Shown here piece by piece: positions 1-64,000 of a stretch of 64,000 nt of DNA. Below the pieces are notes generated by a model. The model searched no databases. It was not told the DNA's origin and was given only the letters and a program-made list of their open reading frames with translations. How positions within the stretch are numbered: the first letter of the stretch is position 1; the number at the start of each line of letters is the position of its first letter. Both the position numbers and the translations under genes were made by a program. Origin of the DNA: Bartonella callosciuri (lineage in GTDB: Bacteria > Pseudomonadota > Alphaproteobacteria > Rhizobiales > Rhizobiaceae); NCBI RefSeq assembly GCF_014203215.1, contig NZ_JACHIM010000001.1, forward strand, positions 310,001-374,000. Direction: 5' to 3'.

Positions 1-1416
1 TTCAGTATCAAGATCATTGGTTGGTTCGTCAAGAAGCAGGACATTCCCCCCCTCTTTTAAAAGTTTAGCCAAATGTACACGATTGCGCTGTCCTCCTGAT
101 AAATTTGCCACTTTTTGCTGTTGATCTGCACCCTTGAAATTAAACGCACCACAATAAGCGCGACTATTTATCTCATATTTACCTAACTTAATAATATCAT
201 TTCCACCAGAAATCTCCTCCCAAACGGTTTTATCACCTGCCAAGGAATCGCGACTCTGGTCAACATAACTCATATGAACTGTTTCCCCGATGCGTATTTG
301 ACCTGAATCTGGCTGTTCTTGCCCTGTCAACATTTTAAACAAAGTAGACTTTCCCATACCATTAGCACCAATGACTCCCACAATACCACCAGCAGGAAGC
401 TTAAAAGAAAGACGATCAATCAATACACGCTCGCCATATGTCTTAGAGAGATTATCAACTTCAATAACAACCTGCCCCAATCTTTCACCAACGGGAATAA
501 TAATTTGTGCCTCTCCAGGGCGGCGTTCATGTGCAACCTGAACTAACGCATCATAAGCTTTAATCCGCGCTTTTGACTTTGCTTGACGCCCTTTGGGACT
601 AGAGGCTATCCACTCCTGCTCACGTGACAATGCACGCTGACGCGCAGCCTCTTCACGACCTTCTTGAGCCAAACGTTTGGCTTTCGCCCCCAAATAAGCA
701 GAATAGTTCCCCTCATAAGGAATGCCTTTACCCCGATCTAATTCTAAAATCCAACCTGTCACATTGTCGAGAAAATAACGATCATGCGTAATCAAAAGTA
801 CTGCACCAGGATATTCACGCAAATGTCTTTCAAGCCAAGCGGTAGTTTCGGCATCTAAATGGTTTGTTGGTTCATCCAAAAGCAATAAATCAGGTTTTGA
901 CAAAAGTAATTTACAAAGCGCAACACGCCGCTTTTCACCTCCCGAAAGCTTTATCACACTCTCATTTGCTGGCGGACACCCAAGAGCAGCCATAGCCATT
1001 TCCACTTGACTTTCTAAATCCCAAAGGTTCTGACTGTCGATAATATCTTGAAGTCGTGCACTTTCATCTGCTGTTTCTTCACTATAATTCATCATTAACG
1101 CATTATAACGCTCGACAATTGCCTGTTTATCGGCCACACCTTCCATAACATTGCCACGCACATCTTTGCTTGTATCAAGAGTAGGCTCTTGTGGCAGATA
1201 ACCACAACGTGCCCCATCAGAAAGCCAAGCCTCTCCTGTATATTCCTTATCGAGTCCAGCCATAATACGTAAAATGGTTGATTTCCCTGCCCCATTCGGT
1301 CCTAAAATACCAATTTTTGCATCTGGATAAAAAGACAAATGAATATTTTCTAGAATTTTTTTATTACCGTAAGCCTTGTTAAGCCCAGCCATATGATAGA
1401 TAAATTGACGTGCCAT
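1..1416 (-). CDS. ettA: Energy-dependent translational throttle protein EttA (partial, C-terminus outside window)
   Basis: ABC-F family ATPase without membrane segments. By family knowledge it binds the ribosomal E site and gates the first elongation cycles according to the ATP/ADP ratio. The reading frame starts at the ATG at 1416 and stays open to the window edge, giving 472 codons of the roughly 555 usual. Visible parts: first Walker A (GPNGAGKST, residues 39-47), first signature LSGGEKRRVA with LLLLDEPTNHLDAET, an arm/linker rich in Arg/Ala/Lys, a second Walker A (GANGMGKST), a second signature LSGGQRNRVHLA, and a second Walker B ending at DLDTE at the edge. The only loss is the window cut; no internal stop is seen. 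Confidence 0.93.
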   Translation of the reverse strand, partial: MARQFIYHMAGLNKAYGNKKILENIHLSFYPDAKIGILGPNGAGKSTILRIMAGLDKEYTGEAWLSDGARCGYLPQEPTLDTSKDVRGNVMEGVADKQAIVERYNALMMNYSEETADESARLQDIIDSQNLWDLESQVEMAMAALGCPPANESVIKLSGGEKRRVALCKLLLSKPDLLLLDEPTNHLDAETTAWLERHLREYPGAVLLITHDRYFLDNVTGWILELDRGKGIPYEGNYSAYLGAKAKRLAQEGREEAARQRALSREQEWIASSPKGRQAKSKARIKAYDALVQVAHERRPGEAQIIIPVGERLGQVVIEVDNLSKTYGERVLIDRLSFKLPAGGIVGVIGANGMGKSTLFKMLTGQEQPDSGQIRIGETVHMSYVDQSRDSLAGDKTVWEEISGGNDIIKLGKYEINSRAYCGAFNFKGADQQQKVANLSGGQRNRVHLAKLLKEGGNVLLLDEPTNDLDTE

Positions 1417-1578
1417 AAATTTCTCTTTATATCGTGTGGTATTAAAGGTTAGGAGTTTGAAAAATTGCTTCTGCTTTCCCTAAACTGCGCAGTAAAAAGC
1501 GCTTGCGTTGTATCAAAAGCTTTTCGGCTTCATATTGATATATTTTTTCTAATCTTACAAGCTCCACTACGGTTCTAA

Positions 1579-2115
1579 ATGCAAAAAAACGTCCCTTCAA
1601 AAAGCAAAGAGCAAATTTTTTTAGCGATACCTGAAACGTGTTATCAGACATTACCTCTCTTTTCCATCCCAGATATAAAATTATGTTTTTATCGTATTAA
1701 GCCATCTTATCAATGTGATATAGTAACCTCAAAAAAGCCAATTCTCTACGCCCCTTCTTTTTTTGCTTTGTGGGCTTTACATTACGCAGCAAAAAAAAAC
1801 TCCCTTTTTTCATCAATTTTGTGTCACGGAAAACAATGGACTTCATCCTTTGCATTGATGTGGCTCAAGTTACGTTTACAAAACGACCGCCGCCGTATGG
1901 GATCTGACGTCCCAAGCTTGATGATTATGAAAGCTTTACATCAACATGTAGCAATTGATGACTATAGCGCACTTCCCATTGGCACATGGTTGCAATTCGT
2001 AAAAAACTATAAAACGAATTATAAAAACTTATCTACTCCCCTTTTTTGGCTTGATAATTATAAAAGTAATACCAATATTCACGAAATTATCTTAAAACTT
2101 CAAAACGAAATATAG
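1579..2115 (+). CDS. Hypothetical protein, 178 aa
   Basis: I do not recognise a family. The frame encodes a soluble protein with no signal peptide or clear membrane segment and a mildly basic, aromatic-rich composition. It is divergent from ettA and only 46 bases upstream of pncA on the same strand, so the two may be co-transcribed. The start is uncertain: the first ATG lacks a strong Shine-Dalgarno, and a later Met would shorten the N-terminus. The length, the lack of competing long frames and the position just ahead of pncA favour a real gene. It could also be a degraded protein, given how many genes here are decaying. Confidence 0.5.
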   Translation: MQKNVPSKSKEQIFLAIPETCYQTLPLFSIPDIKLCFYRIKPSYQCDIVTSKKPILYAPSFFALWALHYAAKKNSLFSSILCHGKQWTSSFALMWLKLRLQNDRRRMGSDVPSLMIMKALHQHVAIDDYSALPIGTWLQFVKNYKTNYKNLSTPLFWLDNYKSNTNIHEIILKLQNEI

Positions 2116-2161
2116 TCTCTTAAAGGTAGCATAAAAATAAGTCTCCTACAGGAATATCTTC

Positions 2162-2770
2162 ATGGAAAAAAAAGCTCTCATCGTCATCGATGTCCAAAAT
2201 GACTTTTTACCAGGTGGAGCCCTTGCAGTACCACAAAGTGATACTATTTTACCCATTGTCAATAATCTCATAGACCATTTTGATCATGTCATCTTAACTC
2301 AAGACTGGCATCCTCAAAATCATTGCAGCTTTGCTTCTTCCTACTCCCAAAAAAGACTCTATGATACAATAGATCTTGATTATGGTCCCCAAATACTTTG
2401 GCCTGATCATTGCAGACAAGGAACACAAGGAGCAGAATTTCATCCATCTCTCAGAGTTGAGAAGGCACAACTTATCCTTCGAAAAGGGTATAATCAAAGA
2501 ATTGATAGCTATTCAGCTTTTTTTGAAAATGACCAAAAAACATCAACGGGTTTACAAGTTTATCTTAAAGAGCATGGTTTTACAAAACTGGCTATGTGTG
2601 GCTTAGCGACCGATTTTTGTGTAGGATTTTCCGCACTTCACGCTATACAATGTGGCTTTAAAGTCAGCGTTTCATTAAATGCCTGTGCTGGTATTGATCT
2701 GAACGGATCACTTAACACGATGCTTAAAACTATGAACGAATCCGGTGTAGAGCTCTTAATGGCCTCTTAA
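2162..2770 (+). CDS. pncA: Nicotinamidase PncA
   Basis: Hydrolyses nicotinamide to nicotinate and ammonia in NAD salvage; cytoplasmic isochorismatase-fold hydrolase. The 202-aa length is normal. The catalytic triad is visible as Asp10 (ALIVIDVQNDF), Lys108 (LILRKGYN) and Cys153 (GLATDFCV). Candidate metal ligands are Asp48 and His50 (TQDWHPQNH) and His83 (WPDHC). The conserved cis-peptide region GLATDFCVGFSAL is intact. It follows the 178-aa hypothetical gene on the same strand and faces the convergent DUF475 gene. Nothing looks damaged. Confidence 0.95.
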   Translation: MEKKALIVIDVQNDFLPGGALAVPQSDTILPIVNNLIDHFDHVILTQDWHPQNHCSFASSYSQKRLYDTIDLDYGPQILWPDHCRQGTQGAEFHPSLRVEKAQLILRKGYNQRIDSYSAFFENDQKTSTGLQVYLKEHGFTKLAMCGLATDFCVGFSALHAIQCGFKVSVSLNACAGIDLNGSLNTMLKTMNESGVELLMAS

Positions 2771-2815
2771 AACATTCTCTTTCATTCACTCTTACACCCC
2801 ATAAAAATTTTTCAA

Positions 2816-3868
2816 TCATTCGGACATAGCACGTTTACTCAAGTGACGGCGCTTAAAACGAAGAGACGAATAAAAAGCCATTCCGATAATGCAGCCCCCT
2901 ACAAGACCTGTCAACACTTCAGGAACTGATATAATCGTTTGCAGATACATAATCACTGCAAGTACCAAAATCGCATAAAAAGCACCATGCTCCAAATAAC
3001 GATAATGCAACAATGTTCCCGACTCAACCAACATAATCGTCATAGAGCGAACGTACAATGCACCTATACCAAGCCCAATTGCGATAATAAAAAGATTGTG
3101 TGAAAAAGCAAAAGCACCAACAACACCATCGAAAGAAAAGCTAGCGTCTAGAACTTCCAGGTAAAGAAATGCGCCTGCCCCCCCCTTAGCGACTGTAGTT
3201 ACAGTCGTTTTTGAAGAATCTAAGAGGGAACCAACGGCTTCAACACCTATAAACGTCAAAAGCCCATAGAGGGCAGCAAGTAAAAAAATCATTTTATCTT
3301 CTGTTACAATCTGCCCTGAAAGAAATAAAATCAAAATCAAAACGATTGCAATATCAATGCCAATAAGCGCCCCAAACTTTTGAGCTGGTTTTTCTATAAA
3401 AGTGAGCCAATGCACTTCTTTTTCAGAATCAAAAAAATATTTCAAACCAACCATCATAAGGAAAGTCCCTCCAAAAGCCGCAATCCCCACATGGGCATCT
3501 GTTAAAATTGCGGCATATCGATGTGGTTCCCATATCGCTAATTTTACTGCCGCAATTGGATTAATCCCAACAGCAACAGCAACTACAAGTAATGGAAAAA
3601 CAATCCGCATCCCAAACACAGCTATCAAAATGCCCCATACCAGAAAACGACGGTGCCATAACGGATCCATTTTTCCAAGAATACGTGCATTAATAATAGA
3701 GTTATCAAAAGATAAGGAAATTTCCAAAATTCCTAAAATACAGCAAATAAAAAAATATTTAAGAAAACCAGTAAAACTTCCCGTTTCAAACCAACCAATA
3801 GCCCCTCCCATAAAAACGACAACAATTGTGAAAAAAAAAGCCCACTTAAAATAGCCTAGTAAGGCCAT
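2816..3868 (-). CDS. DUF475 / TerC-like integral membrane protein
   Basis: Polytopic inner-membrane protein of the DUF475 family (COG2899), distantly related to TerC. The substrate is not established; metal-ion transport or tolerance is often proposed for relatives. The sequence shows about eight to nine hydrophobic segments and the diagnostic acidic intramembrane motifs EISLSFDNSIINA near the N-terminus and LEVLDASFSFDGVVGAFA in the C-terminal half, a TerC-like duplication. I chose the second ATG (3868) because GAGGA lies seven bases upstream, whereas the first ATG at 3874 abuts it. About 350 aa, intact. It is convergent with pncA. Confidence 0.88.
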   Translation of the reverse strand: MALLGYFKWAFFFTIVVVFMGGAIGWFETGSFTGFLKYFFICCILGILEISLSFDNSIINARILGKMDPLWHRRFLVWGILIAVFGMRIVFPLLVVAVAVGINPIAAVKLAIWEPHRYAAILTDAHVGIAAFGGTFLMMVGLKYFFDSEKEVHWLTFIEKPAQKFGALIGIDIAIVLILILFLSGQIVTEDKMIFLLAALYGLLTFIGVEAVGSLLDSSKTTVTTVAKGGAGAFLYLEVLDASFSFDGVVGAFAFSHNLFIIAIGLGIGALYVRSMTIMLVESGTLLHYRYLEHGAFYAILVLAVIMYLQTIISVPEVLTGLVGGCIIGMAFYSSLRFKRRHLSKRAMSE

Positions 3869-4189
3869 GATCATTCCTCAAAGTTCATTTGCCGCGCAAA
3901 TCAAAAATTGGATCTATTTAATGGAAAAACAGACAGAATTTACGCGCCGGGTTTATGTGGAGTTTTCTTCAAAAAAACAAGAGAATAATCAATAATTCTA
4001 TCATTTTATTTGAAATGAACACCACTCTTATAATAATATGCAATAGAATAAGTTAAAAATTACCATACGATCCATTAAAATAAAAAAATAAAGCTATAAA
4101 TATTGACATTACATCATAAGGTATGAATACATAGTGTGCCTTTATTGGTCAAAGTCTATACCGTGATGATTTACTGAGGGAGATAAGTC
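3869..4189. other. Intergenic region between divergent DUF475 and HTH-regulator genes
   Basis: About 320 bases without a supported gene. It is very AT-rich, holds short A tracts, and contains the promoter proposed at 4103-4131 for the rightward regulator. Inverted GGTAT/ATACC elements lie near 4121 and 4161 and could be regulator-binding half sites, but this is weak. Confidence 0.6.
4103..4131 (+). promoter_or_regulatory. Putative sigma-70 promoter of the HTH regulator
   Basis: A perfect TTGACA at 4103-4108 is followed 17 bases later by AATACA, a moderate -10 match, about 60 bases ahead of the GTG start at 4190. Inference from consensus only. Confidence 0.4.
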
Positions 4190-4729
4190 GTGGCACGTCC
4201 TGAAACTGAATCAAAAACTATATTTGGAAAACGTTTACGTTATGTACGCCTCGCTTTAGGCGATCCATCACGTGAAACACTGGCTAAAAATTTTAGCATG
4301 ACAAAAAACTCTATCGCTTTTTATGAGCGTGGAGAAAGAGAACCCAATCTGAGTGTCTTACAAACATATCGCACGTTGTATGGTGTCAATATTAATTGGC
4401 TTTTAACTGGACAAGGAAAAATGTTTGACGCTGAATATACGAAAAGCGACTTTGATTGGAACTATTTTATAAAAAAAATTGAGGGACTTGAAGAAATTCT
4501 TGCGAACAGTAATCGTAGTGAAAAACGAAATCAAGAAAAAGTCGATAGCTCTTATGAAAAGTTGCAGCAATATTTGTCAAAACAGGGGTTATCGCATAGC
4601 TCTAACCCAAAAGCCGCAACTTCTCTGATCGATATGAAAGCAAAAATGGCTAATTCTTATACCCTCAGCTTATTCATTGATTTACTCATTCGAGGCATAT
4701 CGCAAAAAGAGATGATCACTAACCAATAG
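4190..4729 (+). CDS. XRE-family HTH transcriptional regulator
   Basis: A 179-aa DNA-binding protein. Residues about 11-75 form a Cro/C1-type helix-turn-helix: GKRLRYVRLALG, then NFSMTKNSIAFYERGEREPN as recognition region, then WLLTGQGKMF, typical of phage-repressor-like regulators. The remaining 100 residues are charged and probably helical and may oligomerise; no peptidase domain is seen. The start is GTG, supported by GAGGGAGA about nine bases upstream. It opens the accessory region. Bartonella is known to carry several small HTH regulators paired with regulatory RNAs, but I cannot show such an RNA here. A hairpin follows the gene. Confidence 0.82.
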   Translation: MARPETESKTIFGKRLRYVRLALGDPSRETLAKNFSMTKNSIAFYERGEREPNLSVLQTYRTLYGVNINWLLTGQGKMFDAEYTKSDFDWNYFIKKIEGLEEILANSNRSEKRNQEKVDSSYEKLQQYLSKQGLSHSSNPKAATSLIDMKAKMANSYTLSLFIDLLIRGISQKEMITNQ

Positions 4730-5137
4730 ACGTTCATATCAAAAGAAATAACCCTGTAGATATAAGCTCTATCAGCATGGAAAAAACACTCTTAATTTTT
4801 CTATGCTGATGGAGTTTACTGTGCGTTTGCTTCTATAATAAAATATTTGAGTACATCTTTCCTAGCAATAATAAAAAAATTCCTATTTAAAAGAAGAATA
4901 TAAAGCTATTAATTATTAAAAAATAAGTTTTATAGTATAAAATACCTATCTATAGCTTATTGACAATAAATATTTTCCTGTTAAAAATATATAACCCTCG
5001 TAAAAATTATTGTTTTAGAGCAAAAATTTAAGAGGAATACGTTGACTACTTATTATAGAAACATACCTTAATACTCATAGCCATATTGGTTAAATATTTA
5101 TCCTGCAAATTATCGGCTATTTTATGAGGTAGGGAAC
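4730..5137. other. Intergenic, AT-rich, no gene seen
   Basis: About 400 bases with stops in all frames. The only structure I see is the hairpin at 4767-4814 just after the HTH gene. Confidence 0.6.
4767..4814 (+). terminator. Long hairpin after the HTH regulator
   Basis: CTCTATCAGCATGGAAAAA at 4767-4785 pairs with TTTTTCTATGCTGATGGAG at 4796-4814 with two weak mismatches, forming a stem of about 19 bp. The T-rich arm is inside the stem rather than after it, so it is an atypical terminator. Confidence 0.45.
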
Positions 5138-5317
5138 ATGTATTTTGAGGTGTTTCAAGGAGTTCACAATCAGTGGTATTGGCGGTTAGTCTCAGGAGAC
5201 GAACAAAAAATCGCTTTTTCTAGTAAAGGTTACCCAACAAAACAAGATATCCTAGTAAATATTGAACAAATAAAGGAAATTACGCATAAAGCTTGCATTA
5301 AAGAGCTTCAATCCTGA
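5138..5317 (+). CDS. Small YegP-like (DUF1508) protein, 59 aa
   Basis: A very short gene starting ATG at 5138, with GGTAGGGA just upstream, and ending TGA at 5315. It begins MYFEVFQGVHNQWYWRLVS, followed by a segment with AFSSKGYPTKQDIL and a terminal helix INIEQIKEI-like. This is the one-domain layout of the YegP/DUF1508 family: beta strands with F-x-W-R-L, a helix beginning after GY, then a strand. The molecular function of the family is not established. It sits alone between the HTH regulator and the phage-type remnants. A full-length single domain suggests it is intact. Confidence 0.7.
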   Translation: MYFEVFQGVHNQWYWRLVSGDEQKIAFSSKGYPTKQDILVNIEQIKEITHKACIKELQS

Positions 5318-5698
5318 CATCTCCACCATTAGATGAAGCTTTTATCCTTTATTTAAACCTCGTTTCACATTTTGGCTGTGAATAAGGAGAATAGGTTTAA
5401 TCTCAATGGAAAATGAGGGTATGATTTCTAGAACTCAAAAAACATTAAATAAAGTGCTTTACAGATTCTACAACCGTTTACGCACCACCAATTAAACTGT
5501 TACTGAATCTGTTAACCAGCAGCTTTCTCAAATTTTGTATCATTTTAGTAAATGATGAATGTAACGTAAATAATGAACATAATAAAATATACGTAAACCA
5601 TAAATTACGAATATTCTACCTGATATCCAAAATCTTTATCTTGTTCTTTCTCTTTCTTTGTCCGATTTTCATAACCAATTGATTTTTCTGCTTCATCC
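5318..5698. other. Intergenic, no gene seen
   Basis: About 380 bases. A 29-codon frame at about 5406 follows AAGGAG but at too long a distance, and it resembles nothing I know. Otherwise AT-rich with many stops. Confidence 0.5.
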
Positions 5699-6089
5699 TC
5701 ATAAAGAAGAAAAAATATTATTTTCTTTACGAATATAACTCTTTTCACGCTTGTTGATTGAAACTATTTTATCATAGAACAGTCGCATTTTCATAAACTG
5801 ATGCAAAATCATATAGTATGTGCATTCCTTTGTAACCTTAGCCTCTCTGTAAACCGGGACATCGCCATAAACTTTTCCATTAACACCAACAATGACCTTC
5901 TCATAAACTTGAGTGTTTTCATAAACTATAGCACCAGAGCAAAGTGAAGCATTACCAAAAATCATAACCATCATCACCAACCCAATATTCATTTTATGAA
6001 AAAGATTACCTTCTCTGGTTATCCTTAACCTTTTTAATGACTTCTCTTAACGTTTCCAAAATCTTTAATGCACAGATCCAATACAACAT
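5699..6089 (-). pseudogene. Hexapeptide-repeat (left-handed beta-helix) phage-type protein, frameshifted
   Basis: Reading leftward from the ATG at 6089, the sequence shows in broken frames a KDFGNVK segment, then REGNLFHK, then an open frame from 5992 with hexads such as VYENTQ, VYEKVI, VNGKVYGD, VPVYREAKV. This matches the layout of small phage-borne proteins that begin with a conserved DFGNVKxGDxGG-like block followed by hexapeptide repeats forming a beta-helix. At least one frameshift (LK to DFG) and stops before 5992 break it, and the C-terminus drifts off the repeat. It lies directly downstream of the TM/coiled-coil gene. The function of intact relatives is unknown. Confidence 0.6.
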
Positions 6090-6099
6090 GGAGATAAAA

Positions 6100-6414
6100 T
6101 TACCTTTTTGTGTTATCTTCAGATTTAACTGCTTCCTGATATTGCTTGATAACTTCCTCGTACTGCTTAATTTGTTTTTTCAGTTTTTCAATTGCTTGAT
6201 TACGTCTTTTAATCACCATATTCTGTTCTCTAATAGCCCTATCGCGTTCTTCAGTCAGCTTCATGGAATCTCTTAAGAACTCATGCTTTATCTTTCTTAC
6301 TTCTTCGTTAAGAGCTTTAACCTGATCGCGATAGTAAAAAACAAACCGAAACATAACTCCACTGAAAAGCAAAACAATAATCACCGCTCCTAATAAAATT
6401 TCATTCATATCCAT
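6100..6414 (-). CDS. Small membrane-anchored coiled-coil protein, 104 aa
   Basis: The start at 6414 is set by AAAGGAG seven bases upstream. A longer frame to 6519 lacks such a site. Residues about 6-28 form one hydrophobic segment (EILLGAVIIVLLFSGVMFRF). The rest is a highly charged predicted coiled coil rich in Lys, Glu, Arg and Gln (EEVRKIKHEF, KLKKQIKQYEEVIKQYQEA). The layout of an N-terminal anchor plus a long helix is seen in phage i-spanins of the Rz type, but no partner o-spanin or endolysin is visible, so that is only a possibility. It is followed after ten bases by the broken hexapeptide-repeat gene, suggesting one phage-derived unit. Confidence 0.6.
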   Translation of the reverse strand: MDMNEILLGAVIIVLLFSGVMFRFVFYYRDQVKALNEEVRKIKHEFLRDSMKLTEERDRAIREQNMVIKRRNQAIEKLKKQIKQYEEVIKQYQEAVKSEDNTKR

Positions 6415-6666
6415 TTTGATCTCCTTTAATTTAATTGCTCTTAATTGATCACCTCGACCAATTTGTTCTGCTTTATCCTTCATCAAAAAAATGCAAAATA
6501 CATAGACGAAGTACCACAAATCACACTCTCATAGACTTGTGCTCTCCACCAAAACATGCGAACAAATGACATAAAGCAGTCCTATGAAGCCTGCCTAAAT
6601 CCATATCCTCACATCAATTATTTTCACGGTATTTATTTATACAAAACACAAATATCTCAAACAATG

Positions 6667-7278
6667 CTAACAGCGCGATGAGCTTAACAAGCGCCTCTCT
6701 TGCATCCTTTTTCTAACCTCTTTTGTACCGTATAGAATGCGGCTACCTATGCGAATCTCTTTTTCATTGCAAAAATCTTCACAGCCACAAACCTCGGCAT
6801 AACCATAAGCTTTTGCTTTTCCAGGAAACTTTACATAACAACGAATTAACACGTTGACATAAATTTTGGGATATTCAATAATTCCTGCATAGTTATAGAT
6901 TTTAGCATTGCTGTAAACACAAACATATCGGTCAACATGTTTATTGCCACTAACCTTAGAATTACAATAAATCTTTACTTTGTCGTAAATATATAACCCA
7001 CTGAAAATTTCTACACGACCATACATAGAAATGATTCTGAAAACAGGTGATATACAATATATCTGTAAGCTATTATTAATATAGGTACCATTGTTAATAC
7101 ACCCATCATCACAAACCATGAAAGCAAAAACATATCCATCTTCAATAAAGCATCTACCGTTCATATTATATTTCACCCAACAGTTGCTTTTGTGACTGAG
7201 AAGTGTTTGATGCCCTATAAAATCACCAAAATCCCTTTTTTTCATGTTTTTAAAGTCTCTTAACGCACAATGCGACAT
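6667..7278 (-). CDS. Divergent hexapeptide-repeat phage-type protein
   Basis: A second member of the same family, in an unbroken frame of about 203 aa. The N-terminal block reads ALRDFKNMKKRDFGDFIGH then LLSHKSNCWV, matching the family pattern LKDFGNVKxGDxGGFI...NLSHxGNCWV. The C-terminal part keeps a six-residue rhythm (VYSNAK, IYNYAG, IIEYPK, IYVNVL, AYGYAE). Many turn residues of the repeat are replaced, so the helix may no longer fold, and no Shine-Dalgarno precedes the ATG at 7278. It may be a silent gene not yet broken by stops. Same orientation as the relative at 5.7-6.1 kb. Confidence 0.5.
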   Translation of the reverse strand: MSHCALRDFKNMKKRDFGDFIGHQTLLSHKSNCWVKYNMNGRCFIEDGYVFAFMVCDDGCINNGTYINNSLQIYCISPVFRIISMYGRVEIFSGLYIYDKVKIYCNSKVSGNKHVDRYVCVYSNAKIYNYAGIIEYPKIYVNVLIRCYVKFPGKAKAYGYAEVCGCEDFCNEKEIRIGSRILYGTKEVRKRMQERRLLSSSRC

Positions 7279-7293
7279 ACTATCTGACAGCAA

Positions 7294-7710
7294 CGTAATT
7301 TATAGAATAAAAGGAAAACTGGCGTTATAGCCTATGAATTTATATTTTTTTCTACAGCCATGATCTTTTTCCTTAAGGCCGCAAAACCGCATTATATACG
7401 CACATTGTCTGGACGCAGAAATTTCTTACAAATGCCAATGTTAGAGTTTATCTTGATTTGTAATGATGCTGCGTATACTATCAATAATATTTCATGAACA
7501 CACCCAGCATATTTCCATCTCTGGTCATATGCATCCGCCCTGTCACAATCGTGAAACTAAGCAACCATTTTTATTGATTCGGATCAGAAAGTGTGTGGGG
7601 ACATTTTGTTAGTAGTTAAAAACAATTCTCTATCCTTCATAAGCGAAGAGTTTCGCATGGGTATTTTCATGCTCCTTGTATCATATATTCTGGATTCGCA
7701 GCGTGATATT
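7294..7710. other. Intergenic region ahead of the phage-type regulator
   Basis: About 420 bases. I see no coding remnant that I can name. The right end carries the operator-like palindrome at 7711-7723. Confidence 0.5.
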
Positions 7711-7723
7711 AACGCTATAGCGT
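7711..7723. promoter_or_regulatory. Operator-like palindrome upstream of the HTH gene
   Basis: AACGCTATAGCGT contains the perfect 12-bp palindrome ACGCTATAGCGT. It lies 20 bases before the chosen start of the regulator. A related palindrome is found at 8193-8206, giving a shared AACGC-N(3-4)-GCGT pattern. This is the arrangement expected of repressor operators in a phage control region. Binding is inferred. Confidence 0.5.
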
Positions 7724-7743
7724 AAATGTGTAAAGGTCTAAAA

Positions 7744-8049
7744 ATGAAAAAGACTGAAAAAGATTGGTTCCAACGCTTAATTGAATTAATAAAAAGTGAC
7801 GGACGCACAATGATTGAAATAAGCAAAGCAGCAGGCTGTGGACAAAATTACGTCCAACAAATGATACACGGGGGAAAAAGGCCCTCGGTAGATAAACTTA
7901 TGGCTATTCTCAACACACTCGGCAATGCTAGCGCCATATATGTAATAACTGGTTTTAACATCTCCGATGAAGATTTAAAACTCATCGCTTTAATTTCGTC
8001 TGGAGATAAAAAGAAGATTGAAGCTTTAAATATTCTTTTGACGGATTAG
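7744..8049 (+). CDS. Phage-repressor-like HTH protein, 101 aa
   Basis: A short Cro/C1-type DNA-binding protein. Residues about 20-60 form the helix-turn-helix (TMIEISKAAGCGQNYVQQMI followed by GGKRPSVDKLMAIL). The tail reads GFNISDEDLKLIALISSGDK, the linker usually found before the C-terminal peptidase of longer phage repressors, which is absent here. I use the ATG at 7744 because AAAGG lies eight bases upstream. The ATG at 7726 would overlap the operator-like palindrome. Its 3' end overlaps the opposing 60-aa gene. A truncated prophage repressor kept intact is the simplest reading. Confidence 0.75.
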   Translation: MKKTEKDWFQRLIELIKSDGRTMIEISKAAGCGQNYVQQMIHGGKRPSVDKLMAILNTLGNASAIYVITGFNISDEDLKLIALISSGDKKKIEALNILLTD

Positions 8050-8164
8050 CATTTGCAGAATCTTCTACTATTTTCAATATCTCCTGTTTTTGAGACGTAG
8101 ATAAAGCCTCCCATTTCACGATAATATCAGATAAAGCTGTCTCAGATTTCTTGTCATTCTTCAT
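7982..8164 (-). CDS. Small hypothetical protein, 60 aa, antisense-overlapping the HTH gene
   Basis: Starts at the ATG at 8164 with GGAG seven bases upstream. It encodes a lysine-rich soluble peptide beginning MKNDKKSETALSDIIVKWEA with one helical segment (SQKQEILKIVEDSA). Its last 68 bases overlap the 3' end of the phage-type regulator on the other strand. A palindrome covers its ribosome binding site and an operator-like palindrome lies about 30 bases upstream, so it may be controlled by the neighbouring HTH protein as an early phage-type gene. No family recognised. Confidence 0.5.
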   Translation of the reverse strand: MKNDKKSETALSDIIVKWEALSTSQKQEILKIVEDSANANPSKEYLKLQSSFYLQTKLKR

Positions 8165-8167
8165 AGT

Positions 8168-8180
8168 TACACTCCGTGTA
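8168..8180. promoter_or_regulatory. Palindrome over the ribosome binding site of the 60-aa gene
   Basis: TACAC-TCC-GTGTA is a perfect 5-bp inverted repeat with a 3-bp spacer. On the minus strand it contains the GGAG that precedes the ATG at 8164. It could be an operator or an RNA hairpin hiding the binding site. Confidence 0.4.
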
Positions 8181-8192
8181 GTCAAACTATAG

Positions 8193-8206
8193 AACGCCAA
8201 AGCGTT
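8193..8206. promoter_or_regulatory. Second operator-like palindrome
   Basis: AACGC-CAAA-GCGTT is a perfect 5-bp inverted repeat. It shares its arms with the palindrome at 7711-7723 and lies upstream of the leftward 60-aa gene. Confidence 0.5.
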
Positions 8207-9553
8207 TATACATATCCCATACCTTAGAAAAAATATTTACAATAGGCAGTATGAAAGCAGTTGTGGACAAAATCGTTTTATAAAATCAGATGGGATTCTG
8301 TTGGTTGTACCATGGTGAAACAAAAAACATCGCACGGTCTAGACCTTTTTTTATGAAAAAATTGACATTATCACTTTTATCAACAACGCTAATAATGTTA
8401 CGCAAATCTTGCCATTCGAACCAATACCTAATCAATGTAAAGCTATCTCTGAAGACGTTGCTGCCCTCTATGTGAGAAAATGCAAGAAAGCTCATTTTAA
8501 AAGAAGAATATACCACAATTTTATTCTACTTTATTTTACACAGTACTATCTATGTCTTTAAATGATATTGCAAGGCAATAACATAACAATGCGATATTTA
8601 AAGTTCTTATGAAAAGCATCGCTATTTATAATTCTATGACATGCTTTTCAAAAAGGCCACCTCCCTCTTAAAGCCCGCTGGAAATATTAGCATAGAGATC
8701 TATCATGAACAAAAGTGCAATACTTAAAAAGATACAATGGGTCAAGCCCCAATGATGCCTGCACATAAATTCACAAGCATTTACTACAAGAAGAACCGAT
8801 TCCCGGCTTGGAAAAAAACATCTGCAAATGTTATCATCATTGACCACAACGTTTATGGACGACATTCTTTGGCACAAGCTTGAATTACGATGATGCAATT
8901 TGGAGAAAGTGATAAGATGTTACAATAATATCATTTAATTTAAAAACAGAAAAAACCAATTTAAAATAAAAGTTTCTCTTCTAATTCTATCTGAATTTGC
9001 AAAAAAGCAGTAACAAAACCATTAAAGAAAATCGTAGCACCCTGTTTCTTGGAGAAGATAATGTAAAAGTCACTAAAAAAATCAACGCAGAGATTCAAAA
9101 AATAAACATCTCTACATATCAGCTAATGCAAATGCTAAAAGGTTTTAAATGGAATCTTTTTTGGCTAGATTAAAGAAAATGTGGCATCATACTTCATAGC
9201 AAAATGGTGAAGAGCGCACCATTTGCAAAAAACAATCAAAAAACTAAGAAAAGATTCAATATAGACTGCAGTTTTACATTAAGTTTGTACTCAGTGGGAC
9301 CAGGTCAGAATAGGCTATAATCAATTGTTTTTAAATATTTCTTACCATTAAATATGCTCTTCATCAAATTGGGTTTTGGTAGAAAAAATAGAAAATAGCA
9401 AAAATCAATATCCAGTACAAAAATGAGAGAAAGCTTTGGAAAATCTTTAAAAAATAAATTCGCACAAAAATCGTGCAAATTATACAAAATCACCTGGCAA
9501 GCTACACAAAAGGACACAGAACAAAACTTTTCTATAGTCTATCTGCTCTACAA
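8207..9553. other. Long region of decayed accessory DNA
   Basis: About 1.35 kb with only short, overlapping frames of no recognisable content. A TTG-initiated frame of 58 codons at 8997-9173 (ending MLKGFKWNLFWLD) has a coding-like composition, and a frame around 8350-8540 contains EDVAALYVRKCKKAHF; neither matches a family I know. The position between the phage-type genes and a tRNA suggests eroded prophage, but I see no duplicated tRNA 3' end that would mark an attachment site. Confidence 0.4.
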
Positions 9554-9630
9554 TGGTGGGCCCGGAGGGACTCGAACCCCCAACCAAGCGGTTATGAGCC
9601 GCTGGCTCTAACCAATTGAGCTACAGGCCC
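9554..9630 (-). tRNA. tRNA with CAU anticodon, probably tRNA-Ile2 (alternatively Met)
   Basis: A 77-nt cloverleaf with encoded CCA. The acceptor stem GGGCCTG pairs with CGGGCCC through one G-U, the D arm is GCTCAATTGGTTAGAGC, the anticodon loop is CTCATAA (anticodon at 9596-9594), and the T arm carries GGTTCGAGTCC. CAU is shared by initiator Met, elongator Met and the lysidine-modified Ile2. The G1-C72 pair rules out the initiator. The anticodon stem with TTGG variable loop resembles bacterial Ile2, but the assignment needs a TilS-identity or covariance-model check. Confidence 0.9.
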
Positions 9631-9805
9631 CACACAGGTTATTTTTCTCTAAACTAAAATGCCCTGTGATACAAGAGCTCACCTCAATTATAACCCATCT
9701 TTTTCTCTTTTCTATCGACTTTTTTTCTAATGCCCTAATTTCTTTACAAGGACTCTCAAAAGTGAGAAAATCGTAACCTGCAAATACAAAGGACTAAGAG
9801 TAGAT

Positions 9806-10543
9806 ATGACAAAAGTAATTTTCCAACCGCTGAATCATTATAAAGTTAAAATAGCTATGATGGCACTCACACTTCTAGCTAGTTCACTGCCCATAAATGC
9901 TGAAGAAAGCAAAATGAAAAATCCAACGATTACTGTTACTGCAACAGGCGAAAGCCAAGCAACACCCGATATGGCAATTATCAATCTAGCCGTTGTAACT
10001 TATGATAAAACTGCCCAGAAAGCATTAGCAGCCAATAATAAATCCATGAATGATATTGTAAATGCTTTTAAAAACAATGGCATCCAAGCAAATGACTTGC
10101 AAACATCAGGTTTATCCATTTATCAATCTAGCCCAGATAAACATCAAGAAAAAAAGGATAATGAAAAAGTTTATCATGTTTCAAATTCTTTAACAGTGCG
10201 TATTCGTGATCTTACCAATGCGGGGAAAATATTTGATCAAGCAATGGCACTGGGTGTTAACTCGGTTAATGGCATTACTTTTACTAACTCTGATACAAAG
10301 CCATTTTATCAAGAAGCCCGTAAAAAAGCCATTGCTGAAGCTATTGAAAAAGCAGAAACTATAGCACAAGCAGCAAATTTGAAGTTAGGAAAAATCATTG
10401 AAATCAATGAAAATAATGACCGTTATTATCCAACGACGCGCCTCATGAGCAGAGCAGTAGATGCAAGTTATGCTGCGACAAATTTCTCAGGAGGCGAATT
10501 GGGCTATAATGTCAGTGTTACCGTAGTATTTTCTATAGACTAA
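9806..10543 (+). CDS. bp26: SIMPL-domain periplasmic protein, BP26/Omp28 homologue
   Basis: A secreted 245-aa protein of the SIMPL/DUF541 family, related to the Brucella 26-kDa periplasmic immunogenic protein. A signal peptide spans about residues 1-32 (basic start, then MMALTLLASSLPINA with cleavage after NAE or similar). The mature part begins with the family hallmark ITVTATGESQATPDMAIINL and ends with YNVSVTVVFSID. Members of this family form periplasmic oligomeric rings; the physiological role is unclear. Intact and monocistronic, with a hairpin downstream at 10584-10618 separating it from the convergent YcgN-like gene. Confidence 0.92.
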   Translation: MTKVIFQPLNHYKVKIAMMALTLLASSLPINAEESKMKNPTITVTATGESQATPDMAIINLAVVTYDKTAQKALAANNKSMNDIVNAFKNNGIQANDLQTSGLSIYQSSPDKHQEKKDNEKVYHVSNSLTVRIRDLTNAGKIFDQAMALGVNSVNGITFTNSDTKPFYQEARKKAIAEAIEKAETIAQAANLKLGKIIEINENNDRYYPTTRLMSRAVDASYAATNFSGGELGYNVSVTVVFSID

Positions 10544-10583
10544 TTCAGTCATAGAATGTCATCAATTATTGCGTAAAATAATC

Positions 10584-10618
10584 ATATCACTGGCCTTCAC
10601 AGAGAAGCCCGGTGATAT
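10584..10618. terminator. Hairpin between convergent bp26 and ycgN-like genes
   Basis: ATATCACTGG at 10584-10593 pairs with CCGGTGATAT at 10609-10618 with one G-T pair, and the loop can extend with GGCC-TTC/GAAGCC. There is no T run, so it may be a bidirectional hairpin rather than a strong intrinsic terminator. Confidence 0.45.
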
Positions 10619-10668
10619 GGTGGAAGATAAACTTCTTCAGACGATAATTCATCTTCGTAAATTTCTAT

Positions 10669-11049
10669 CTATACACGTGCAGAAAATGGTGTTTGATGCA
10701 CCGTCTGACAATTTCCTGATACCAGTAGATGCCACCATTGAAGATCTTTTCCCTTATTAATCAGCGGATAGGCACAATTTTCGGGAAGCCAACGGGCTGT
10801 TTTTACTGTCGCAACATCCAATGCTATACAGTTTAAAACAATTGATTTACGATGAACATAGTTCCGACACCGATAAATTTCTCCATCCAAAAGACGACAA
10901 GCAACACTAGTTGCAATAGATATACCGGTATCATCATCTTCTACTTTATGCAAACAACAAAACCCACAACCATCGCAGAGGCTCTCCCACTCAGAAAGAG
11001 AAATTTCTTCTAGTTTTTTTATTTTCCAAAAGGGCAGCTTTTCACGCAT
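10669..11049 (-). CDS. YcgN/UPF0260-type cysteine-cluster protein, possibly 3'-truncated
   Basis: A cytoplasmic protein of the zinc/iron-chelating UPF0260 (YcgN) family; its function is not established. The start at 11049 gives MREKLPFWKIKKLEE, the usual family N-terminus; a TTG start further upstream is less likely. The cysteine motif LCDGCGFCCLHK is followed by ACRLLDGEIYRCRNY, WLPENCAYPL and WWHLLVSG, all family hallmarks. It stops after FSARV at 10669, where relatives usually continue. The same frame stays open for another 23 codons (YEDELSSEEV and so on) to a stop at 10597, so the TAG may be a recent nonsense change. Confidence 0.82.
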   Translation of the reverse strand: MREKLPFWKIKKLEEISLSEWESLCDGCGFCCLHKVEDDDTGISIATSVACRLLDGEIYRCRNYVHRKSIVLNCIALDVATVKTARWLPENCAYPLINKGKDLQWWHLLVSGNCQTVHQTPFSARV

Positions 11050-11076
11050 AAACTTGGCTATAGCCTTTTCCAACAA

Positions 11077-11681
11077 GACAATCTATCAAAAGCGAAATAA
11101 CCACAATGGATTATGTCTTGCCAAGACAGTCTTTTAAACTCAATTGAATAAAGACACACTCTATCTTTAACAAACATCTTGTGTAAAGAAAATAATACAT
11201 CAAAAATATCCATTATAAGTACATATAAAAGTCAACTAAAATACGTAATTTCAAATGTTTTACAATCTAAAACAATAATATCATCTGAATGGAATCTTCA
11301 CCCCCACATACCGATATAAATTGCTTGACTGAAAGCCTCTGTACAAGAGAGAATATACCTTGTTCTTCAAAAAGCTAATACATTTCAATAAGGCATTCTT
11401 CCCCCCTCTTCATAAACTCACCAGTAGATGCAGTAACATATTAGATACCATACATTCCTTTGAGAAATCACCACATTACTTCACACCGCATATCTGTTAT
11501 TTTTCATAGACAGTAAACAACATCAAACCCAAGAGAAAGATTGAACACCATATGGATCGGACAGATTGTTCAACACTTCCTATACACTCTTCTCAAAAAG
11601 ACATCTCAAGAACGAGGTAATATGTCCTTCATCCATTTTCACCAAGAAAGCATGCATCTTTTAAAATGTACAAATTTCTCA
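11077..11681. other. Intergenic region downstream of rpoD, no gene seen
   Basis: About 600 bases, AT-rich, stops in all frames. It separates the ycgN-like promoter side from the 3' end of rpoD. I see no strong terminator after rpoD and no coding remnant. Confidence 0.55.
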
Positions 11682-13694
11682 TTAAGAATCGAGAAAACTC
11701 CGCAATTTTCGTGAACGGCTAGGATGCTTTAATTTACGAAGTGCTTTTGCTTCAATCTGACGAATACGCTCCCTTGTGACTGAAAACTGTTGACCAACTT
11801 CTTCCAAGGTGTGATCGGTATTCATCCCTATACCAAAACGCATTCGCAAAACACGTTCTTCCCGTGGTGTTAATGAAGCAAGCACGCGAGTCGTTGTATC
11901 CCGCAGATTAGCCTGAATAGCTGCATCAATTGGCAATAGTGCATTTCTATCTTCAATAAAATCACCCAAATGGGAATCGTCTTCATCCCCAACAGGTGTT
12001 TCAAGTGAAATAGGTTCTTTTGCAATTTTAAGGACTTTTCGTACTTTTTCTAATGGCATCGAAAGTTTGCTAGACAGTTCTTCTGGTGTGGGTTCACGCC
12101 CAATTTCATGTAAAATCTGACGCGAAGTACGAACAATCTTGTTAATTGTTTCAATCATATGGACAGGAATACGAATAGTACGCGCCTGATCAGCAATTGA
12201 TCGGGTAATAGCTTGGCGAATCCACCATGTGGCATAAGTAGAAAATTTATACCCACGCCGATATTCAAACTTATCCACAGCCTTCATTAAACCGATATTG
12301 CCTTCTTGGATAAGATCAAGAAACTGCAAACCACGATTAGTATATTTTTTTGCAATTGAAATCACGAGACGCAAATTAGCTTCCACCATTTCTTTTTTAG
12401 CAATTGTTGATTCGCGCTCACCTTTCTGCACTTGCATAACAATCCGACGGAATTCACCAATGGAAATGGCAGTTTCTTGTGCAAGATTTTGTATTTCGCT
12501 ACGCAAGCGTTGAATTTCTTTGGCCTCACACATTGAAAATTCTTGCCAACCAGGCCCTGGCAAAGTCGCAATATAATTTATCCAATCTGCATCCAATTCA
12601 CGACCTTGGTATTCTTTTAAAAAATCCTGATGACTAATGCCATAGTTATTAGCTATCCGTTTCAGCTTACCCTCATTATGAATGAGCCTCTTATTGATAT
12701 CATAAAGCTGCTCAACCAAGGATTCGATACGATTTTGATTCAAAGAAAGAGATTTTACTGCTTGAATCAACTCACCCTTTAATTGAATATATTTTTTCTT
12801 CTGAGAAGGTGAAAGAGCCCCTTCTTTACACTCTACCAAACTGCTCTCAACATGCTGATCTTGTAACTTTCGCAATTTTACATAGGTTTGAGCAATGAAA
12901 TCCAATGTTTCCATGACCTGGGGATAGAGTTCATTTTCCATTGCAGCAAGGGACAAGTTAACTTCGTCATCGTCTTCTTCATCATCCTCAACGCCTCTGT
13001 CTTCCACGATATGTTCCATATTACGTATGCCAGAAGATACTTTTTCCTCTCTTATCTTATCAATTTCACTTTGTTCAACAACAGGAGCCTGTTTTGCTTC
13101 TGGACCCGCATAAGTCATTTCAAGATCAATAATTTCACGCAGAAGAATATGATGCTCTTTCAGTTCTTCACGCCAGATAATGAGAGCCTGAAAAGTCAAA
13201 GGACTCTCACAAAGCCCTGCAATCATTGTCTCACGCCCTGCTTCGATACGCTTAGCAATGGCAATTTCGCCTTCCCGCGAAAGCAGTTCAACAGCTCCCA
13301 TCTCACGCAAATACATACGCACCGGATCATCCGTACGATCGGTTACCTCACGCTTATTGGTTGTCGCTGTAATTGCATGGCTAGAGGACTCTGTTAAATC
13401 GCCCCCCTCTACTGTGACTTCTTCTTCATCATGTTCAGACTCGACTTCGTCTTCATCGTCCACGACATTAATACCCATCTCGGATAACATCGCCAAGATA
13501 TCTTCAATTTGTTCGGAGCTAACTTCTTCAGAAGGAAGAACTGCATTCAGTTCATCCATCGTCACATAACCATTTTTTTTTGCAAGTTTAATCATTTTCT
13601 TGATGGCATCATCAGAAAAATCAAGAAGAGGACTATCCAAACTCGCTTGGCTTATTACTTCTACATTATCTTTCTGTTTAACCTTTGTTGCCAT
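11682..13694 (-). CDS. rpoD: RNA polymerase primary sigma factor RpoD
   Basis: The housekeeping sigma-70 factor, 670 aa, directing RNA polymerase to vegetative promoters. Region 1.1 is N-terminal ([20 protein letters not shown]), followed by a very acidic stretch ([15 protein letters not shown]). Region 1.2 is [20 protein letters not shown]. Then comes a long non-conserved region with DDEEDDDE, region 2 ([38 protein letters not shown] for promoter melting and -10 recognition), region 3, and region 4.2 ([20 protein letters not shown]) for the -35 element. It lies downstream of dnaG on the same strand, an ancestral dnaG-rpoD arrangement, separated by 338 bases with a hairpin. Confidence 0.98.
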
Positions 13695-14032
13695 ACCTTA
13701 ACTCCACTCGATCACTCCATAGCTTCCACGTGATCAGCTTTTGCGTTCTCACCTAACGTATCAACAATTTATCCTATATATTTCCTCTTAGAAGAGATTG
13801 CTATTAGAAAGAATACATTTTGTAAACGCCTTTCATTCACACAAAAACGCGGGAAAACTTCAGAAGTTTCCCCGACACCTCTCAGCCTTTCTGAGATAAT
13901 CTCTGCACCCTATAGTAAGAACCAATTTCCCGCTTTTTCTAAAATTTATTCGTCATTCCTTATAAAAATGCCGCTCTACATAAATTTTCTCATATTAAGC
14001 TTTAGGTGACTGATTCGCATCAAAAAAGCGAA
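13695..14032. other. dnaG-rpoD intergenic region
   Basis: About 340 bases upstream of rpoD on the minus strand. It contains the hairpins noted at 13843-13873 and 14011-14035 and presumably the main rpoD promoter. No small gene such as rpsU is present. Confidence 0.6.
13843..13873 (-). terminator. Intercistronic terminator-like hairpin between dnaG and rpoD
   Basis: Read on the minus strand, GGGAAACTT and AAGTTTTCCC form a 9-bp stem with one bulge and a 3-base loop, then GCG and five T. It would uncouple dnaG from rpoD transcription, as the known internal terminators of the E. coli rpsU-dnaG-rpoD operon do. A second small stem (CTCAG/CTGAG) is at 13881-13895. Confidence 0.5.
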
Positions 14033-14035
14033 TCA
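14011..14035 (-). repeat. Inverted repeat at the dnaG stop codon
   Basis: TGATTCGC at 14011-14018 and GCGAATCA at 14028-14035 are perfect inverted copies around a nine-base A-rich loop. The repeat includes the dnaG TGA. It could be a weak terminator or a 3'-end stabiliser. Confidence 0.35.
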
Positions 14036-15973
14036 TTTTATCATATCTTGCTTATTCCCCTCTATTTTTTCATCCAACCAACTTCCAAATCCTTCAATTG
14101 ATGCCTCTGTCGCTTGAGTCTGCTCCAACTCATTTTTTATCTCACGAAGCAGATCAAAAACCTCACTCTTAGGATTTTCTACAAGTTGCTCTTCAATATC
14201 TTGTAATCTCTTATGTAGGTGGTATTCTTGAAGATGCAAGTAGAGCGCTTGTTTTAATATAGCACGAGCGTCCTCTATGGGAACTCCGACGACAATAGTC
14301 CCCATACCAACATGTTGCACAAGATCTTTCATACGTTCTAACAACGCTTTTTGTCCTCTTTCTTCTAAAAGTGCAACCATTGTCTCTTTATCATGAAGCT
14401 GCTGTTCTCCAAGAATTTCCAACATGGATTGATGGAAACATACTAATTTTGTATTTTGTAACTCCAACTCAGCAAGAACTTCAAAATTTTCATACCATAA
14501 CTCAGGGTAGTAAGCCAGAATCAATAAAATAACTGCCTCACGCAAAGGGATAGATTGCGAAGAGTTTTGCACTATGTCAGAATTGACTACAGCAGAAAAA
14601 GGTTGATCTTTAAATATGCTATTTTGAGAGGACTTATGATATCGTCCTGCATCTTTTTTTTTCGAAAAAGAAGGATAAAAAAATTCAAAAAGCCGTTTCT
14701 TTATATCCTGTAAATAATAACGCCGTAACTCTTCATCCTTAATCGTAAAAATTTGCTGCTTCAATTGTTTTTCCAGCGTTGCTCGTGCCTCTGGGGTTTC
14801 AAAATTCTTTCCATCTGTAAAACGCCACCACAAAAGCTCAATCAATGGAATTGCTTTTTGCAAAAAAGAAGAAAAAAGTTGTGCACCACCAGCAGCAATA
14901 ATTTCATCTGGATCTTTGCCTTGTGGCAGCAAAACAAAGCGCACAGACACCCCCGCCTTTAAAAGAGGCAACACACGATCAGCAACACGCAAAGCAGCTT
15001 TTAAACCAGCGTCATCTCCATCAAAACACAAAATAGGATCAGTCCTCATCTGCCATAAAAGCCCAATTTGCGCTTCCGTTAATGCTGTTCCCAAAGGCGC
15101 TACCACTCCCTCAAAACCGGATTTAGTTAATGCGATGACATCCATATAACCTTCAACAACAAGGAGTGAACGAAGTCTTTCATTACCCCCAGAGCGGCTA
15201 TTTTTGCGAGCAGCGGCGGCATTGTAAAGGATATTTCCTTTATGAAACAGCACTGTTTCAGGACTATTGAGATATTTTGCCGGCGTATCTTTTTCTAACG
15301 CACGCCCTCCAAAAGCCACCACACGTCCTCGTAAATCTTCAATAGGAAACATAATACGATTTCTAAACCGATCATAGGAAACTGTATTTCCCTCACCCAA
15401 TTTGAGAAGTCCACAATCTTCCATTTGTTTTATTGAAATACCACGTGCACTTAAAGCTTCTTTCAAAGCTGTACGCCTCATTGGGGCAAAACCAATTTGA
15501 AAACGCTCTGCAATTTTTGGCGTTACACCGCGTTCATCAAGATAACGACGCGCCTGCATACCTTCTTCATCGTGTAAGCTACGTTGAAAAAAATCCGTAG
15601 CTATTTTCATAACGTTATAAAGATCAGCTTTTTCCATTTGGCGCTTATGACTTTGCGGATCAAAAAGAGGGAGTTTTATCCCCGCAAAATCGGCTAAACG
15701 CTCTACACTTTCTGAAAAATGCAATCCATCAAGTTCACAAAGGAAAGTAAAAATATCACCGCTCACACCGCAACCAAAACAGTAATAACGACTTTTACGA
15801 TCATCACAGTGAAAACTTGGAGTTTTCTCACCATGAAATGGGCAACAGCACCAAAAATCTCCTCGCGAAGGCTTGCTTTTTTGGGGATCAAAAACCACCC
15901 TTTGTCCAATAACTGTTGAAATTGGCAATCTTATGCGGAGCTCTTCAAGGAAATCAGGAGGAAAGCGCATCAT
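14033..15973 (-). CDS. dnaG: DNA primase DnaG
   Basis: Makes RNA primers at the replication fork with DnaB. At 646 aa it is of normal length. The N-terminal zinc ribbon is CHC2-type with Cys44, His47, Cys65 and Cys68 (CPFHGEKTPSF, YYCFGCG). The catalytic core shows YDRFRNRIMFPIED and GRVVAFGGRAL, then the TOPRIM domain with LLVVEGYMDVIAL and the acidic metal site CFDGDDAGLKAA. The C-terminal helical region (from about residue 480) would be the DnaB-interaction domain and is less conserved. No disruptions are seen. Confidence 0.97.
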   Translation of the reverse strand: MMRFPPDFLEELRIRLPISTVIGQRVVFDPQKSKPSRGDFWCCCPFHGEKTPSFHCDDRKSRYYCFGCGVSGDIFTFLCELDGLHFSESVERLADFAGIKLPLFDPQSHKRQMEKADLYNVMKIATDFFQRSLHDEEGMQARRYLDERGVTPKIAERFQIGFAPMRRTALKEALSARGISIKQMEDCGLLKLGEGNTVSYDRFRNRIMFPIEDLRGRVVAFGGRALEKDTPAKYLNSPETVLFHKGNILYNAAAARKNSRSGGNERLRSLLVVEGYMDVIALTKSGFEGVVAPLGTALTEAQIGLLWQMRTDPILCFDGDDAGLKAALRVADRVLPLLKAGVSVRFVLLPQGKDPDEIIAAGGAQLFSSFLQKAIPLIELLWWRFTDGKNFETPEARATLEKQLKQQIFTIKDEELRRYYLQDIKKRLFEFFYPSFSKKKDAGRYHKSSQNSIFKDQPFSAVVNSDIVQNSSQSIPLREAVILLILAYYPELWYENFEVLAELELQNTKLVCFHQSMLEILGEQQLHDKETMVALLEERGQKALLERMKDLVQHVGMGTIVVGVPIEDARAILKQALYLHLQEYHLHKRLQDIEEQLVENPKSEVFDLLREIKNELEQTQATEASIEGFGSWLDEKIEGNKQDMIK

Positions 15974-16106
15974 CTCTCACAGAGTTTTAAAATTCTTTTT
16001 TGCATATTTAATAACTTTAGAGCATAATTCCAATACTAGCCTTTGATCGGTTGAAAAGGTTTAAAGACTCAACCGTTTAAAATCTGAGAAATGGAGAGTA
16101 AATAAA

Positions 16107-17324
16107 GTGATCAAGTTCCTTGTTCAATATCCGCTGCTAGAATCTATTACTTGGCTCATTATTCTTATCATCATTACACTTTTAGTCAATTTTTTAGCAA
16201 GAAAACTACTTTTTCATGGAGCAAAACAGCTTTCTTCTGTTCTTCCTAAAAAAACAACCGTTGATATTGAGTGCACCATTCAATACATCGCTAATATTGT
16301 TGCAGCCTTTACTCTTTCAATCGGTATTAATTTTATACCAACACTTCCTGGTGCACTCAGCACTATTATAGGTAATGTTGCGAACGCTTTCATTATTTTT
16401 GTTGTTGTCCTTGCCATTTCTTCTCTTCTTAATGTTATTAATATCCTTTATGAACAACGACCAACAGCGCGGTTAAAACCAATAAAAGGCTATATTCAAA
16501 TCGCTAAAATTGCGCTTTTTACTCTAGCTGCAATTCTGATGATCGCCACATTGATTGACCGCTCACCTCTTATTCTTCTATCCGGTCTTGGTGCAATGGC
16601 AGCTGTCCTAATGTTGATTTTCCAAGATACGCTGCTTTCTCTTATTGCAGGCATTCAAATTTCATCGACCGATATGGTACGTGTTGGCGATTGGATTCAA
16701 ATTCCTAGCCTCGATGTAGATGGGAATGTCACTGAAATCGCACTTCACACTGTTAAAGTTCAAAATTTCGATAAAACAAGTACAACTGTGCCTATCCGTA
16801 AACTGGTAACTGATCCTTTTAAGAATTGGCGTGCAATGGAAGAAGCGGGAGGACGACGCATTAAACGCTCCCTTTTTATTGACCAATCAAGTATTCGTTT
16901 CCACACAGAAGAAGAACAAGAATGCCTTTCCAAATTTAATTTGTTAGAGAACTATTTCACAGAAAAAATACCAGAGATAAATAAATGGAACACGCAATTA
17001 GATAAAAATCGCGATGTTTTAGCAAATACACGTCGTTTAACCAATATTGGAACTTTCCGTGCTTATATCTTTTCTTATCTAGAAAAGCATCCAAACATTG
17101 AACAAAACATGACCCTGATGGCACGACAACTCCCTCCGACACCAAATGGTTTACCCTTGGAAATCTATTGTTTTACCAACACAACCGTTTGGTTAGAATA
17201 TGAAAAAATTCAATCTGATATTTTTGACCACCTTTATTCCATTCTTCCTAGTTTTGGTCTCAGGATTTTTCAAAATCCAAGTGGCTATGATTTTCACCAT
17301 GCATTAGAAGTGAAAAAAACGTAA
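16107..17324 (+). CDS. MscS-family mechanosensitive channel (YbdG-like)
   Basis: An inner-membrane protein of 405 aa that would release solutes on hypo-osmotic shock. It has about five hydrophobic segments before the MscS pore helix and beta domain: FQDTLLSLIAGIQISSTDMV, then VGDWIQIPSLDVDGNVTEIA and VPIRKLVTDPFKNW. The long C-terminal domain with RRIKRSLFID and LARQLPPTPNGLPLEIYCF matches YbdG/MscM-type rather than the small MscS. The start is GTG at 16107 with GGAGAG nine bases before. It is divergent from dnaG. Intact. Confidence 0.9.
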   Translation: MIKFLVQYPLLESITWLIILIIITLLVNFLARKLLFHGAKQLSSVLPKKTTVDIECTIQYIANIVAAFTLSIGINFIPTLPGALSTIIGNVANAFIIFVVVLAISSLLNVINILYEQRPTARLKPIKGYIQIAKIALFTLAAILMIATLIDRSPLILLSGLGAMAAVLMLIFQDTLLSLIAGIQISSTDMVRVGDWIQIPSLDVDGNVTEIALHTVKVQNFDKTSTTVPIRKLVTDPFKNWRAMEEAGGRRIKRSLFIDQSSIRFHTEEEQECLSKFNLLENYFTEKIPEINKWNTQLDKNRDVLANTRRLTNIGTFRAYIFSYLEKHPNIEQNMTLMARQLPPTPNGLPLEIYCFTNTTVWLEYEKIQSDIFDHLYSILPSFGLRIFQNPSGYDFHHALEVKKT

Positions 17325-17394
17325 AATGATCAACCTCAATTCGTCAATATTTTTAGATCAACCTTATTTATAACAACAGAGAAAGAAAAGTATC

Positions 17395-19079
17395 ATGAAT
17401 GGTTCATTGGTACTCCTTCATCTTGCAGGCGCTATTTTTCTCCTTCTTTGGGCCACACGCATGGTGCGCACAGGCGTTGAACGCGCCTATGGTGACAAGC
17501 TTAAATACAAACTGCGCCACGTCATTTCCAGACCATTATTTGCTATAAGTTTTGGACTTTTTACAGCAATGATTTTACAAAGCTCTACAGCAATAACGCT
17601 CCTTGTTGGTTCTTTTGTTGAGTCTGGTTTTGTCTCTGGGTTAGCCGGGCGGCTGTACGTGGGGAAGAATTAGGATCAGCATTAGTTGTCAAAATCTCTC
17701 TTATGATCTTACTCTCGTGGTACCGCTTTGTCTTTTAATCGGTACGTGTATCTTTATGACAACTGAAAAACGCGATTGGCGCCAAATAGGACGTATTGTC
17801 ATCGGTATTGGCCTTTTGATTTTGTCTTTACAAATGATAAGCACAGCCACAGAACCTTTACGTGATAGCGCGATTTTGCCTAGCATCATTAGCTATCTTT
17901 CAACCGATTCTGTTTCCACTTTTTTATTGGCAGCAACATTAACTTACCTCTTGCACTCATCTATTGCAGGGATTATTTTGATAGTCAATTTTGCCAACTA
18001 TGATCTTATCCATGCTCAGCTATGTGTTGTAATGGTTTTCGGCGTCAATTTTGGTTCTTTCCTCATAGCACCACTTTTAACACGCAACGCCTCCCCTAAT
18101 ACCCGCCTCGTTCCATTGGGGAATTTACTCATGCGTGGAGCCGGTTCAATCCTTGTCCTTATCTTATTTCTCTTTTTTCAACCGCCAATCACATGACTTG
18201 GGAATAACGCTTCTACTCAAGTTATTAACGCCCATATCATTTTCAATGTTTTCATTCTCCTTGCCGGGATCCCACTTTCAAAATGGACTTTAAAACTGAC
18301 CACTAAAATTGTTCATATAAGTACAAAAAAAACGCCAGTCGATAAAATGCTTAACTTATCTGATCAAACAGCTCTTGATGATAGCGTCCTTGAACGTCCA
18401 ACTTTAGCGCTTTCTAATGTCATGCGTGAAGTTATCCATATTTGTGATCTTGTGGATATCATGCCAGAAAAAATCATGGAACTTTACGAAAATTCTGATC
18501 CTGATATCATTCGTGAACTCAACCAGCTGAATATTATATTAGACAAAAAACATACTGCAATCAAACTTTATCTCGCCCGATTAGCTGGACAAAAACTGTC
18601 TGATGAAGAGGCCCTTCAAACACAAGAACTTCTAAGCGCTTGTATAAAATTAGATCAAGCAAGAGACATCATTATTCATAATATGCTTATGCTGGTTAAA
18701 AAGAAACAACAAAAAGGTTTAAAATTCAGCACCGATAGATGGAATGACTTGCTTCATTTCCACACCATTGTTCTCGCTAATGCGCATATCGCATTTAATG
18801 TTCGTGTTTCGCGGGACACACACTACGCATTTACTGGTGCAGAAAAAAGATCAACTGCGAAATTTAGAAAAAGAGATGAGTTTAAAGCATTTTAAATGCC
18901 TTCGTGAAGGTGATCTCAAAAATGTAGAGTCGTCCAGCCTTCATCTTGATACTGTACGCGATCTCAAACAAATCAACTCCCTTTTAACCTCAATGATCTA
19001 CCCAATTTTAGAAACACAAGGACTACTCAAAAGCTCCCGCCTGCGTAATCCTTGGGAACAACAAACAGCAAAATATTAA
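17395..19079 (+). pseudogene. Na/Pi cotransporter-family protein with PhoU-like domain, broken
   Basis: A gene for an NptA/YjbB-type transporter split into pieces. The first part reads in one frame to 17673 (LLLWATRMVRTGVERAYGD; ILQSSTAITLLVGSFVESG), shifts frame near 17650 and again near 17695, then continues from 17717 to a TGA at 18194 that falls in an otherwise open frame. That frame resumes (LGNNAS onward) and carries the PhoU-like segment (VMREVIHICDLVDIMPEKI). A last frameshift near 18830 moves the C-terminus (LEKEMSLKHFKCLREGDL) to another frame ending at 19079. At least three frameshifts and one nonsense codon make function very unlikely. Confidence 0.88.
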
Positions 19080-19728
19080 TCTTAAAAAGAGATAATAAAC
19101 GAACCATATCAATCATTGCATTATGAACATTGAAGTGTCCTTATAAAGGAGGCACACTTTAAAGCACTATAAAGGGAAAAGGTGTGTCATAAGAAATATA
19201 AATATTCATGGATATTTTTATAGATTGGACCGACACAATATGTTTCAAAGAATTACAGAGAAACATTTTAAAACCTCATTTCAAACAACATTGATACCGT
19301 ATTGGTGATATTCTTTTCAACTTTTTGAGTATCAATTTTACTTCTGGCGTTAATCACATCATTTTAGTTTTTTGCAAAACTTGTATAAAAACTTACAAGA
19401 AAGCCTCTCATAAATATACATTTTATGATTGCAAAGTACTCTCGCAGATATTTTTACGTAAAGTGGTTGTTAAATTCAGCACTTTTTGTAATATTAGAGA
19501 AATTATATATTATGGCTCAATAAGTTAGCCATATGTTACGTGCGGTATATGATTTTATAGATATAATACTGCAGGCAGAAGATATTCACATTGGTTGAGA
19601 ATCCACGAAGCAGAAATTTTAATAAAGTTCCCAGCAAGAGCCCCTCGGCAAAAAGAAGTAAACCTTGACCTTTACAAAGCTTACCCTAATTAGAACTAAC
19701 AGTTTAAATTCAGGCAAAGGAGAGTACA
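19080..19728. other. Intergenic, no gene seen
   Basis: About 650 bases between the broken transporter and the GlsB-like gene. AT-rich, only short frames of random composition. GGAGAG just before 19729 is the ribosome binding site of the next gene. Confidence 0.55.
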
Positions 19729-19980
19729 ATGGAAGACGCAAATATCGGCTGGATTGCAGCTATTATTATCGGTGGCCTTGCAGGTTGGGCTGCGCAATAT
19801 ATTATGAAAAGCCAGACAGGATTGTTTCTAAACATTATCTTGGGGATTATTGGATCCGCATTAGCTAGCTTTCTTTTTGGCCTTTTAGGTGTGAGTTTTG
19901 CCGGGTGGCTTGGCTATCTTATTTCAGGTCTTATAGGCGCCTGTATTCTTATATGGATAGGGCGAAAAATACGATCATAG
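19729..19980 (+). CDS. GlsB/YeaQ/YmgE-family small membrane protein
   Basis: An 83-aa, glycine-rich inner-membrane protein of the family formerly called transglycosylase-associated. It has three hydrophobic helices: IGWIAAIIIGGLAGWAAQYI, FLNIILGIIGSALASFLFGL and GYLISGLIGACILIWIGRKI. The family is linked to stress responses, but its molecular role is not known. The start ATG is preceded by AAAGGAGAG. It stands alone between decayed regions yet looks intact. Confidence 0.9.
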   Translation: MEDANIGWIAAIIIGGLAGWAAQYIMKSQTGLFLNIILGIIGSALASFLFGLLGVSFAGWLGYLISGLIGACILIWIGRKIRS

Positions 19981-21041
19981 AACATTATTCACTTTTTAAG
20001 GCACCTTTTTGTGCTGAGTGAAATTGTTAAAATATTTCTGCCATAGTTTTAAAGATGCAGCCAATGGTGGAATGGGGGTTAGATGCTTAAGCTGCAATCT
20101 CTTACATAACCTTACATCACCATTACCGCCTCGTTAAACTAGAAACGGTAGAGGTCTTTAGCAACACATATGCCGCCATAACGAATATGCTGTGATGTGC
20201 TCATACCAGCGGAGATATCGATGTTGTTTAGAATGCAATACGAGCTTATCTTTCTATCATTCCGGCTTAAAATATCATTGATTGAATATCTAATTATTCC
20301 TACTATCTCATAATGCCCAAGGTTCTGGTAAGAAATAAAATATACCAATCACAATAAAACCTTGCTCATCTCAATATAATACCAATACAATCAATACATA
20401 TTATTATAAGAACAACAATTGCTCCAAAACTCTATCGCATAGTACTTAACTCTATGCACTCTACAAACAGGACCATTTCATTCAAAGACTCAAATATCCC
20501 TTTTGAATTTCATAAATGAAAAGAAAGTTTCCTAGGATGCGTCGGAGATAAAAAACTAAACGTTATAAAAAGATACTCTTCCCTTGTTATTCGGTATCTT
20601 CTATTCTCACCTTTTATGAATTAAAGACTTTCTCAATCACCCAATATAAAATTTAAAGGACCACACATTTCAAAAATCATTTTTTACAATGAAAGAATAT
20701 TATATTCAAACTCTATAATATTTATCACTTATTAAAAATCTCTAAGGATTAATAATATTAATAAGTTTGTTATTATCGATGATTTTATTACAAAATAATT
20801 TAGTCTTTTATAAACGATATTTTTCTAACATTCCTGCATTCGCATATACCATAACATCACTATAAAGCCAAAAAACTTTATGATTTGATAAGATTTTTAT
20901 TCTTTTTTAAATAAACATATCAACACCAACTTTTTAACATTCAAAAATTTGAATGCATTTACGTGATATAAATTTTTTCATAAGCTTATACTTTTTTAAT
21001 GAAAGGTTCCATTAATCGTCTTACTTTCATTGTTTTGAAAA
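19981..21041. other. Decayed AT-rich region with a phage-tail-like fragment
   Basis: About 1 kb without an intact gene. On the minus strand a frame at 20139-20348 ends with STSQHIRYGGICVAKDLYRF, which resembles the SGALxVxGGxGxAKDLY element found repeatedly in phage tail and appendage proteins. The likeness is short. The rest, 20350-21040, is extremely AT-rich. Confidence 0.35.
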
Positions 21042-21835
21042 CTACATGCCTTCTCTAATAAATTTTGCAAGCCGTTTTAAGTAAGCATCTTTAGCAAGGT
21101 TTTCTTTAATTGCATCTTCATAGAGGACTTTGTTATCAATGCTGTGTGTAGGAAATTCTTTGATATTTTCTTCTCTAATGAAGAATTTATCTGCCGCAAA
21201 ATATAGCTCACTGTTCTCCATTAATAATCAGATTAATCTATGTTTTTTCCTAATAGATTTCATTTTATTAATGAAAGCAAAATCATCTTTAATAACATTT
21301 TTTGAGAATATTAATGAACTATATGTTGTATCTTTAATAGATTGTGCAAATCTTGTTGTTAATTTCTCTTGTATAAATTCTTTTCCTACAGTGTGACCAA
21401 TTAATATCGACTTTGATTTATAATGTGTAAATTCGTCACTTTGATGGTTTTTAGGATCAAAAAAATCGAAATATGGATTAGAGCTTGAAATACTATTTCC
21501 AAGACATATCATTCTCCCATCATTGCTATGTCTAAAACAGTTTCACATAAGCTAACTAATTTTTGAGGTTCATCTCTTAAGTAGCTGTTATTATCACATA
21601 TGAATTCTTCAAATATAATGGTTTTAACTTTTGGAAATGCCTAAACCTTTATCACTATCAAGAAAGTTCCAAAACGCATAGTATGAAAGGGCTTCAGATA
21701 AATCATAATATATGATTTTCCTTCATTTTTTAATTAAGATTCAATCCAATAAATATATTCTCTGTAGATCTTCTTTAAGTTCCCATCGGTTAAATTTTTC
21801 CTTTACAGCTTTCCATTTAAAAGCTTGCTACCTTT
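21042..21835 (-). pseudogene. Remnant of a phi29 gp16-like phage DNA-packaging ATPase
   Basis: Reading leftward from about 21835, broken frames give in order KEKFNRWELKEDLQRIYLLD, YYDLSEALSYYAFW, PKVKTIIFEEFICDNNSYLR, KLVSLCETVLDIAMMGE, then an open frame from 21512 (MICLGNSISSSNPYFDFF, KLTTRFAQSIKDTTYSSLIF), a TGA at 21228, and in the same frame ENSELYFAADKFF and AYLKRLAKFIREGM to a TAG at 21042. From memory, the order and spacing match the podovirus encapsidation protein (phi29 gp16), for example its TIVFDEFI, CLSNAVSVVNPYF, TRFGRLIDGTEYG and LRKLASAF elements. The N-terminal Walker A part is missing. At least two frameshifts and one stop. Confidence 0.65.
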
Positions 21836-21916
21836 GCATTTCTCCATTACAAGAAGCGTTTATTTATATCATCCAGTATAGTGTACAGAATACGATTTTA
21901 GATGTGGAGTGAAACG

Positions 21917-22432
21917 ATGTCTGATCCTAGAGATTCCATCTTACCACCTCTAACGTGGCTATCTGATCAAGATCCTCCAATACCAGAAAGCATCCGCAAT
22001 TGGCTTATGGAGTCGGACTCTATGACACTTCGATTGAAACAGCACTGTACCTGCATCCATGTCGAACCACAACGTGAATGTTTTATTACGCATGACAAAT
22101 TGCAAGAAGAAGCGGAACATTTGCCCAAGAGTGCACGTTACTGGCTACGCGAAGTCATAATAATGGGAGATAATCAGCCTTGGCTCCTTGGACGTACTGT
22201 AATTCCGCAAGAAACTCTATCCGAACACCATCAAGCTCTGATGCATTTAGGCACTATACCACTGGGACATTATTTATTTAATCATGACAAATTAACCCGC
22301 GATTACATTCATATCGGCCAGCAAGGTGGACTATGGGCACGACGTTCCCGTTTGCGATTAGAAGGCAAGCCATTGTTGCTAACCGAGCTTTTTTTAACAG
22401 CTTCACCGCTCTACACAACAAATCCTGCATAA
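21917..22432 (+). CDS. ubiC: Chorismate--pyruvate lyase UbiC
   Basis: Releases pyruvate from chorismate to give 4-hydroxybenzoate, the first step of ubiquinone synthesis. The protein shows the family pattern: [12 protein letters not shown], then [41 protein letters not shown] and [21 protein letters not shown]. The conserved Arg of WLREV, the Arg of RTVIP and the Glu of LTELF are present. I use the ATG at 21917 because GGAG lies seven bases upstream; an ATG at 21902 has no such site. About 171 aa, intact, next to phage debris on one side and a long gap on the other. Confidence 0.92.
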
Positions 22433-23832
22433 ATAAAAAACACTATACTTTTTCCATTCTGAAAACTCATTGATTTTATATAATTTTTTCAAGGTAAGGA
22501 ACAAGTTTTCAAACTTATCTGAATAGCATACTATGCATGAAAAACTTTTTTCGCAATACTTTTTAAACCATTCCAACGCGGAAATATCGCCACTTTTACA
22601 AAGAAGCATTTAAAAATCTCTTTTACCTCATCCTAACCATGAAAACATAAAACAAACTTGTCTTTGATAAGCTTTGAATATGTACACCATATTAAAAATT
22701 ATCTGCATTTAAGTTACCTGCAGAAGAATATCCATCCTTTTAAAATATATGGTAGCTCTAAATACCAAGAAACATTTTTGAAGCATCAAAGATGATTGAC
22801 AACATGTTTAAAAAAAACTTTAAATTTTTATCAGACAGTTTTTCTAACCGCCTTATTTTTTCTAAAAGCTTCTTGAGATTGCAGGAATAAATTTTTAGAA
22901 AAGTTAAAACGCTTATAACTCCTTTAATGATGTAATTCTCATAGAGGAAAGCAGAACATAGCACAAAAAGAGGCATCTTGTTTCTCCATCAATAGAAAAA
23001 AACACCAATTTGCTTATTTCAAAGAACTCTTCCCTCATACTAATTTTACAGGATAAATGCTTCTTAACAATGTCTCCATGCTTTCTGTACACTGAATAAG
23101 TTGCCAGTCGTAAAAAACACTTTCAAATGCCCTTTGCAAATTGGTAAGATTCATTCTAATTTTTTACGAAAGTTATTGCAAACCTTAGAAAAACTCATTT
23201 AGCTTGGATAACGTTCCTTGAGCTCTACCATAACCTTACCGATATAATGTAATCTTTCGGCCCTTGTTTGTGCCAAAGCTTCAAAAAGCATTTATTCAAC
23301 TTTTTTCTCATCGAACCGACAAGAACGGAATTCGCAAATAGCTTCTATCTCCTCTTGTTTTTTATACCGATTATAAGAGACAAAACCCTTTATAAATAGG
23401 CGTTAACTCCTCACACTATTGAAACATTTTAGTGAAAACCTACTGTCTCTGATGATCATAGACCTCCGGATTCCCTTTATCACGATCTCTAAGCATCTGT
23501 TAAACGAAGTATAACAAGACAGGCCCATCTTAGACCCTCAAAGCATTTTGAACACAACACCAATCTAGTCTCACGCAACATAAATTTACCCAATTTGTTC
23601 CAACAGAAAAACCATCTTTAACCAATCTTTATCTATCTGCAATGCACGACTAAAAAATAATAAATACTCAGATCTTAGAAAATCCAAAAACAAGACTTTA
23701 CCTCTTCGTGGAATATACCTATACTTTCCATCGTAAGCAAAACAGTGTAAGAACAAGATACATAGCATTGATGGTGCTTTTGTATAACGTTGATCATTAT
23801 GCCTTTCAAAAAGTAAATTGTGGATGCACACT
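22433..23832. other. 1.4-kb region with no intact gene; possible decayed gene on the minus strand
   Basis: No supported gene. On the minus strand around 23400-23050 there are in-register fragments of protein-like composition: RYKKQEEIEAICEFR, LFEALAQTRAERLHYIGKVM and ESVFYDWQLIQCTESMETLL, broken by stops and frame changes. I do not recognise the family. The remainder is AT-rich with random short frames. Confidence 0.35.
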
Positions 23833-25023
23833 ATGACACAAACTATCCCATCTCGCGATCCTTGGAGTGTAAGCAAACCTACAGCCCTCTTAGTATTAGC
23901 TGATGGGACAGTTATTGAGGGTAAAGGAGCAGGTGCTACAGGTATTGCTGAAGCTGAAGTGTGCTTCAACACAGCCATAACAGGTTATGAGGAAATCCTC
24001 ACAGATCCATCATATACACAACAAATTATTAATTTCACTTTTCCTCATATAGGAAATGTAGGCGCAAATAGCGAAGATATTGAAGATCTCACACCCCTCA
24101 ACTGTCGTGGTGCAATAGGTGCTATTTTTAAGGCAGATATTACGCACCCCTCTAATTATCGCGCAAATGAAAACTTTAATAAATGGCTCAAAGCACGTAA
24201 AATTATTGCACTTTGTGGTATTGATACACGCGCACTTACTATTCTTATCCGTGAAAAAGGTACGCAAAATGCCGTCATCGCACATAATCCTCAAGGAGAC
24301 TTCGATATCCTCTCTTTAAAGAAGCGTGCACAAAAATGGTCTGGTCTTATTAATTTCGACCTTACAAAAGAAGTTACCTCTAAATCATTAAGGCAATGGA
24401 ATGAAAAACCATGGGTATGGAATAAAGGATATAGTACAAATAATGTGCATAAGCTTCACATCATTGCAATTGACTATGGCATTAAACGTAATATTCTTCG
24501 CCTTATGGCGATACAAGGTGCACGCATTACTATTGTACCCGCACACACAAATGCAGAAGAAATTCTGGCAATGAACCCCGATGGTATTTTTCTTTCCAAT
24601 GGACCTGGTGATCCGGCTGCTACGGCACAATACGCCATTCCAACTATCAAAACATTGATTGATCGTAATTTACCACTTTTCGGGATATGTCTTGGGCATC
24701 AACTTCTTGCTCTCACGGTTGGCGCAAAAACCATAAAAATGCACCAAGGGCATCATGGCGCCAATCACCCTGTTAAAGATCTTAACACTGGAAAAGTTGA
24801 AATCGTATCAATGAACCATGGTTTTGCCGTAGACACAACATCTTTACCACAATATGTTCAAGAAACACATATTTCCCTTTTTGATGGTTCCAACTGTGGC
24901 CTTCGAATCATTGGAAAACCGGTTTTTTCTGTTCAATATCACCCCGAGGCTTCCCCCGGTCCACAAGACAGTCACTACCTCTTTCAACATTTCTGCGATC
25001 TTATTATGGACTATAAAAAATAG
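23833..25023 (+). CDS. carA: Carbamoyl-phosphate synthase small subunit CarA
   Basis: Glutaminase subunit that delivers ammonia to CarB for carbamoyl phosphate, feeding arginine and pyrimidine synthesis. The N-terminal domain carries FNTAITGYEEILTDPSYTQQ and FTFPHIGNVGANSEDIE. The C-terminal class I amidotransferase domain carries NGPGDP, the nucleophile motif GICLGHQLLA (Cys at about 280), HHGANHPV, and the His/Glu of VQYHPEASPGPQDS. I use the ATG at 23833 (MTQTIPSRDPW), the usual rhizobial start, rather than upstream TTG/ATG codons. About 396 aa. carB lies 3.5 kb downstream on the same strand, not adjacent. Confidence 0.97.
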   Translation: MTQTIPSRDPWSVSKPTALLVLADGTVIEGKGAGATGIAEAEVCFNTAITGYEEILTDPSYTQQIINFTFPHIGNVGANSEDIEDLTPLNCRGAIGAIFKADITHPSNYRANENFNKWLKARKIIALCGIDTRALTILIREKGTQNAVIAHNPQGDFDILSLKKRAQKWSGLINFDLTKEVTSKSLRQWNEKPWVWNKGYSTNNVHKLHIIAIDYGIKRNILRLMAIQGARITIVPAHTNAEEILAMNPDGIFLSNGPGDPAATAQYAIPTIKTLIDRNLPLFGICLGHQLLALTVGAKTIKMHQGHHGANHPVKDLNTGKVEIVSMNHGFAVDTTSLPQYVQETHISLFDGSNCGLRIIGKPVFSVQYHPEASPGPQDSHYLFQHFCDLIMDYKK

Positions 25024-25195
25024 CTTAATTGAAGTCCTTAATTTTTGGGATTTTTTCTCAAACTATATTTCCATGCTGCACACAAATAAGTTGTTTTTCA
25101 ATATAAAAAATAATAATCCTGTCTCCATAAAACGACTTTGATACAACATAAAAAAGAGCGGAATCTGCTCAAGACTCATAAATACTATTTATTTT

Positions 25196-26335
25196 TTATA
25201 TTGCCTTGAAGAATATACTTACCAGCCAGAATACCAAAAACTTAGTGTGCCCACAAGGCGAAAATATTGTCGTAACAACAAGCACATAAAAACCTCTCAC
25301 AAAAGAAATACATAAAATAGAGCAAAATATTAAACTCAATGAAACAACACAGAGCATCGCTTTATGCAATTCTTTTTTAGATATTTGCACCCCCTGCCCT
25401 GAAGCTTTAACGCACGTAAGTACATAACAAGATATTCAAGTAGTACCCGCAAAAAACCAGATAGACCATCACTCTTATGTTGCAAATGTATTAACCAAGC
25501 ATAGCAACAGAGGTAAACAAAACACCTACCACAGCAATACGCCAATTGCTCCATCGCTTAGAAAAATAAAGCAGAATGAAAGCGACCATAATAATCGGGA
25601 CTATACGGAAAACACGATAAAACACTCCGAGAGATAATATGCTCTAATCATAGCTTTCTTTAGCAACGAATGCTCAAAGACATAACCATACAGTTTTCAC
25701 AAACTCATAAAGAAAAAAGACGCCCTGTACCCAGAGAATTATTGGATATGGCCTCAGTTGCAAAAAAAGCACCTAAAGGATTTTCACACTTAATATCAAA
25801 AAGTGCACCGATTCCACACAGAAAAAGATTCTAGAAGAAGAAAACATGCAAAAATAAACAACAAAATAAAAGGACCACGTAAACCTAATTTCCCTAAAAA
25901 AACAATAAATGAACCTAAAATAAATCTCAATCCAAATGCAATTCCCAACAGAGCAAAATTGCCTGTACGCCTCCTATAATCAGCTATATCAGTCAAAGAT
26001 ACCAACAAGTTGAAAAACAAATACCCCTCATTTCTAACAAAAGACGCTCTATAAACAATATAGAAGAGTTTCACATTATAGCATCAGATGAAACTATCAA
26101 GAGTAAAGCTAATAAATAGAAAGAAGCAAAATAGGACCGCGACCATATCGATCAGAAAAATTGCCAATGACAGAAAAAATTGCACTGCTGCATAACCCAC
26201 GGGCAATTTTCCTCCTTTCCACAGAAAAAACACACATATTTTTCCAGTTAACTGATAAAATATTCAGCCAAAACAGAACGAATGATTGCGATAGCAATAA
26301 TATCCAACAATAAAATGATGAAAATTAAAATGAGC
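25196..26335 (-). pseudogene. MFS transporter (TetA/Bcr-like exporter), broken
   Basis: Leftward from about 26335, scattered frames give a recognisable twelve-helix exporter: IFIILLLDIIAIAIIRSVLAEY (first helix, split here by its frame end), then FSVIGNFSDRYGRGPILLLSI (the loop 2-3 motif GxxSDRxGRRP), RRTGNFALLGIAFGLRFILG, LRGPFILLFIFACFLLLES, and a C-terminal part with SKKELHKAMLCVVSLSLIF. These match the TetA/Bcr order. Frames change several times and stops interrupt every long stretch, so no protein can be made. It lies convergent to carA. Confidence 0.75.
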
Positions 26336-27084
26336 CCACGCTAAACAAATTTTGGATTAAGCGTGTGACCTTTCAGAGCAGACACAACCTCCCCAATGCT
26401 TTCTAGAGTTTTTCTATTTTCAATAGTTTTCTATAGCAATTTTTTTTCAATATAAAATGATAACGAAGCAGAAATCTGAGAAAAGATCAGAAAAAGTACT
26501 GTAAAACCCCATTTATTAGACAATATAATACAACTAACATACCAGCCTAGAAATTACTTTCTAGCTTTTAAAAATAAACCACAAACAAAGTTTCAATAAG
26601 TATGAAATACTTTCAATAGCTTTATAAACATGATTATGATGTTTTATGATCCGTATTTTTTCTTTCACTATAATGACTTCAAACAGTTCAGAAAAATTTT
26701 GGGTTTCAGTATCATTGTGCAATCATTGAAATCCTTTAAAATATAAGCCTTTAGCAAGGCTATCTCCATCCCCATATGAACATGCTAAAAGATCAAAGAA
26801 TGCATCATTAAAATAGCCTACCATCTCAATAAAATTGATCAGATTTTAAATATAATGCAAGATTTTATAGACAAAATACAAACTTCTATCAAAGCCATAA
26901 AACTTTTTATTTCATCCACATAGCATATGCAATTTGTGTAATTTTAAAAACCATGAGCATATCGATTTATGCTATGATTTATTATATGCTACCATGAACT
27001 CAACGCCAATCTAATTCGCGAAGGAAAAGGCCGCCTTCAGAGATAACTAGATGATGAACTGTTAATTCCAAAATGGTGTGTAAA
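26336..27084. other. Intergenic, no gene seen
   Basis: About 750 AT-rich bases between the dead exporter and the DUF1460 gene. Only short random frames; the upstream region of the DUF1460 gene is included. Confidence 0.5.
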
Positions 27085-27924
27085 ATGCGAAAAATATTCC
27101 AATTAATTTTAATTTCAACGCTAGCTACAGGATGTGATCTTCAAGATTCTGGTACGAAAAAGGATATTTCAGAGAACAAAATGGAGATAGAACAAACAGT
27201 TAGCTTAACCCTAGATCCATATACTTTAAATAAACTGAACGCTCTTCTTGAAAAACGCTCGAAAGCCCACCACCGTGAAAGAGGAGAAATAATTGACTTA
27301 CTTTCTGAAGCTTTTTTAGGGACACCTTACCAGGCAAACATGTTACATGGCTCAGAAAAAATACCAGAAAAACTGATAATCAACTTTAGAGGTTTAGATT
27401 GCTTCACCTATCTGGACTATGTTGAAGCATTACGGAAATCAACATCGCAAACAGAATTCATAAACAACGTTGTCCGCACCCGTTACGTTGATGGTAATAT
27501 TAGCTTTTTGAATCGGAAACATTTTTTTACCGATTGGGCTTATAGAGAATATAAACTCGCCGATGACATTACCGCCCAAATAAGCCCTCATGCAGTAAGC
27601 ACTGAAAAATATCTCAATAAAAAAGCTGATGGTAGCAACTACCTTCCTGGCTTACCAGTTGTTAAACGCAATATAACGTATATTCCAAGCCATTTTATTA
27701 ATGAAAAGGTTATAAGTCGTTTGCAAACTGGTGATTTCATCGGTATTTATACTAAATTGGCTGGATTAGATGTAACGCATGTAGGCTTCTTTATTATGAC
27801 AGACCACGGCCCTATGTTACGGAATGCTTCCTCGCTAAAAAAGAATGAAAAAGTTGTAGACTCTCCTTTTATGGATTATGTCGCAAAAACACCAGGAATT
27901 ATTGTTTTAAGAGCTCGTCAATAA
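27085..27924 (+). CDS. DUF1460 lipoprotein, NlpC/P60-like amidase family
   Basis: A predicted lipoprotein of 279 aa. The start at 27085 (MRKIFQLILISTLATGC) gives a classic lipobox LATGC with Cys17; the ATG at 27073 would add four residues. The DUF1460 domain (PF07313) shows YLGTPYQANML-type FLGTPYQANMLHGSE, INFRGLDCFTYLDYVEALRK with candidate catalytic Cys106, RNITYIPSHFIN, and DVTHVGFFIM with candidate His232. Relatives are thought to act as peptidoglycan amidases/peptidases in the envelope. It sits between carA and carB and ends at a strong hairpin. Intact. Confidence 0.87.
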   Translation: MRKIFQLILISTLATGCDLQDSGTKKDISENKMEIEQTVSLTLDPYTLNKLNALLEKRSKAHHRERGEIIDLLSEAFLGTPYQANMLHGSEKIPEKLIINFRGLDCFTYLDYVEALRKSTSQTEFINNVVRTRYVDGNISFLNRKHFFTDWAYREYKLADDITAQISPHAVSTEKYLNKKADGSNYLPGLPVVKRNITYIPSHFINEKVISRLQTGDFIGIYTKLAGLDVTHVGFFIMTDHGPMLRNASSLKKNEKVVDSPFMDYVAKTPGIIVLRARQ

Positions 27925-27927
27925 TTT

Positions 27928-27954
27928 ATATGGGGGGATAGCATCCCCCCATAT
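27928..27954 (+). terminator. Hairpin after the DUF1460 gene
   Basis: ATATGGGGGGAT-AGC-ATCCCCCCATAT is a perfect 12-bp stem with a 3-base loop, three bases after the stop codon. It is not followed by a T run, but its strength and place suggest a transcript end. Confidence 0.65.
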
Positions 27955-28543
27955 TATCAAATACGTATTAAAATTATTAAGCCAAATAGCCAAGTTCTTG
28001 CATTCTATACAGAATCCAATGCCTTTATTTAGAGTTTTAATAACAGAATAAAATAATTTTTGTTTCGCTTCGTCTATTGATACGATAGAACACTTCGTAT
28101 CAATAATTATGACTTTAATTAATTTGTGATCAATCTCCCCCTAAGCTTTAATATTATTACAAAAAACTAAAGTACAAAGAATTACAATTTAAAAATTTAT
28201 AATGACAAACCTAACACTCACGATCAACCAATCATATTTATCGCTTTGTATAATCTCCCTCTTTGTATTCTGCAAAATTTCACTTCCATAAATAATGGCT
28301 TATGTTTCATACTTACGAATTATCTTTCATATTCTGTCTTTTTCGTGCATTGTTGTTTTTTATTAAAGGGCACACTCTCACAGCTCCAAAGAAGATATTT
28401 ATCTCCCATTCTATGAAAAAAAGCAGGGAAAAGGCATTTTATTGCTTACTTTCTTTGTCACTTAACCTATAAAACAACTTTAGCCTCAAAATTTAATTCT
28501 GTCTGCGACAACCGCGTACGGACGTTTGTTATAGGGAAAAACC
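27955..28543. other. Upstream region of carB, no gene seen
   Basis: About 590 AT-rich bases. No leader peptide or riboswitch that I can recognise; it must hold the carB promoter because a strong hairpin precedes it. Confidence 0.5.
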
Positions 28544-31500
28544 ATGCCAAAACGCACAGATATAAAATCCATTCTTATCATTGGAGCAGGACCTATTGTT
28601 ATTAGCCAAGCATGTGAATTTGACTATTCAGGCACACAAGCTTGTAAGGCACTAAAAGAAGAAGGTTATCGAATTATTTTGGTTAACTCTAATCCTGCCA
28701 CCATTATGACAGATCCAGATTTAGCTGATGCGACTTATATTGAGCCCATTACCCCTGAAATAGTTGCACAAATTATCGCTCATGAACATCCCGATGCCCT
28801 TTTGCCAACTATGGGAGGACAGACCGCCCTGAATACTGCTTTATCATTAAAGCGTATGGGCATTTTAGACCGCTATAACGTTGAAATGATAGGAGCAAAT
28901 GCCGATGCGATTGATAAAGCTGAAGATCGTGCTTTATTTCGCAAAGCGATGGCAAAAATTGGTTTGGAAACACCACGTTCTATGTTAGCCAATGCAACAG
29001 AACTTAAAGAAGAAAATCGCCAAAAACACGCAAAAATGCGCGATGAACTTAAAGCGAAACTTTCCGGTGATGCTCTTGAGAAAGCATTAGAAGAGCTTGA
29101 ACGTGACTGGCGACAAACCGAAGTGCATCGCAAGCAACATTATATTGCACATGCAACTGCAAAAGCAGTTCAAGCTCTTGATATTGTTGGTCTTCCAGCT
29201 ATTATCCGTCCTTCATTCACCCTTGGTGGTACCGGCGGTGGAATCGCTTACAACCGCTCTGAATTTTATGAAATTATTGAACGTGGCCTTGAGGCCTCAC
29301 CTACAACAGAAGTTTTAATTGAAGAAAGTGTTTTAGGGTGGAAAGAATATGAAATGGAAGTTATTCGCGATAAGAATGACAACTGTATTATTGTTTGTTC
29401 CATTGAAAACATTGATCCTATGGGTATCCATACCGGTGATTCTATCACCGTAGCGCCTGCCCTTACCTTAACGGATAAAGAATATCAATGTATGCGCAAT
29501 GCTTCCATTGCTGTACTGCGTGAAATTGGTGTTGAAACCGGTGGATCCAATGTGCAATTTGCTGTTAATCCTGAGAACGGCCGCCTCATTGTTATTGAAA
29601 TGAACCCGCGTGTTTCGCGCTCTTCAGCACTTGCCTCAAAAGCAACAGGTTTTCCAATTGCCAAGGTAGCGGCCAAACTCGCAGTTGGCTACACACTTGA
29701 TGAATTAAAAAATGATATCACAGGTGGTGCAACACCAGCATCATTTGAACCTTCTATTGACTATATAGTTACCAAGATTCCTCGCTTTGCCTTCGAAAAA
29801 TTTCCTGATTCCTCACCTGTTTTAACAACGGCGATGAAATCTGTAGGTGAAGTCATGGCAATTGGACGCACTTTTCAAGAATCGCTACAAAAAGCACTTC
29901 GTGGACTTGAAACAGGTCTTACCGGTCTTGATGAAATTGTCATCCCTGAACATGCTGAAGGTGATGAAAAGAGTTCAATACACTCCGCCATTGCAATACC
30001 AAGCCCAGATCGTCTGCGCTACATAGCCCAAGCAATGCGTACAGGTCTACCCTTAAATGAAATTCATCAAATTAGCAAAATTGATCCATGGTTTTTAGAA
30101 CAAATAGCGTCCATTATTGAAATGGAGCAACGCATCCGCATCCATGGCTTGCCCCACGATCCAGACAATCTACGCATGTTAAAAGCTATGGGCTTTTCGG
30201 ATGCGCGTTTAGCCACCCTTACAGGGCAAGAGCCCGATGATATTGCTGCTTTGCGTAAATCACTTAATGTTAAGCATGTTTTCAAACGAATCGACACTTG
30301 TGCAGCTGAATTTTTTTCACCTACAGCCTATATGTATTCGACATATGAAGTTCCTTTTGCAGGTACAGAACATTCGGAAGCACAAATTTCTAAACGCAAA
30401 AAAATTGCTATTTTAGGCGGGGGACCAAATCGGATCGGACAAGGCATTGAATTTGACTACTGTTGTTGCCACGCTGCTTTTGCGCTCCGTGATGCTGGCT
30501 TTGAAGCCATTATGATTAACTGCAATCCTGAAACCGTCTCGACCGATTATGATACCTCTGATCGTCTTTATTTTGAATCTTTAACAACAGAAGATGTACT
30601 CGCCATTTTAGAGACAGAACAGAAAAAAGGCGAATTGGTTGGAGTTATCGTCCAATTCGGTGGACAAACACCATTAAAGTTGGCAAGTGCACTAGAAAAA
30701 CATAATATCCCCATCCTAGGCACTTCACCTGACGCTATTGATTTAGCAGAAGATAGAGATCGCTTTCAAAAATTGTTGTTCAAACTTAACTTAACACAGC
30801 CTCAAAATGGTGTTGCCCATTCTGTCGAACAAGCGCGTCTTATCGCCCATGAATTAGGCTTCCCATTGGTTGTACGCCCTTCTTATGTTTTAGGAGGACG
30901 TGCCATGCAAATTATTCGTGATGAACGCAGCTTGCAAAATTATTTGCTTGAGAGTGTCCCTGAATTAATTCCAGAAGATATTAAAGCCCATTATCCCAAC
31001 GACAAAACGGGACAAATCAATATATTTCTTGGTAAAAATCCACTTTTATTTGATACCTATCTGACAGAAGCCATTGAAGTTGATGTTGATTGTCTATGCG
31101 ATGGAGAAGAAACACTGGTTGTTGGTATTATGGAACATATTGAAGAAGCCGGTATCCACTCTGGGGATTCAGCATGTTCTTTACCAGTGCATACACTCTC
31201 ACATAAAATCATCGCTGAACTAGAGCGTCAAACCAAAGCACTAGCACAAGCGCTTCATGTTCGTGGTTTGATGAATGTTCAATATGCCATAAAAGATGGT
31301 ATGATTTATATCTTAGAGGTCAATCCCCGTGCTTCACGTACCGTTCCATTCGTCGCAAAAACGATTGGCCGCCCCATTGCCAAAATAGCTGCACGTATTA
31401 TGGCAGGGGAAACGCTCTCAAAAGCTCTTCAAGCTTATGGTGGGCTTCCCTCTCCGCAACCAAAACAACATATCGCTGTTAAGGAAGCGGTTTTTCCTTT

Positions 31501-32029
31501 TGCACGCTTTTCAGGCGTTGATACACTTCTTGGTCCAGAAATGCGCTCAACCGGAGAAGTCATGGGACTTGATTATGAATTTGCTCTTGCTTTTGCTAAA
31601 GCTCAACTTGGAGCTGGCATTGATCTTCCAAAGGAAGGGACTTTGTTCGTTTCTGTGAGAGATGAAGATAAAAAAAGCATCTTAAACCCCGTAAAACTGT
31701 TAACTGATCTTGGCTTTTCTATTTTAGCAACAAGTGGAACACACAAATTTCTTACCGAACATAATGTTGAAGCAAAAAAAATTAACAAAGTACTAGAAGG
31801 ACACCCTCATATCGAAGATGCTATTCGTAATCAACAAATTCAATTGATTTTCAATACAACAAGCACTCCCAGTGCTATTTCAGACTCCAAATCATTACGT
31901 CATGCAGCGCTTATGCAAAAAGTCCCCTATTATACAACAACCGCTGGAGCCGAAGCTGTCGCAGAAGCTATCAAAGCACTCAAAAACAGAAACCTTGAAG
32001 TGCGCTCACTGCAAAGTTATTTCACTTGA
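28544..32029 (+). CDS. carB: Carbamoyl-phosphate synthase large subunit CarB
   Basis: Synthetase subunit that makes carbamoyl phosphate from bicarbonate, ammonia and two ATP. Two homologous ATP-grasp halves are visible: the first begins [20 protein letters not shown]-type and has [14 protein letters not shown]; the second begins [20 protein letters not shown] and has [13 protein letters not shown]. The C-terminal MGS-like allosteric domain starts near [14 protein letters not shown]. At 1161 aa it is about 90 residues longer than the E. coli enzyme. Part of the excess is a charged insert at roughly residues 145-205 ([20 protein letters not shown]), typical of alphaproteobacterial CarB. Intact; separated from carA by other genes. 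Confidence 0.97.
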
Positions 32030-32294
32030 GTTTTTCACTATGGTACAAAATATATTCTCTTTATATTCTGTATTTTCTCTCAATCTTTTCTTTGTAAAAA
32101 AAGACCGATTAAGACTTGCTTTTTATCCTAAAAACTTTTATACAGACTCCATCGAATTTTCGGTTATGTGACTTTCTTTCCTGTGCGATTTGCACTTTCG
32201 ACGAAACTTCTCCCACCTAATTTCGATCTAAAATTGTATTGAAGGCTTTATGGCTTCAGTACGCAATATCATTATATATTCTAAGGAGTTTCCT

Positions 32295-32504
32295 ATGTCT
32301 ACAGGAACAGTTAAGTGGTTTAATACAACAAAAGGTTTCGGATTTATTCAACCGAGTGATGGAAGTGCAGATGTATTCGTACATATTTCTGCTGTTGAGC
32401 GTTCTGGTTTAAATAATCTTAACGAAGGACAAAAAGTTTCTTATGAAGTTCTTCAAGATCGTCGTTCTGGGAAGTTCGCAGCTGATAATCTTGCAGTGCT
32501 TTGA
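32295..32504 (+). CDS. cspA: Cold-shock protein (CspA family)
   Basis: A 69-aa OB-fold RNA/DNA chaperone. RNP1 (KGFGFI, residues 13-18) and RNP2 (DVFVHI, residues 26-31) are intact, and the start [10 protein letters not shown] is the family N-terminus. The ATG at 32295 follows AAGGAG by seven bases; an upstream ATG at 32250 is not supported. The 265-base upstream gap could hold a regulated leader, but no structure is evident to me. A clear intrinsic terminator follows. The specific cold-shock paralogue cannot be fixed. Confidence 0.95.
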
Positions 32505-34630
<2,126 letters not shown>

Positions 34631-35256
34631 ATGCTGAAGTATCTTCTATTGCTATAGTTTTGCTGCCGAACATTCGTCTATCTGAAAACTTTCGACCATT
34701 GGGTTATGGCACAAACAAACGAATCCTATAGAAAGTACGTATAAATGAAACTACATGAAGATATATATTGCAAAAAAGATTGAAAAATTTTTAAGTATCC
34801 CCAAAATAAACCACACGTGATTTCAACAATGATATCCGCATAGAGTACATTTCTACGTTCCCCCATATGAGAAATGAAGAGTATCGGCTATTTTAGCTCT
34901 ATTATCAGAAATAAATCTTTTAGCTTTAGTGAGCGCTTATTAAGAGACAAGCGTATGGGCTCTCTCGCCATACTCAATGGCTCTCCATCCAAAACGCTTC
35001 TACATAATCATAAAAATTACATTTTTTCATTCAATTTGTGGCATTAAAGAAGATTTAATATTATATTAAATACCATTCCTTTCAATCAAACTTTTTCTAT
35101 TCGGGAAGGGTCATTATACGCAAATATTTCCCAATGCTCTTCATTACACCTTGATGTACCTAAAAATTATTGGAAATCTATAAAACAAAACTTTTTAAAT
35201 TCTTTCCCTATCATCTTCTAAAGGACCTTCATTTTTATATACCATCCTACACGTTT
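34631..35256. other. Intergenic, no gene seen
   Basis: About 630 bases between the 3' ends of aatA and the sRNA terminator. Stops in all frames, no recognisable remnant. Confidence 0.5.
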
Positions 35257-35282
35257 AAAAAAAAGCCGGACAAATGCCCGGC
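35257..35282 (-). terminator. Intrinsic terminator of the candidate sRNA
   Basis: On the minus strand GCCGGG-CATTTG-TCCGGC (one G-U pair) is followed by eight T. It may also end readthrough from lsrB. Confidence 0.85.
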
Positions 35283-35374
35283 AAATCTGGTAAATCTCCA
35301 GAGATAAAATCAATCTGACAGATTTCCGTAAGGGAACCCTCAAGAAAATGCAATGGGAGGCAACATAATCAAGA
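35257..35374 (-). ncRNA. Candidate AbcR-like (alpha-r15) trans-acting sRNA
   Basis: On the minus strand just downstream of lsrB lies a possible promoter (TTGCAC at 35411-35406, TACTAT at 35386-35381, spacing 19). A transcript starting near 35374 would contain an unpaired-looking GCCTCCCATTGC (35361-35350), then AGGGTTCCCT, and end at a strong intrinsic terminator, giving about 118 nt. AbcR/alpha-r15 sRNAs of Rhizobiales are about this long, sit next to the lsrB/vtlR gene, and use CUCCCA-type anti-Shine-Dalgarno loops to repress ABC-transporter mRNAs with Hfq. The identification rests on place, size, motif and terminator, not on a search. Confidence 0.6.
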
Positions 35375-35467
35375 GGTAGCATAGTATGTCATTTTATCAG
35401 AAAAAGTGCAATAAAGACTTAAGCGTATCAGCTATGCAATAAACACATAGCTTTAAATACCACATCG

Positions 35468-36373
35468 TTAAAAGGACCACTGACGGGCTTTTAAAAAAAT
35501 ATAATCTCGAAAAGCTCTCAGCTTTGCTAAGTTCTTTAAAGCGTAAGGATAACAAAAAAAAGTATCAAAGGAAGGAATATCGACCATATCAGGAAAGAGA
35601 CGCACGAGTTTCTGATCATTATTCACGATATAATCAGGAAGAACAGCGATACCAAGATCACGCATAATTGCATTCTTGATTGAAATAATATTATTGATTC
35701 GTAAAACTGAAAGACGCAAAGATCCATCACTTCTGCCAGCCTTTTCCAACCAATTTAAACTAGACAAATAAGGCGGAACAGGTTCACCGAACGAAATAAT
35801 ACGGTGTGACTCTAACTCAGATAATGTTTCTGGTTTTCCATACTTTGCAACATAGTTTTCTGAAGCATAAACATGCATATGAATTGTAAAGAGTTTTCTT
35901 TGTATAAGGTCAGGCTGTTGGGGCTGCTGCAAACGAACAGCACAATCTGCTTGGCGCATTGTTAAATCAAGTTCTTTATCATCAAACAAGAGCTGGATAC
36001 ATATATCCGGATAAAGACTAAGAAATTCGGGCATACGCTCCACAAGCCATCCTGCTCCTACTCCAAAAGTCGATGTAACCCGCAAATTTCCTGTTGGCTT
36101 TTCACAGCTTTCACTTAATTGCGAACGTGCACTCTCAAGTTTCATCAAAACATCATGGGTTGTACGATAAAGAATTTCACCCTGCTCCGTTAAAATTAAT
36201 CCACGAGCATGACGCTGAAACAAGGACACACCAACATCCTGCTCTAAAACTGAAACCTGTCGTGAAACAGCTGACTGAGATAAATGAAGCTTTTGAGCTG
36301 CATGTGTAAAAGAACCTGCTTCTGCCACAGCATGAAAAACCCTTAACTTATCCCAATCTAACGGTGACGTCAC
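35468..36373 (-). CDS. lsrB: LysR-type regulator LsrB/VtlR
   Basis: A 301-aa LysR-family activator. The N-terminal winged HTH reads DWDKLRVFHAVAEAGSFTHA, then LSQSAVSRQVSVLEQDVG and LFQRHARGLILTEQGE; the C-terminal co-inducer domain starts near GNLRVTSTFGVGAGWL. Its position directly downstream of trxB, 27 bases away on the same strand, is that of Sinorhizobium lsrB and Brucella vtlR. In those species the protein supports oxidative-stress response or host infection, and VtlR activates the sRNA abcR2. A candidate AbcR-like sRNA lies immediately downstream here. Intact. Confidence 0.85.
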   Translation of the reverse strand: MTSPLDWDKLRVFHAVAEAGSFTHAAQKLHLSQSAVSRQVSVLEQDVGVSLFQRHARGLILTEQGEILYRTTHDVLMKLESARSQLSESCEKPTGNLRVTSTFGVGAGWLVERMPEFLSLYPDICIQLLFDDKELDLTMRQADCAVRLQQPQQPDLIQRKLFTIHMHVYASENYVAKYGKPETLSELESHRIISFGEPVPPYLSSLNWLEKAGRSDGSLRLSVLRINNIISIKNAIMRDLGIAVLPDYIVNNDQKLVRLFPDMVDIPSFDTFFCYPYALKNLAKLRAFRDYIFLKARQWSF

Positions 36374-36400
36374 AATTTTACCTTTAATTTTTCTACTTTT

Positions 36401-37363
36401 TCAATAAATTTTTGCTTGTAGAGCTAAAAAACGTTCTGCTTCTAAGGCCGCCATACATCCATTTCCTGCTGCTGTTATAGCTTGGCGGAATTTTTCATCT
36501 GTTACATCGCCTGCAGCAAAAACACCAGCAATGCTTGTTGCCGTTGAATCTGGCACTGTCCATAAATAACCACCTTGTTTTTGTTTTAATTGTCCTTCAA
36601 ACAAAGAAACAGCGGGGTCGTGCCCAATGGCAATAAATATTCCCTCCGCATTCACCTTAACTGCTTGGCCGGTTTTAACATTTTTAAGACATGCACCTGT
36701 TACCACAGCTCCCCTAGAATCCTGCGCTGGCAAACCAACAATTTCTTCTACCACATGATCCCAAAGAACCCGTACATTATCGCAAGCAAGTAACCTATCT
36801 TGCAAAATTTTCTCCGCCCGAAAATAATCGCGTCGATGAACCACGTTTACACTCTTAGCCAAATGCGATAAATAAAGCGCTTCTTCAACAGCTGTATTTC
36901 CACCTCCCACAACAATGACATCCTTATCACGATAAAAAAAGCCATCGCATGTAGCGCAAGCAGAAACCCCCCCTCCCATAAAAGTCTTTTCACTTTCCAA
37001 ACCAAGCCAGCGCGCCTGCGCTCCCGTTGCAATAATCAGAGCATCACAACAATATTGCGCTCCAGAATCTCCATATAAGACAAAAGGATACTTCAATAAA
37101 TCAGCCTTTGTAATATTATCATAGACAATTTTTGTACCCATATTTTCGGCTTGTTTCGCCATTTGTTGCATCAACCATGGCCCTTGAATTGGATCCGCAA
37201 AACCTGGATAATTTTCAACATCAGTTGTAATCATCAATTGCCCGCCCTGCTGCACACCAGTAACCAAAACCGGCTTAAGCATTGCTCTTGCCGCATAAAT
37301 CGCTGCTGTATAACCAGCTGGGCCCGAGCCAATAATAAGCAAGCGAATATGCGATTGCACCAT
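36401..37363 (-). CDS. trxB: Thioredoxin reductase TrxB
   Basis: FAD/NADPH enzyme of 320 aa that reduces thioredoxin in the cytoplasm. The FAD-binding motif is IGSGPAGYTAAIYAARA (residues about 11-27). The redox-active disulfide is CATC (Cys136 and Cys139), followed by the NADPH motif VVGGGNTAVEEALYL and the second FAD segment GVFAAGDVTDEKFRQAITAA. It forms a probable operator with lsrB downstream on the same strand, linking redox enzyme and redox-type regulator. Intact; divergent from trkH. Confidence 0.96.
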   Translation of the reverse strand: MVQSHIRLLIIGSGPAGYTAAIYAARAMLKPVLVTGVQQGGQLMITTDVENYPGFADPIQGPWLMQQMAKQAENMGTKIVYDNITKADLLKYPFVLYGDSGAQYCCDALIIATGAQARWLGLESEKTFMGGGVSACATCDGFFYRDKDVIVVGGGNTAVEEALYLSHLAKSVNVVHRRDYFRAEKILQDRLLACDNVRVLWDHVVEEIVGLPAQDSRGAVVTGACLKNVKTGQAVKVNAEGIFIAIGHDPAVSLFEGQLKQKQGGYLWTVPDSTATSIAGVFAAGDVTDEKFRQAITAAGNGCMAALEAERFLALQAKIY

Positions 37364-37616
37364 AAAGTCCCCTTCATTTTCTCTTACTTAATTATTCTAT
37401 AAAATATCACTGAATACAGCTTTAAAAAACATTTTTCAACAGCCTAAATTATGGTGTATATGTATCTCTTTTCAAATTTGGTGAAATGGTCCTATTGTCA
37501 CTTCATCAAGGCCTAGTTAATATATAAAAATTAATCTCTATATTAGAAAGAGAAAAACGTAACTTTATTATGGACGCAAAACTATAAAAAAGTAAATATA
37601 ACGATAGGGAACGGTC

Positions 37617-39068
37617 ATTTTTCAGTTTATTATCAATGTTTGTGCGCGTTTCACGTTAATTATGGGAGGAGCAATGCTTCTACCGATTTTTGTTGATTTG
37701 CACGACAGCAACCATAATTGGATAAGCTTTCTCTACTCTTATGTCATCACCACCATGTTAGCAACGCTGCTTCTTTTAGCTACCAAGGGTGCTAGCTGTC
37801 GTTTTTCAGCACGGCTTGGCTTTATGCTCACTGTCTGTCTTTGGCTAACAGGAAGCATAGTAGGTGCCTTACCTCTTTATCTTTCCCCTCTTCCAATTTC
37901 TCTAGCAGGAGCAATCTTCGAATCCGTCTCAGGTATTACAACGACAGGCTCTACAGTACTTACTGGTCTTGATAACTTATCACGCAGCATTTTGTTATGG
38001 CGTTCCATCATATGCTGGATTGGAGGGATTGGTTTTATTGGTTTAGCCCTTTTGCTTTTACCTTCACTACGTGTTGGTGGAGTGCAACTTTTTCATATGG
38101 AATCATCAGATAAATCTGAAAAAGTATTACCCCGTATCAACCAAATTGCCAACGGAATTATCATAGCGTATGTTGGACTAACACTGGCTTGTATGCTTTC
38201 CTATTTTGCTTCAGGGATGAACTTATTTGATGCCATCAACCACGCAATGAGTACGGTAGCAACAGCTGGTTTCTCAACGCATGACTCCTCTTTTGGCTAT
38301 TTTTCTGATAAACCAGCCGTCTTAATCATTTCAACAATCTTTATGTTACTCTCGGCACTCCCCTTCGTACTTTATGTTAAATTAGTGCTTCCTGGTCGCT
38401 CCAAACGCTTCATTGACCCACAAGTAATTGTTTTTTTCTATATTGTGTTCCTTTTGAGCTTTGCTTTAGCAACGTGGCTAAGATTTCATGATCATCGTGC
38501 TTTTCACTTGATTTTTCTTGATGCTATTTTTCACCTTACTTCTATCATCAGTACAACTGGTTATAGTGCAGAAGATTATCAATTGTGGGGACCTTTTGCA
38601 CTTGGCATTTTTTTCATTATTTCTTTTACAGGCGGATGTGCTGGTTCTACCTCTGGTGGAATGAAAATCAATCGCTTAATTATCCTTTGGCGTATTACAC
38701 AAACAAATATAGAAAAACTTCTTTTCCCTAATGTCGTTGTAAAAGCACGCTACGACCATTTGAACATCTCGAGCGATACTGCTAAAGCAGTTTTATTTTT
38801 TGTCTGTCTTTATATGTTCTGTCTTCTCATTGGCACTGCGTTTTTGCTAACAACCGGTCTTGACTTCACTTCTGCCTTCACCGGCGTCTTAACCGCTCTT
38901 TCCAATATTGGTCCAGGTTTTGGAAATATTATTGGTCCCGCTGGAAATTTCTCTACAATTAATGATAATGCTTTATGGATTTTGAGTTTTCTTATGCTGG
39001 CTGGGCGTCTTGAAATTATAACCATATTCGTACTTTTTATCCCCGCTTTTTGGCGTGAAAAGTTTTAA
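37617..39068 (+). CDS. trkH: TrkH-family potassium uptake protein, probable ATT start
   Basis: Polytopic K+ channel subunit of the Trk system, working with the NAD-binding TrkA. Selectivity-filter-like loops are seen: VSGITTTGSTVLTGLD, STVATAGFSTHDSSF, IISTTGYSAEDY and LSNIGPGFGN. The first ATG (37662) would cut into the first membrane helix. The frame extends 15 codons upstream to ATT at 37617, six bases after AGGGA, and gives 483 aa with a complete first helix (FIINVCARFTLIMGGAMLL); no ATG, GTG or TTG occurs in that stretch. I therefore propose a non-canonical ATT start, otherwise an N-terminally damaged gene. Confidence 0.88.
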   Translation: MFQFIINVCARFTLIMGGAMLLPIFVDLHDSNHNWISFLYSYVITTMLATLLLLATKGASCRFSARLGFMLTVCLWLTGSIVGALPLYLSPLPISLAGAIFESVSGITTTGSTVLTGLDNLSRSILLWRSIICWIGGIGFIGLALLLLPSLRVGGVQLFHMESSDKSEKVLPRINQIANGIIIAYVGLTLACMLSYFASGMNLFDAINHAMSTVATAGFSTHDSSFGYFSDKPAVLIISTIFMLLSALPFVLYVKLVLPGRSKRFIDPQVIVFFYIVFLLSFALATWLRFHDHRAFHLIFLDAIFHLTSIISTTGYSAEDYQLWGPFALGIFFIISFTGGCAGSTSGGMKINRLIILWRITQTNIEKLLFPNVVVKARYDHLNISSDTAKAVLFFVCLYMFCLLIGTAFLLTTGLDFTSAFTGVLTALSNIGPGFGNIIGPAGNFSTINDNALWILSFLMLAGRLEIITIFVLFIPAFWREKF

Positions 39069-39866
39069 TGCACAGCATTTAATTTTATATAATGAGAAAA
39101 ATTTACGAGATACACGATATACATTAAAAATCTAGCTTTCATTCAATTTATGGAAAAGTTTTTAAAAAGTTTCAAACAAGTGACTACATCAGAAGATTAA
39201 ATGACTACATCAGAAGATTAAAGCTGTCCTTAAAAGGAAAAGCTCCCTAACCTTCATAAGCTTTTTTGTGCACAGAGCGCCTGAAATAGATGCAAAACAT
39301 CAAGAAAACTATCAAATATCATTCAAAGAAACTTTAGAGATCAGACAAGATCTTATTACACTCTAATTTATGAGCCTTCCTAACCAAAATTGAAAAATTC
39401 ACAACTACTTCCACCACTAGAAAAACATGAACAACTTCACCAACCCAGTCTCAGAAACAGAACACCACGCTATAACTCTTTAAACAAAGAAAGTCTTTTA
39501 TTTTTTTCTATATGACTGGTATCATAAAGTAACAACACCCCCCCCCCAGAAAACCAAGTTTCATCTGAAATCCTTGGAATTGAAAAAGTCAAAGCATTAT
39601 TTTGGGTCTCCTCATTGATAACTGAACTAAAAAATAACCACCTTATGCTCCAAACTTTATCATAATCCTCATATGACTCTAAAAAGTATAAACTAGCAGT
39701 TTTTTATGAAAAAATTTGAGAACTCATCATTTTTCATATCAAACATATGCTTAATTTTATGAAATAACATTTGTATTATTGATCTGCTTACTTGATTATT
39801 ATGGTGGACCTTTAAAAAGAAAGCATCTATCCCCTAATTCACTTCTCAGAAAGACTTCTGATGAAT
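39069..39866. other. Intergenic region with a tandem duplication and a poly-C tract
   Basis: About 800 bases without an intact gene between the convergent trkH and lpcC. It contains the 21-bp tandem duplication at 39181-39222 and ten consecutive C at 39538-39547. A few protein-like fragments on the minus strand could be an eroded gene, but I cannot assign one. Confidence 0.5.
39181..39222. repeat. Two tandem copies of a 21-bp unit
   Basis: The unit starting TGACTACATCAGAAGATTAA occurs at 39181-39201 and again, identical, at 39202-39222. A perfect adjacent duplication suggests a recent replication-slippage event in non-coding DNA. Confidence 0.9.
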
Positions 39867-40925
39867 TTAAAGTGTTTTTACCGCAAACATTTCTTCATAA
39901 ACGCTTCTAATTGCTGCCGCCTCCTTTTCCAGAGGAAAGTGCGTACGAACATGAGCTAAAGCTTTTTCTCCTGCCGCTATTGTTTTTTCTAAATCAGCAA
40001 AATAAGGTTCAATTGCTGCCGTTAAAGCCGGACCATCTCCTGCTTTGACAACTGTTCCTGTTCCCTCCACCACCAATTCTGTATAAACTCCTGCATTACT
40101 TGCCACAACAGCTGTCTGTGATGCCATTGCCTCCAATGGCGTTAAACCGAAACCTTCTGTACGAGAAGGGGCTATATAAAGCGACAGACGACGATACCAC
40201 AGAGGCGTATTCAACAACTCACCAAGAAAAATAATACGCTCTTTCAAACCTGCTTCAGCAATCTTTTGACGCAATTTTTTTTCAAAATTATAATGTTGTG
40301 CTGTAGTGCGACCAGCAATAAGCGCTGTCCACTCAGGATAGCGGGGCAATAATGTTATCATTGCATCCACAAACAAATCAGTGCCCTTTGAGTAACGCAC
40401 ACGTCCAAAACACCCTACCGCATATTTTCCAGGAAGCCCAGCTACTGGAAAGAAATCATCAACAGTTTTCGGCGGCGAAAAACGCCGAACATCCACCCCA
40501 TGCATAATAACCTGATGAGGAACCTCTAAATAAGAGCCTGTACGTACACTGGTAGCAATAACCTTATCCATACGGCGAATCAACCACTTGGTCAAAGACT
40601 TATGATGACGTCGGGATGCTGATGTAAAGATGAGTTTAAGCTTCATTCGCAACACATCGCGCAAAAAGACCCCGCATAGCATCTCAATATTGCGCCGTGC
40701 ATGCCAAATACGAAACGGTTTACCCATCGGGCTTTTCCACAGCCCGAACAGGTTGTTAAAAGTAATAAATGGCAATTTTTTTGGCAACCCAAACCCAAAA
40801 GTGGATATACGTACACCCTGTTCTCGCTGTAATGGAATAAGCTGAACAATCGTAGATGTTACTCCCGATAAGCGTTTTTTAAAGTGAGGAGCAATAATCT
40901 CTGTTTCTTCCAAAGACACACGCAT
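39867..40925 (-). CDS. lpcC: LPS core mannosyltransferase, LpcC/WadC type
   Basis: A 352-aa GT-B glycosyltransferase (GT4 family). The donor-binding C-terminal half shows VGCFGRVRYSKGTDLFVDA, APSRTEGFGLTPLEAMASQT with the E-x7-E motif, and VVASNAGVYTELV. The acceptor half has FKKRLSGVTSTIVQLIP. In Rhizobium LpcC adds the core mannose to Kdo, and the Brucella homologue WadC does the same; the greA neighbour and the trxB/lsrB vicinity agree with that locus. It starts six bases after the greA stop on the same strand, so the two are co-transcribed. The exact sugar is inferred. Confidence 0.82.
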   Translation of the reverse strand: MRVSLEETEIIAPHFKKRLSGVTSTIVQLIPLQREQGVRISTFGFGLPKKLPFITFNNLFGLWKSPMGKPFRIWHARRNIEMLCGVFLRDVLRMKLKLIFTSASRRHHKSLTKWLIRRMDKVIATSVRTGSYLEVPHQVIMHGVDVRRFSPPKTVDDFFPVAGLPGKYAVGCFGRVRYSKGTDLFVDAMITLLPRYPEWTALIAGRTTAQHYNFEKKLRQKIAEAGLKERIIFLGELLNTPLWYRRLSLYIAPSRTEGFGLTPLEAMASQTAVVASNAGVYTELVVEGTGTVVKAGDGPALTAAIEPYFADLEKTIAAGEKALAHVRTHFPLEKEAAAIRSVYEEMFAVKTL

Positions 40926-40931
40926 AATAAT

Positions 40932-41405
40932 TTAAATGTACTGAACCTCTATAATTTCATAATTATGCGCTCCCCCCGGTGCATTAACTTCAATGACATC
41001 ACCTTCTTGTTTACCAATGAGTGCCCGTGCAATAGGTGAGGAAATAGAAATTTTACCAATCTTTACATCGGCTTCTTGATCACCAACGATCTGATAAACC
41101 TTTTTCTCTTCAGTATCCTCATCTAAAAGTTTGATAGTTGCTCCAAATTTGATTTTGTCGCCTGAAAGACGCGAAACATTAATAACTTCTGCCCGAGCAA
41201 TATAGTCTTCAAGCTCATTGATACGCCCCTCATTATGACTTTGCGCCTCTTTAGCAGCATGATATTCAGCATTTTCTGACAGATCACCATGCGCACGCGC
41301 CTCAGAAATTGCTTCGATAATCCGCGGACGCTCCTGTTGTTGACGCCAACGTAACTCTTCTTTAAGACTTTCAAAACCAGCTGTAGTCATCGGAACTTTT
41401 TTCAT
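40932..41405 (-). CDS. greA: Transcription elongation factor GreA
   Basis: Stimulates RNA polymerase to cleave backtracked RNA. At 157 aa it has the normal two-domain layout: an N-terminal coiled coil ([20 protein letters not shown]) with the conserved tip acidic pair in [20 protein letters not shown], and a C-terminal FKBP-like domain ([38 protein letters not shown]). ATG at 41405 follows GAAAGGGA. Leads an operon with lpcC. Confidence 0.97.
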
Positions 41406-41746
41406 AATCCGTCCCTTTCTGTTACACGGAAGGTTTAATAAAAACGCAAAAAAAGGCTTCCAAAATTATTTTTGGAATCCGAAAATCACAATCTCTTTTA
41501 TTATATAGTACAGTATCCCTGTTTTCCATATAAAAATAAAAAAGGGGACAAACTATTCACCAATTATGTTTAAACTATCTCTTAGTTTTAACATTTAAAA
41601 GTGTCAAACTTTACTCTCACCCTGAGAACCCTTAAGAAGGAGTAATTGTATTTTTTTTTATTTTATCATAACTTAGAGATGAGATAGAAATCTTGATATA
41701 ATAGAGAGAAGGGAGGAAAACCTCTAAGGAGATCCTCTGCAGAAAA
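41406..41746. other. Divergent promoter region between greA and the SH3 gene
   Basis: About 340 bases. A perfect TATAAT at 41697-41702 precedes the SH3 gene by 45 bases. An inverted GAGG-AAAA-CCTC lies in its leader. Otherwise AT-rich. Confidence 0.5.
41673..41702 (+). promoter_or_regulatory. Putative promoter of the SH3-domain gene
   Basis: The -10 box TATAAT (41697-41702) is perfect. The best -35 candidate TTAGAG (41673-41678, spacing 18) is weak. The leader then carries AAGGAG near the gene. Confidence 0.4.
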
Positions 41747-42073
41747 ATGAAAAAATTAATAGCTTTTTTTGTGTTTTGTCCTCTCTTTTTAACCACAACT
41801 GTATCCGAAGCTGCAGAAGCATTTGTTACAAGGAATCTTAACGTTAGGACAGGACCAAGCACGCAATACGTACTTCATGGCTTAATCCCCGCAGGAGAGT
41901 TGATATTTGTCCAAACCTGTAAAGGGAACTGGTGTCGCATCCGATATAACACCCAAACAGGTTGGGTATCATCTCGTTATCTCTCATTTAAAGATGGGAA
42001 TGATCTTTATCATACATACACACTCACAATGTTTTCAGTAACAAATCATAGTACCTATGGTCATTCTCCATAA
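41747..42073 (+). CDS. Secreted bacterial SH3-domain protein
   Basis: An exported 108-aa protein with a signal peptide (KKLIAFFVFCPLFLTTTVSEA) followed by one SH3b domain: RNLNVRTGPSTQYVLHGLIP, then GELIFVQTCKGNWCRIRYN and GWVSSRYLSF, ending near residue 85. Such domains usually bind peptidoglycan or act as periplasmic adaptors. The C-terminal tail is rich in His, Tyr and Ser. The same frame continues past the stop for 39 codons with a similar Tyr/His/Cys-rich composition and only one more stop, so the tail may have been longer in an ancestor. Precise function unknown. Confidence 0.85.
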   Translation: MKKLIAFFVFCPLFLTTTVSEAAEAFVTRNLNVRTGPSTQYVLHGLIPAGELIFVQTCKGNWCRIRYNTQTGWVSSRYLSFKDGNDLYHTYTLTMFSVTNHSTYGHSP

Positions 42074-42364
42074 GAGCACCATAGCTGCTATGATGAATAT
42101 TAGAACCAATGCCCTATTATAGAGTATCAACATAGTGCAAATAAACCGGTGTGCATGGACAACCACCAATATTATCGCATACAACACATCTAAAGAAATG
42201 CCTCAAAAGCTCGTTTTATATCCAAAACATATAAAATGTTCTATGGAATATTCAATCAACCAAAAACGAAACTTCTAAGTGACCTTTTACTGTTATCGCA
42301 ATTAAGTTGTAAAACTTGGATTTCGTTCAAAACTACGAGCATTTTTCTATCAAAGGATACAACA

Positions 42365-44641
42365 ATGAAAAATGGTGTCACAGCAACAGTGGAAGCTCTT
42401 TCTGCATTGATTGCCTCAGGTAATCCTCTTTTTAAAAATGGTGCATTATGGACACCTCACCGCCCTGTACGCCCTGAAAAATCTGAAGGTGGTATTCCAT
42501 TTCAGCTCGAAACTTCCTTTGAAGCTGCAGGAGATCAACCTCAAGCAATTAAAATTTTGGTTGAAGGAATTGAAAAGGATGAGCGTACGCAAGTGCTTTT
42601 GGGGGTTACCGGATCAGGCAAAACCTATACAATGGCCAAAATCATTGAAAAAACACAACGTCCAGCCCTCATTTTAGCACCGAATAAAACGTTAGCTGCA
42701 CAACTTTACGGAGAATTTAAAAGTTTTTTCCCCCACAATGCCGTCGAATATTTTGTTTCTTATTATGACTATTATCAACCAGAAGCCTATGTTCCCCGCT
42801 CTGATACTTATATTGAAAAAGAATCCTCTATTAATGAACAAATTGATCGTATGCGCCATGCTGCAACACGCGCTGTCCTTGAACGTGATGACGTTATTAT
42901 TGTTGCATCCGTGTCCTGTATCTACGGGATTGGCTCGGTAGAAACCTATACTGCAATGACCTTGCAAATAAAAAAAGGTGATAAACTCAATCAACGACAG
43001 TTCTTAGCGGATTTAGTTTCTCAACACTATTACCGACAAGACATTAATTTCGTTCGCGGTTCTTTTCGTGTCCGAGGAGACACAATCGAAATTTTCCCTG
43101 CCCATCTTGAAGACCGTGCCTGGCGTATTTCACTCTTTGGTAATGAAGTGGAAACAATAACTGAATTTGATCCTCTCACAGGAAAAAAAACAGGCGACCT
43201 TCAATCTATTAAAATTTATGCCAATTCACACTACGTCATACCACGACCAACTTTAAATCAAGCAATGAAAGCTATCAAAATGGAACTGGTTCAACGTCTC
43301 GATGAATTGAACGCAGCCGGACGACTTTTAGAAGCACAACGTTTAGAACAGCGTACAGTTTTTGATTTGGAAATGTTGGAAACAACTGGCTCATGCGCTG
43401 GCATCGAAAATTATTCACGTTACTTAACAGGACGAAAACCCGGTGAACCACCTCCAACATTGTTTGAATATATTCCAAACAATGCTCTTGTTTTTATCGA
43501 TGAAAGCCATGTCACCATTCCTCAAATTGGTAGCATGTACCGCGGTGACTTTCGAAGAAAAGCGACCTTAGCAGAATATGGATTTCGTTTACCTTCCTGT
43601 ATGGATAATCGTCCCTTACGTTTTGAAGAATGGGATGCTATGCGCCCCCAAACTATTGCTGTCTCCGCAACACCTGGACGCTGGGAAATAGAACAATCTC
43701 ATGGTATTTTTGCTGAACAAATTATTCGCCCAACAGGGCTTGTTGATCCACAAACAGAAGTGCGTCCAGCCTCCAGTCAAGTCGATGATGTAGTAAATGA
43801 AATTCGTAAAACAATTCAAAAAGGCTACCGTACCTTAGTAACTGTCCTGACCAAACGTATGGCAGAAGATTTGACAGAATATCTCCATGAACAAGCTATT
43901 CGGGTACGCTATATGCATTCTGACATTGATACATTAGAACGTATTGAAATTCTTCGCGATCTACGGCTTGGTACTTTTGATGTCCTCATCGGCATCAATC
44001 TGCTCCGAGAAGGTTTGGATATTCCAGAATGTGGTTTTGTTGCCATTCTAGATGCAGACAAAGAAGGTTTTTTACGCTCCGAAACCTCACTTATCCAAAC
44101 AATCGGACGTGCTGCACGAAATGTAGATGGTCGCGTTATTCTTTATGCCGATACAATGACTGGCTCTATAGAACGTGCCTTACAAGAAACCCAAAGACGT
44201 CGACAAAAACAGATAACCTACAATGAAGAACACCGTATCACACCGATGAGTATCAAAAAAAATATTGATGATATTCTCAATTCAGGGAAAGAAAATCACT
44301 ACACTGCTACAAATATCCCTGATTGTATCACACAAAATAGTAGCGTGGGCAAAAATTTAGCAATCCATATCCAATATCTTGAAAAATCAATGCGTGAAGC
44401 AGCAACCGATCTTAATTTTGAAGAAGCAGCACGACTTCGTGATGAAATCAAACGGCTCCAGAAAATAGAACTAGAAATTGCAAACGATCCTTTCAAACCT
44501 CATAGTACACCGTCCATCCATGGGACTATGAAACAAGATCTTGATCAGGAAGATAAAATCATAAATACCAACGTTTTAAAGAATAAAAAGATCAAAAGGG
44601 GATTTTACACAAATACTCTTAATAAGACAACAAGAAAATAA
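42365..44641 (+). CDS. uvrB: Excinuclease ABC subunit UvrB
   Basis: DNA damage-verifying helicase-like subunit of nucleotide-excision repair. I use the ATG at 42365 ([16 protein letters not shown]), preceded by AAAGGA, which gives 758 aa; an ATG at 42236 is not supported. Walker A GVTGSGKT is at residues 80-87, followed by the beta-hairpin region [20 protein letters not shown], the DEAD-like [11 protein letters not shown], motif [18 protein letters not shown] and TIGRAARN, and a C-terminal UVR motif ([20 protein letters not shown]) for UvrC/UvrA contact. Intact. An N-terminal extension of about 45 residues is common in Rhizobiales. Confidence 0.96.
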
Positions 44642-44808
44642 ATAAAATGATAAATAAATTGCTTAACGCTAATAAAAACATTCAAAATCAATTTTAACCT
44701 CTCTAAAGTCTTGATAAGATGATCTGTAAAAAAATCGACCCCCAAAATGAATATCTTACACTTCCATGATGCTCTAACTTAGTGAAAAAGCAACATAAGA
44801 AAGACATT

Positions 44809-44854
44809 ATATTAAGAGAATACTTCTCATAATATTAAGAGAATACTTCTCATA
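44809..44854. repeat. Two tandem copies of a 23-bp unit containing an inverted repeat
   Basis: The unit beginning ATATTAAGAGAATACTTCTC occurs at 44809-44831 and identically at 44832-44854. Each unit contains GAGAA-TAC-TTCTC, so the pair makes two identical small hairpins. Confidence 0.9.
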
Positions 44855-44914
44855 CTTTTCTTTTCAAAAATCTCACCTTGTTTGTATATTTATCAAAAAC
44901 CAGAAGATTATAAA

Positions 44915-45052
44915 ATGACTAAAAGCATTTCTAACCTCGAAACAAGTAAAAACCGAATAAAGCATATATTTTCCATATATCAAAAACTACCCACATCTAG
45001 TGATACAGAATATAAGCTTAATCTTTATACTCAGCTTCTTAAAGAGCAATAA
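44915..45052 (+). CDS. Possible small hypothetical protein, 45 aa
   Basis: Frame starting MTKSISNLETSKNRIKHIFS and ending LNLYTQLLKEQ. The composition looks coding (amphipathic helices, no random repeats), with a weak AGAAG seven to ten bases before the ATG. No family recognised. It could equally be a fragment of a lost gene. Confidence 0.3.
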   Translation: MTKSISNLETSKNRIKHIFSIYQKLPTSSDTEYKLNLYTQLLKEQ

Positions 45053-45428
45053 AACAATACAAAAAATTATGAGTCATGCAAATAAAATTAAGGCTTTCTC
45101 ATGACAATATAACTTTACGATAATAAGAGTTGTATCTTGTATTTACCATCCTATATTTTATATTCCAATTCTTATAAAATAAATGATTAATAAAAACATT
45201 TGATCTTACATCGAATTTTATTATCATAGCAAAGATCAGTAACTATCAATACGAGATTATTAATTAATATAAAAAGAGAATATATTATTTGGAACAATTT
45301 TTATTGCAGGTTTATTTTATAATTTTTATGACTTATAATTAACAAAATGGCTTTTAATTCGTTTTATCAAAATAAAGTCCAAAATCATTCAGGTTATATT
45401 CAGTTTTGCATGTATAGAATGTGAAAAA

Positions 45429-45460
45429 ATACGAATTTACATAAATACGAATTTACATAA
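45429..45460. repeat. Two tandem copies of a 16-bp unit upstream of the BA14K gene
   Basis: ATACGAATTTACATAA occurs at 45429-45444 and 45445-45460. The second copy runs directly into GGAG, the ribosome binding site of the next gene, so the duplication lengthens its leader. Confidence 0.9.
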
Positions 45461-45471
45461 GGAGCATCACT

Positions 45472-46185
45472 ATGAAAAAGGCAATCAAGGTAGCGGTCTT
45501 ATCAGTAGCATCAATGGCAACTGTTCTGGTGCCACTAGGTACAACGCTTGCAGATACAAAATCTAATTATGGTGAAGATATTACCAAAACAATGGAGAAT
45601 ATGAAAAAGGAAATGGATAATATGATGAAAAAAACGAAAGCCAGTTTCCCTTCTCAAAATTTTAGCCTCCGTTCTGATGACTATAGCTCACGCTCTATTC
45701 TTAATAAACATCACCCTTATTATTCTTCTAATAATCACCGCTCCCGCCATGTCGACCATAAGAGACAGGAACAGAATCATTATCATGTTGAACGCAAGAT
45801 ATATCGCCATGTCGAACGCAAAACAACAACACACCGTCATATACATGAACACCATGTGAATCACAATAACTCAGGAGATACTTTAGCAGCGGGCATCATT
45901 GGCCTTGCTGCAGGTGCAGTTCTTGGCAATGTTTTAAAGCAACCAGAACAGCCACAAACAATCTATTGGGCTGTACCACAAAACCGAGTAGTCTATCAAC
46001 AAGTTCCACAAAATCAGGTAATTTATGAAGTTCCGTCAACGACGACATCTCAACCACTCCAACAAGCATGGACTCGTAATTGGCTTCAATATTGCAAGAA
46101 AAAATACCGTTCATTCAATCCCAAAACAGGCACCTTTCAAGGTTATGACGGCTTAGCCCACTTTTGTTATGCTCCATTAAATTAA
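45472..46185 (+). CDS. BA14K-family secreted protein
   Basis: A 237-aa exported protein. A signal peptide covers about residues 1-27 (AIKVAVLSVASMATVLVPLG, cleavage near LADT). The middle is rich in His, Arg and Asn (HHPYYSSNNHRSRHVDHKR; THRHIHEHHVNHN), suggesting metal or polyanion binding. A glycine/alanine hydrophobic segment follows (LAAGIIGLAAGAVLGNVL), then two PQNxVxY repeats. The C-terminal BA14K motif is WLQYCKKKYRSFNPKTGTFQ plus GYDGLAHFCY, typical of Rhizobiales immunoreactive BA14K proteins. The function is unknown; lectin-like activity has been proposed for the Brucella protein. Confidence 0.87.
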   Translation: MKKAIKVAVLSVASMATVLVPLGTTLADTKSNYGEDITKTMENMKKEMDNMMKKTKASFPSQNFSLRSDDYSSRSILNKHHPYYSSNNHRSRHVDHKRQEQNHYHVERKIYRHVERKTTTHRHIHEHHVNHNNSGDTLAAGIIGLAAGAVLGNVLKQPEQPQTIYWAVPQNRVVYQQVPQNQVIYEVPSTTTSQPLQQAWTRNWLQYCKKKYRSFNPKTGTFQGYDGLAHFCYAPLN

Positions 46186-46219
46186 CTTCTCTTACACTCG
46201 CTAAAGAAGTTTTAAACAA

Positions 46220-46249
46220 CCGAAAAAACACTTTTAAGTGTTTTTTCGG
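46220..46249. terminator. Bidirectional terminator between BA14K and MBL genes
   Basis: CCGAAAAAACACTT and AAGTGTTTTTTCGG are perfect 14-base inverted arms around TT. The A/T-rich arms give a T run on both strands, fitting the convergent genes on either side. Confidence 0.8.
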
Positions 46250-46900
46250 CTATGCATTGAATTCTTGAAGAAAAGGATTCCACTGGCGCTCATAGCCTAA
46301 ATGACTTCCTGGACCATGACCACAGATAAAACGAACGTCATCGCCTAAAGGCAAAATTTTTTCTCGAAGTGATTTCATTAATTCCTCATGAGAACAAAAG
46401 GGAAGATCTGTGCGTCCAATAGAACCACGAAAGAGTACATCACCCAATAAAGCAAAACGTTGTTTTTCGTTAAAATAAATGACATGGCCAGGAGAATGTC
46501 CTGGTGTATGAAAAACATTAAACACATGCCCAGCAAAATGGACGCTATCGCCATCTTCTAGCCATTGATCAGGAACACAAACATGTGCATCAAGTATGCC
46601 ATAGCTTTTTGCACTTTGGCACACAGTATCCATGACAGGCTTATCATTGCAATGTGAACCAATAATTTTAACACCAAGAGCTTCTTTAGCTTGCATCGCT
46701 GCTCCCACATGATCAAAATGACCATGTGTTATCCAAATAGCTTCAACGATAACACCCATCTTTTTGATTTCTTCTTGAACACGAAGCCAATCACCGCCCG
46801 GATCAACTAAAACGCCCACTTTTTGTTCATTATCAAAAAGCAAAGTGCAATTTTGTTGAAAAGGTGTAACTGGAATAATATGTGTATTAAAATGGCTCAT
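46250..46900 (-). CDS. Metallo-beta-lactamase-fold hydrolase (glyoxalase II/YcbL-like)
   Basis: A 216-aa cytoplasmic zinc hydrolase. I use the ATG at 46900 (MSHFNTHIIPVTPFQQNC), with AAAGGA eight bases upstream; a longer frame to 47005 lacks support. The metal motif THGHFDHVG has His59, His61, Asp63 and His64. Further ligands are in HTPGHSPGHVIY, LLGDVLFRGSIGRTDL and ICGHGPGSHLGYER. The arrangement matches YcbL-type glyoxalase II-like enzymes; the substrate is not known. Intact. Confidence 0.9.
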   Translation of the reverse strand: MSHFNTHIIPVTPFQQNCTLLFDNEQKVGVLVDPGGDWLRVQEEIKKMGVIVEAIWITHGHFDHVGAAMQAKEALGVKIIGSHCNDKPVMDTVCQSAKSYGILDAHVCVPDQWLEDGDSVHFAGHVFNVFHTPGHSPGHVIYFNEKQRFALLGDVLFRGSIGRTDLPFCSHEELMKSLREKILPLGDDVRFICGHGPGSHLGYERQWNPFLQEFNA

Positions 46901-47046
46901 TATATCCTTTTCAAAAGTAAAATTTTTACGCTTATTAAAGACAATTTCCTTTTTCTTTATAGAATAAAATAGCCTGCTCGACAGCTTTATGCAACTTATG
47001 TGCACTTGATTTTATAAAAACTAAATTTTTGGCATGATTTTGAAGA

Positions 47047-47750
47047 ATGATCGATCATATTCAAGTTTTGTGTAACGATGCACCTCATCCTCTTATGATC
47101 GATTATGATACCCGTATTCGCAACCTTTTATTTCAATTCCTCATTAAAATAGATTTCGTGTTTCAGTTTCAGCGAATGCTGGTGAAGCACGGCGGCAGCT
47201 CATAAGCTTAAATTTTGATCGTCTTCTAATTGATATCATGGTGCCTGGAGAAAATAACATTGATCTCACCACCTCACTTCGTCAAATAAAGGACGTCTCC
47301 ATTCTCATGCTCACAGCTCTATAAGAAACAGACAATTGCATCGGTGGTTTAAAAACAGGCGCTGATGCCTATCTTGCTAAACCATTTGACCCCTCGCGAG
47401 CTTCTCCTTCGCATCAACGCCATTTTACAACGTGATTTTCCACTCAACCAACCTAAATAGAGCAAATCGTTTTTGTCCCCTATATCTTTTCTATTGCCCG
47501 GCGTGAAATCAAAAAAGGGAGAGAGATTATTAAATTGAAAGATAAAGAGCAAAAAATGATGGTTATTTTTGCCGGAAATGCAGATAATATCATTATACGT
47601 TTATAAATTTGCAATAGATGATCAAAATATCGGTGAACGTACTATTGATGTACAGATCAATCACCTTCGCCGTAAGATCGAAAAAATCCAGCATTCCCTA
47701 CATGGCTCCAAACCGTGCAAAGAATAGGTTATAAATTCTCCATTGAATAA
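47047..47750 (+). pseudogene. OmpR-family response regulator, broken
   Basis: From the ATG at 47047 the receiver domain can be read in pieces: DAPHPLMIDYDTRIRNLLFQ, LLIDIMVPGENNIDLT (phosphoacceptor Asp in LIDIM), ILMLTAL followed by a stop, then GGLKTGADAYLAKPFDP after frame changes, and LLLRINAIL. The winged-helix effector end is present as ERTIDVQINHLRRKIEK and, in another frame, QRIGYKFSIE to TAA at 47748. At least four frame changes and two stops prevent any product. The histidine-kinase remnant follows directly. Confidence 0.85.
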
Positions 47751-47757
47751 ACATACC

Positions 47758-49108
47758 ATGCTCAAATTCCTAAAAAATTTATCCGATGACCGACAAAGAA
47801 AATGCCTAAACGGTTTTATGCCTGCTCTTTGATCATTATTCTGCTCCTATAGTCATCCTACAAAGAGTGATTGCTTACGTTTTTATGGAACGCCACTGAC
47901 AAATGGTGACCAAATGTCTTTCTTTCAACCGCTTTTGTCCATGATATTTCAGCCATTATTTCAGCCATTATTGATATTATTGAAACATATCCGCAATAAG
48001 ATAACTATGAAGATATCAAGCGTATTGCACAACAACGTATGTGATTAAACATTACTCTTCTGCCTCCTGCCTCTCTTCCTCCTCAAAAGACTAAACCATT
48101 TTTTGCAATGCTTGATTATTTTCTAAAGGAAGAAATCACCCGCCAAATTAACCGTCCCTTCTAGATTGATACAGTAGAGAATTCCGATCTTGTCGAAATC
48201 CGCATCCACCTTGGTCACAATATCTTGCGCGTCTTTACACTGCGCAGTCAAGCCTATGCTTCCAATACCAGTATTTTTTTAAGCCGGATGGTAGGAACAG
48301 CTCTTGTCTTATTGCTGATAGCGATTTACTTCTTGTGTAACCAAATCAAACCAATTCAACAATTGGCTAAAGCAGCAGAAAGTTTTGGACGCGGTCGTCT
48401 GTTACCAACAGGATTTCAACCATAAGGAGCTGATGAAGTCCGTCGTGCTGGCATCGTTTTTTACGCATGCGTGAACATATGGAACGCTAAATCGAACAAC
48501 GTACCATGATGCTCTCAGACGTAAGCCATGATTTAAGAACCATTTTTACCCGCTTTAAACTACAGCTATCATTAGCAAATACTGACTTTGATATGAAACC
48601 CCTTGAGCAAAATGGGAGCGACACGCAAAATATGTTAGAAGGCTATCTGACTTTTGCCCGTGGCAAAGAAAATGAAAATGTTAAAATCTTTGATTTAAAT
48701 ACCCTTATGCAAAAATTCTCTGCCGATGCTCATCTTCACAAACATCAATTTTCTTATACCATTGAAGATCTTAAAGAAATACAGGCATGCTCACATGCCT
48801 TTACTCGTCTGCTCAGCAATTTTGTATCAAACGCATTTTGTTACGCTAATACTGTTAAACTCACAGCCACATATCAACAAAAATCTCTGATAATGACTAT
48901 TGACGATGATGGACCCGGTATTCATAAAAATATGCGTACAGAAGTCTTTAAACCGTTCTTTAGACTTGATAAAGCACGAAATCAAGATGCAAGTAGAACA
49001 GGACTTAGCCTCTCTATTGCCCAAGACATAGCGCATAGCCATAGAGGCAATATTCAATTAGACGATAGCCCTCTACAGGAGCGTGCTATTATTGATATCC
49101 CCCTATGA
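47758..49108 (+). pseudogene. EnvZ-like sensor histidine kinase, broken
   Basis: Partner of the dead regulator. N-terminal membrane and periplasmic parts are scattered over frames with stops near 47830 and at 48161 (TAG in the PFxIDTVEN segment). A readable block at 48225-48422 holds the second membrane helix and HAMP (MVGTALVLLLIAIYFLCNQI, IKPIQQLAKAAESFGRG), then TAA, a frameshift and another TAA (ERxIEQR). The last 200 codons stay open (48506-49108) with the phosphoacceptor His in VSHDLRT, the ATP-binding IDDDGPGIHKN and a GLSLSIAQDIAHSHRG box. The open 3' part alone cannot sense or anchor. Confidence 0.87.
47946..47969. repeat. Two tandem copies of a 12-bp unit in the kinase remnant
   Basis: ATTTCAGCCATT occurs at 47946-47957 and 47958-47969. 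It is a perfect duplication of four codons inside the pseudogene. Confidence 0.85.
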
Positions 49109-49162
49109 GCAATATTTCACAAATCATTTATAAGAAAAAAATCACTCAATAAACTTGATGTT

Positions 49163-49663
49163 TTAGGCATTCCCCACGGTTTCAAACAAAGTATATTGTA
49201 GAGCCTTGCAAGCGCTTTCCCCACACCAAGCAACCATCTGAAATGCAACATAATGGCTTTCACAGACTTTAAGCGCGTGTATTAACAATGTTTCAACTTG
49301 TATATGAGATGGATGCACCCCACCTGCCAGAAGCAGCCCCTGTCGGTAAATAACCGAATGATTCCCTTGCCAGTAATCAAAATGTCCCAGCAATAATTTT
49401 TCATTAATTGCCAGCAATAAGCGATGCATTTCTGGCGTTCGAGCATTTTCAATAGAAAGATCAAATGCACAAGCTAAATGAAGGGCCTCCTGCTCTTCCA
49501 TCCATGAAAAAGCAAGGCGATAATCCGCCCGTTTTCCCTTTACACAAACACTAATTTCATCTTGTGCATCCCGCTCAAACGACCAATCATATTTACAAGC
49601 AATCTGTTCGATAAAGTCAACAGGATGCTCTTCTCTTTCTGTGGCGCAAAATGCAAGCCTCAT
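49163..49663 (-). CDS. YbjN-domain protein
   Basis: A 166-aa cytoplasmic protein of the YbjN family, whose fold resembles type III secretion chaperones; the family's role is unclear, though it affects motility or stress in E. coli. Visible are IACKYDWSFERDAQDEISVC, YRLAFSWMEEQEALHLACAF, INEKLLLGHFDYW, QGLLLAGGVHPS and LQYTLFETVGNA, the usual rhizobial pattern. I place the start at the ATG at 49663, six bases after GAGG; ATG at 49666 or TTG at 49675 are alternatives. In related genomes proC often follows this gene, but it does not follow here. Confidence 0.87.
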   Translation of the reverse strand: MRLAFCATEREEHPVDFIEQIACKYDWSFERDAQDEISVCVKGKRADYRLAFSWMEEQEALHLACAFDLSIENARTPEMHRLLLAINEKLLLGHFDYWQGNHSVIYRQGLLLAGGVHPSHIQVETLLIHALKVCESHYVAFQMVAWCGESACKALQYTLFETVGNA

Positions 49664-50043
49664 CATAATCCTCAATCATATTAAAAATTGTCAACAGAAA
49701 ATAAACTGCCTAAACTGTAACAACATTTTGCTACAATCAAAGCATTTACACCAAACAAATACACATTAAAAACACAGACAGTACTCAGTACCCGAAACCC
49801 AATAATACCTCCTCCAGCAGCTTGATAACAATAAAACGAATCATCAAGCTTTTTCAGTGTATTGATACAATTTCATAGTACTAGCCCCCTGATTCAAAAA
49901 AAGTGTCTTTTTATAAAAAACAAATCAAAAATAAATGGACAATCTGCTCTAACAGACTCAGGATTAAGCATTTTTTAGTTTCAAGCATCATCTTGAAAAA
50001 TTGGGGATATTTTTTTAAATTTTCTTTCTTTATAGAAATTATT
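49664..50043. other. Intergenic, no gene seen
   Basis: About 380 AT-rich bases between the YbjN and UbiK-like genes, both on the minus strand. A 72-codon rightward frame at 49903 is low-complexity and antisense-like, not supported. Confidence 0.5.
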
Positions 50044-50301
50044 TCACTTTTTTTGTGTCTGCGTTTTTTCCAAATTATCGAGGCGCATTTTCAAATCAGC
50101 ATTATCGGCATGTGCTTTTAATATCATATCTTTAAACGTTTCAAATTCTTCACGTGAAACAAGATCAAGTTTATTAGCGATTTTTTCAGCCTGCAAACGA
50201 AAAGCTGTTCCGGCTTCACGTCGTATACCTTGTGCAACATCGGCAGCATCTGTTGCTAATTTTGCCAATTCATCAAGAATACGATTTGATCCATTACGCA
50301 T
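50044..50301 (-). CDS. UbiK-family accessory factor (BMFP domain)
   Basis: An 85-aa protein of the BMFP/YqiC group, the family that includes UbiK, an accessory factor for ubiquinone synthesis under aerobic conditions. The N-terminal amphipathic helix (RILDELAKLATDAADVAQGI) is followed by EFETFKDMILKAHADNADLK and a C-terminal coiled coil (RLDNLEKTQ) that mediates trimerisation. Start at 50301 with AAGGAAAA upstream. Single gene, divergent from lgt. Confidence 0.85.
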   Translation of the reverse strand: MRNGSNRILDELAKLATDAADVAQGIRREAGTAFRLQAEKIANKLDLVSREEFETFKDMILKAHADNADLKMRLDNLEKTQTQKK

Positions 50302-50564
50302 GATGTTTTTCCTTAAGTTTTAATTATTGACACACGCATTATAGCGCATTTTCATAACATTTAGATACTGTATTTGTTCCTTTTATCCTATAGATTTTAT
50401 GTTACCCTAAAGATATTTTATTTTAAGTCTTTTTACACTCTTTTTGCCATCATAAAGTTTTAGAATGAGAGTTCAGTGAAAACCTATCAATCTCCTGACT
50501 TGACCATTGTGCATTCATCTGCCATTCCTGCCCATCATATAACCATAATGTAAAAGCTTAACTC

Positions 50565-51443
50565 ATGAACAATCTTTCCTGCCCAACCATTGCTTTTCCA
50601 TCTTTTCTTGATCCCATAATTGTCCGTTTAGGCCCCCTATCTCTCCATTGGTACGGACTTGGTTACGTAGTGGGCATTCTTTTTGCCTGGTGGTATGCAC
50701 AAAAATTACTAGACAAACGGTCTCTATGGTATGCGAATCATCCTCCTATGGATAAGAAAAAGATAGGGGACTTTGTTGTTTGGTCTGCCATCAGCATCGT
50801 TGCTGGTGGTCGCTTAGGGCAAGTGCTTGTATGGGATCCCATTTATTATTTTAGCCACCCCGGTGCTATCATCGCGGTATGGGATGGAGGGATGTCCTTT
50901 CATGGTGGTCTCATTGGCATTACCATTGCAATGATTTGGTTTGCCCGTAAAACCAACATCAACATACGGGCAATGTTTGATATAATTGCTGCAGGTGCTC
51001 CTATTGGCATCGGCATTGTACGAATCTGCAACTTTATTAACCAAGAATTATGGGGCAATATTACAACACACCCTTGGGCTGTTTGTTTTCCCCTAGATCC
51101 CCATTATCTACCACGCCATCCAAGTCAACTTTACGAAGCCTTCATGGAAGGGTTTCTCCTCTTTATCATCTTGTCCGTCATTATTTTTGCTTTCAAAGCA
51201 TTAAAACGCCCTGGCGCTGTAGCAGGAACATTTATTATAGGCTATGCAATAGCACGGAGCATTTCAGAAGTTTACCGTGCTCCTCAAGAAGATCCAGAAT
51301 GGTTTTCTATCCTTTTTCATTCTACTGGATTTACCTATGGCATGGCTCTATCCCTCCCTATGTTTCTTTTGGGTTTTTATCTCCTTCTCCAAGCTTTCAA
51401 ACACAAATCTATAGAAAATGGCTTCCCTCAAAGAAAAAATTAA
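50565..51443 (+). CDS. lgt: Prolipoprotein diacylglyceryl transferase Lgt
   Basis: Inner-membrane enzyme that transfers diacylglycerol from phosphatidylglycerol to the lipobox cysteine of prolipoproteins. The 292-aa sequence has seven hydrophobic helices. Signature elements are present: [32 protein letters not shown], the HGG motif in [10 protein letters not shown], the Lgt signature [20 protein letters not shown], and [13 protein letters not shown]. It overlaps the next gene by 26 bases, so lgt, midA and pgeF form an operon. Confidence 0.96.
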
Positions 51444-52497
51444 AGAAATTATTGCCCGCAATGGCCCAATCACGGTAAGCCAATATATGACATTGGCACT
51501 CACAGATCCCCAATTTGGTTATTATCAAACACAAACACCTTTTGGGCGTACTGGTGATTTCATTACCGCCCCTGAAATAAGCCAATTATTTGGAGAGATG
51601 ATTGGAATTTGGATCCTTGCAAATTGGAAAGCCCATAGTTGTCCTCATTCTTTCATTCTCGCTGAAATAGGTCCCGGACGCGGAACTCTCATGGATGATA
51701 CTTTGCGTACCATTCAAAAATTATCCACAACAGCATTTAATGCTGCTGAAGTTTTTCTCATTGAAATAAGTAAAAACCTCGCAGAAGAACAAAAAAAACG
51801 TCTTTCCTCTTATGAAAAAAAAATCCATAGCATTGAAAGTTTTGATCAAATCCCACCAAAACCTCTTCTCTTAATAGCCAATGAGTTCTTCGATACACTC
51901 CCTATCAACCAGTATATTAAAATCAAGGGAGAATGGAGAGAACGCCGCATTACAATCGATCAAAATGGAAACTTCATCTTTATTGCTGATCCGTCTAAGC
52001 TTCCTTCTTCTTTCTTACAATTTCACAATTCTGAAATCCCTGATGGAACAATTTTTGAACATGCACCCTTACGGCATCAATTCATGCGACAAATCAGCAA
52101 CCACTTAGTACAAGTAAAAGGTTCTGCTTTGCTTATTGATTATGGTGCTTCTGATCTTGCTTTTGGCGATACACTGCAAGCACTTTCAAAACATAAATTC
52201 CGCGATATTTTTGATGCTCCAGGTGAACATGATTTAACATCACATGTTGGCTTTTTCTTTTTAAAAAAAATAGCTCTAGAGCAAGGCTGTTTTACTCAAA
52301 TTCTAGAACAAGGAGATTTTCTTTTAAAAATGGGTCTTCTGGAACGCGCAAAACAGCTTGGAGCGGGTAAAAGCGCCACCCTGCAAAACAATATTCGTCA
52401 AGATATTGAAAGATTAGCCGGTCCAGATCAAATGGGAAAATTGTTTAAAGTCTTGCATATGAGCGATAAAAATATATCACTCCCTCCTAGATTCTAA
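51418..52497 (+). CDS. MidA/NDUFAF7-like SAM-dependent methyltransferase
   Basis: A 359-aa class I methyltransferase of the DUF185 family. The eukaryotic member NDUFAF7/MidA methylates an arginine of the complex I subunit NDUFS2; the bacterial target is probably the same subunit but unproven. Visible are the N-terminal [20 protein letters not shown] and [20 protein letters not shown], the SAM-binding [15 protein letters not shown], and [16 protein letters not shown]. The start at 51418 lies within the lgt end, and no other Met fits the family N-terminus. pgeF follows after 86 bases. Confidence 0.9.
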
Positions 52498-52583
52498 TGA
52501 CAAACAATAATGTTCCATTAACAAATACTTGTAATCTCACTTACCCCATTTTTATTTAAACAACTATCATATAAGGAGGTTTT

Positions 52584-53375
52584 ATGAAGACTATCCCTGA
52601 TCCCATCCTTGCGAAAGATCTTTCTGCTTTACACACGCATAGGATACAACATGGTTTTTTTACACGTCACGGAGGTGTTTCAAAAAGCCTTTACCAAAGC
52701 CTTAAGGTAGGACAAAGTTCAAATGATCAGTCTGAACATATTATACAAAATCGCATTTTGATCGCCGATCATTTTGGTGCTAAAGTGCAAAATTTAGTCA
52801 CTGTCACTCAAGTACATTCTTGTGAAGTTGTCTTAGTTAACAAAGCTTTTATTGATGAGCCTCCCAAAGCTGATGCTCTGGTTACCACCACACAAGGGCT
52901 TATAATCGGCATTCTTACAGCAGATTGTGGACCTATTTTATTTGCTGATCCACAAGCAGGTGTCATCGCCGCAGCACATGCTGGTTGGCGAGGGAGCTTA
53001 AATGGAATAGTAGAAAAAACAATTTCTGTCATGGAAAAGCAGGGGGCAAAAAGACAATCAATAACAGCGGTTCTTGGACCTTGTATTGGCCCTTGCCACT
53101 ACCAAGTAACTGATGAATTTTACAATCAATTTATCGATTGCGATAAAAAATTTCAAAAATATTTTTTAAAAACAGATAAATTAAACCATTTTCGCTTTAA
53201 CCTCTGGACATTCATTACGGATCAACTCAAAGAAGCGGGAGTTAATGCTTCCTGTGTTGAGCTTTGTACTTACCAAAATGAACAGCGCTTTTTCTCCTAT
53301 CGCCGTGCAATACACCGCAACGAACCTGATTACGGACGACAGATTTCTGCCATTATGCTGAAAAATAAAAGATGA
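52584..53375 (+). CDS. pgeF: Peptidoglycan editing factor PgeF
   Basis: A 263-aa enzyme of the YfiH/laccase-domain family. In E. coli it removes wrongly incorporated L-Ser from peptidoglycan precursors; other members act as purine-nucleoside enzymes. The zinc site is visible as His78 (TQVHSCEVV), Cys115 (LTADCGPILF) and His132 (AAHAGWRGSLNGIV). The family motif GFFTRHGGVSKSLY opens the protein, and YRRAIHRNEPDYGRQISAIM ends it. A strong ribosome binding site AAGGAGG lies eight bases before the ATG. Third gene of the lgt operon. Confidence 0.93.
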   Translation: MKTIPDPILAKDLSALHTHRIQHGFFTRHGGVSKSLYQSLKVGQSSNDQSEHIIQNRILIADHFGAKVQNLVTVTQVHSCEVVLVNKAFIDEPPKADALVTTTQGLIIGILTADCGPILFADPQAGVIAAAHAGWRGSLNGIVEKTISVMEKQGAKRQSITAVLGPCIGPCHYQVTDEFYNQFIDCDKKFQKYFLKTDKLNHFRFNLWTFITDQLKEAGVNASCVELCTYQNEQRFFSYRRAIHRNEPDYGRQISAIMLKNKR

Positions 53376-53844
53376 GCCCCTTTTGTCATTTAGAATAATA
53401 TCAAAACTGCAAAACAAAAAATTTTTATCTCAATGACACGGTAACCCCTTTTAATATTGTACTTTTTACCAAAAAACGTTTTAACACACAACGTATAAAG
53501 AATTTAGCACGTATTATTTCTAATATTTAGTTTTGACGGCTAACACGACAAATTGCTTTAACATAGCTTCCTTTCATTTTATACGTAAAATATTACGCAT
53601 ACTGAAACCGTTCTTTTATAAAGTTTAAAAGAAAAAAGCTTAAGCAGCATGTATTTCTTTGCCTCATGGTCAAGAAAATCTACTCTAAAAATAATAAAAT
53701 TTTGGAAAAAGAAAAAACAAAACAGATACCTCTTTAACAATGATAGATAAAATTGTAATGCTTTTGTAATTGTTTCCTTGCAATCTGCTAACAAGCAGTT
53801 AAAAACGGTACTATATTCTACGGTAACTACTCAGAGGTCCTATT
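53376..53844. other. Upstream region of prs, no gene seen
   Basis: About 470 AT-rich bases. A small inverted repeat CTGCT-AACA-AGCAG lies near 53784 close to prs. No coding remnant recognised. Confidence 0.5.
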
Positions 53845-54777
53845 ATGAAGCTTTTTTGTGGCAATTCTAATCCACGCCTTGCTGAAGATGTTACAAATTA
53901 TTTAAGTATTCCCTTAGGCAAAGCAACTGTAAAACGCTTTGCTGATCAAGAAATTTTCGTAGAATTACATGAAAATGTACGCGGGCAAGATGTGTTTGTT
54001 TTGCAATCTACATCCTATCCCGCAAACGATCACTTGATGGAATTGCTCATCATGATTGATGCTCTTCGCCGCTCTTCAGCGCGTCGTATCACAGCTGTTA
54101 TACCCTATTTTGGTTACGCACGCCAAGACCGTAAACCCGGACCACGTACCCCCATTTCCGCAAAACTTGTTGCCAACCTGATTACTGAAGCAGGAGCACA
54201 TCGCGTTTTAACATTGGATCTTCATGCAGGACAAATTCAAGGTTTCTTCGATATTCCAACGGATAATCTTTATGCTGTTCCAGTTATTTCTTGGGATGTC
54301 AAAATGCACTACTCCCTTGAAAATGTTATTGTTGTTTCACCCGATGTTGGTGGTGTGGTACGCGCACGCTCACTTGCCAAGCGCTTGAACAGTTTGCTAG
54401 CTATAGTTGATAAACGTCGCGAACGTCCCGGTGAATCAGAAGTTATGAATATCATTGGAGATGTCGCTGGAAAAGATTGTCTTTTGCTCGATGATATTGT
54501 TGATTCAGGTGGAACATTATGCAATGCAGCAAGGGCTCTACTAAAACACGGTGCTAATAGTGTCACAGCTTACATTACACATGGTGTTCTTTCTGGAAAT
54601 GCTATCGAACGCATTACCAATTCAGAAATGAAAGAATTGGTTATTACGGATTCAATTATGCCAACGGAAGCAATTAAAAAAGCACATAATATTCGCGTTT
54701 TACCAGTTGCCGACCTCATTGGAGAGGCAATTGCAAGAACAGCGGCGGAGCAATCTGTCTCAAGCTTATTTGGCTAA
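53845..54777 (+). CDS. prs: Ribose-phosphate pyrophosphokinase
   Basis: Makes PRPP from ribose 5-phosphate and ATP for purine, pyrimidine, His, Trp and NAD synthesis. At 310 aa it has the normal length. Motifs are the Mg-ATP loop [37 protein letters not shown] with the catalytic His region, [18 protein letters not shown], and the PRPP site [13 protein letters not shown]. Intact. Its TAA stop shares bases with the TAG of the convergent HerA-like gene. Confidence 0.97.
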
Positions 54778-56273
54778 ACTGGTTCCTTGGGATCTCCTGG
54801 TGCTGTTTCTATCCCAAGATCAGGGAAAGCTATAATGCGTTGACCACTAAAATGTGTATGAATAAGGATAAGGCCACGTTCTTCAAAGTAAGTCAAAAGT
54901 CGGCGTGCACGACTTAAAGAATAGGTTCCATAAAGACGTGCTAAAAATGCGTCTGACGGACATGGTTTTCCATTCAAAGCAGCCTGTGCCACATTCAAAA
55001 AAACACCTTGGACATCATCTTCCAGACTTTCGGATATATGTAAAATGCGTTTCCAACTTTCACCCACAGCGGTTTCTTCGTCAACACAAGCCTGAGCGAT
55101 AGCCAATTTACGCCGAAATTGTGAAAGACTTAAAAAATCTCCAGAGTGACCATGGATACGGCAACGAACCAAGAAATCTTGATAAAGCACTGCTGTTGAA
55201 CGATAAAAAGCGTCAGGATCATCAAGAATTTCACGAATAACACGTTCTACCTGGATATCACGATCAACAACAGAAAGTTCAGGAAATAAGCTTGGCTCTT
55301 CTTCCAACAACCCTTGTTTTTTATGCATTGCCTCTTCCAACATCTCATGAATTGACTTTTCTCTCACCGGCTCCCGTGATTGCTTAAATGGAATTAAAAT
55401 TTCCTCCGGTGAAGCAGTAAAAACAAGTTCTTTTACATCAGCCCGCTCTGTTGGAAGTGGCATTAATTTTGGACTAGAAGAACGTGCCAATGTTTCAACA
55501 GCACCAATGATGATGGGTAAAGGGCGTCGTGATAAAGCAGGTCCTAAAGCTATAAAATGTCCCCGCTCAAGATCTCTAAACATTTCCGCTTGGCGACGCT
55601 CCATTCCCAAAAGATCAGCAGCACGCACCATATCAATATCTAAGAAAGTTCGTCCTATTAAAAAATTTGATGCTTCAGCAGCTACATTTTTGGCAAGTTT
55701 AGCCAAACGCTGTGTAGCAATGACACCTGCAAGACCACGTTTGCGCCCTCGACACATAAGATTAGTCATCGCACTCAGTGAAATTTTACGTGCTTCATCA
55801 GAAACTTCCCCTGCTGCAGCTGGAGCAAACAATTGCGCTTCATCAACAACAACAAGCATGGGATACCAATAATCACGTTCTACATCAAACAATGCACCAA
55901 GAAAAGCACCCACAGCGCGCATCTGTTGTTCAGTATCCAACCCCTCAAGGTTAAATACCACCGAAACCCGATGTTGACGAATGCGATGAGCAATACGCGT
56001 TAATTCTAGTTCGCTGCGTTGAGCCTCAACAACAACATGACCGAATTTATCGGCCAAAGTTACAAAATCACCCTCCGGATCAATCACACAATGTTGCACC
56101 CATGAAGAACTTTGTTCAAGAAGACGGCGAAGAAGATGTGATTTTCCTGAACCAGAATTTCCTTGCACAAGAAGACGTGTCGCCAATAATTCTTCAAGAT
56201 CAACGAATGCTGGCGTCGACTCATACAAAGCTCTACATTCTGCCATCTCACCCAAGGCGATCTCAACCTTCAT
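54774..56273 (-). CDS. HerA-like (DUF87) ATPase
   Basis: A roughly 499-aa P-loop ATPase of the HerA/FtsK-related class common in Rhizobiales; such proteins usually translocate DNA, but its task here is unknown. Walker A is [13 protein letters not shown] near residue 30; Walker B is [13 protein letters not shown]; then [20 protein letters not shown] and [22 protein letters not shown]-terminal part with two winged-helix-like segments ([19 protein letters not shown] region) is less conserved. I use the ATG at 56273, with GGAG close upstream, rather than the GTG at 56378. Convergent overlap of four bases with prs. Confidence 0.85.
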
Positions 56274-56548
56274 AACATCTCCAATATTTGATTTTGAATT
56301 ATCAGACTTTTTCGCCACCTGAACCATTCTTGTAACATTTCCTCTTTCCCAACGATAGAAATCATGGATTTTTCCCACAACTCTTGCATCTGAGAATGGT
56401 TTGAATTATAGAAAAGGCTTCTGTGTAGACACCCTTGGAGGCAACGCAGAATGGAGCAATCACTACTTGATAGTGTATATCTTCATATTCATACAAAAAC
56501 TGTTATGGGTTTTTGATGGATCTCCAATCATGTAAAAGGACTTAAATT

Positions 56549-57175
56549 ATGAGCAAAAGCTATACTCTTAAGGCCGAAATACGCGAACGGGTTGGTAAGG
56601 GGTCCTCCCGTGAACTTCGTCGCAACGGTCTTATTCCTGCTGTCATTTATGGTGAAAAACAACCACCTTTGGCAATTACAGTTCCCTATAAAGACATTTT
56701 CTATAAAATTCACGCTGGTGGCTTCCGTACGACCATTGCAACAATTGCAATTGGCAAACAAAAAATTATGGTTTTGCCAAAAGATTACCAATTAGATCCC
56801 GTGCGTGACTTTCCCTTACATATAGATTTTCTGCGTATTTCAGCAAAATCCGTTGTAGAAGTAAATATCCCCGTACACTTCCTGAATGAAGATTCAGCTC
56901 CTGGACTTAAAAAGGGAGGTGTTCTCAATATTGTTCGCCACGAAATTGAATGTACCGCTCCAGCAAATGCTATCCCTGAAGCAATTGAAATTGATCTCTC
57001 CAGCTACTCTATTGGTGATTCTATTCATATTTCAGCCGTACAACTGCCAAAAGATGTTACTCCAGTCATTCAAGATCGGGACTTTACCATCGCAACCATT
57101 GCAGCTCCTGCTGGCATGGGTATTAGTGATGAAACTTCCGAACAAGAAGATGACAAAAATAGCGAAAAAGGTTAG
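56549..57175 (+). CDS. rplY: 50S ribosomal protein L25 (general stress Ctc form)
   Basis: A 208-aa 5S-rRNA-binding ribosomal protein of the long CTC type. The N-terminal L25 domain reads [20 protein letters not shown] then [17 protein letters not shown]. The C-terminal TL5 beta domain begins around [20 protein letters not shown] and continues with [20 protein letters not shown]. The acidic tail ([12 protein letters not shown]) is typical of alphaproteobacteria. It is followed by a hairpin and pth, a conserved rplY-pth pair. Confidence 0.96.
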
Positions 57176-57187
57176 TAAATTTTAGCA

Positions 57188-57206
57188 GGCGGGAAAGTTT
57201 CCCGCC
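57188..57206 (+). terminator. Hairpin between rplY and pth
   Basis: GGCGGGAAA-G-TTTCCCGCC is a perfect 9-bp inverted repeat, effectively a 7-bp stem with a 5-base loop. There is no T run, so it is more likely an attenuator or mRNA stabiliser than a full stop. Confidence 0.6.
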
Positions 57207-57252
57207 TTAACATAAGTATTGACTAACCCCTCATACTTTACTGAAGGCGCGC

Positions 57253-57831
57253 ATGTGGCTTATTGCTGGTCTTGGCAATCCTGGTTCACAATACCAGAAT
57301 AATCGCCATAATATTGGATTTATGGCTGTTGACGCTATTTATCAGTCCTTCTCTTTTTCTCCATGGTCGAAAAAATTTCAAGCCGAAATCTCCAATGGTC
57401 TTATAAATGGTGAAAAAACTCTTCTTATAAAACCGCAAACTTTCATGAATCTTTCCGGCCAAGCCATTGGTGAAACCTTACGATTTTATAAATTAGATTT
57501 GAGAAATTTGATTATTATTTATGATGAGTTAGACTTACCACCGGGCAAAGTACGTGTAAAAATTGGTGGAGGACATAATGGACATAATGGTGTAAAATCT
57601 ATTGATGCCCATTGCGGCACAGAATACTGCCGTATACGTCTAGGAATCGGACATCCTGGATCTAAAGAATTTGTTCATCAGCATGTTTTAGGAAACTTTA
57701 CAAAATCCGACCAAGAGTGGTTACCTGCTCTCTTAGACGCAATTGCAAAAAACATTGCTCTCCTCATAAAAAATGACAAATGTCTCTTTATGAATAAAGT
57801 CTCACAGGCAACAAAAAACAAAGCTCTATGA
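57253..57831 (+). CDS. pth: Peptidyl-tRNA hydrolase Pth
   Basis: Recycles tRNA from stalled peptidyl-tRNA. At 192 aa the family marks are complete: [20 protein letters not shown] with catalytic His19, [20 protein letters not shown] with the conserved Asn, [20 protein letters not shown] with catalytic Asp, and [12 protein letters not shown]. The start ATG at 57253 gives [11 protein letters not shown], the standard N-terminus. It follows rplY by 77 bases on the same strand. Confidence 0.97.
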
Positions 57832-57975
57832 TAAAAACGCATTTCTCTAGAACACACAAAAAATCAACACGACATGCTGTAATTCTTGTACATAATACTC
57901 TCTTTTGAGAGAAGAATTTTAAGCAGAAAGCTTCCCAATATTAAATGAAGTTAGCCACACTCATCCTCCTTTGAA

Positions 57976-58722
57976 TTAGAAAGGTTCATTTGGATTAATC
58001 GTTGACTGGAGCGGATCATAAATATTTTCTTGTTGATTGAAAACTCTAGGTGTTGCACTCTTATCATTTTGCAAGACAACCACACGCGAACCAATGGGAA
58101 CACGATCATAAAGATCAATGATATCTTGATTGAGCAAACGAATACATCCGCTTGAAATAGCATAGCCAATCGACCACGATTCATGTGAACCATGAATCCG
58201 GAAAAGTGTGTCCTGTCCATTTTTAAAAAGATAAAGTGCTCGTGCTCCCAATGGATTATCAGGCCCTGGAGGCATTCCTTTTCCCAAATGTCCATAACGT
58301 TCTGGTTCCCGTGCCATCATTGCTGCCGTGGGAACCCAACTTGGCCATCGGCGCTTGCGTTGTACAACCCCCTCACCTTCAAATGCTAACCCTTCCTTAC
58401 CAACTCCAATACCGTAACGCAAAGCTTGTCCATTTTCACCAATAAGGTAAAGAAAACATTCCTGCGTATCTATCACCAATGTTCCAGGTGGATAAGATGT
58501 ATAATAAATTACCTTTTGACGCCAAAATTTTGGCTCAATTGTTGTAAGATCAACAGCAGGCAAGAAATAAGGCTCATTCATTACAGGACCATATAAGGCC
58601 TGTATTTCTGAGGGAACGTACCGGGCTTGTTGAGAAGGACCAAACGACATGCCCGACTGACGCGTAGCACATCCAACCAAAGCTAAAGGTGCTGCAATTA
58701 AAAAAGCACGACGAGATAACAC
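57976..58722 (-). CDS. L,D-transpeptidase (YkuD domain)
   Basis: A 248-aa envelope enzyme that cross-links peptidoglycan through meso-diaminopimelate (3-3 links) or anchors proteins; which of these is not clear. The N-terminus SRRAFLIAAPLALVGCATRQ has an RRAF start and a lipobox-like LVGC (Cys18), so it is either a lipoprotein or an exported protein. The YkuD domain spans about 78-215: PPGTLVIDTQECFLYLI, GVGKEGLAFEG, DTLFRIHGSH (His177 and His180), and the catalytic SSGCIRLLN (Cys193). Intact, divergent from ychF. Confidence 0.93.
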   Translation of the reverse strand: MLSRRAFLIAAPLALVGCATRQSGMSFGPSQQARYVPSEIQALYGPVMNEPYFLPAVDLTTIEPKFWRQKVIYYTSYPPGTLVIDTQECFLYLIGENGQALRYGIGVGKEGLAFEGEGVVQRKRRWPSWVPTAAMMAREPERYGHLGKGMPPGPDNPLGARALYLFKNGQDTLFRIHGSHESWSIGYAISSGCIRLLNQDIIDLYDRVPIGSRVVVLQNDKSATPRVFNQQENIYDPLQSTINPNEPF

Positions 58723-58981
58723 TCTTATATTTTCTCCGATTAATTCTTTATGTAAGCTTGCATACTATGAAAAACTTAGCGCACTGTTAACGCTAATTTA
58801 AAATTCCCTTACCATTACGATGAAGATTTTTAAATATAACTAAAAAAAGGAAACCATTTCCAAAAACATAGACTTTTTTCTTACTGAGAGCAACAGGAGA
58901 CTATAACTCTCCGCAAAATATGCTATAAAAACGCTAAAGAAGCTTTATCTCGACTATAAATCAATAGAAAAGAAGACACTC

Positions 58982-60085
58982 ATGGGTTTTAAATGTGGTA
59001 TCGTTGGTCTCCCTAATGTCGGTAAATCAACCCTTTTTAATGCATTAACAAAAACAGCTACAGCACAAGCTGCCAATTATCCTTTTTGTACAATTGAACC
59101 CAATACCGGCGAAGTCGCTGTTCCAGATTTGCGAATGGAAAAAATTGCATCTATCGCTGGTTCAAAAGAAATCATTCCTACACGCATCAGTTTTGTTGAT
59201 ATTGCCGGACTTGTACGTGGTGCTTCAAAAGGCGAAGGTTTAGGCAATAAGTTTTTAGCTAACATCCGTGAAGTCGATGCCATTATTCACGTTTTACGCT
59301 GTTTTCAAGATGAAGATATCACCCATGTAGAAGGACGCATTGATCCTGTCTCTGATGCCACAACTGTTGAAACGGAGCTTATGCTTGCAGATCTTGAAAG
59401 TCTTGAGCGACGAATCGTACAAACTCGTAAACGTGCAACCGGAAAAGATAAAGAAGCTCTAGAAACTCTTCCCATTATGGAAGCCGCATTAAATTTATTA
59501 CAGAAAGGAAGTCCCGTCCGGTTATTACTCAAAGATATCTCTTCTGATGAACGCTGCGTCCTTGAGAGTTTGAATCTTTTAACTTCCAAACCCGTACTTT
59601 ACGTCTGCAATGTAAACGAAAATGATGCTGCTCATGGAAATAGCTTTACCCAAACAGTTGAAAAAATGGCAACAGAGCAAAACACTCAAAGCATTATCAT
59701 TTCTGCTTCCATTGAAGCTGAAATCATCCAGCTTAATGATGCAGAAGCCTCAGAATATCTTCATGCCTTAGAACTCTTTGAACCGAGTCTTAATCGTCTC
59801 ATTCGCGCTGGCTACTCTTTGCTTGATCTCATTACCTATTTCACCTGTGGCCCTAAAGAAACACGCGCATGGACAATTACACGTGGCACGAAAGCTCCTC
59901 AAGCAGCCGGTATTATCCACTCAGATTTTGAACGTGGCTTTATCCGTGCTCAAACCATCAGCTATGACGATTATATTGCTCTAGGTGGAGAAAGTAGTGC
60001 AAAAGAAGCGGGAAAAGCCCGTGATGAAGGGAAAGAATACATTGTACAAGATGGTGATATCATGTTGTTTAAGCATAATACCTAA
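58982..60085 (+). CDS. ychF: Redox-regulated ATPase YchF (OLA1 type)
   Basis: An Obg-related P-loop NTPase that prefers ATP, binds ribosomes and affects stress responses. The 367-aa sequence shows G1 GLPNVGKST (residues 9-17), [10 protein letters not shown] (switch I region), G3 [19 protein letters not shown], and G4-like YVCNVNEND. The C-terminal TGS domain is [18 protein letters not shown] to [13 protein letters not shown]. Intact; ATG at 58982 is the conserved start. Confidence 0.97.
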
Positions 60086-60488
60086 TATCCAATTCATTTC
60101 CACATCTTATCCCTTTTGAAATAATCTCTTTATTTATTAATCTTTTTAAAGCTGAGAGATCTTTAGATAAATATAAGAGATATTATTTTCATCCCCTATA
60201 CTATACTAAAGATCAAGTCTTCTCTGTGAAGTATTGTTTTAGCTACACTCGACATCCAAAATGTTTTCACTTCTAAAAAAATCACAATCTTTAAAGAATT
60301 TTCCTATCTCATCAAAATCATTAAGACTGACCCTAAACTCACCTTTGATATCTTTAAAAACTGAAACTGTTTCTTACATAAAACTGTTGCAAAAAACCTC
60401 AAACAATGCCTTACACAAAAAAACAGCGCCACCATAATATTATATTATGACGGCAACTGTTCTATCCGTAGAAAATGGAAATATGAAA
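60086..60488. other. Intergenic, no gene seen
   Basis: About 400 AT-rich bases between the 3' ends of ychF and the PRC-barrel gene. No clear terminator or remnant. Confidence 0.5.
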
Positions 60489-60929
60489 TTAACGTGTCCA
60501 ACGTCCTTCATATTTAAATGTTGGAGCTTCCTTTAAAGAATCCTTTGTCGCATTTGTAATAAGCTTCCACTTACCATAATCATTTGTCATCTGAATTGTT
60601 TCTGGAGAAACAACCACATAACTCTCCCCTATACCAAGAATCCCACCAATAGCAACAACAATGCCGGCAATACTCTTTTCTCGCAGCAGAATATCTTTCA
60701 CTTCACCAATATTTTCATTTTCTATATTGTAGACATTTGCACCAATAAGGCTTGACGCAACAAAATCCGTTTCTAAAGGCGTAACATAACGCACAGACAT
60801 ATCTGAACGCACCTGTACAATACCAGTAGAAGAAATCATTTCAGGTTCAGAAGGTACTGCAAAAGACTGAGCATAAGTACTAGACGCCATTAAAACTGAC
60901 ATAAGAGTAGTACATATAATTTTTTTCAT
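60489..60929 (-). CDS. Exported PRC-barrel domain protein
   Basis: A 146-aa secreted protein. The signal peptide is residues about 1-20 (KKIICTTLMSVLMASSTYAQ, cleavage after YAQ or YA). The PRC-barrel follows: ASSLIGANVYNIENENIGEV, KDILLREKSIAGIVVAIGG and SYVVVSPETIQM. Rhizobiales carry many such periplasmic PRC-barrel proteins; the function is not known. It lies downstream of petC on the same strand but behind an inverted repeat, so it is probably separate. GGAGATG upstream of the ATG. Confidence 0.88.
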   Translation of the reverse strand: MKKIICTTLMSVLMASSTYAQSFAVPSEPEMISSTGIVQVRSDMSVRYVTPLETDFVASSLIGANVYNIENENIGEVKDILLREKSIAGIVVAIGGILGIGESYVVVSPETIQMTNDYGKWKLITNATKDSLKEAPTFKYEGRWTR

Positions 60930-61010
60930 TTTAACATCTCCGTTTTTACTTTGCTTTTACTTGACAAAGTCTCAATGCATCACCATCGGATTTGTTCCTT
61001 ATACTCTCTC

Positions 61011-61031
61011 AAGACCAATCCCCTTGGTCTT
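61011..61031 (-). terminator. Inverted repeat after petC
   Basis: AAGACCAA-TCCCC-TTGGTCTT is a perfect 8-bp stem with a 5-base loop, ten bases after the petC stop. The T-rich flank is on the plus-strand side, so as a minus-strand terminator it lacks a T run. Confidence 0.5.
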
Positions 61032-61040
61032 TTCTCTTTT

Positions 61041-61919
61041 TCAGTTTTTAGTTTTCTTCTCAAATTTCTCCTCTAAACCTTGCCAGATACGGGATTTTAA
61101 AATATAAACCAGCCCTCCCAAAATAATGAGAAATAAAATAACACGAAAACCGGTTTTTTTACGAATTTCCATGTGAGGATCAGCAGCCCACATCAAAAAA
61201 GCAGAGACATCGCGCGCATACTGTTCAACTGTTTCTGGAATTCCATCCTCATAGGAAATAACACCATCACGCAAAGGAGGAGGCATAGCTAAAGTATCAG
61301 TGGCAATAAAATAAGGATTGTACCAATAGCCCTCAGCAATCTTTGAGCCTTCCGGCGCTTTCTGATATCCTGTTAAAAGAGCTGTAATATAATCTGGACC
61401 AGCAGTGTCATAATGAGTCAAGATATCAGAAATAAGAGCAGGAAACGGCAAAGTTACAGTGCGCGCACGGGCTATCAATGATAAATCTGGAGGATAAGCA
61501 CCATTATGAATAAACCGTGCTTCTTCTTCATTAGCAAAAGGAGAAGGAAAAGTGTCTGTTGCAACACCAGCGCGTTTAAAAAATTTCCCTTCTCGATTAG
61601 GACCATCGCTCACTTCATATTGCCCAGCAAAAGCCTTAATCTGTTCCTGATCATAACCAAGAGCATTTAAATTGCGAAAAGCGACATATTTTAACCCATG
61701 GCAATTGGAACAAACCTGTTTATAAACCTTTAATCCACGCCGCAACTGTGCCTTATCATACCCCCCAAATGGCCCTGAAAAGCTCCATTTCTGTTTTTTA
61801 GGAACATGTAAGGGAAAAGAAACGAACTTTCCCTCTCTATCAGAGACATTGCTGGCAACACTCTGAAAAGGAAAGCCTATCACTGCTATAACAATTAATC
61901 CAATAAAAGTATTTACCAT
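61041..61919 (-). CDS. petC: Cytochrome c1 of the bc1 complex
   Basis: Haem subunit passing electrons from the Rieske centre to cytochrome c. The 292-aa precursor has a signal peptide (about residues 1-23). The haem motif CSNCH uses Cys70, Cys73 and His74. The distal ligand is probably Met212 in TDTLAMPPPLRDG. A C-terminal membrane anchor GFRVILFLIILGGLVYILKS spans about 258-277. Its ATG overlaps the end of petB by seven bases, so translation is coupled. Last gene of petABC; separate cytochrome b and c1 genes, not fused. Confidence 0.96.
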   Translation of the reverse strand: MVNTFIGLIVIAVIGFPFQSVASNVSDREGKFVSFPLHVPKKQKWSFSGPFGGYDKAQLRRGLKVYKQVCSNCHGLKYVAFRNLNALGYDQEQIKAFAGQYEVSDGPNREGKFFKRAGVATDTFPSPFANEEEARFIHNGAYPPDLSLIARARTVTLPFPALISDILTHYDTAGPDYITALLTGYQKAPEGSKIAEGYWYNPYFIATDTLAMPPPLRDGVISYEDGIPETVEQYARDVSAFLMWAADPHMEIRKKTGFRVILFLIILGGLVYILKSRIWQGLEEKFEKKTKN

Positions 61920-63169
61920 AGTTTATTTTTTTTCTGTTTCATCTCTTCAGTAATTGAAGAAGGAAGAGAACACCCCTTTTCAAAAGTAGATAGGATCGGC
62001 AAAATAATCAGAAAGAATATAAAATAATAAGCCGTAGCCCATTGTGTCCATGAAAGAATGCTGTCACTGATTTCTCTTGAACCCAGCCAACCAAGAAAAA
62101 CAACATCGGCAATGAATACCCAAAAGAAAATTTTATAAACAGGTCGGTATCTTGCGGAACATATTTTAGAGTGGTCTAACCATGGAACGAAAATCAACAC
62201 GAAAACCGAACCAGCTAAGATAACAACACCCATAAAAGTTGATGAAAGAGCACCAATATCAAAAATTATAGCACGCAGCATTGCATAAAAAGGTAAAAAA
62301 TACCATTCCGGGACCACACGAAGAGGCGCTTTTAAAGGATCAGCAACGTTATAATTTTCAGCCTGCCCCATATAATCAGGCATATAAAACAAAAACCAAG
62401 AAAAGAAGATTAGAAAAACGATAATGGCAAAAATATCTTTGATAAGCGCATAGGGCACAAAAGGAACAGTTTCTTTATCTGATTGTATTGCAAGACCGGT
62501 TGGATTCCCCTGTCCAACTTGGTGGAGTGCCCAAATATGAAGAACCACAAGAAAAAGCAAAACAAATGACAAAAAATAATGGAAAACATAAAAACGGTTC
62601 AACGTCGGTTGTCCTACACTATAACCACCAAGAAGTGTCGCATGCAACCACCTCCCCACCAAAGGAATAGCTTTTAAAAGTCCAGCAACCACTGAAGCCG
62701 CAGAAACAGACATCATCCCCCAAACCAGCACATAACCAAAAAATGCTATTGCCATCATGATGATATAGATGAAAATTCCCGTAACCCAAACCATTTCACG
62801 CATATTTTTATAAGAACCATAATAAAGGCCGCGCGCTAAATGGATATAAGCAGCAATAAAAAAGAACGAAGATCCTACAGAATGCCATGGACGAAAGAGC
62901 CAACCAAATTGCCCCTCACGCCTAAACCGTTCACTCGTTTCAAAAGCCAAATGAACATCTGGCACGTAATGCAATGCCAAGACAATACCAGTCAAAAGCT
63001 GTGATAAAAGCATAACGGTCAAAATACCGCCAAATGTATAAAAATAATTAAGATTACGTGGAACAGGAAAAACAACAAACATATTGTAAAAAAAACGAGG
63101 CAGAGGCAAACGTTTATCAAACCAACGTGCAAAAGCACTTTTGGGAGAATAAGGGGGGAATTTTGTCAT
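61913..63169 (-). CDS. petB: Cytochrome b of the bc1 complex
   Basis: Membrane core of complex III, 418 aa with eight helices. The two b-haem His pairs lie in helices B and D (LALHYVPDVHLA and SVGSSFFFIAAYIHLARGLY region; FYVFHYFLSFVLLFLVVLHI). The quinol-site PEWY is intact in VVPEWYFLPFYAMLRAI. YIIMMAIAFFGYVLVWGMMS is the helix C/cd1 region. Alphaproteobacterial type, starting 14 bases after petA. No damage seen. Confidence 0.97.
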   Translation of the reverse strand: MTKFPPYSPKSAFARWFDKRLPLPRFFYNMFVVFPVPRNLNYFYTFGGILTVMLLSQLLTGIVLALHYVPDVHLAFETSERFRREGQFGWLFRPWHSVGSSFFFIAAYIHLARGLYYGSYKNMREMVWVTGIFIYIIMMAIAFFGYVLVWGMMSVSAASVVAGLLKAIPLVGRWLHATLLGGYSVGQPTLNRFYVFHYFLSFVLLFLVVLHIWALHQVGQGNPTGLAIQSDKETVPFVPYALIKDIFAIIVFLIFFSWFLFYMPDYMGQAENYNVADPLKAPLRVVPEWYFLPFYAMLRAIIFDIGALSSTFMGVVILAGSVFVLIFVPWLDHSKICSARYRPVYKIFFWVFIADVVFLGWLGSREISDSILSWTQWATAYYFIFFLIILPILSTFEKGCSLPSSITEEMKQKKNKLW

Positions 63170-63183
63170 CGCTTTATCCTATT

Positions 63184-63732
63184 CTAGCCTATTTTCAGCA
63201 AAGTATCAGAAAGAAATCGATAAGGAGGAATAGCTAAATTGTAGTTGGCTGGTCCTGAACGTACTCTTCCGGCTGTATCATAAACAGACCCATGACATGG
63301 GCACAACCACCCCCCAAATTTACCTGATTGGCCAAGTGTTACACAGCCTAGATGCGTACAAAGATTAATGATAATAAGCCAATTTTCATGCCCCTCGCCT
63401 GCTGAGCGCGCAAAATCTGTCGCTTCTTCTTCCTCTTCAAGATTAGGGTTACGCGCCTGACGATCTCTAAGAAGATGTAACTCTGTAGCACGAGCTTCAA
63501 AAATTTCTTTTGCAGTACGGTTGCGAATAACAACAGGCTGTCCACGCCATTTGACTGTTACCGACATACCTTCTTCAATCGAAGAAAGATCAACCTCAAC
63601 AGAAGAAGATGCCAAAACCGATTCATCAGGACGCAGCTGACGGATAAAAGGCCACACCACCCCACTAATCCCAGCTGCCCCTGTAACACCTGTTACCAAA
63701 AACAGGAAATCCCGCCTCGTTTGCTCACCCAT
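63184..63732 (-). CDS. petA: Rieske iron-sulfur subunit of the bc1 complex
   Basis: The 2Fe-2S subunit oxidising quinol, 182 aa. The N-terminus GEQTRRDFLFLVTGVTGAAG is a twin-arginine signal that stays as membrane anchor. The hinge region follows, then the soluble domain with cluster ligands in NLCTHLGCVTLG and WLCPCHGSVYD (two Cys and two His). The segment before the cluster contains an acidic insert (NPNLEEEEEATDFARSAG). First gene of petABC on the minus strand. Confidence 0.97.
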   Translation of the reverse strand: MGEQTRRDFLFLVTGVTGAAGISGVVWPFIRQLRPDESVLASSSVEVDLSSIEEGMSVTVKWRGQPVVIRNRTAKEIFEARATELHLLRDRQARNPNLEEEEEATDFARSAGEGHENWLIIINLCTHLGCVTLGQSGKFGGWLCPCHGSVYDTAGRVRSGPANYNLAIPPYRFLSDTLLKIG

Positions 63733-64000
63733 TGCTTTAACTAAAAAACTTATTCTCTAAAATATTTTTTTACCATACCCTTAATTATCACACAATTCCT
63801 AATCATTCAGCTTCCTAAACCATGAAAAATATCCCCAAAAAAAGACTTTCTGCTATTTGCGCGGTTTATTCTCTTCTTTCTCCCCCCACTAAACGCAATT
63901 TCAATAAACAATAGTGTAACCTTCCCCATGCTTTCTGCCTTCAACACACTCAAGCCTTAATAAGGAATACAATCAAATATATTATCTGCTATTGCTACGT
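63733..64000. other. Upstream region of petABC
   Basis: The remaining 268 bases of the window. No coding frame of interest; it should contain the pet operon promoter read leftward. Confidence 0.5.

Follow-up and report, generated by a model that had tools for sequence, protein, structure and literature searches.

The window analysed here is a stretch of 64,000 nucleotides of Bartonella callosciuri (contig NZ_JACHIM010000001.1, positions 310,001 to 374,000), and the locus studied lies on its minus strand. A thioredoxin reductase-like gene (36401..37363, Pfam Pyr_redox_2), which we take to be trxB from its position, is located 27 nt upstream of an lsrB/vtlR orthologue (35468..36373) encoding a LysR-type regulator of 301 aa (Pfam HTH_1 and LysR_substrate). 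These two genes are the usual lsrB-trxB pair of Rhizobiales, whose co-localization has been described (PMC11975290). Downstream of lsrB and on the same strand lies a small RNA gene that we assign to AbcR1 as an orthologue (35257..35376), with 91 nt between the lsrB stop and the predicted sRNA start. Past the sRNA terminator, an aminotransferase gene is found in convergent orientation (33428..34630, plus strand, Pfam Aminotran_1_2). The lsrB gene is present without internal stops in all 71 Bartonella genomes. Cys144 and Cys274 of LsrB are found in all 77 aligned sequences, including that of the window, and are likely the counterparts of C144/C273, the conserved cysteine pair of A. tumefaciens (PMC11975290). 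The genome also harbors an hfq gene (profile match of 110.8 bits). A preliminary description of this DNA had linked the sRNA to lsrB, and the synteny bears this out, the gene order and strand being the same at all of the 20 further rhizobial ar15 loci that also hold lsrB (30 were fetched). Such linkage is common but not universal, since 15 of 35 non-Bartonella lsrB loci, many of them from Brucella/Ochrobactrum, had no AbcR1 within the stretch scanned behind lsrB. At two non-Bartonella loci, AbcR1 lies about 1.2 kb away from lsrB.

The promoter-like pair, the pairing segment and the terminator with eight T described beforehand are all present on the minus strand. The -35-like hexamer TTGCAC (35406..35411) and the -10-like hexamer CATACT (35383..35388) are separated by 17 nt, and the TTG of the former and the ATA of the latter are common to 29 of 29 alignment rows. 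Upstream of them, an LsrB-type dyad, GCTATG-N9-CATAGC, which includes T-N11-A, was recognized by its pattern and conservation. The elements do lie within 35257-35411, as first proposed, but the locus has to be extended because this regulatory dyad sits at 35431..35451. The transcript, put initially at about 118 nt, is predicted here to span about 120 nt, from a start at 35376 to the end of the T run at 35257. Folding of the RNA from 35375 predicted three stem-loops (-32 kcal/mol, z -2.56), which agree with the five helices of our structure alignment. Stem-loop 1 (35339..35375, minus strand, helices 1 and 2) carries in its loop the anti-Shine-Dalgarno motif 1, or aSD1, CCTCCCATTGC (35350..35360, minus strand). 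It is followed on the same strand by a shortened aSD2, GTTCCCTT (35330..35337), recognized by its sequence and by alignment with relatives, and by stem-loop 2 (35289..35327, helices 3 and 4). The intrinsic terminator (35257..35282, minus strand, helix 5) consists of stem-loop 3, GCCGGGC-ATTT-GTCCGGC at 35282-35265, and of eight T at 35264-35257; the terminator scan of the sRNA stretch found this one against 0.4 expected. The promoter scanner gave 7 promoter-like sites against 3.9 +/- 2.0 expected, and the exact TTGCAC/CATACT pair was absent from its site list. Taken alone, the promoter match is not above chance and is worth little; it is the conservation described below that makes the sRNA gene more than a chance arrangement. 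A short reading frame, 8 codons long (ATGTTGCCTCCCATTGCATTTTCTTGA, 35340-35366, minus strand), also lies within stem-loop 1. Its ATG is missing in B. tamiae and in the bee Bartonella of the alignment, and this frame is probably due to chance.

In S. meliloti, abcR1 has an LsrB box, GCAT-N3-TG-N3-T, at -61 to -49 and its expression needs LsrB, while abcR2 has no LsrB box and is read from an RpoH1 promoter (PMC8844928). An A. tumefaciens study reported the S. meliloti abcR RNAs to be without LsrB effect in its conditions (PMC7486931), and the literature on this control is not unanimous. At the window locus, the box GCATAGCTGATAC (35437-35425, minus strand) retains GCAT-N3-TG and has C in place of the last T, so that it departs from the published box at that base. 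When its start at 35437 is taken as -61, the sRNA start falls at 35376, and the same start is obtained from the -10 hexamer. Among 68 aligned Bartonella loci, the strict box occurs in 14 and GCAT-N3-TG in 17. GCATAGCAG occurs in 38 of the 55 intact copies, and the palindrome is largely kept. The LsrB-type dyad points to a gene of the AbcR1 rather than the AbcR2 type. Elsewhere in the genome, a second perfect dyad of the form GCYATG-N9-CATRGC is found on contig C5 (34695-34715) inside a coding sequence, presumably lpxA, and given this position we do not claim it as an LsrB site; six further dyads have one mismatch. A contig titled Bacillus subtilis SK6B4 harbors an lsrB locus whose LsrB box and CTCCCATTGC resemble the Pseudochrobactrum ones, and this record looks mislabelled or contaminated.

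The RNA lies on the same strand as lsrB, about 90 nt behind its stop, and a search between the two revealed no terminator-like site. It could thus be the processed 3' end of the lsrB (trxB-lsrB) mRNA, with no promoter of its own, but we consider this very unlikely. The dyad and the -35 and -10 hexamers are conserved together with the RNA. Moreover, in many genomes the RNA is 0.3-2 kb away from lsrB, with promoter and RNA retained; extra DNA is found at this place in genomes of the B. tribocorum/B. grahamii/B. elizabethae group. Where its content was examined, in four genomes, the inserts hold solely ORFs of 40-138 aa, none of them identified. The S. meliloti homologues, too, have mapped starts of their own (PMC7143759). 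That dyad, promoter and RNA stay together up to about 2 kb away from lsrB favors an independent gene.

We then considered the conservation of this sRNA gene within the genus. BLAST with a 201-nt query gave matches in 63 of 71 Bartonella genomes. Of the 62 matches in genomes other than that of the window, 60 end at most 3 bases from the terminator end and two stop earlier. A profile including Bartonella rows located the homologous place behind lsrB in 68 of the 71 genomes, with several weak matches; at these 68 aligned loci, CCTCCCATTGC is identical in 50 and CTCCCA is found in 55. Mean pairwise identity was determined for 41 related genomes, those with intact copies out of the 42 genomes of the window's clade, so that selection bias is small. 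It reached 0.917 for the RNA, 0.987 for stem-loop 1, 0.959 for the dyad and 0.873 for the promoter, against 0.534 over the first 60 nt past the terminator and 0.481 over the next 100 nt. The RNA is therefore under constraint relative to the diverged DNA downstream.

The genus was sorted into classes of our own, in which an intact copy has CTCCCA and a terminator below -6 kcal/mol with at least five T. By these thresholds, 55 of the 71 genomes have an intact copy, 6 have kept the terminator with CTCCCA changed (copies with CTCCTA are counted here, and these might still pair with ribosome-binding sites), 7 have a decayed copy and 3 have none. Strain DB5-6 belongs to the CTCCCA-changed group; B. 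melophagi and strains WD12.1, AR 15-3 and G70 are among the decayed group; and B. bacilliformis Ver097 and two related genomes are those without a recognizable copy. A term search of a published B. bacilliformis sRNA study gave no ar15 (PMC7717549), which is consistent with its absence there. On a tree built only from lsrB, in which some nodes are weakly supported (0.23-0.8), the non-intact states require 3 changes by Fitch parsimony, against a mean of 14.7 when shuffled, or 5 losses if these are irreversible. The window's genome itself has one recognizable copy, as the model search gave a single match at E <= 1. The idea that one copy is kept in a reduced genome thus holds for this genome but not as a rule for the genus, with 16 of 71 genomes changed, decayed or missing the RNA.

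The decay in these related lineages, together with the shortened aSD2 and the internal mismatches of stem-loop 1 in the clade, would also fit a former AbcR1 that has become a functionless relic in the window's genome. We regard this as very unlikely, since the window copy has all its elements and the RNA and stem-loop 1 are far better preserved than the flanking DNA (0.917 and 0.987 versus 0.48-0.53 in the 41 genomes). A conserved sRNA gene with its own promoter remains our reading of the locus.

As to its family, the Rfam ar15 model (RF02345) aligned at full length with 35376-35261 at 17.6 bits (E 0.24). The covariance search with the alpha-r15/AbcR model that had been suggested as a check therefore ends below the gathering score of 40 bits, an outcome that, by the condition set beforehand, would have spoken against the AbcR reading, and the Rfam scan of the window gave no model above cut-off apart from a tRNA. 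At the sRNA, two unrelated families score higher than ar15 (rpsL_pseudo, 20.9; rseX, 18.7); these, PrrF (15.8) and others were rejected, all being far below their cut-offs. Among 247 genomes of the GTDB family, 186 have an ar15 match at E <= 0.001, and no match at this threshold was obtained in the window's genome or in three other listed Bartonella genomes, which hold altered or decayed copies. Congeners at the same locus do pass. Out of 16 loci behind lsrB, 15 exceed the ar15 cut-off, namely B. tamiae (50.9), B. apis (59.5), two Bartonella MAGs (58), which we infer to be bee-associated from their closeness to B. apis, and 11 non-Bartonella relatives; the sole miss is a Candidatus Tokpelaia genome. 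Out of 12 further Bartonella loci, 2 pass (a Bartonella MAG and B. apihabitans), and the 10 that fail comprise 4 intact copies (those of the window, B. phoceensis, B. koehlerae and B. grahamii) and 6 altered ones.

Models built without any Bartonella sequence recover the window locus. A profile HMM of 12 non-Bartonella loci matched 35448-35247 with E 7.8e-9, the next best place having 0.14. Its RNA part alone gave E 3.9e-7, and its dyad and promoter part by itself did not reach significance (E 0.24, ranking second among the places in the window). A covariance model of 18 non-Bartonella RNAs matched 35380-35257 at full length with 38.9 bits (E 3.5e-7), and the next place reached 11 bits. In a 29-locus alignment running from Brucella relatives to the window, the dyad, the -35 and -10 hexamers, the CTCCCA core, GTTCCC and the terminator are common to the loci. 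The structure alignment used 50 of the 61 distinct RNAs that had been located (33 of 44 from Bartonella and all 17 from elsewhere). The pattern that served to locate them gave no match in 25 of the 71 Bartonella genomes (9 intact, 6 CTCCCA-changed, 7 decayed and 3 absent), so that decayed copies are not part of the alignment and its pair counts lean to intact RNAs. Across the 50 RNAs, 97.6% of cells are paired in the three-stem structure, compared with 38.6-45.4% when it is slid, and covariation is seen in 97 cells in which both sides have changed, compared with 35 after shuffling. Such changes concern 10 pairs, a number that 44 of 500 shuffles also attained and that is not unusual. A possible second AbcR copy in B. 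tamiae (a weak model match of 37.7 bits) was also looked at and discarded: there is no Rfam ar15 there, and the place has a sub-threshold match to another Rfam family with a terminator inside.

The low ar15 scores (17.6 bits at the window copy, 10 of 12 Bartonella loci under the cut-off, no match in the four listed genomes) might speak for an sRNA specific to Bartonella and unrelated to AbcR1, which took the place of the latter at this site and converged on an anti-SD motif and a terminator, but this is hardly credible, being already contradicted by the intermediate sequences, through which promoter and RNA can be aligned from Brucella relatives via the bee Bartonella and B. tamiae to the window, and by the end-to-end match of the outgroup-only covariance model. 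These intermediates settle the AbcR identity, and the AbcR-like reading of the preliminary description is supported by them. Since congeners at the same locus pass Rfam, our claim is one of orthology by descent and not an Rfam call. The Rfam score is a threshold rather than a biological trait, and the model is too narrow for this branch. Judged from its sequence, the window sRNA is a diverged AbcR1 orthologue.

In S. meliloti AbcR1 and AbcR2, aSD1 (CUCCUCCC) and aSD2 (UUCCCCUC) pair with ribosome-binding sites and block translation (PMC8844928). The aSD1 of the window, UUGCCUCCC, has kept CCUCCCA in the loop, with its first part changed to UUG. Its aSD2, UUCCCUUA, located between stem-loops 1 and 2, has kept UUCCCU, and the rest is changed to UA. 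In the alignment, B. tamiae and the bee Bartonella have the full aSD1 and aSD2 motifs. As both motifs differ in the window, part of the pairing repertoire must differ as well. In the Bartonella rows, an insert of up to about 14 nt extends stem-loop 2 beyond its length in non-Bartonella relatives, and stem-loop 1 has internal mismatches in the window's clade.

In simple and partial searches of the genome for complements of aSD1, none of the matches was convincing as a target at a start site. The anti-SD has one other perfect complement of 10 nt in the genome (CAATGGGAGG), which was set aside, as no ORF of at least 60 aa starts behind it. The pattern TGGGAG-N3-9-ATG occurs at 81 places, many of which belong to tandem repeats, against 32 in the reversed control. 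Of these 81, 30 were retrieved as loci and 16 of the 30, on one strand, were evaluated; a frame of more than 80 aa is present at 4 of the 16. An 8-nt match in trkH (37662-37669) was rejected as a target because in the relatives examined the reading frame extends further upstream; the match corresponds to the codon sequence Met-Gly-Gly-Ala-Met. Two tandem arrays were noticed outside the window on contig C6 of the same genome, one with a 13-bp spacing (TGGGAGGCTTTAATG, 23791-24078) and the other with a 206-bp spacing (13977-15022).

Altogether, the locus very probably harbors a single-copy, vertically inherited AbcR1 sRNA gene that is activated by LsrB and yields an RNA of about 120 nt, which blocks translation by Hfq-aided pairing. 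By analogy with its relatives, the following sequence of events may be proposed. LsrB, as a product of the adjacent upstream trxB-lsrB unit, would bind the dyad at 35431-35451 and activate the sigma-70 promoter of the sRNA. The resulting RNA, with its three stem-loops, would end at the T8 terminator. Together with Hfq, it would pair through the CCUCCCAUUGC loop of stem-loop 1 with the ribosome-binding sites of mRNAs, and the shortened UUCCCU segment perhaps pairs too. The targets would probably be mRNAs of transport and metabolic genes, whose translation would be blocked.

The window's clade holds mostly rodent- and cat-associated species. We tentatively propose, at somewhat less than an even chance, that AbcR1 was rewired in this clade and not simply retained: it would have given up aSD2 and part of aSD1, enlarged stem-loop 2 and come to serve a small, Bartonella-specific target set. 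Among the sister lineages, such as B. bacilliformis and the B. melophagi group, up to five separate events would have altered or removed the RNA and left LsrB in place. On this view, the regulator would have outlived its signature sRNA in those lineages.

In Brucella, Agrobacterium and Sinorhizobium, VtlR/LsrB is important for virulence or symbiosis. B. abortus is weakened by the loss of both AbcR RNAs, and an A. tumefaciens abcR1 mutant is reported to be without the vtlR phenotypes. We found no description of AbcR in Bartonella in the literature searched, a body of work that most subscription papers lay outside. According to a 2011 survey, some sRNA families reach Bartonellaceae, and AbcR is not among them in the portion of its text examined (PMC3927594). 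Bartonella thus gains a candidate redox-linked LsrB-sRNA circuit to test, in a clade that the Rfam ar15 model misses. The genus also offers a natural experiment, with lsrB and an intact RNA in 55 genomes to be compared with a changed, decayed or missing RNA in 16.

Finally, we compared the locus with known systems. The Brt1-9 RNAs of B. henselae are genus-specific RNAs of 194-203 nt located upstream of XRE-type trp genes (PMC5387305). Compared by description only, they resemble the window sRNA in being an sRNA family of the genus Bartonella, but the latter is about 120 nt long, lies behind lsrB and is convergent with an aminotransferase gene. AbcR1 of A. tumefaciens and B. abortus is activated by the neighboring VtlR (PMC7486931, PMC8844928); the window gene has a neighbor of the same gene family and the same type of box, but its strict box is broken at the last base and its activation is predicted. 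The RpoH1-dependent AbcR2 of S. meliloti is a homologous RNA of similar length, but the window gene has an LsrB-type dyad where AbcR2 has an RpoH1 promoter (PMC8844928). The closest likeness is to AbcR1 of S. meliloti (SmelC412/smrC16, alpha-r15, RF02345), which also adjoins lsrB, has a sigma-70 promoter with an LsrB-type box about 61 nt before the start, and gives an RNA of about 120 nt with three stem-loops, aSD1 in the loop of stem-loop 1 and an L-shaped terminator (PMC8844928, PMC2245857, PMC7143759). The strand relative to lsrB may differ, since the printed arrangement of SMc01226-sra41-SMc01225, '< < >' (PMC2245857), would as printed mean that the S. meliloti sRNA is on the strand opposite to its lsrB. 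Contrary to the tandem AbcR1/AbcR2 of S. meliloti, the window gene is single-copy. It also differs from S. meliloti AbcR1 in aSD1 (UUGCCUCCC versus CUCCUCCC), in aSD2 (UUCCCUUA versus UUCCCCUC), in its longer stem-loop 2 and in an Rfam score under the cut-off. The aSD2, which belongs to a stretch described as ultraconserved in work on S. meliloti, is truncated in the window. The AbcR1 of the window is thus a member of a known rhizobial/Brucella family, with notable changes.
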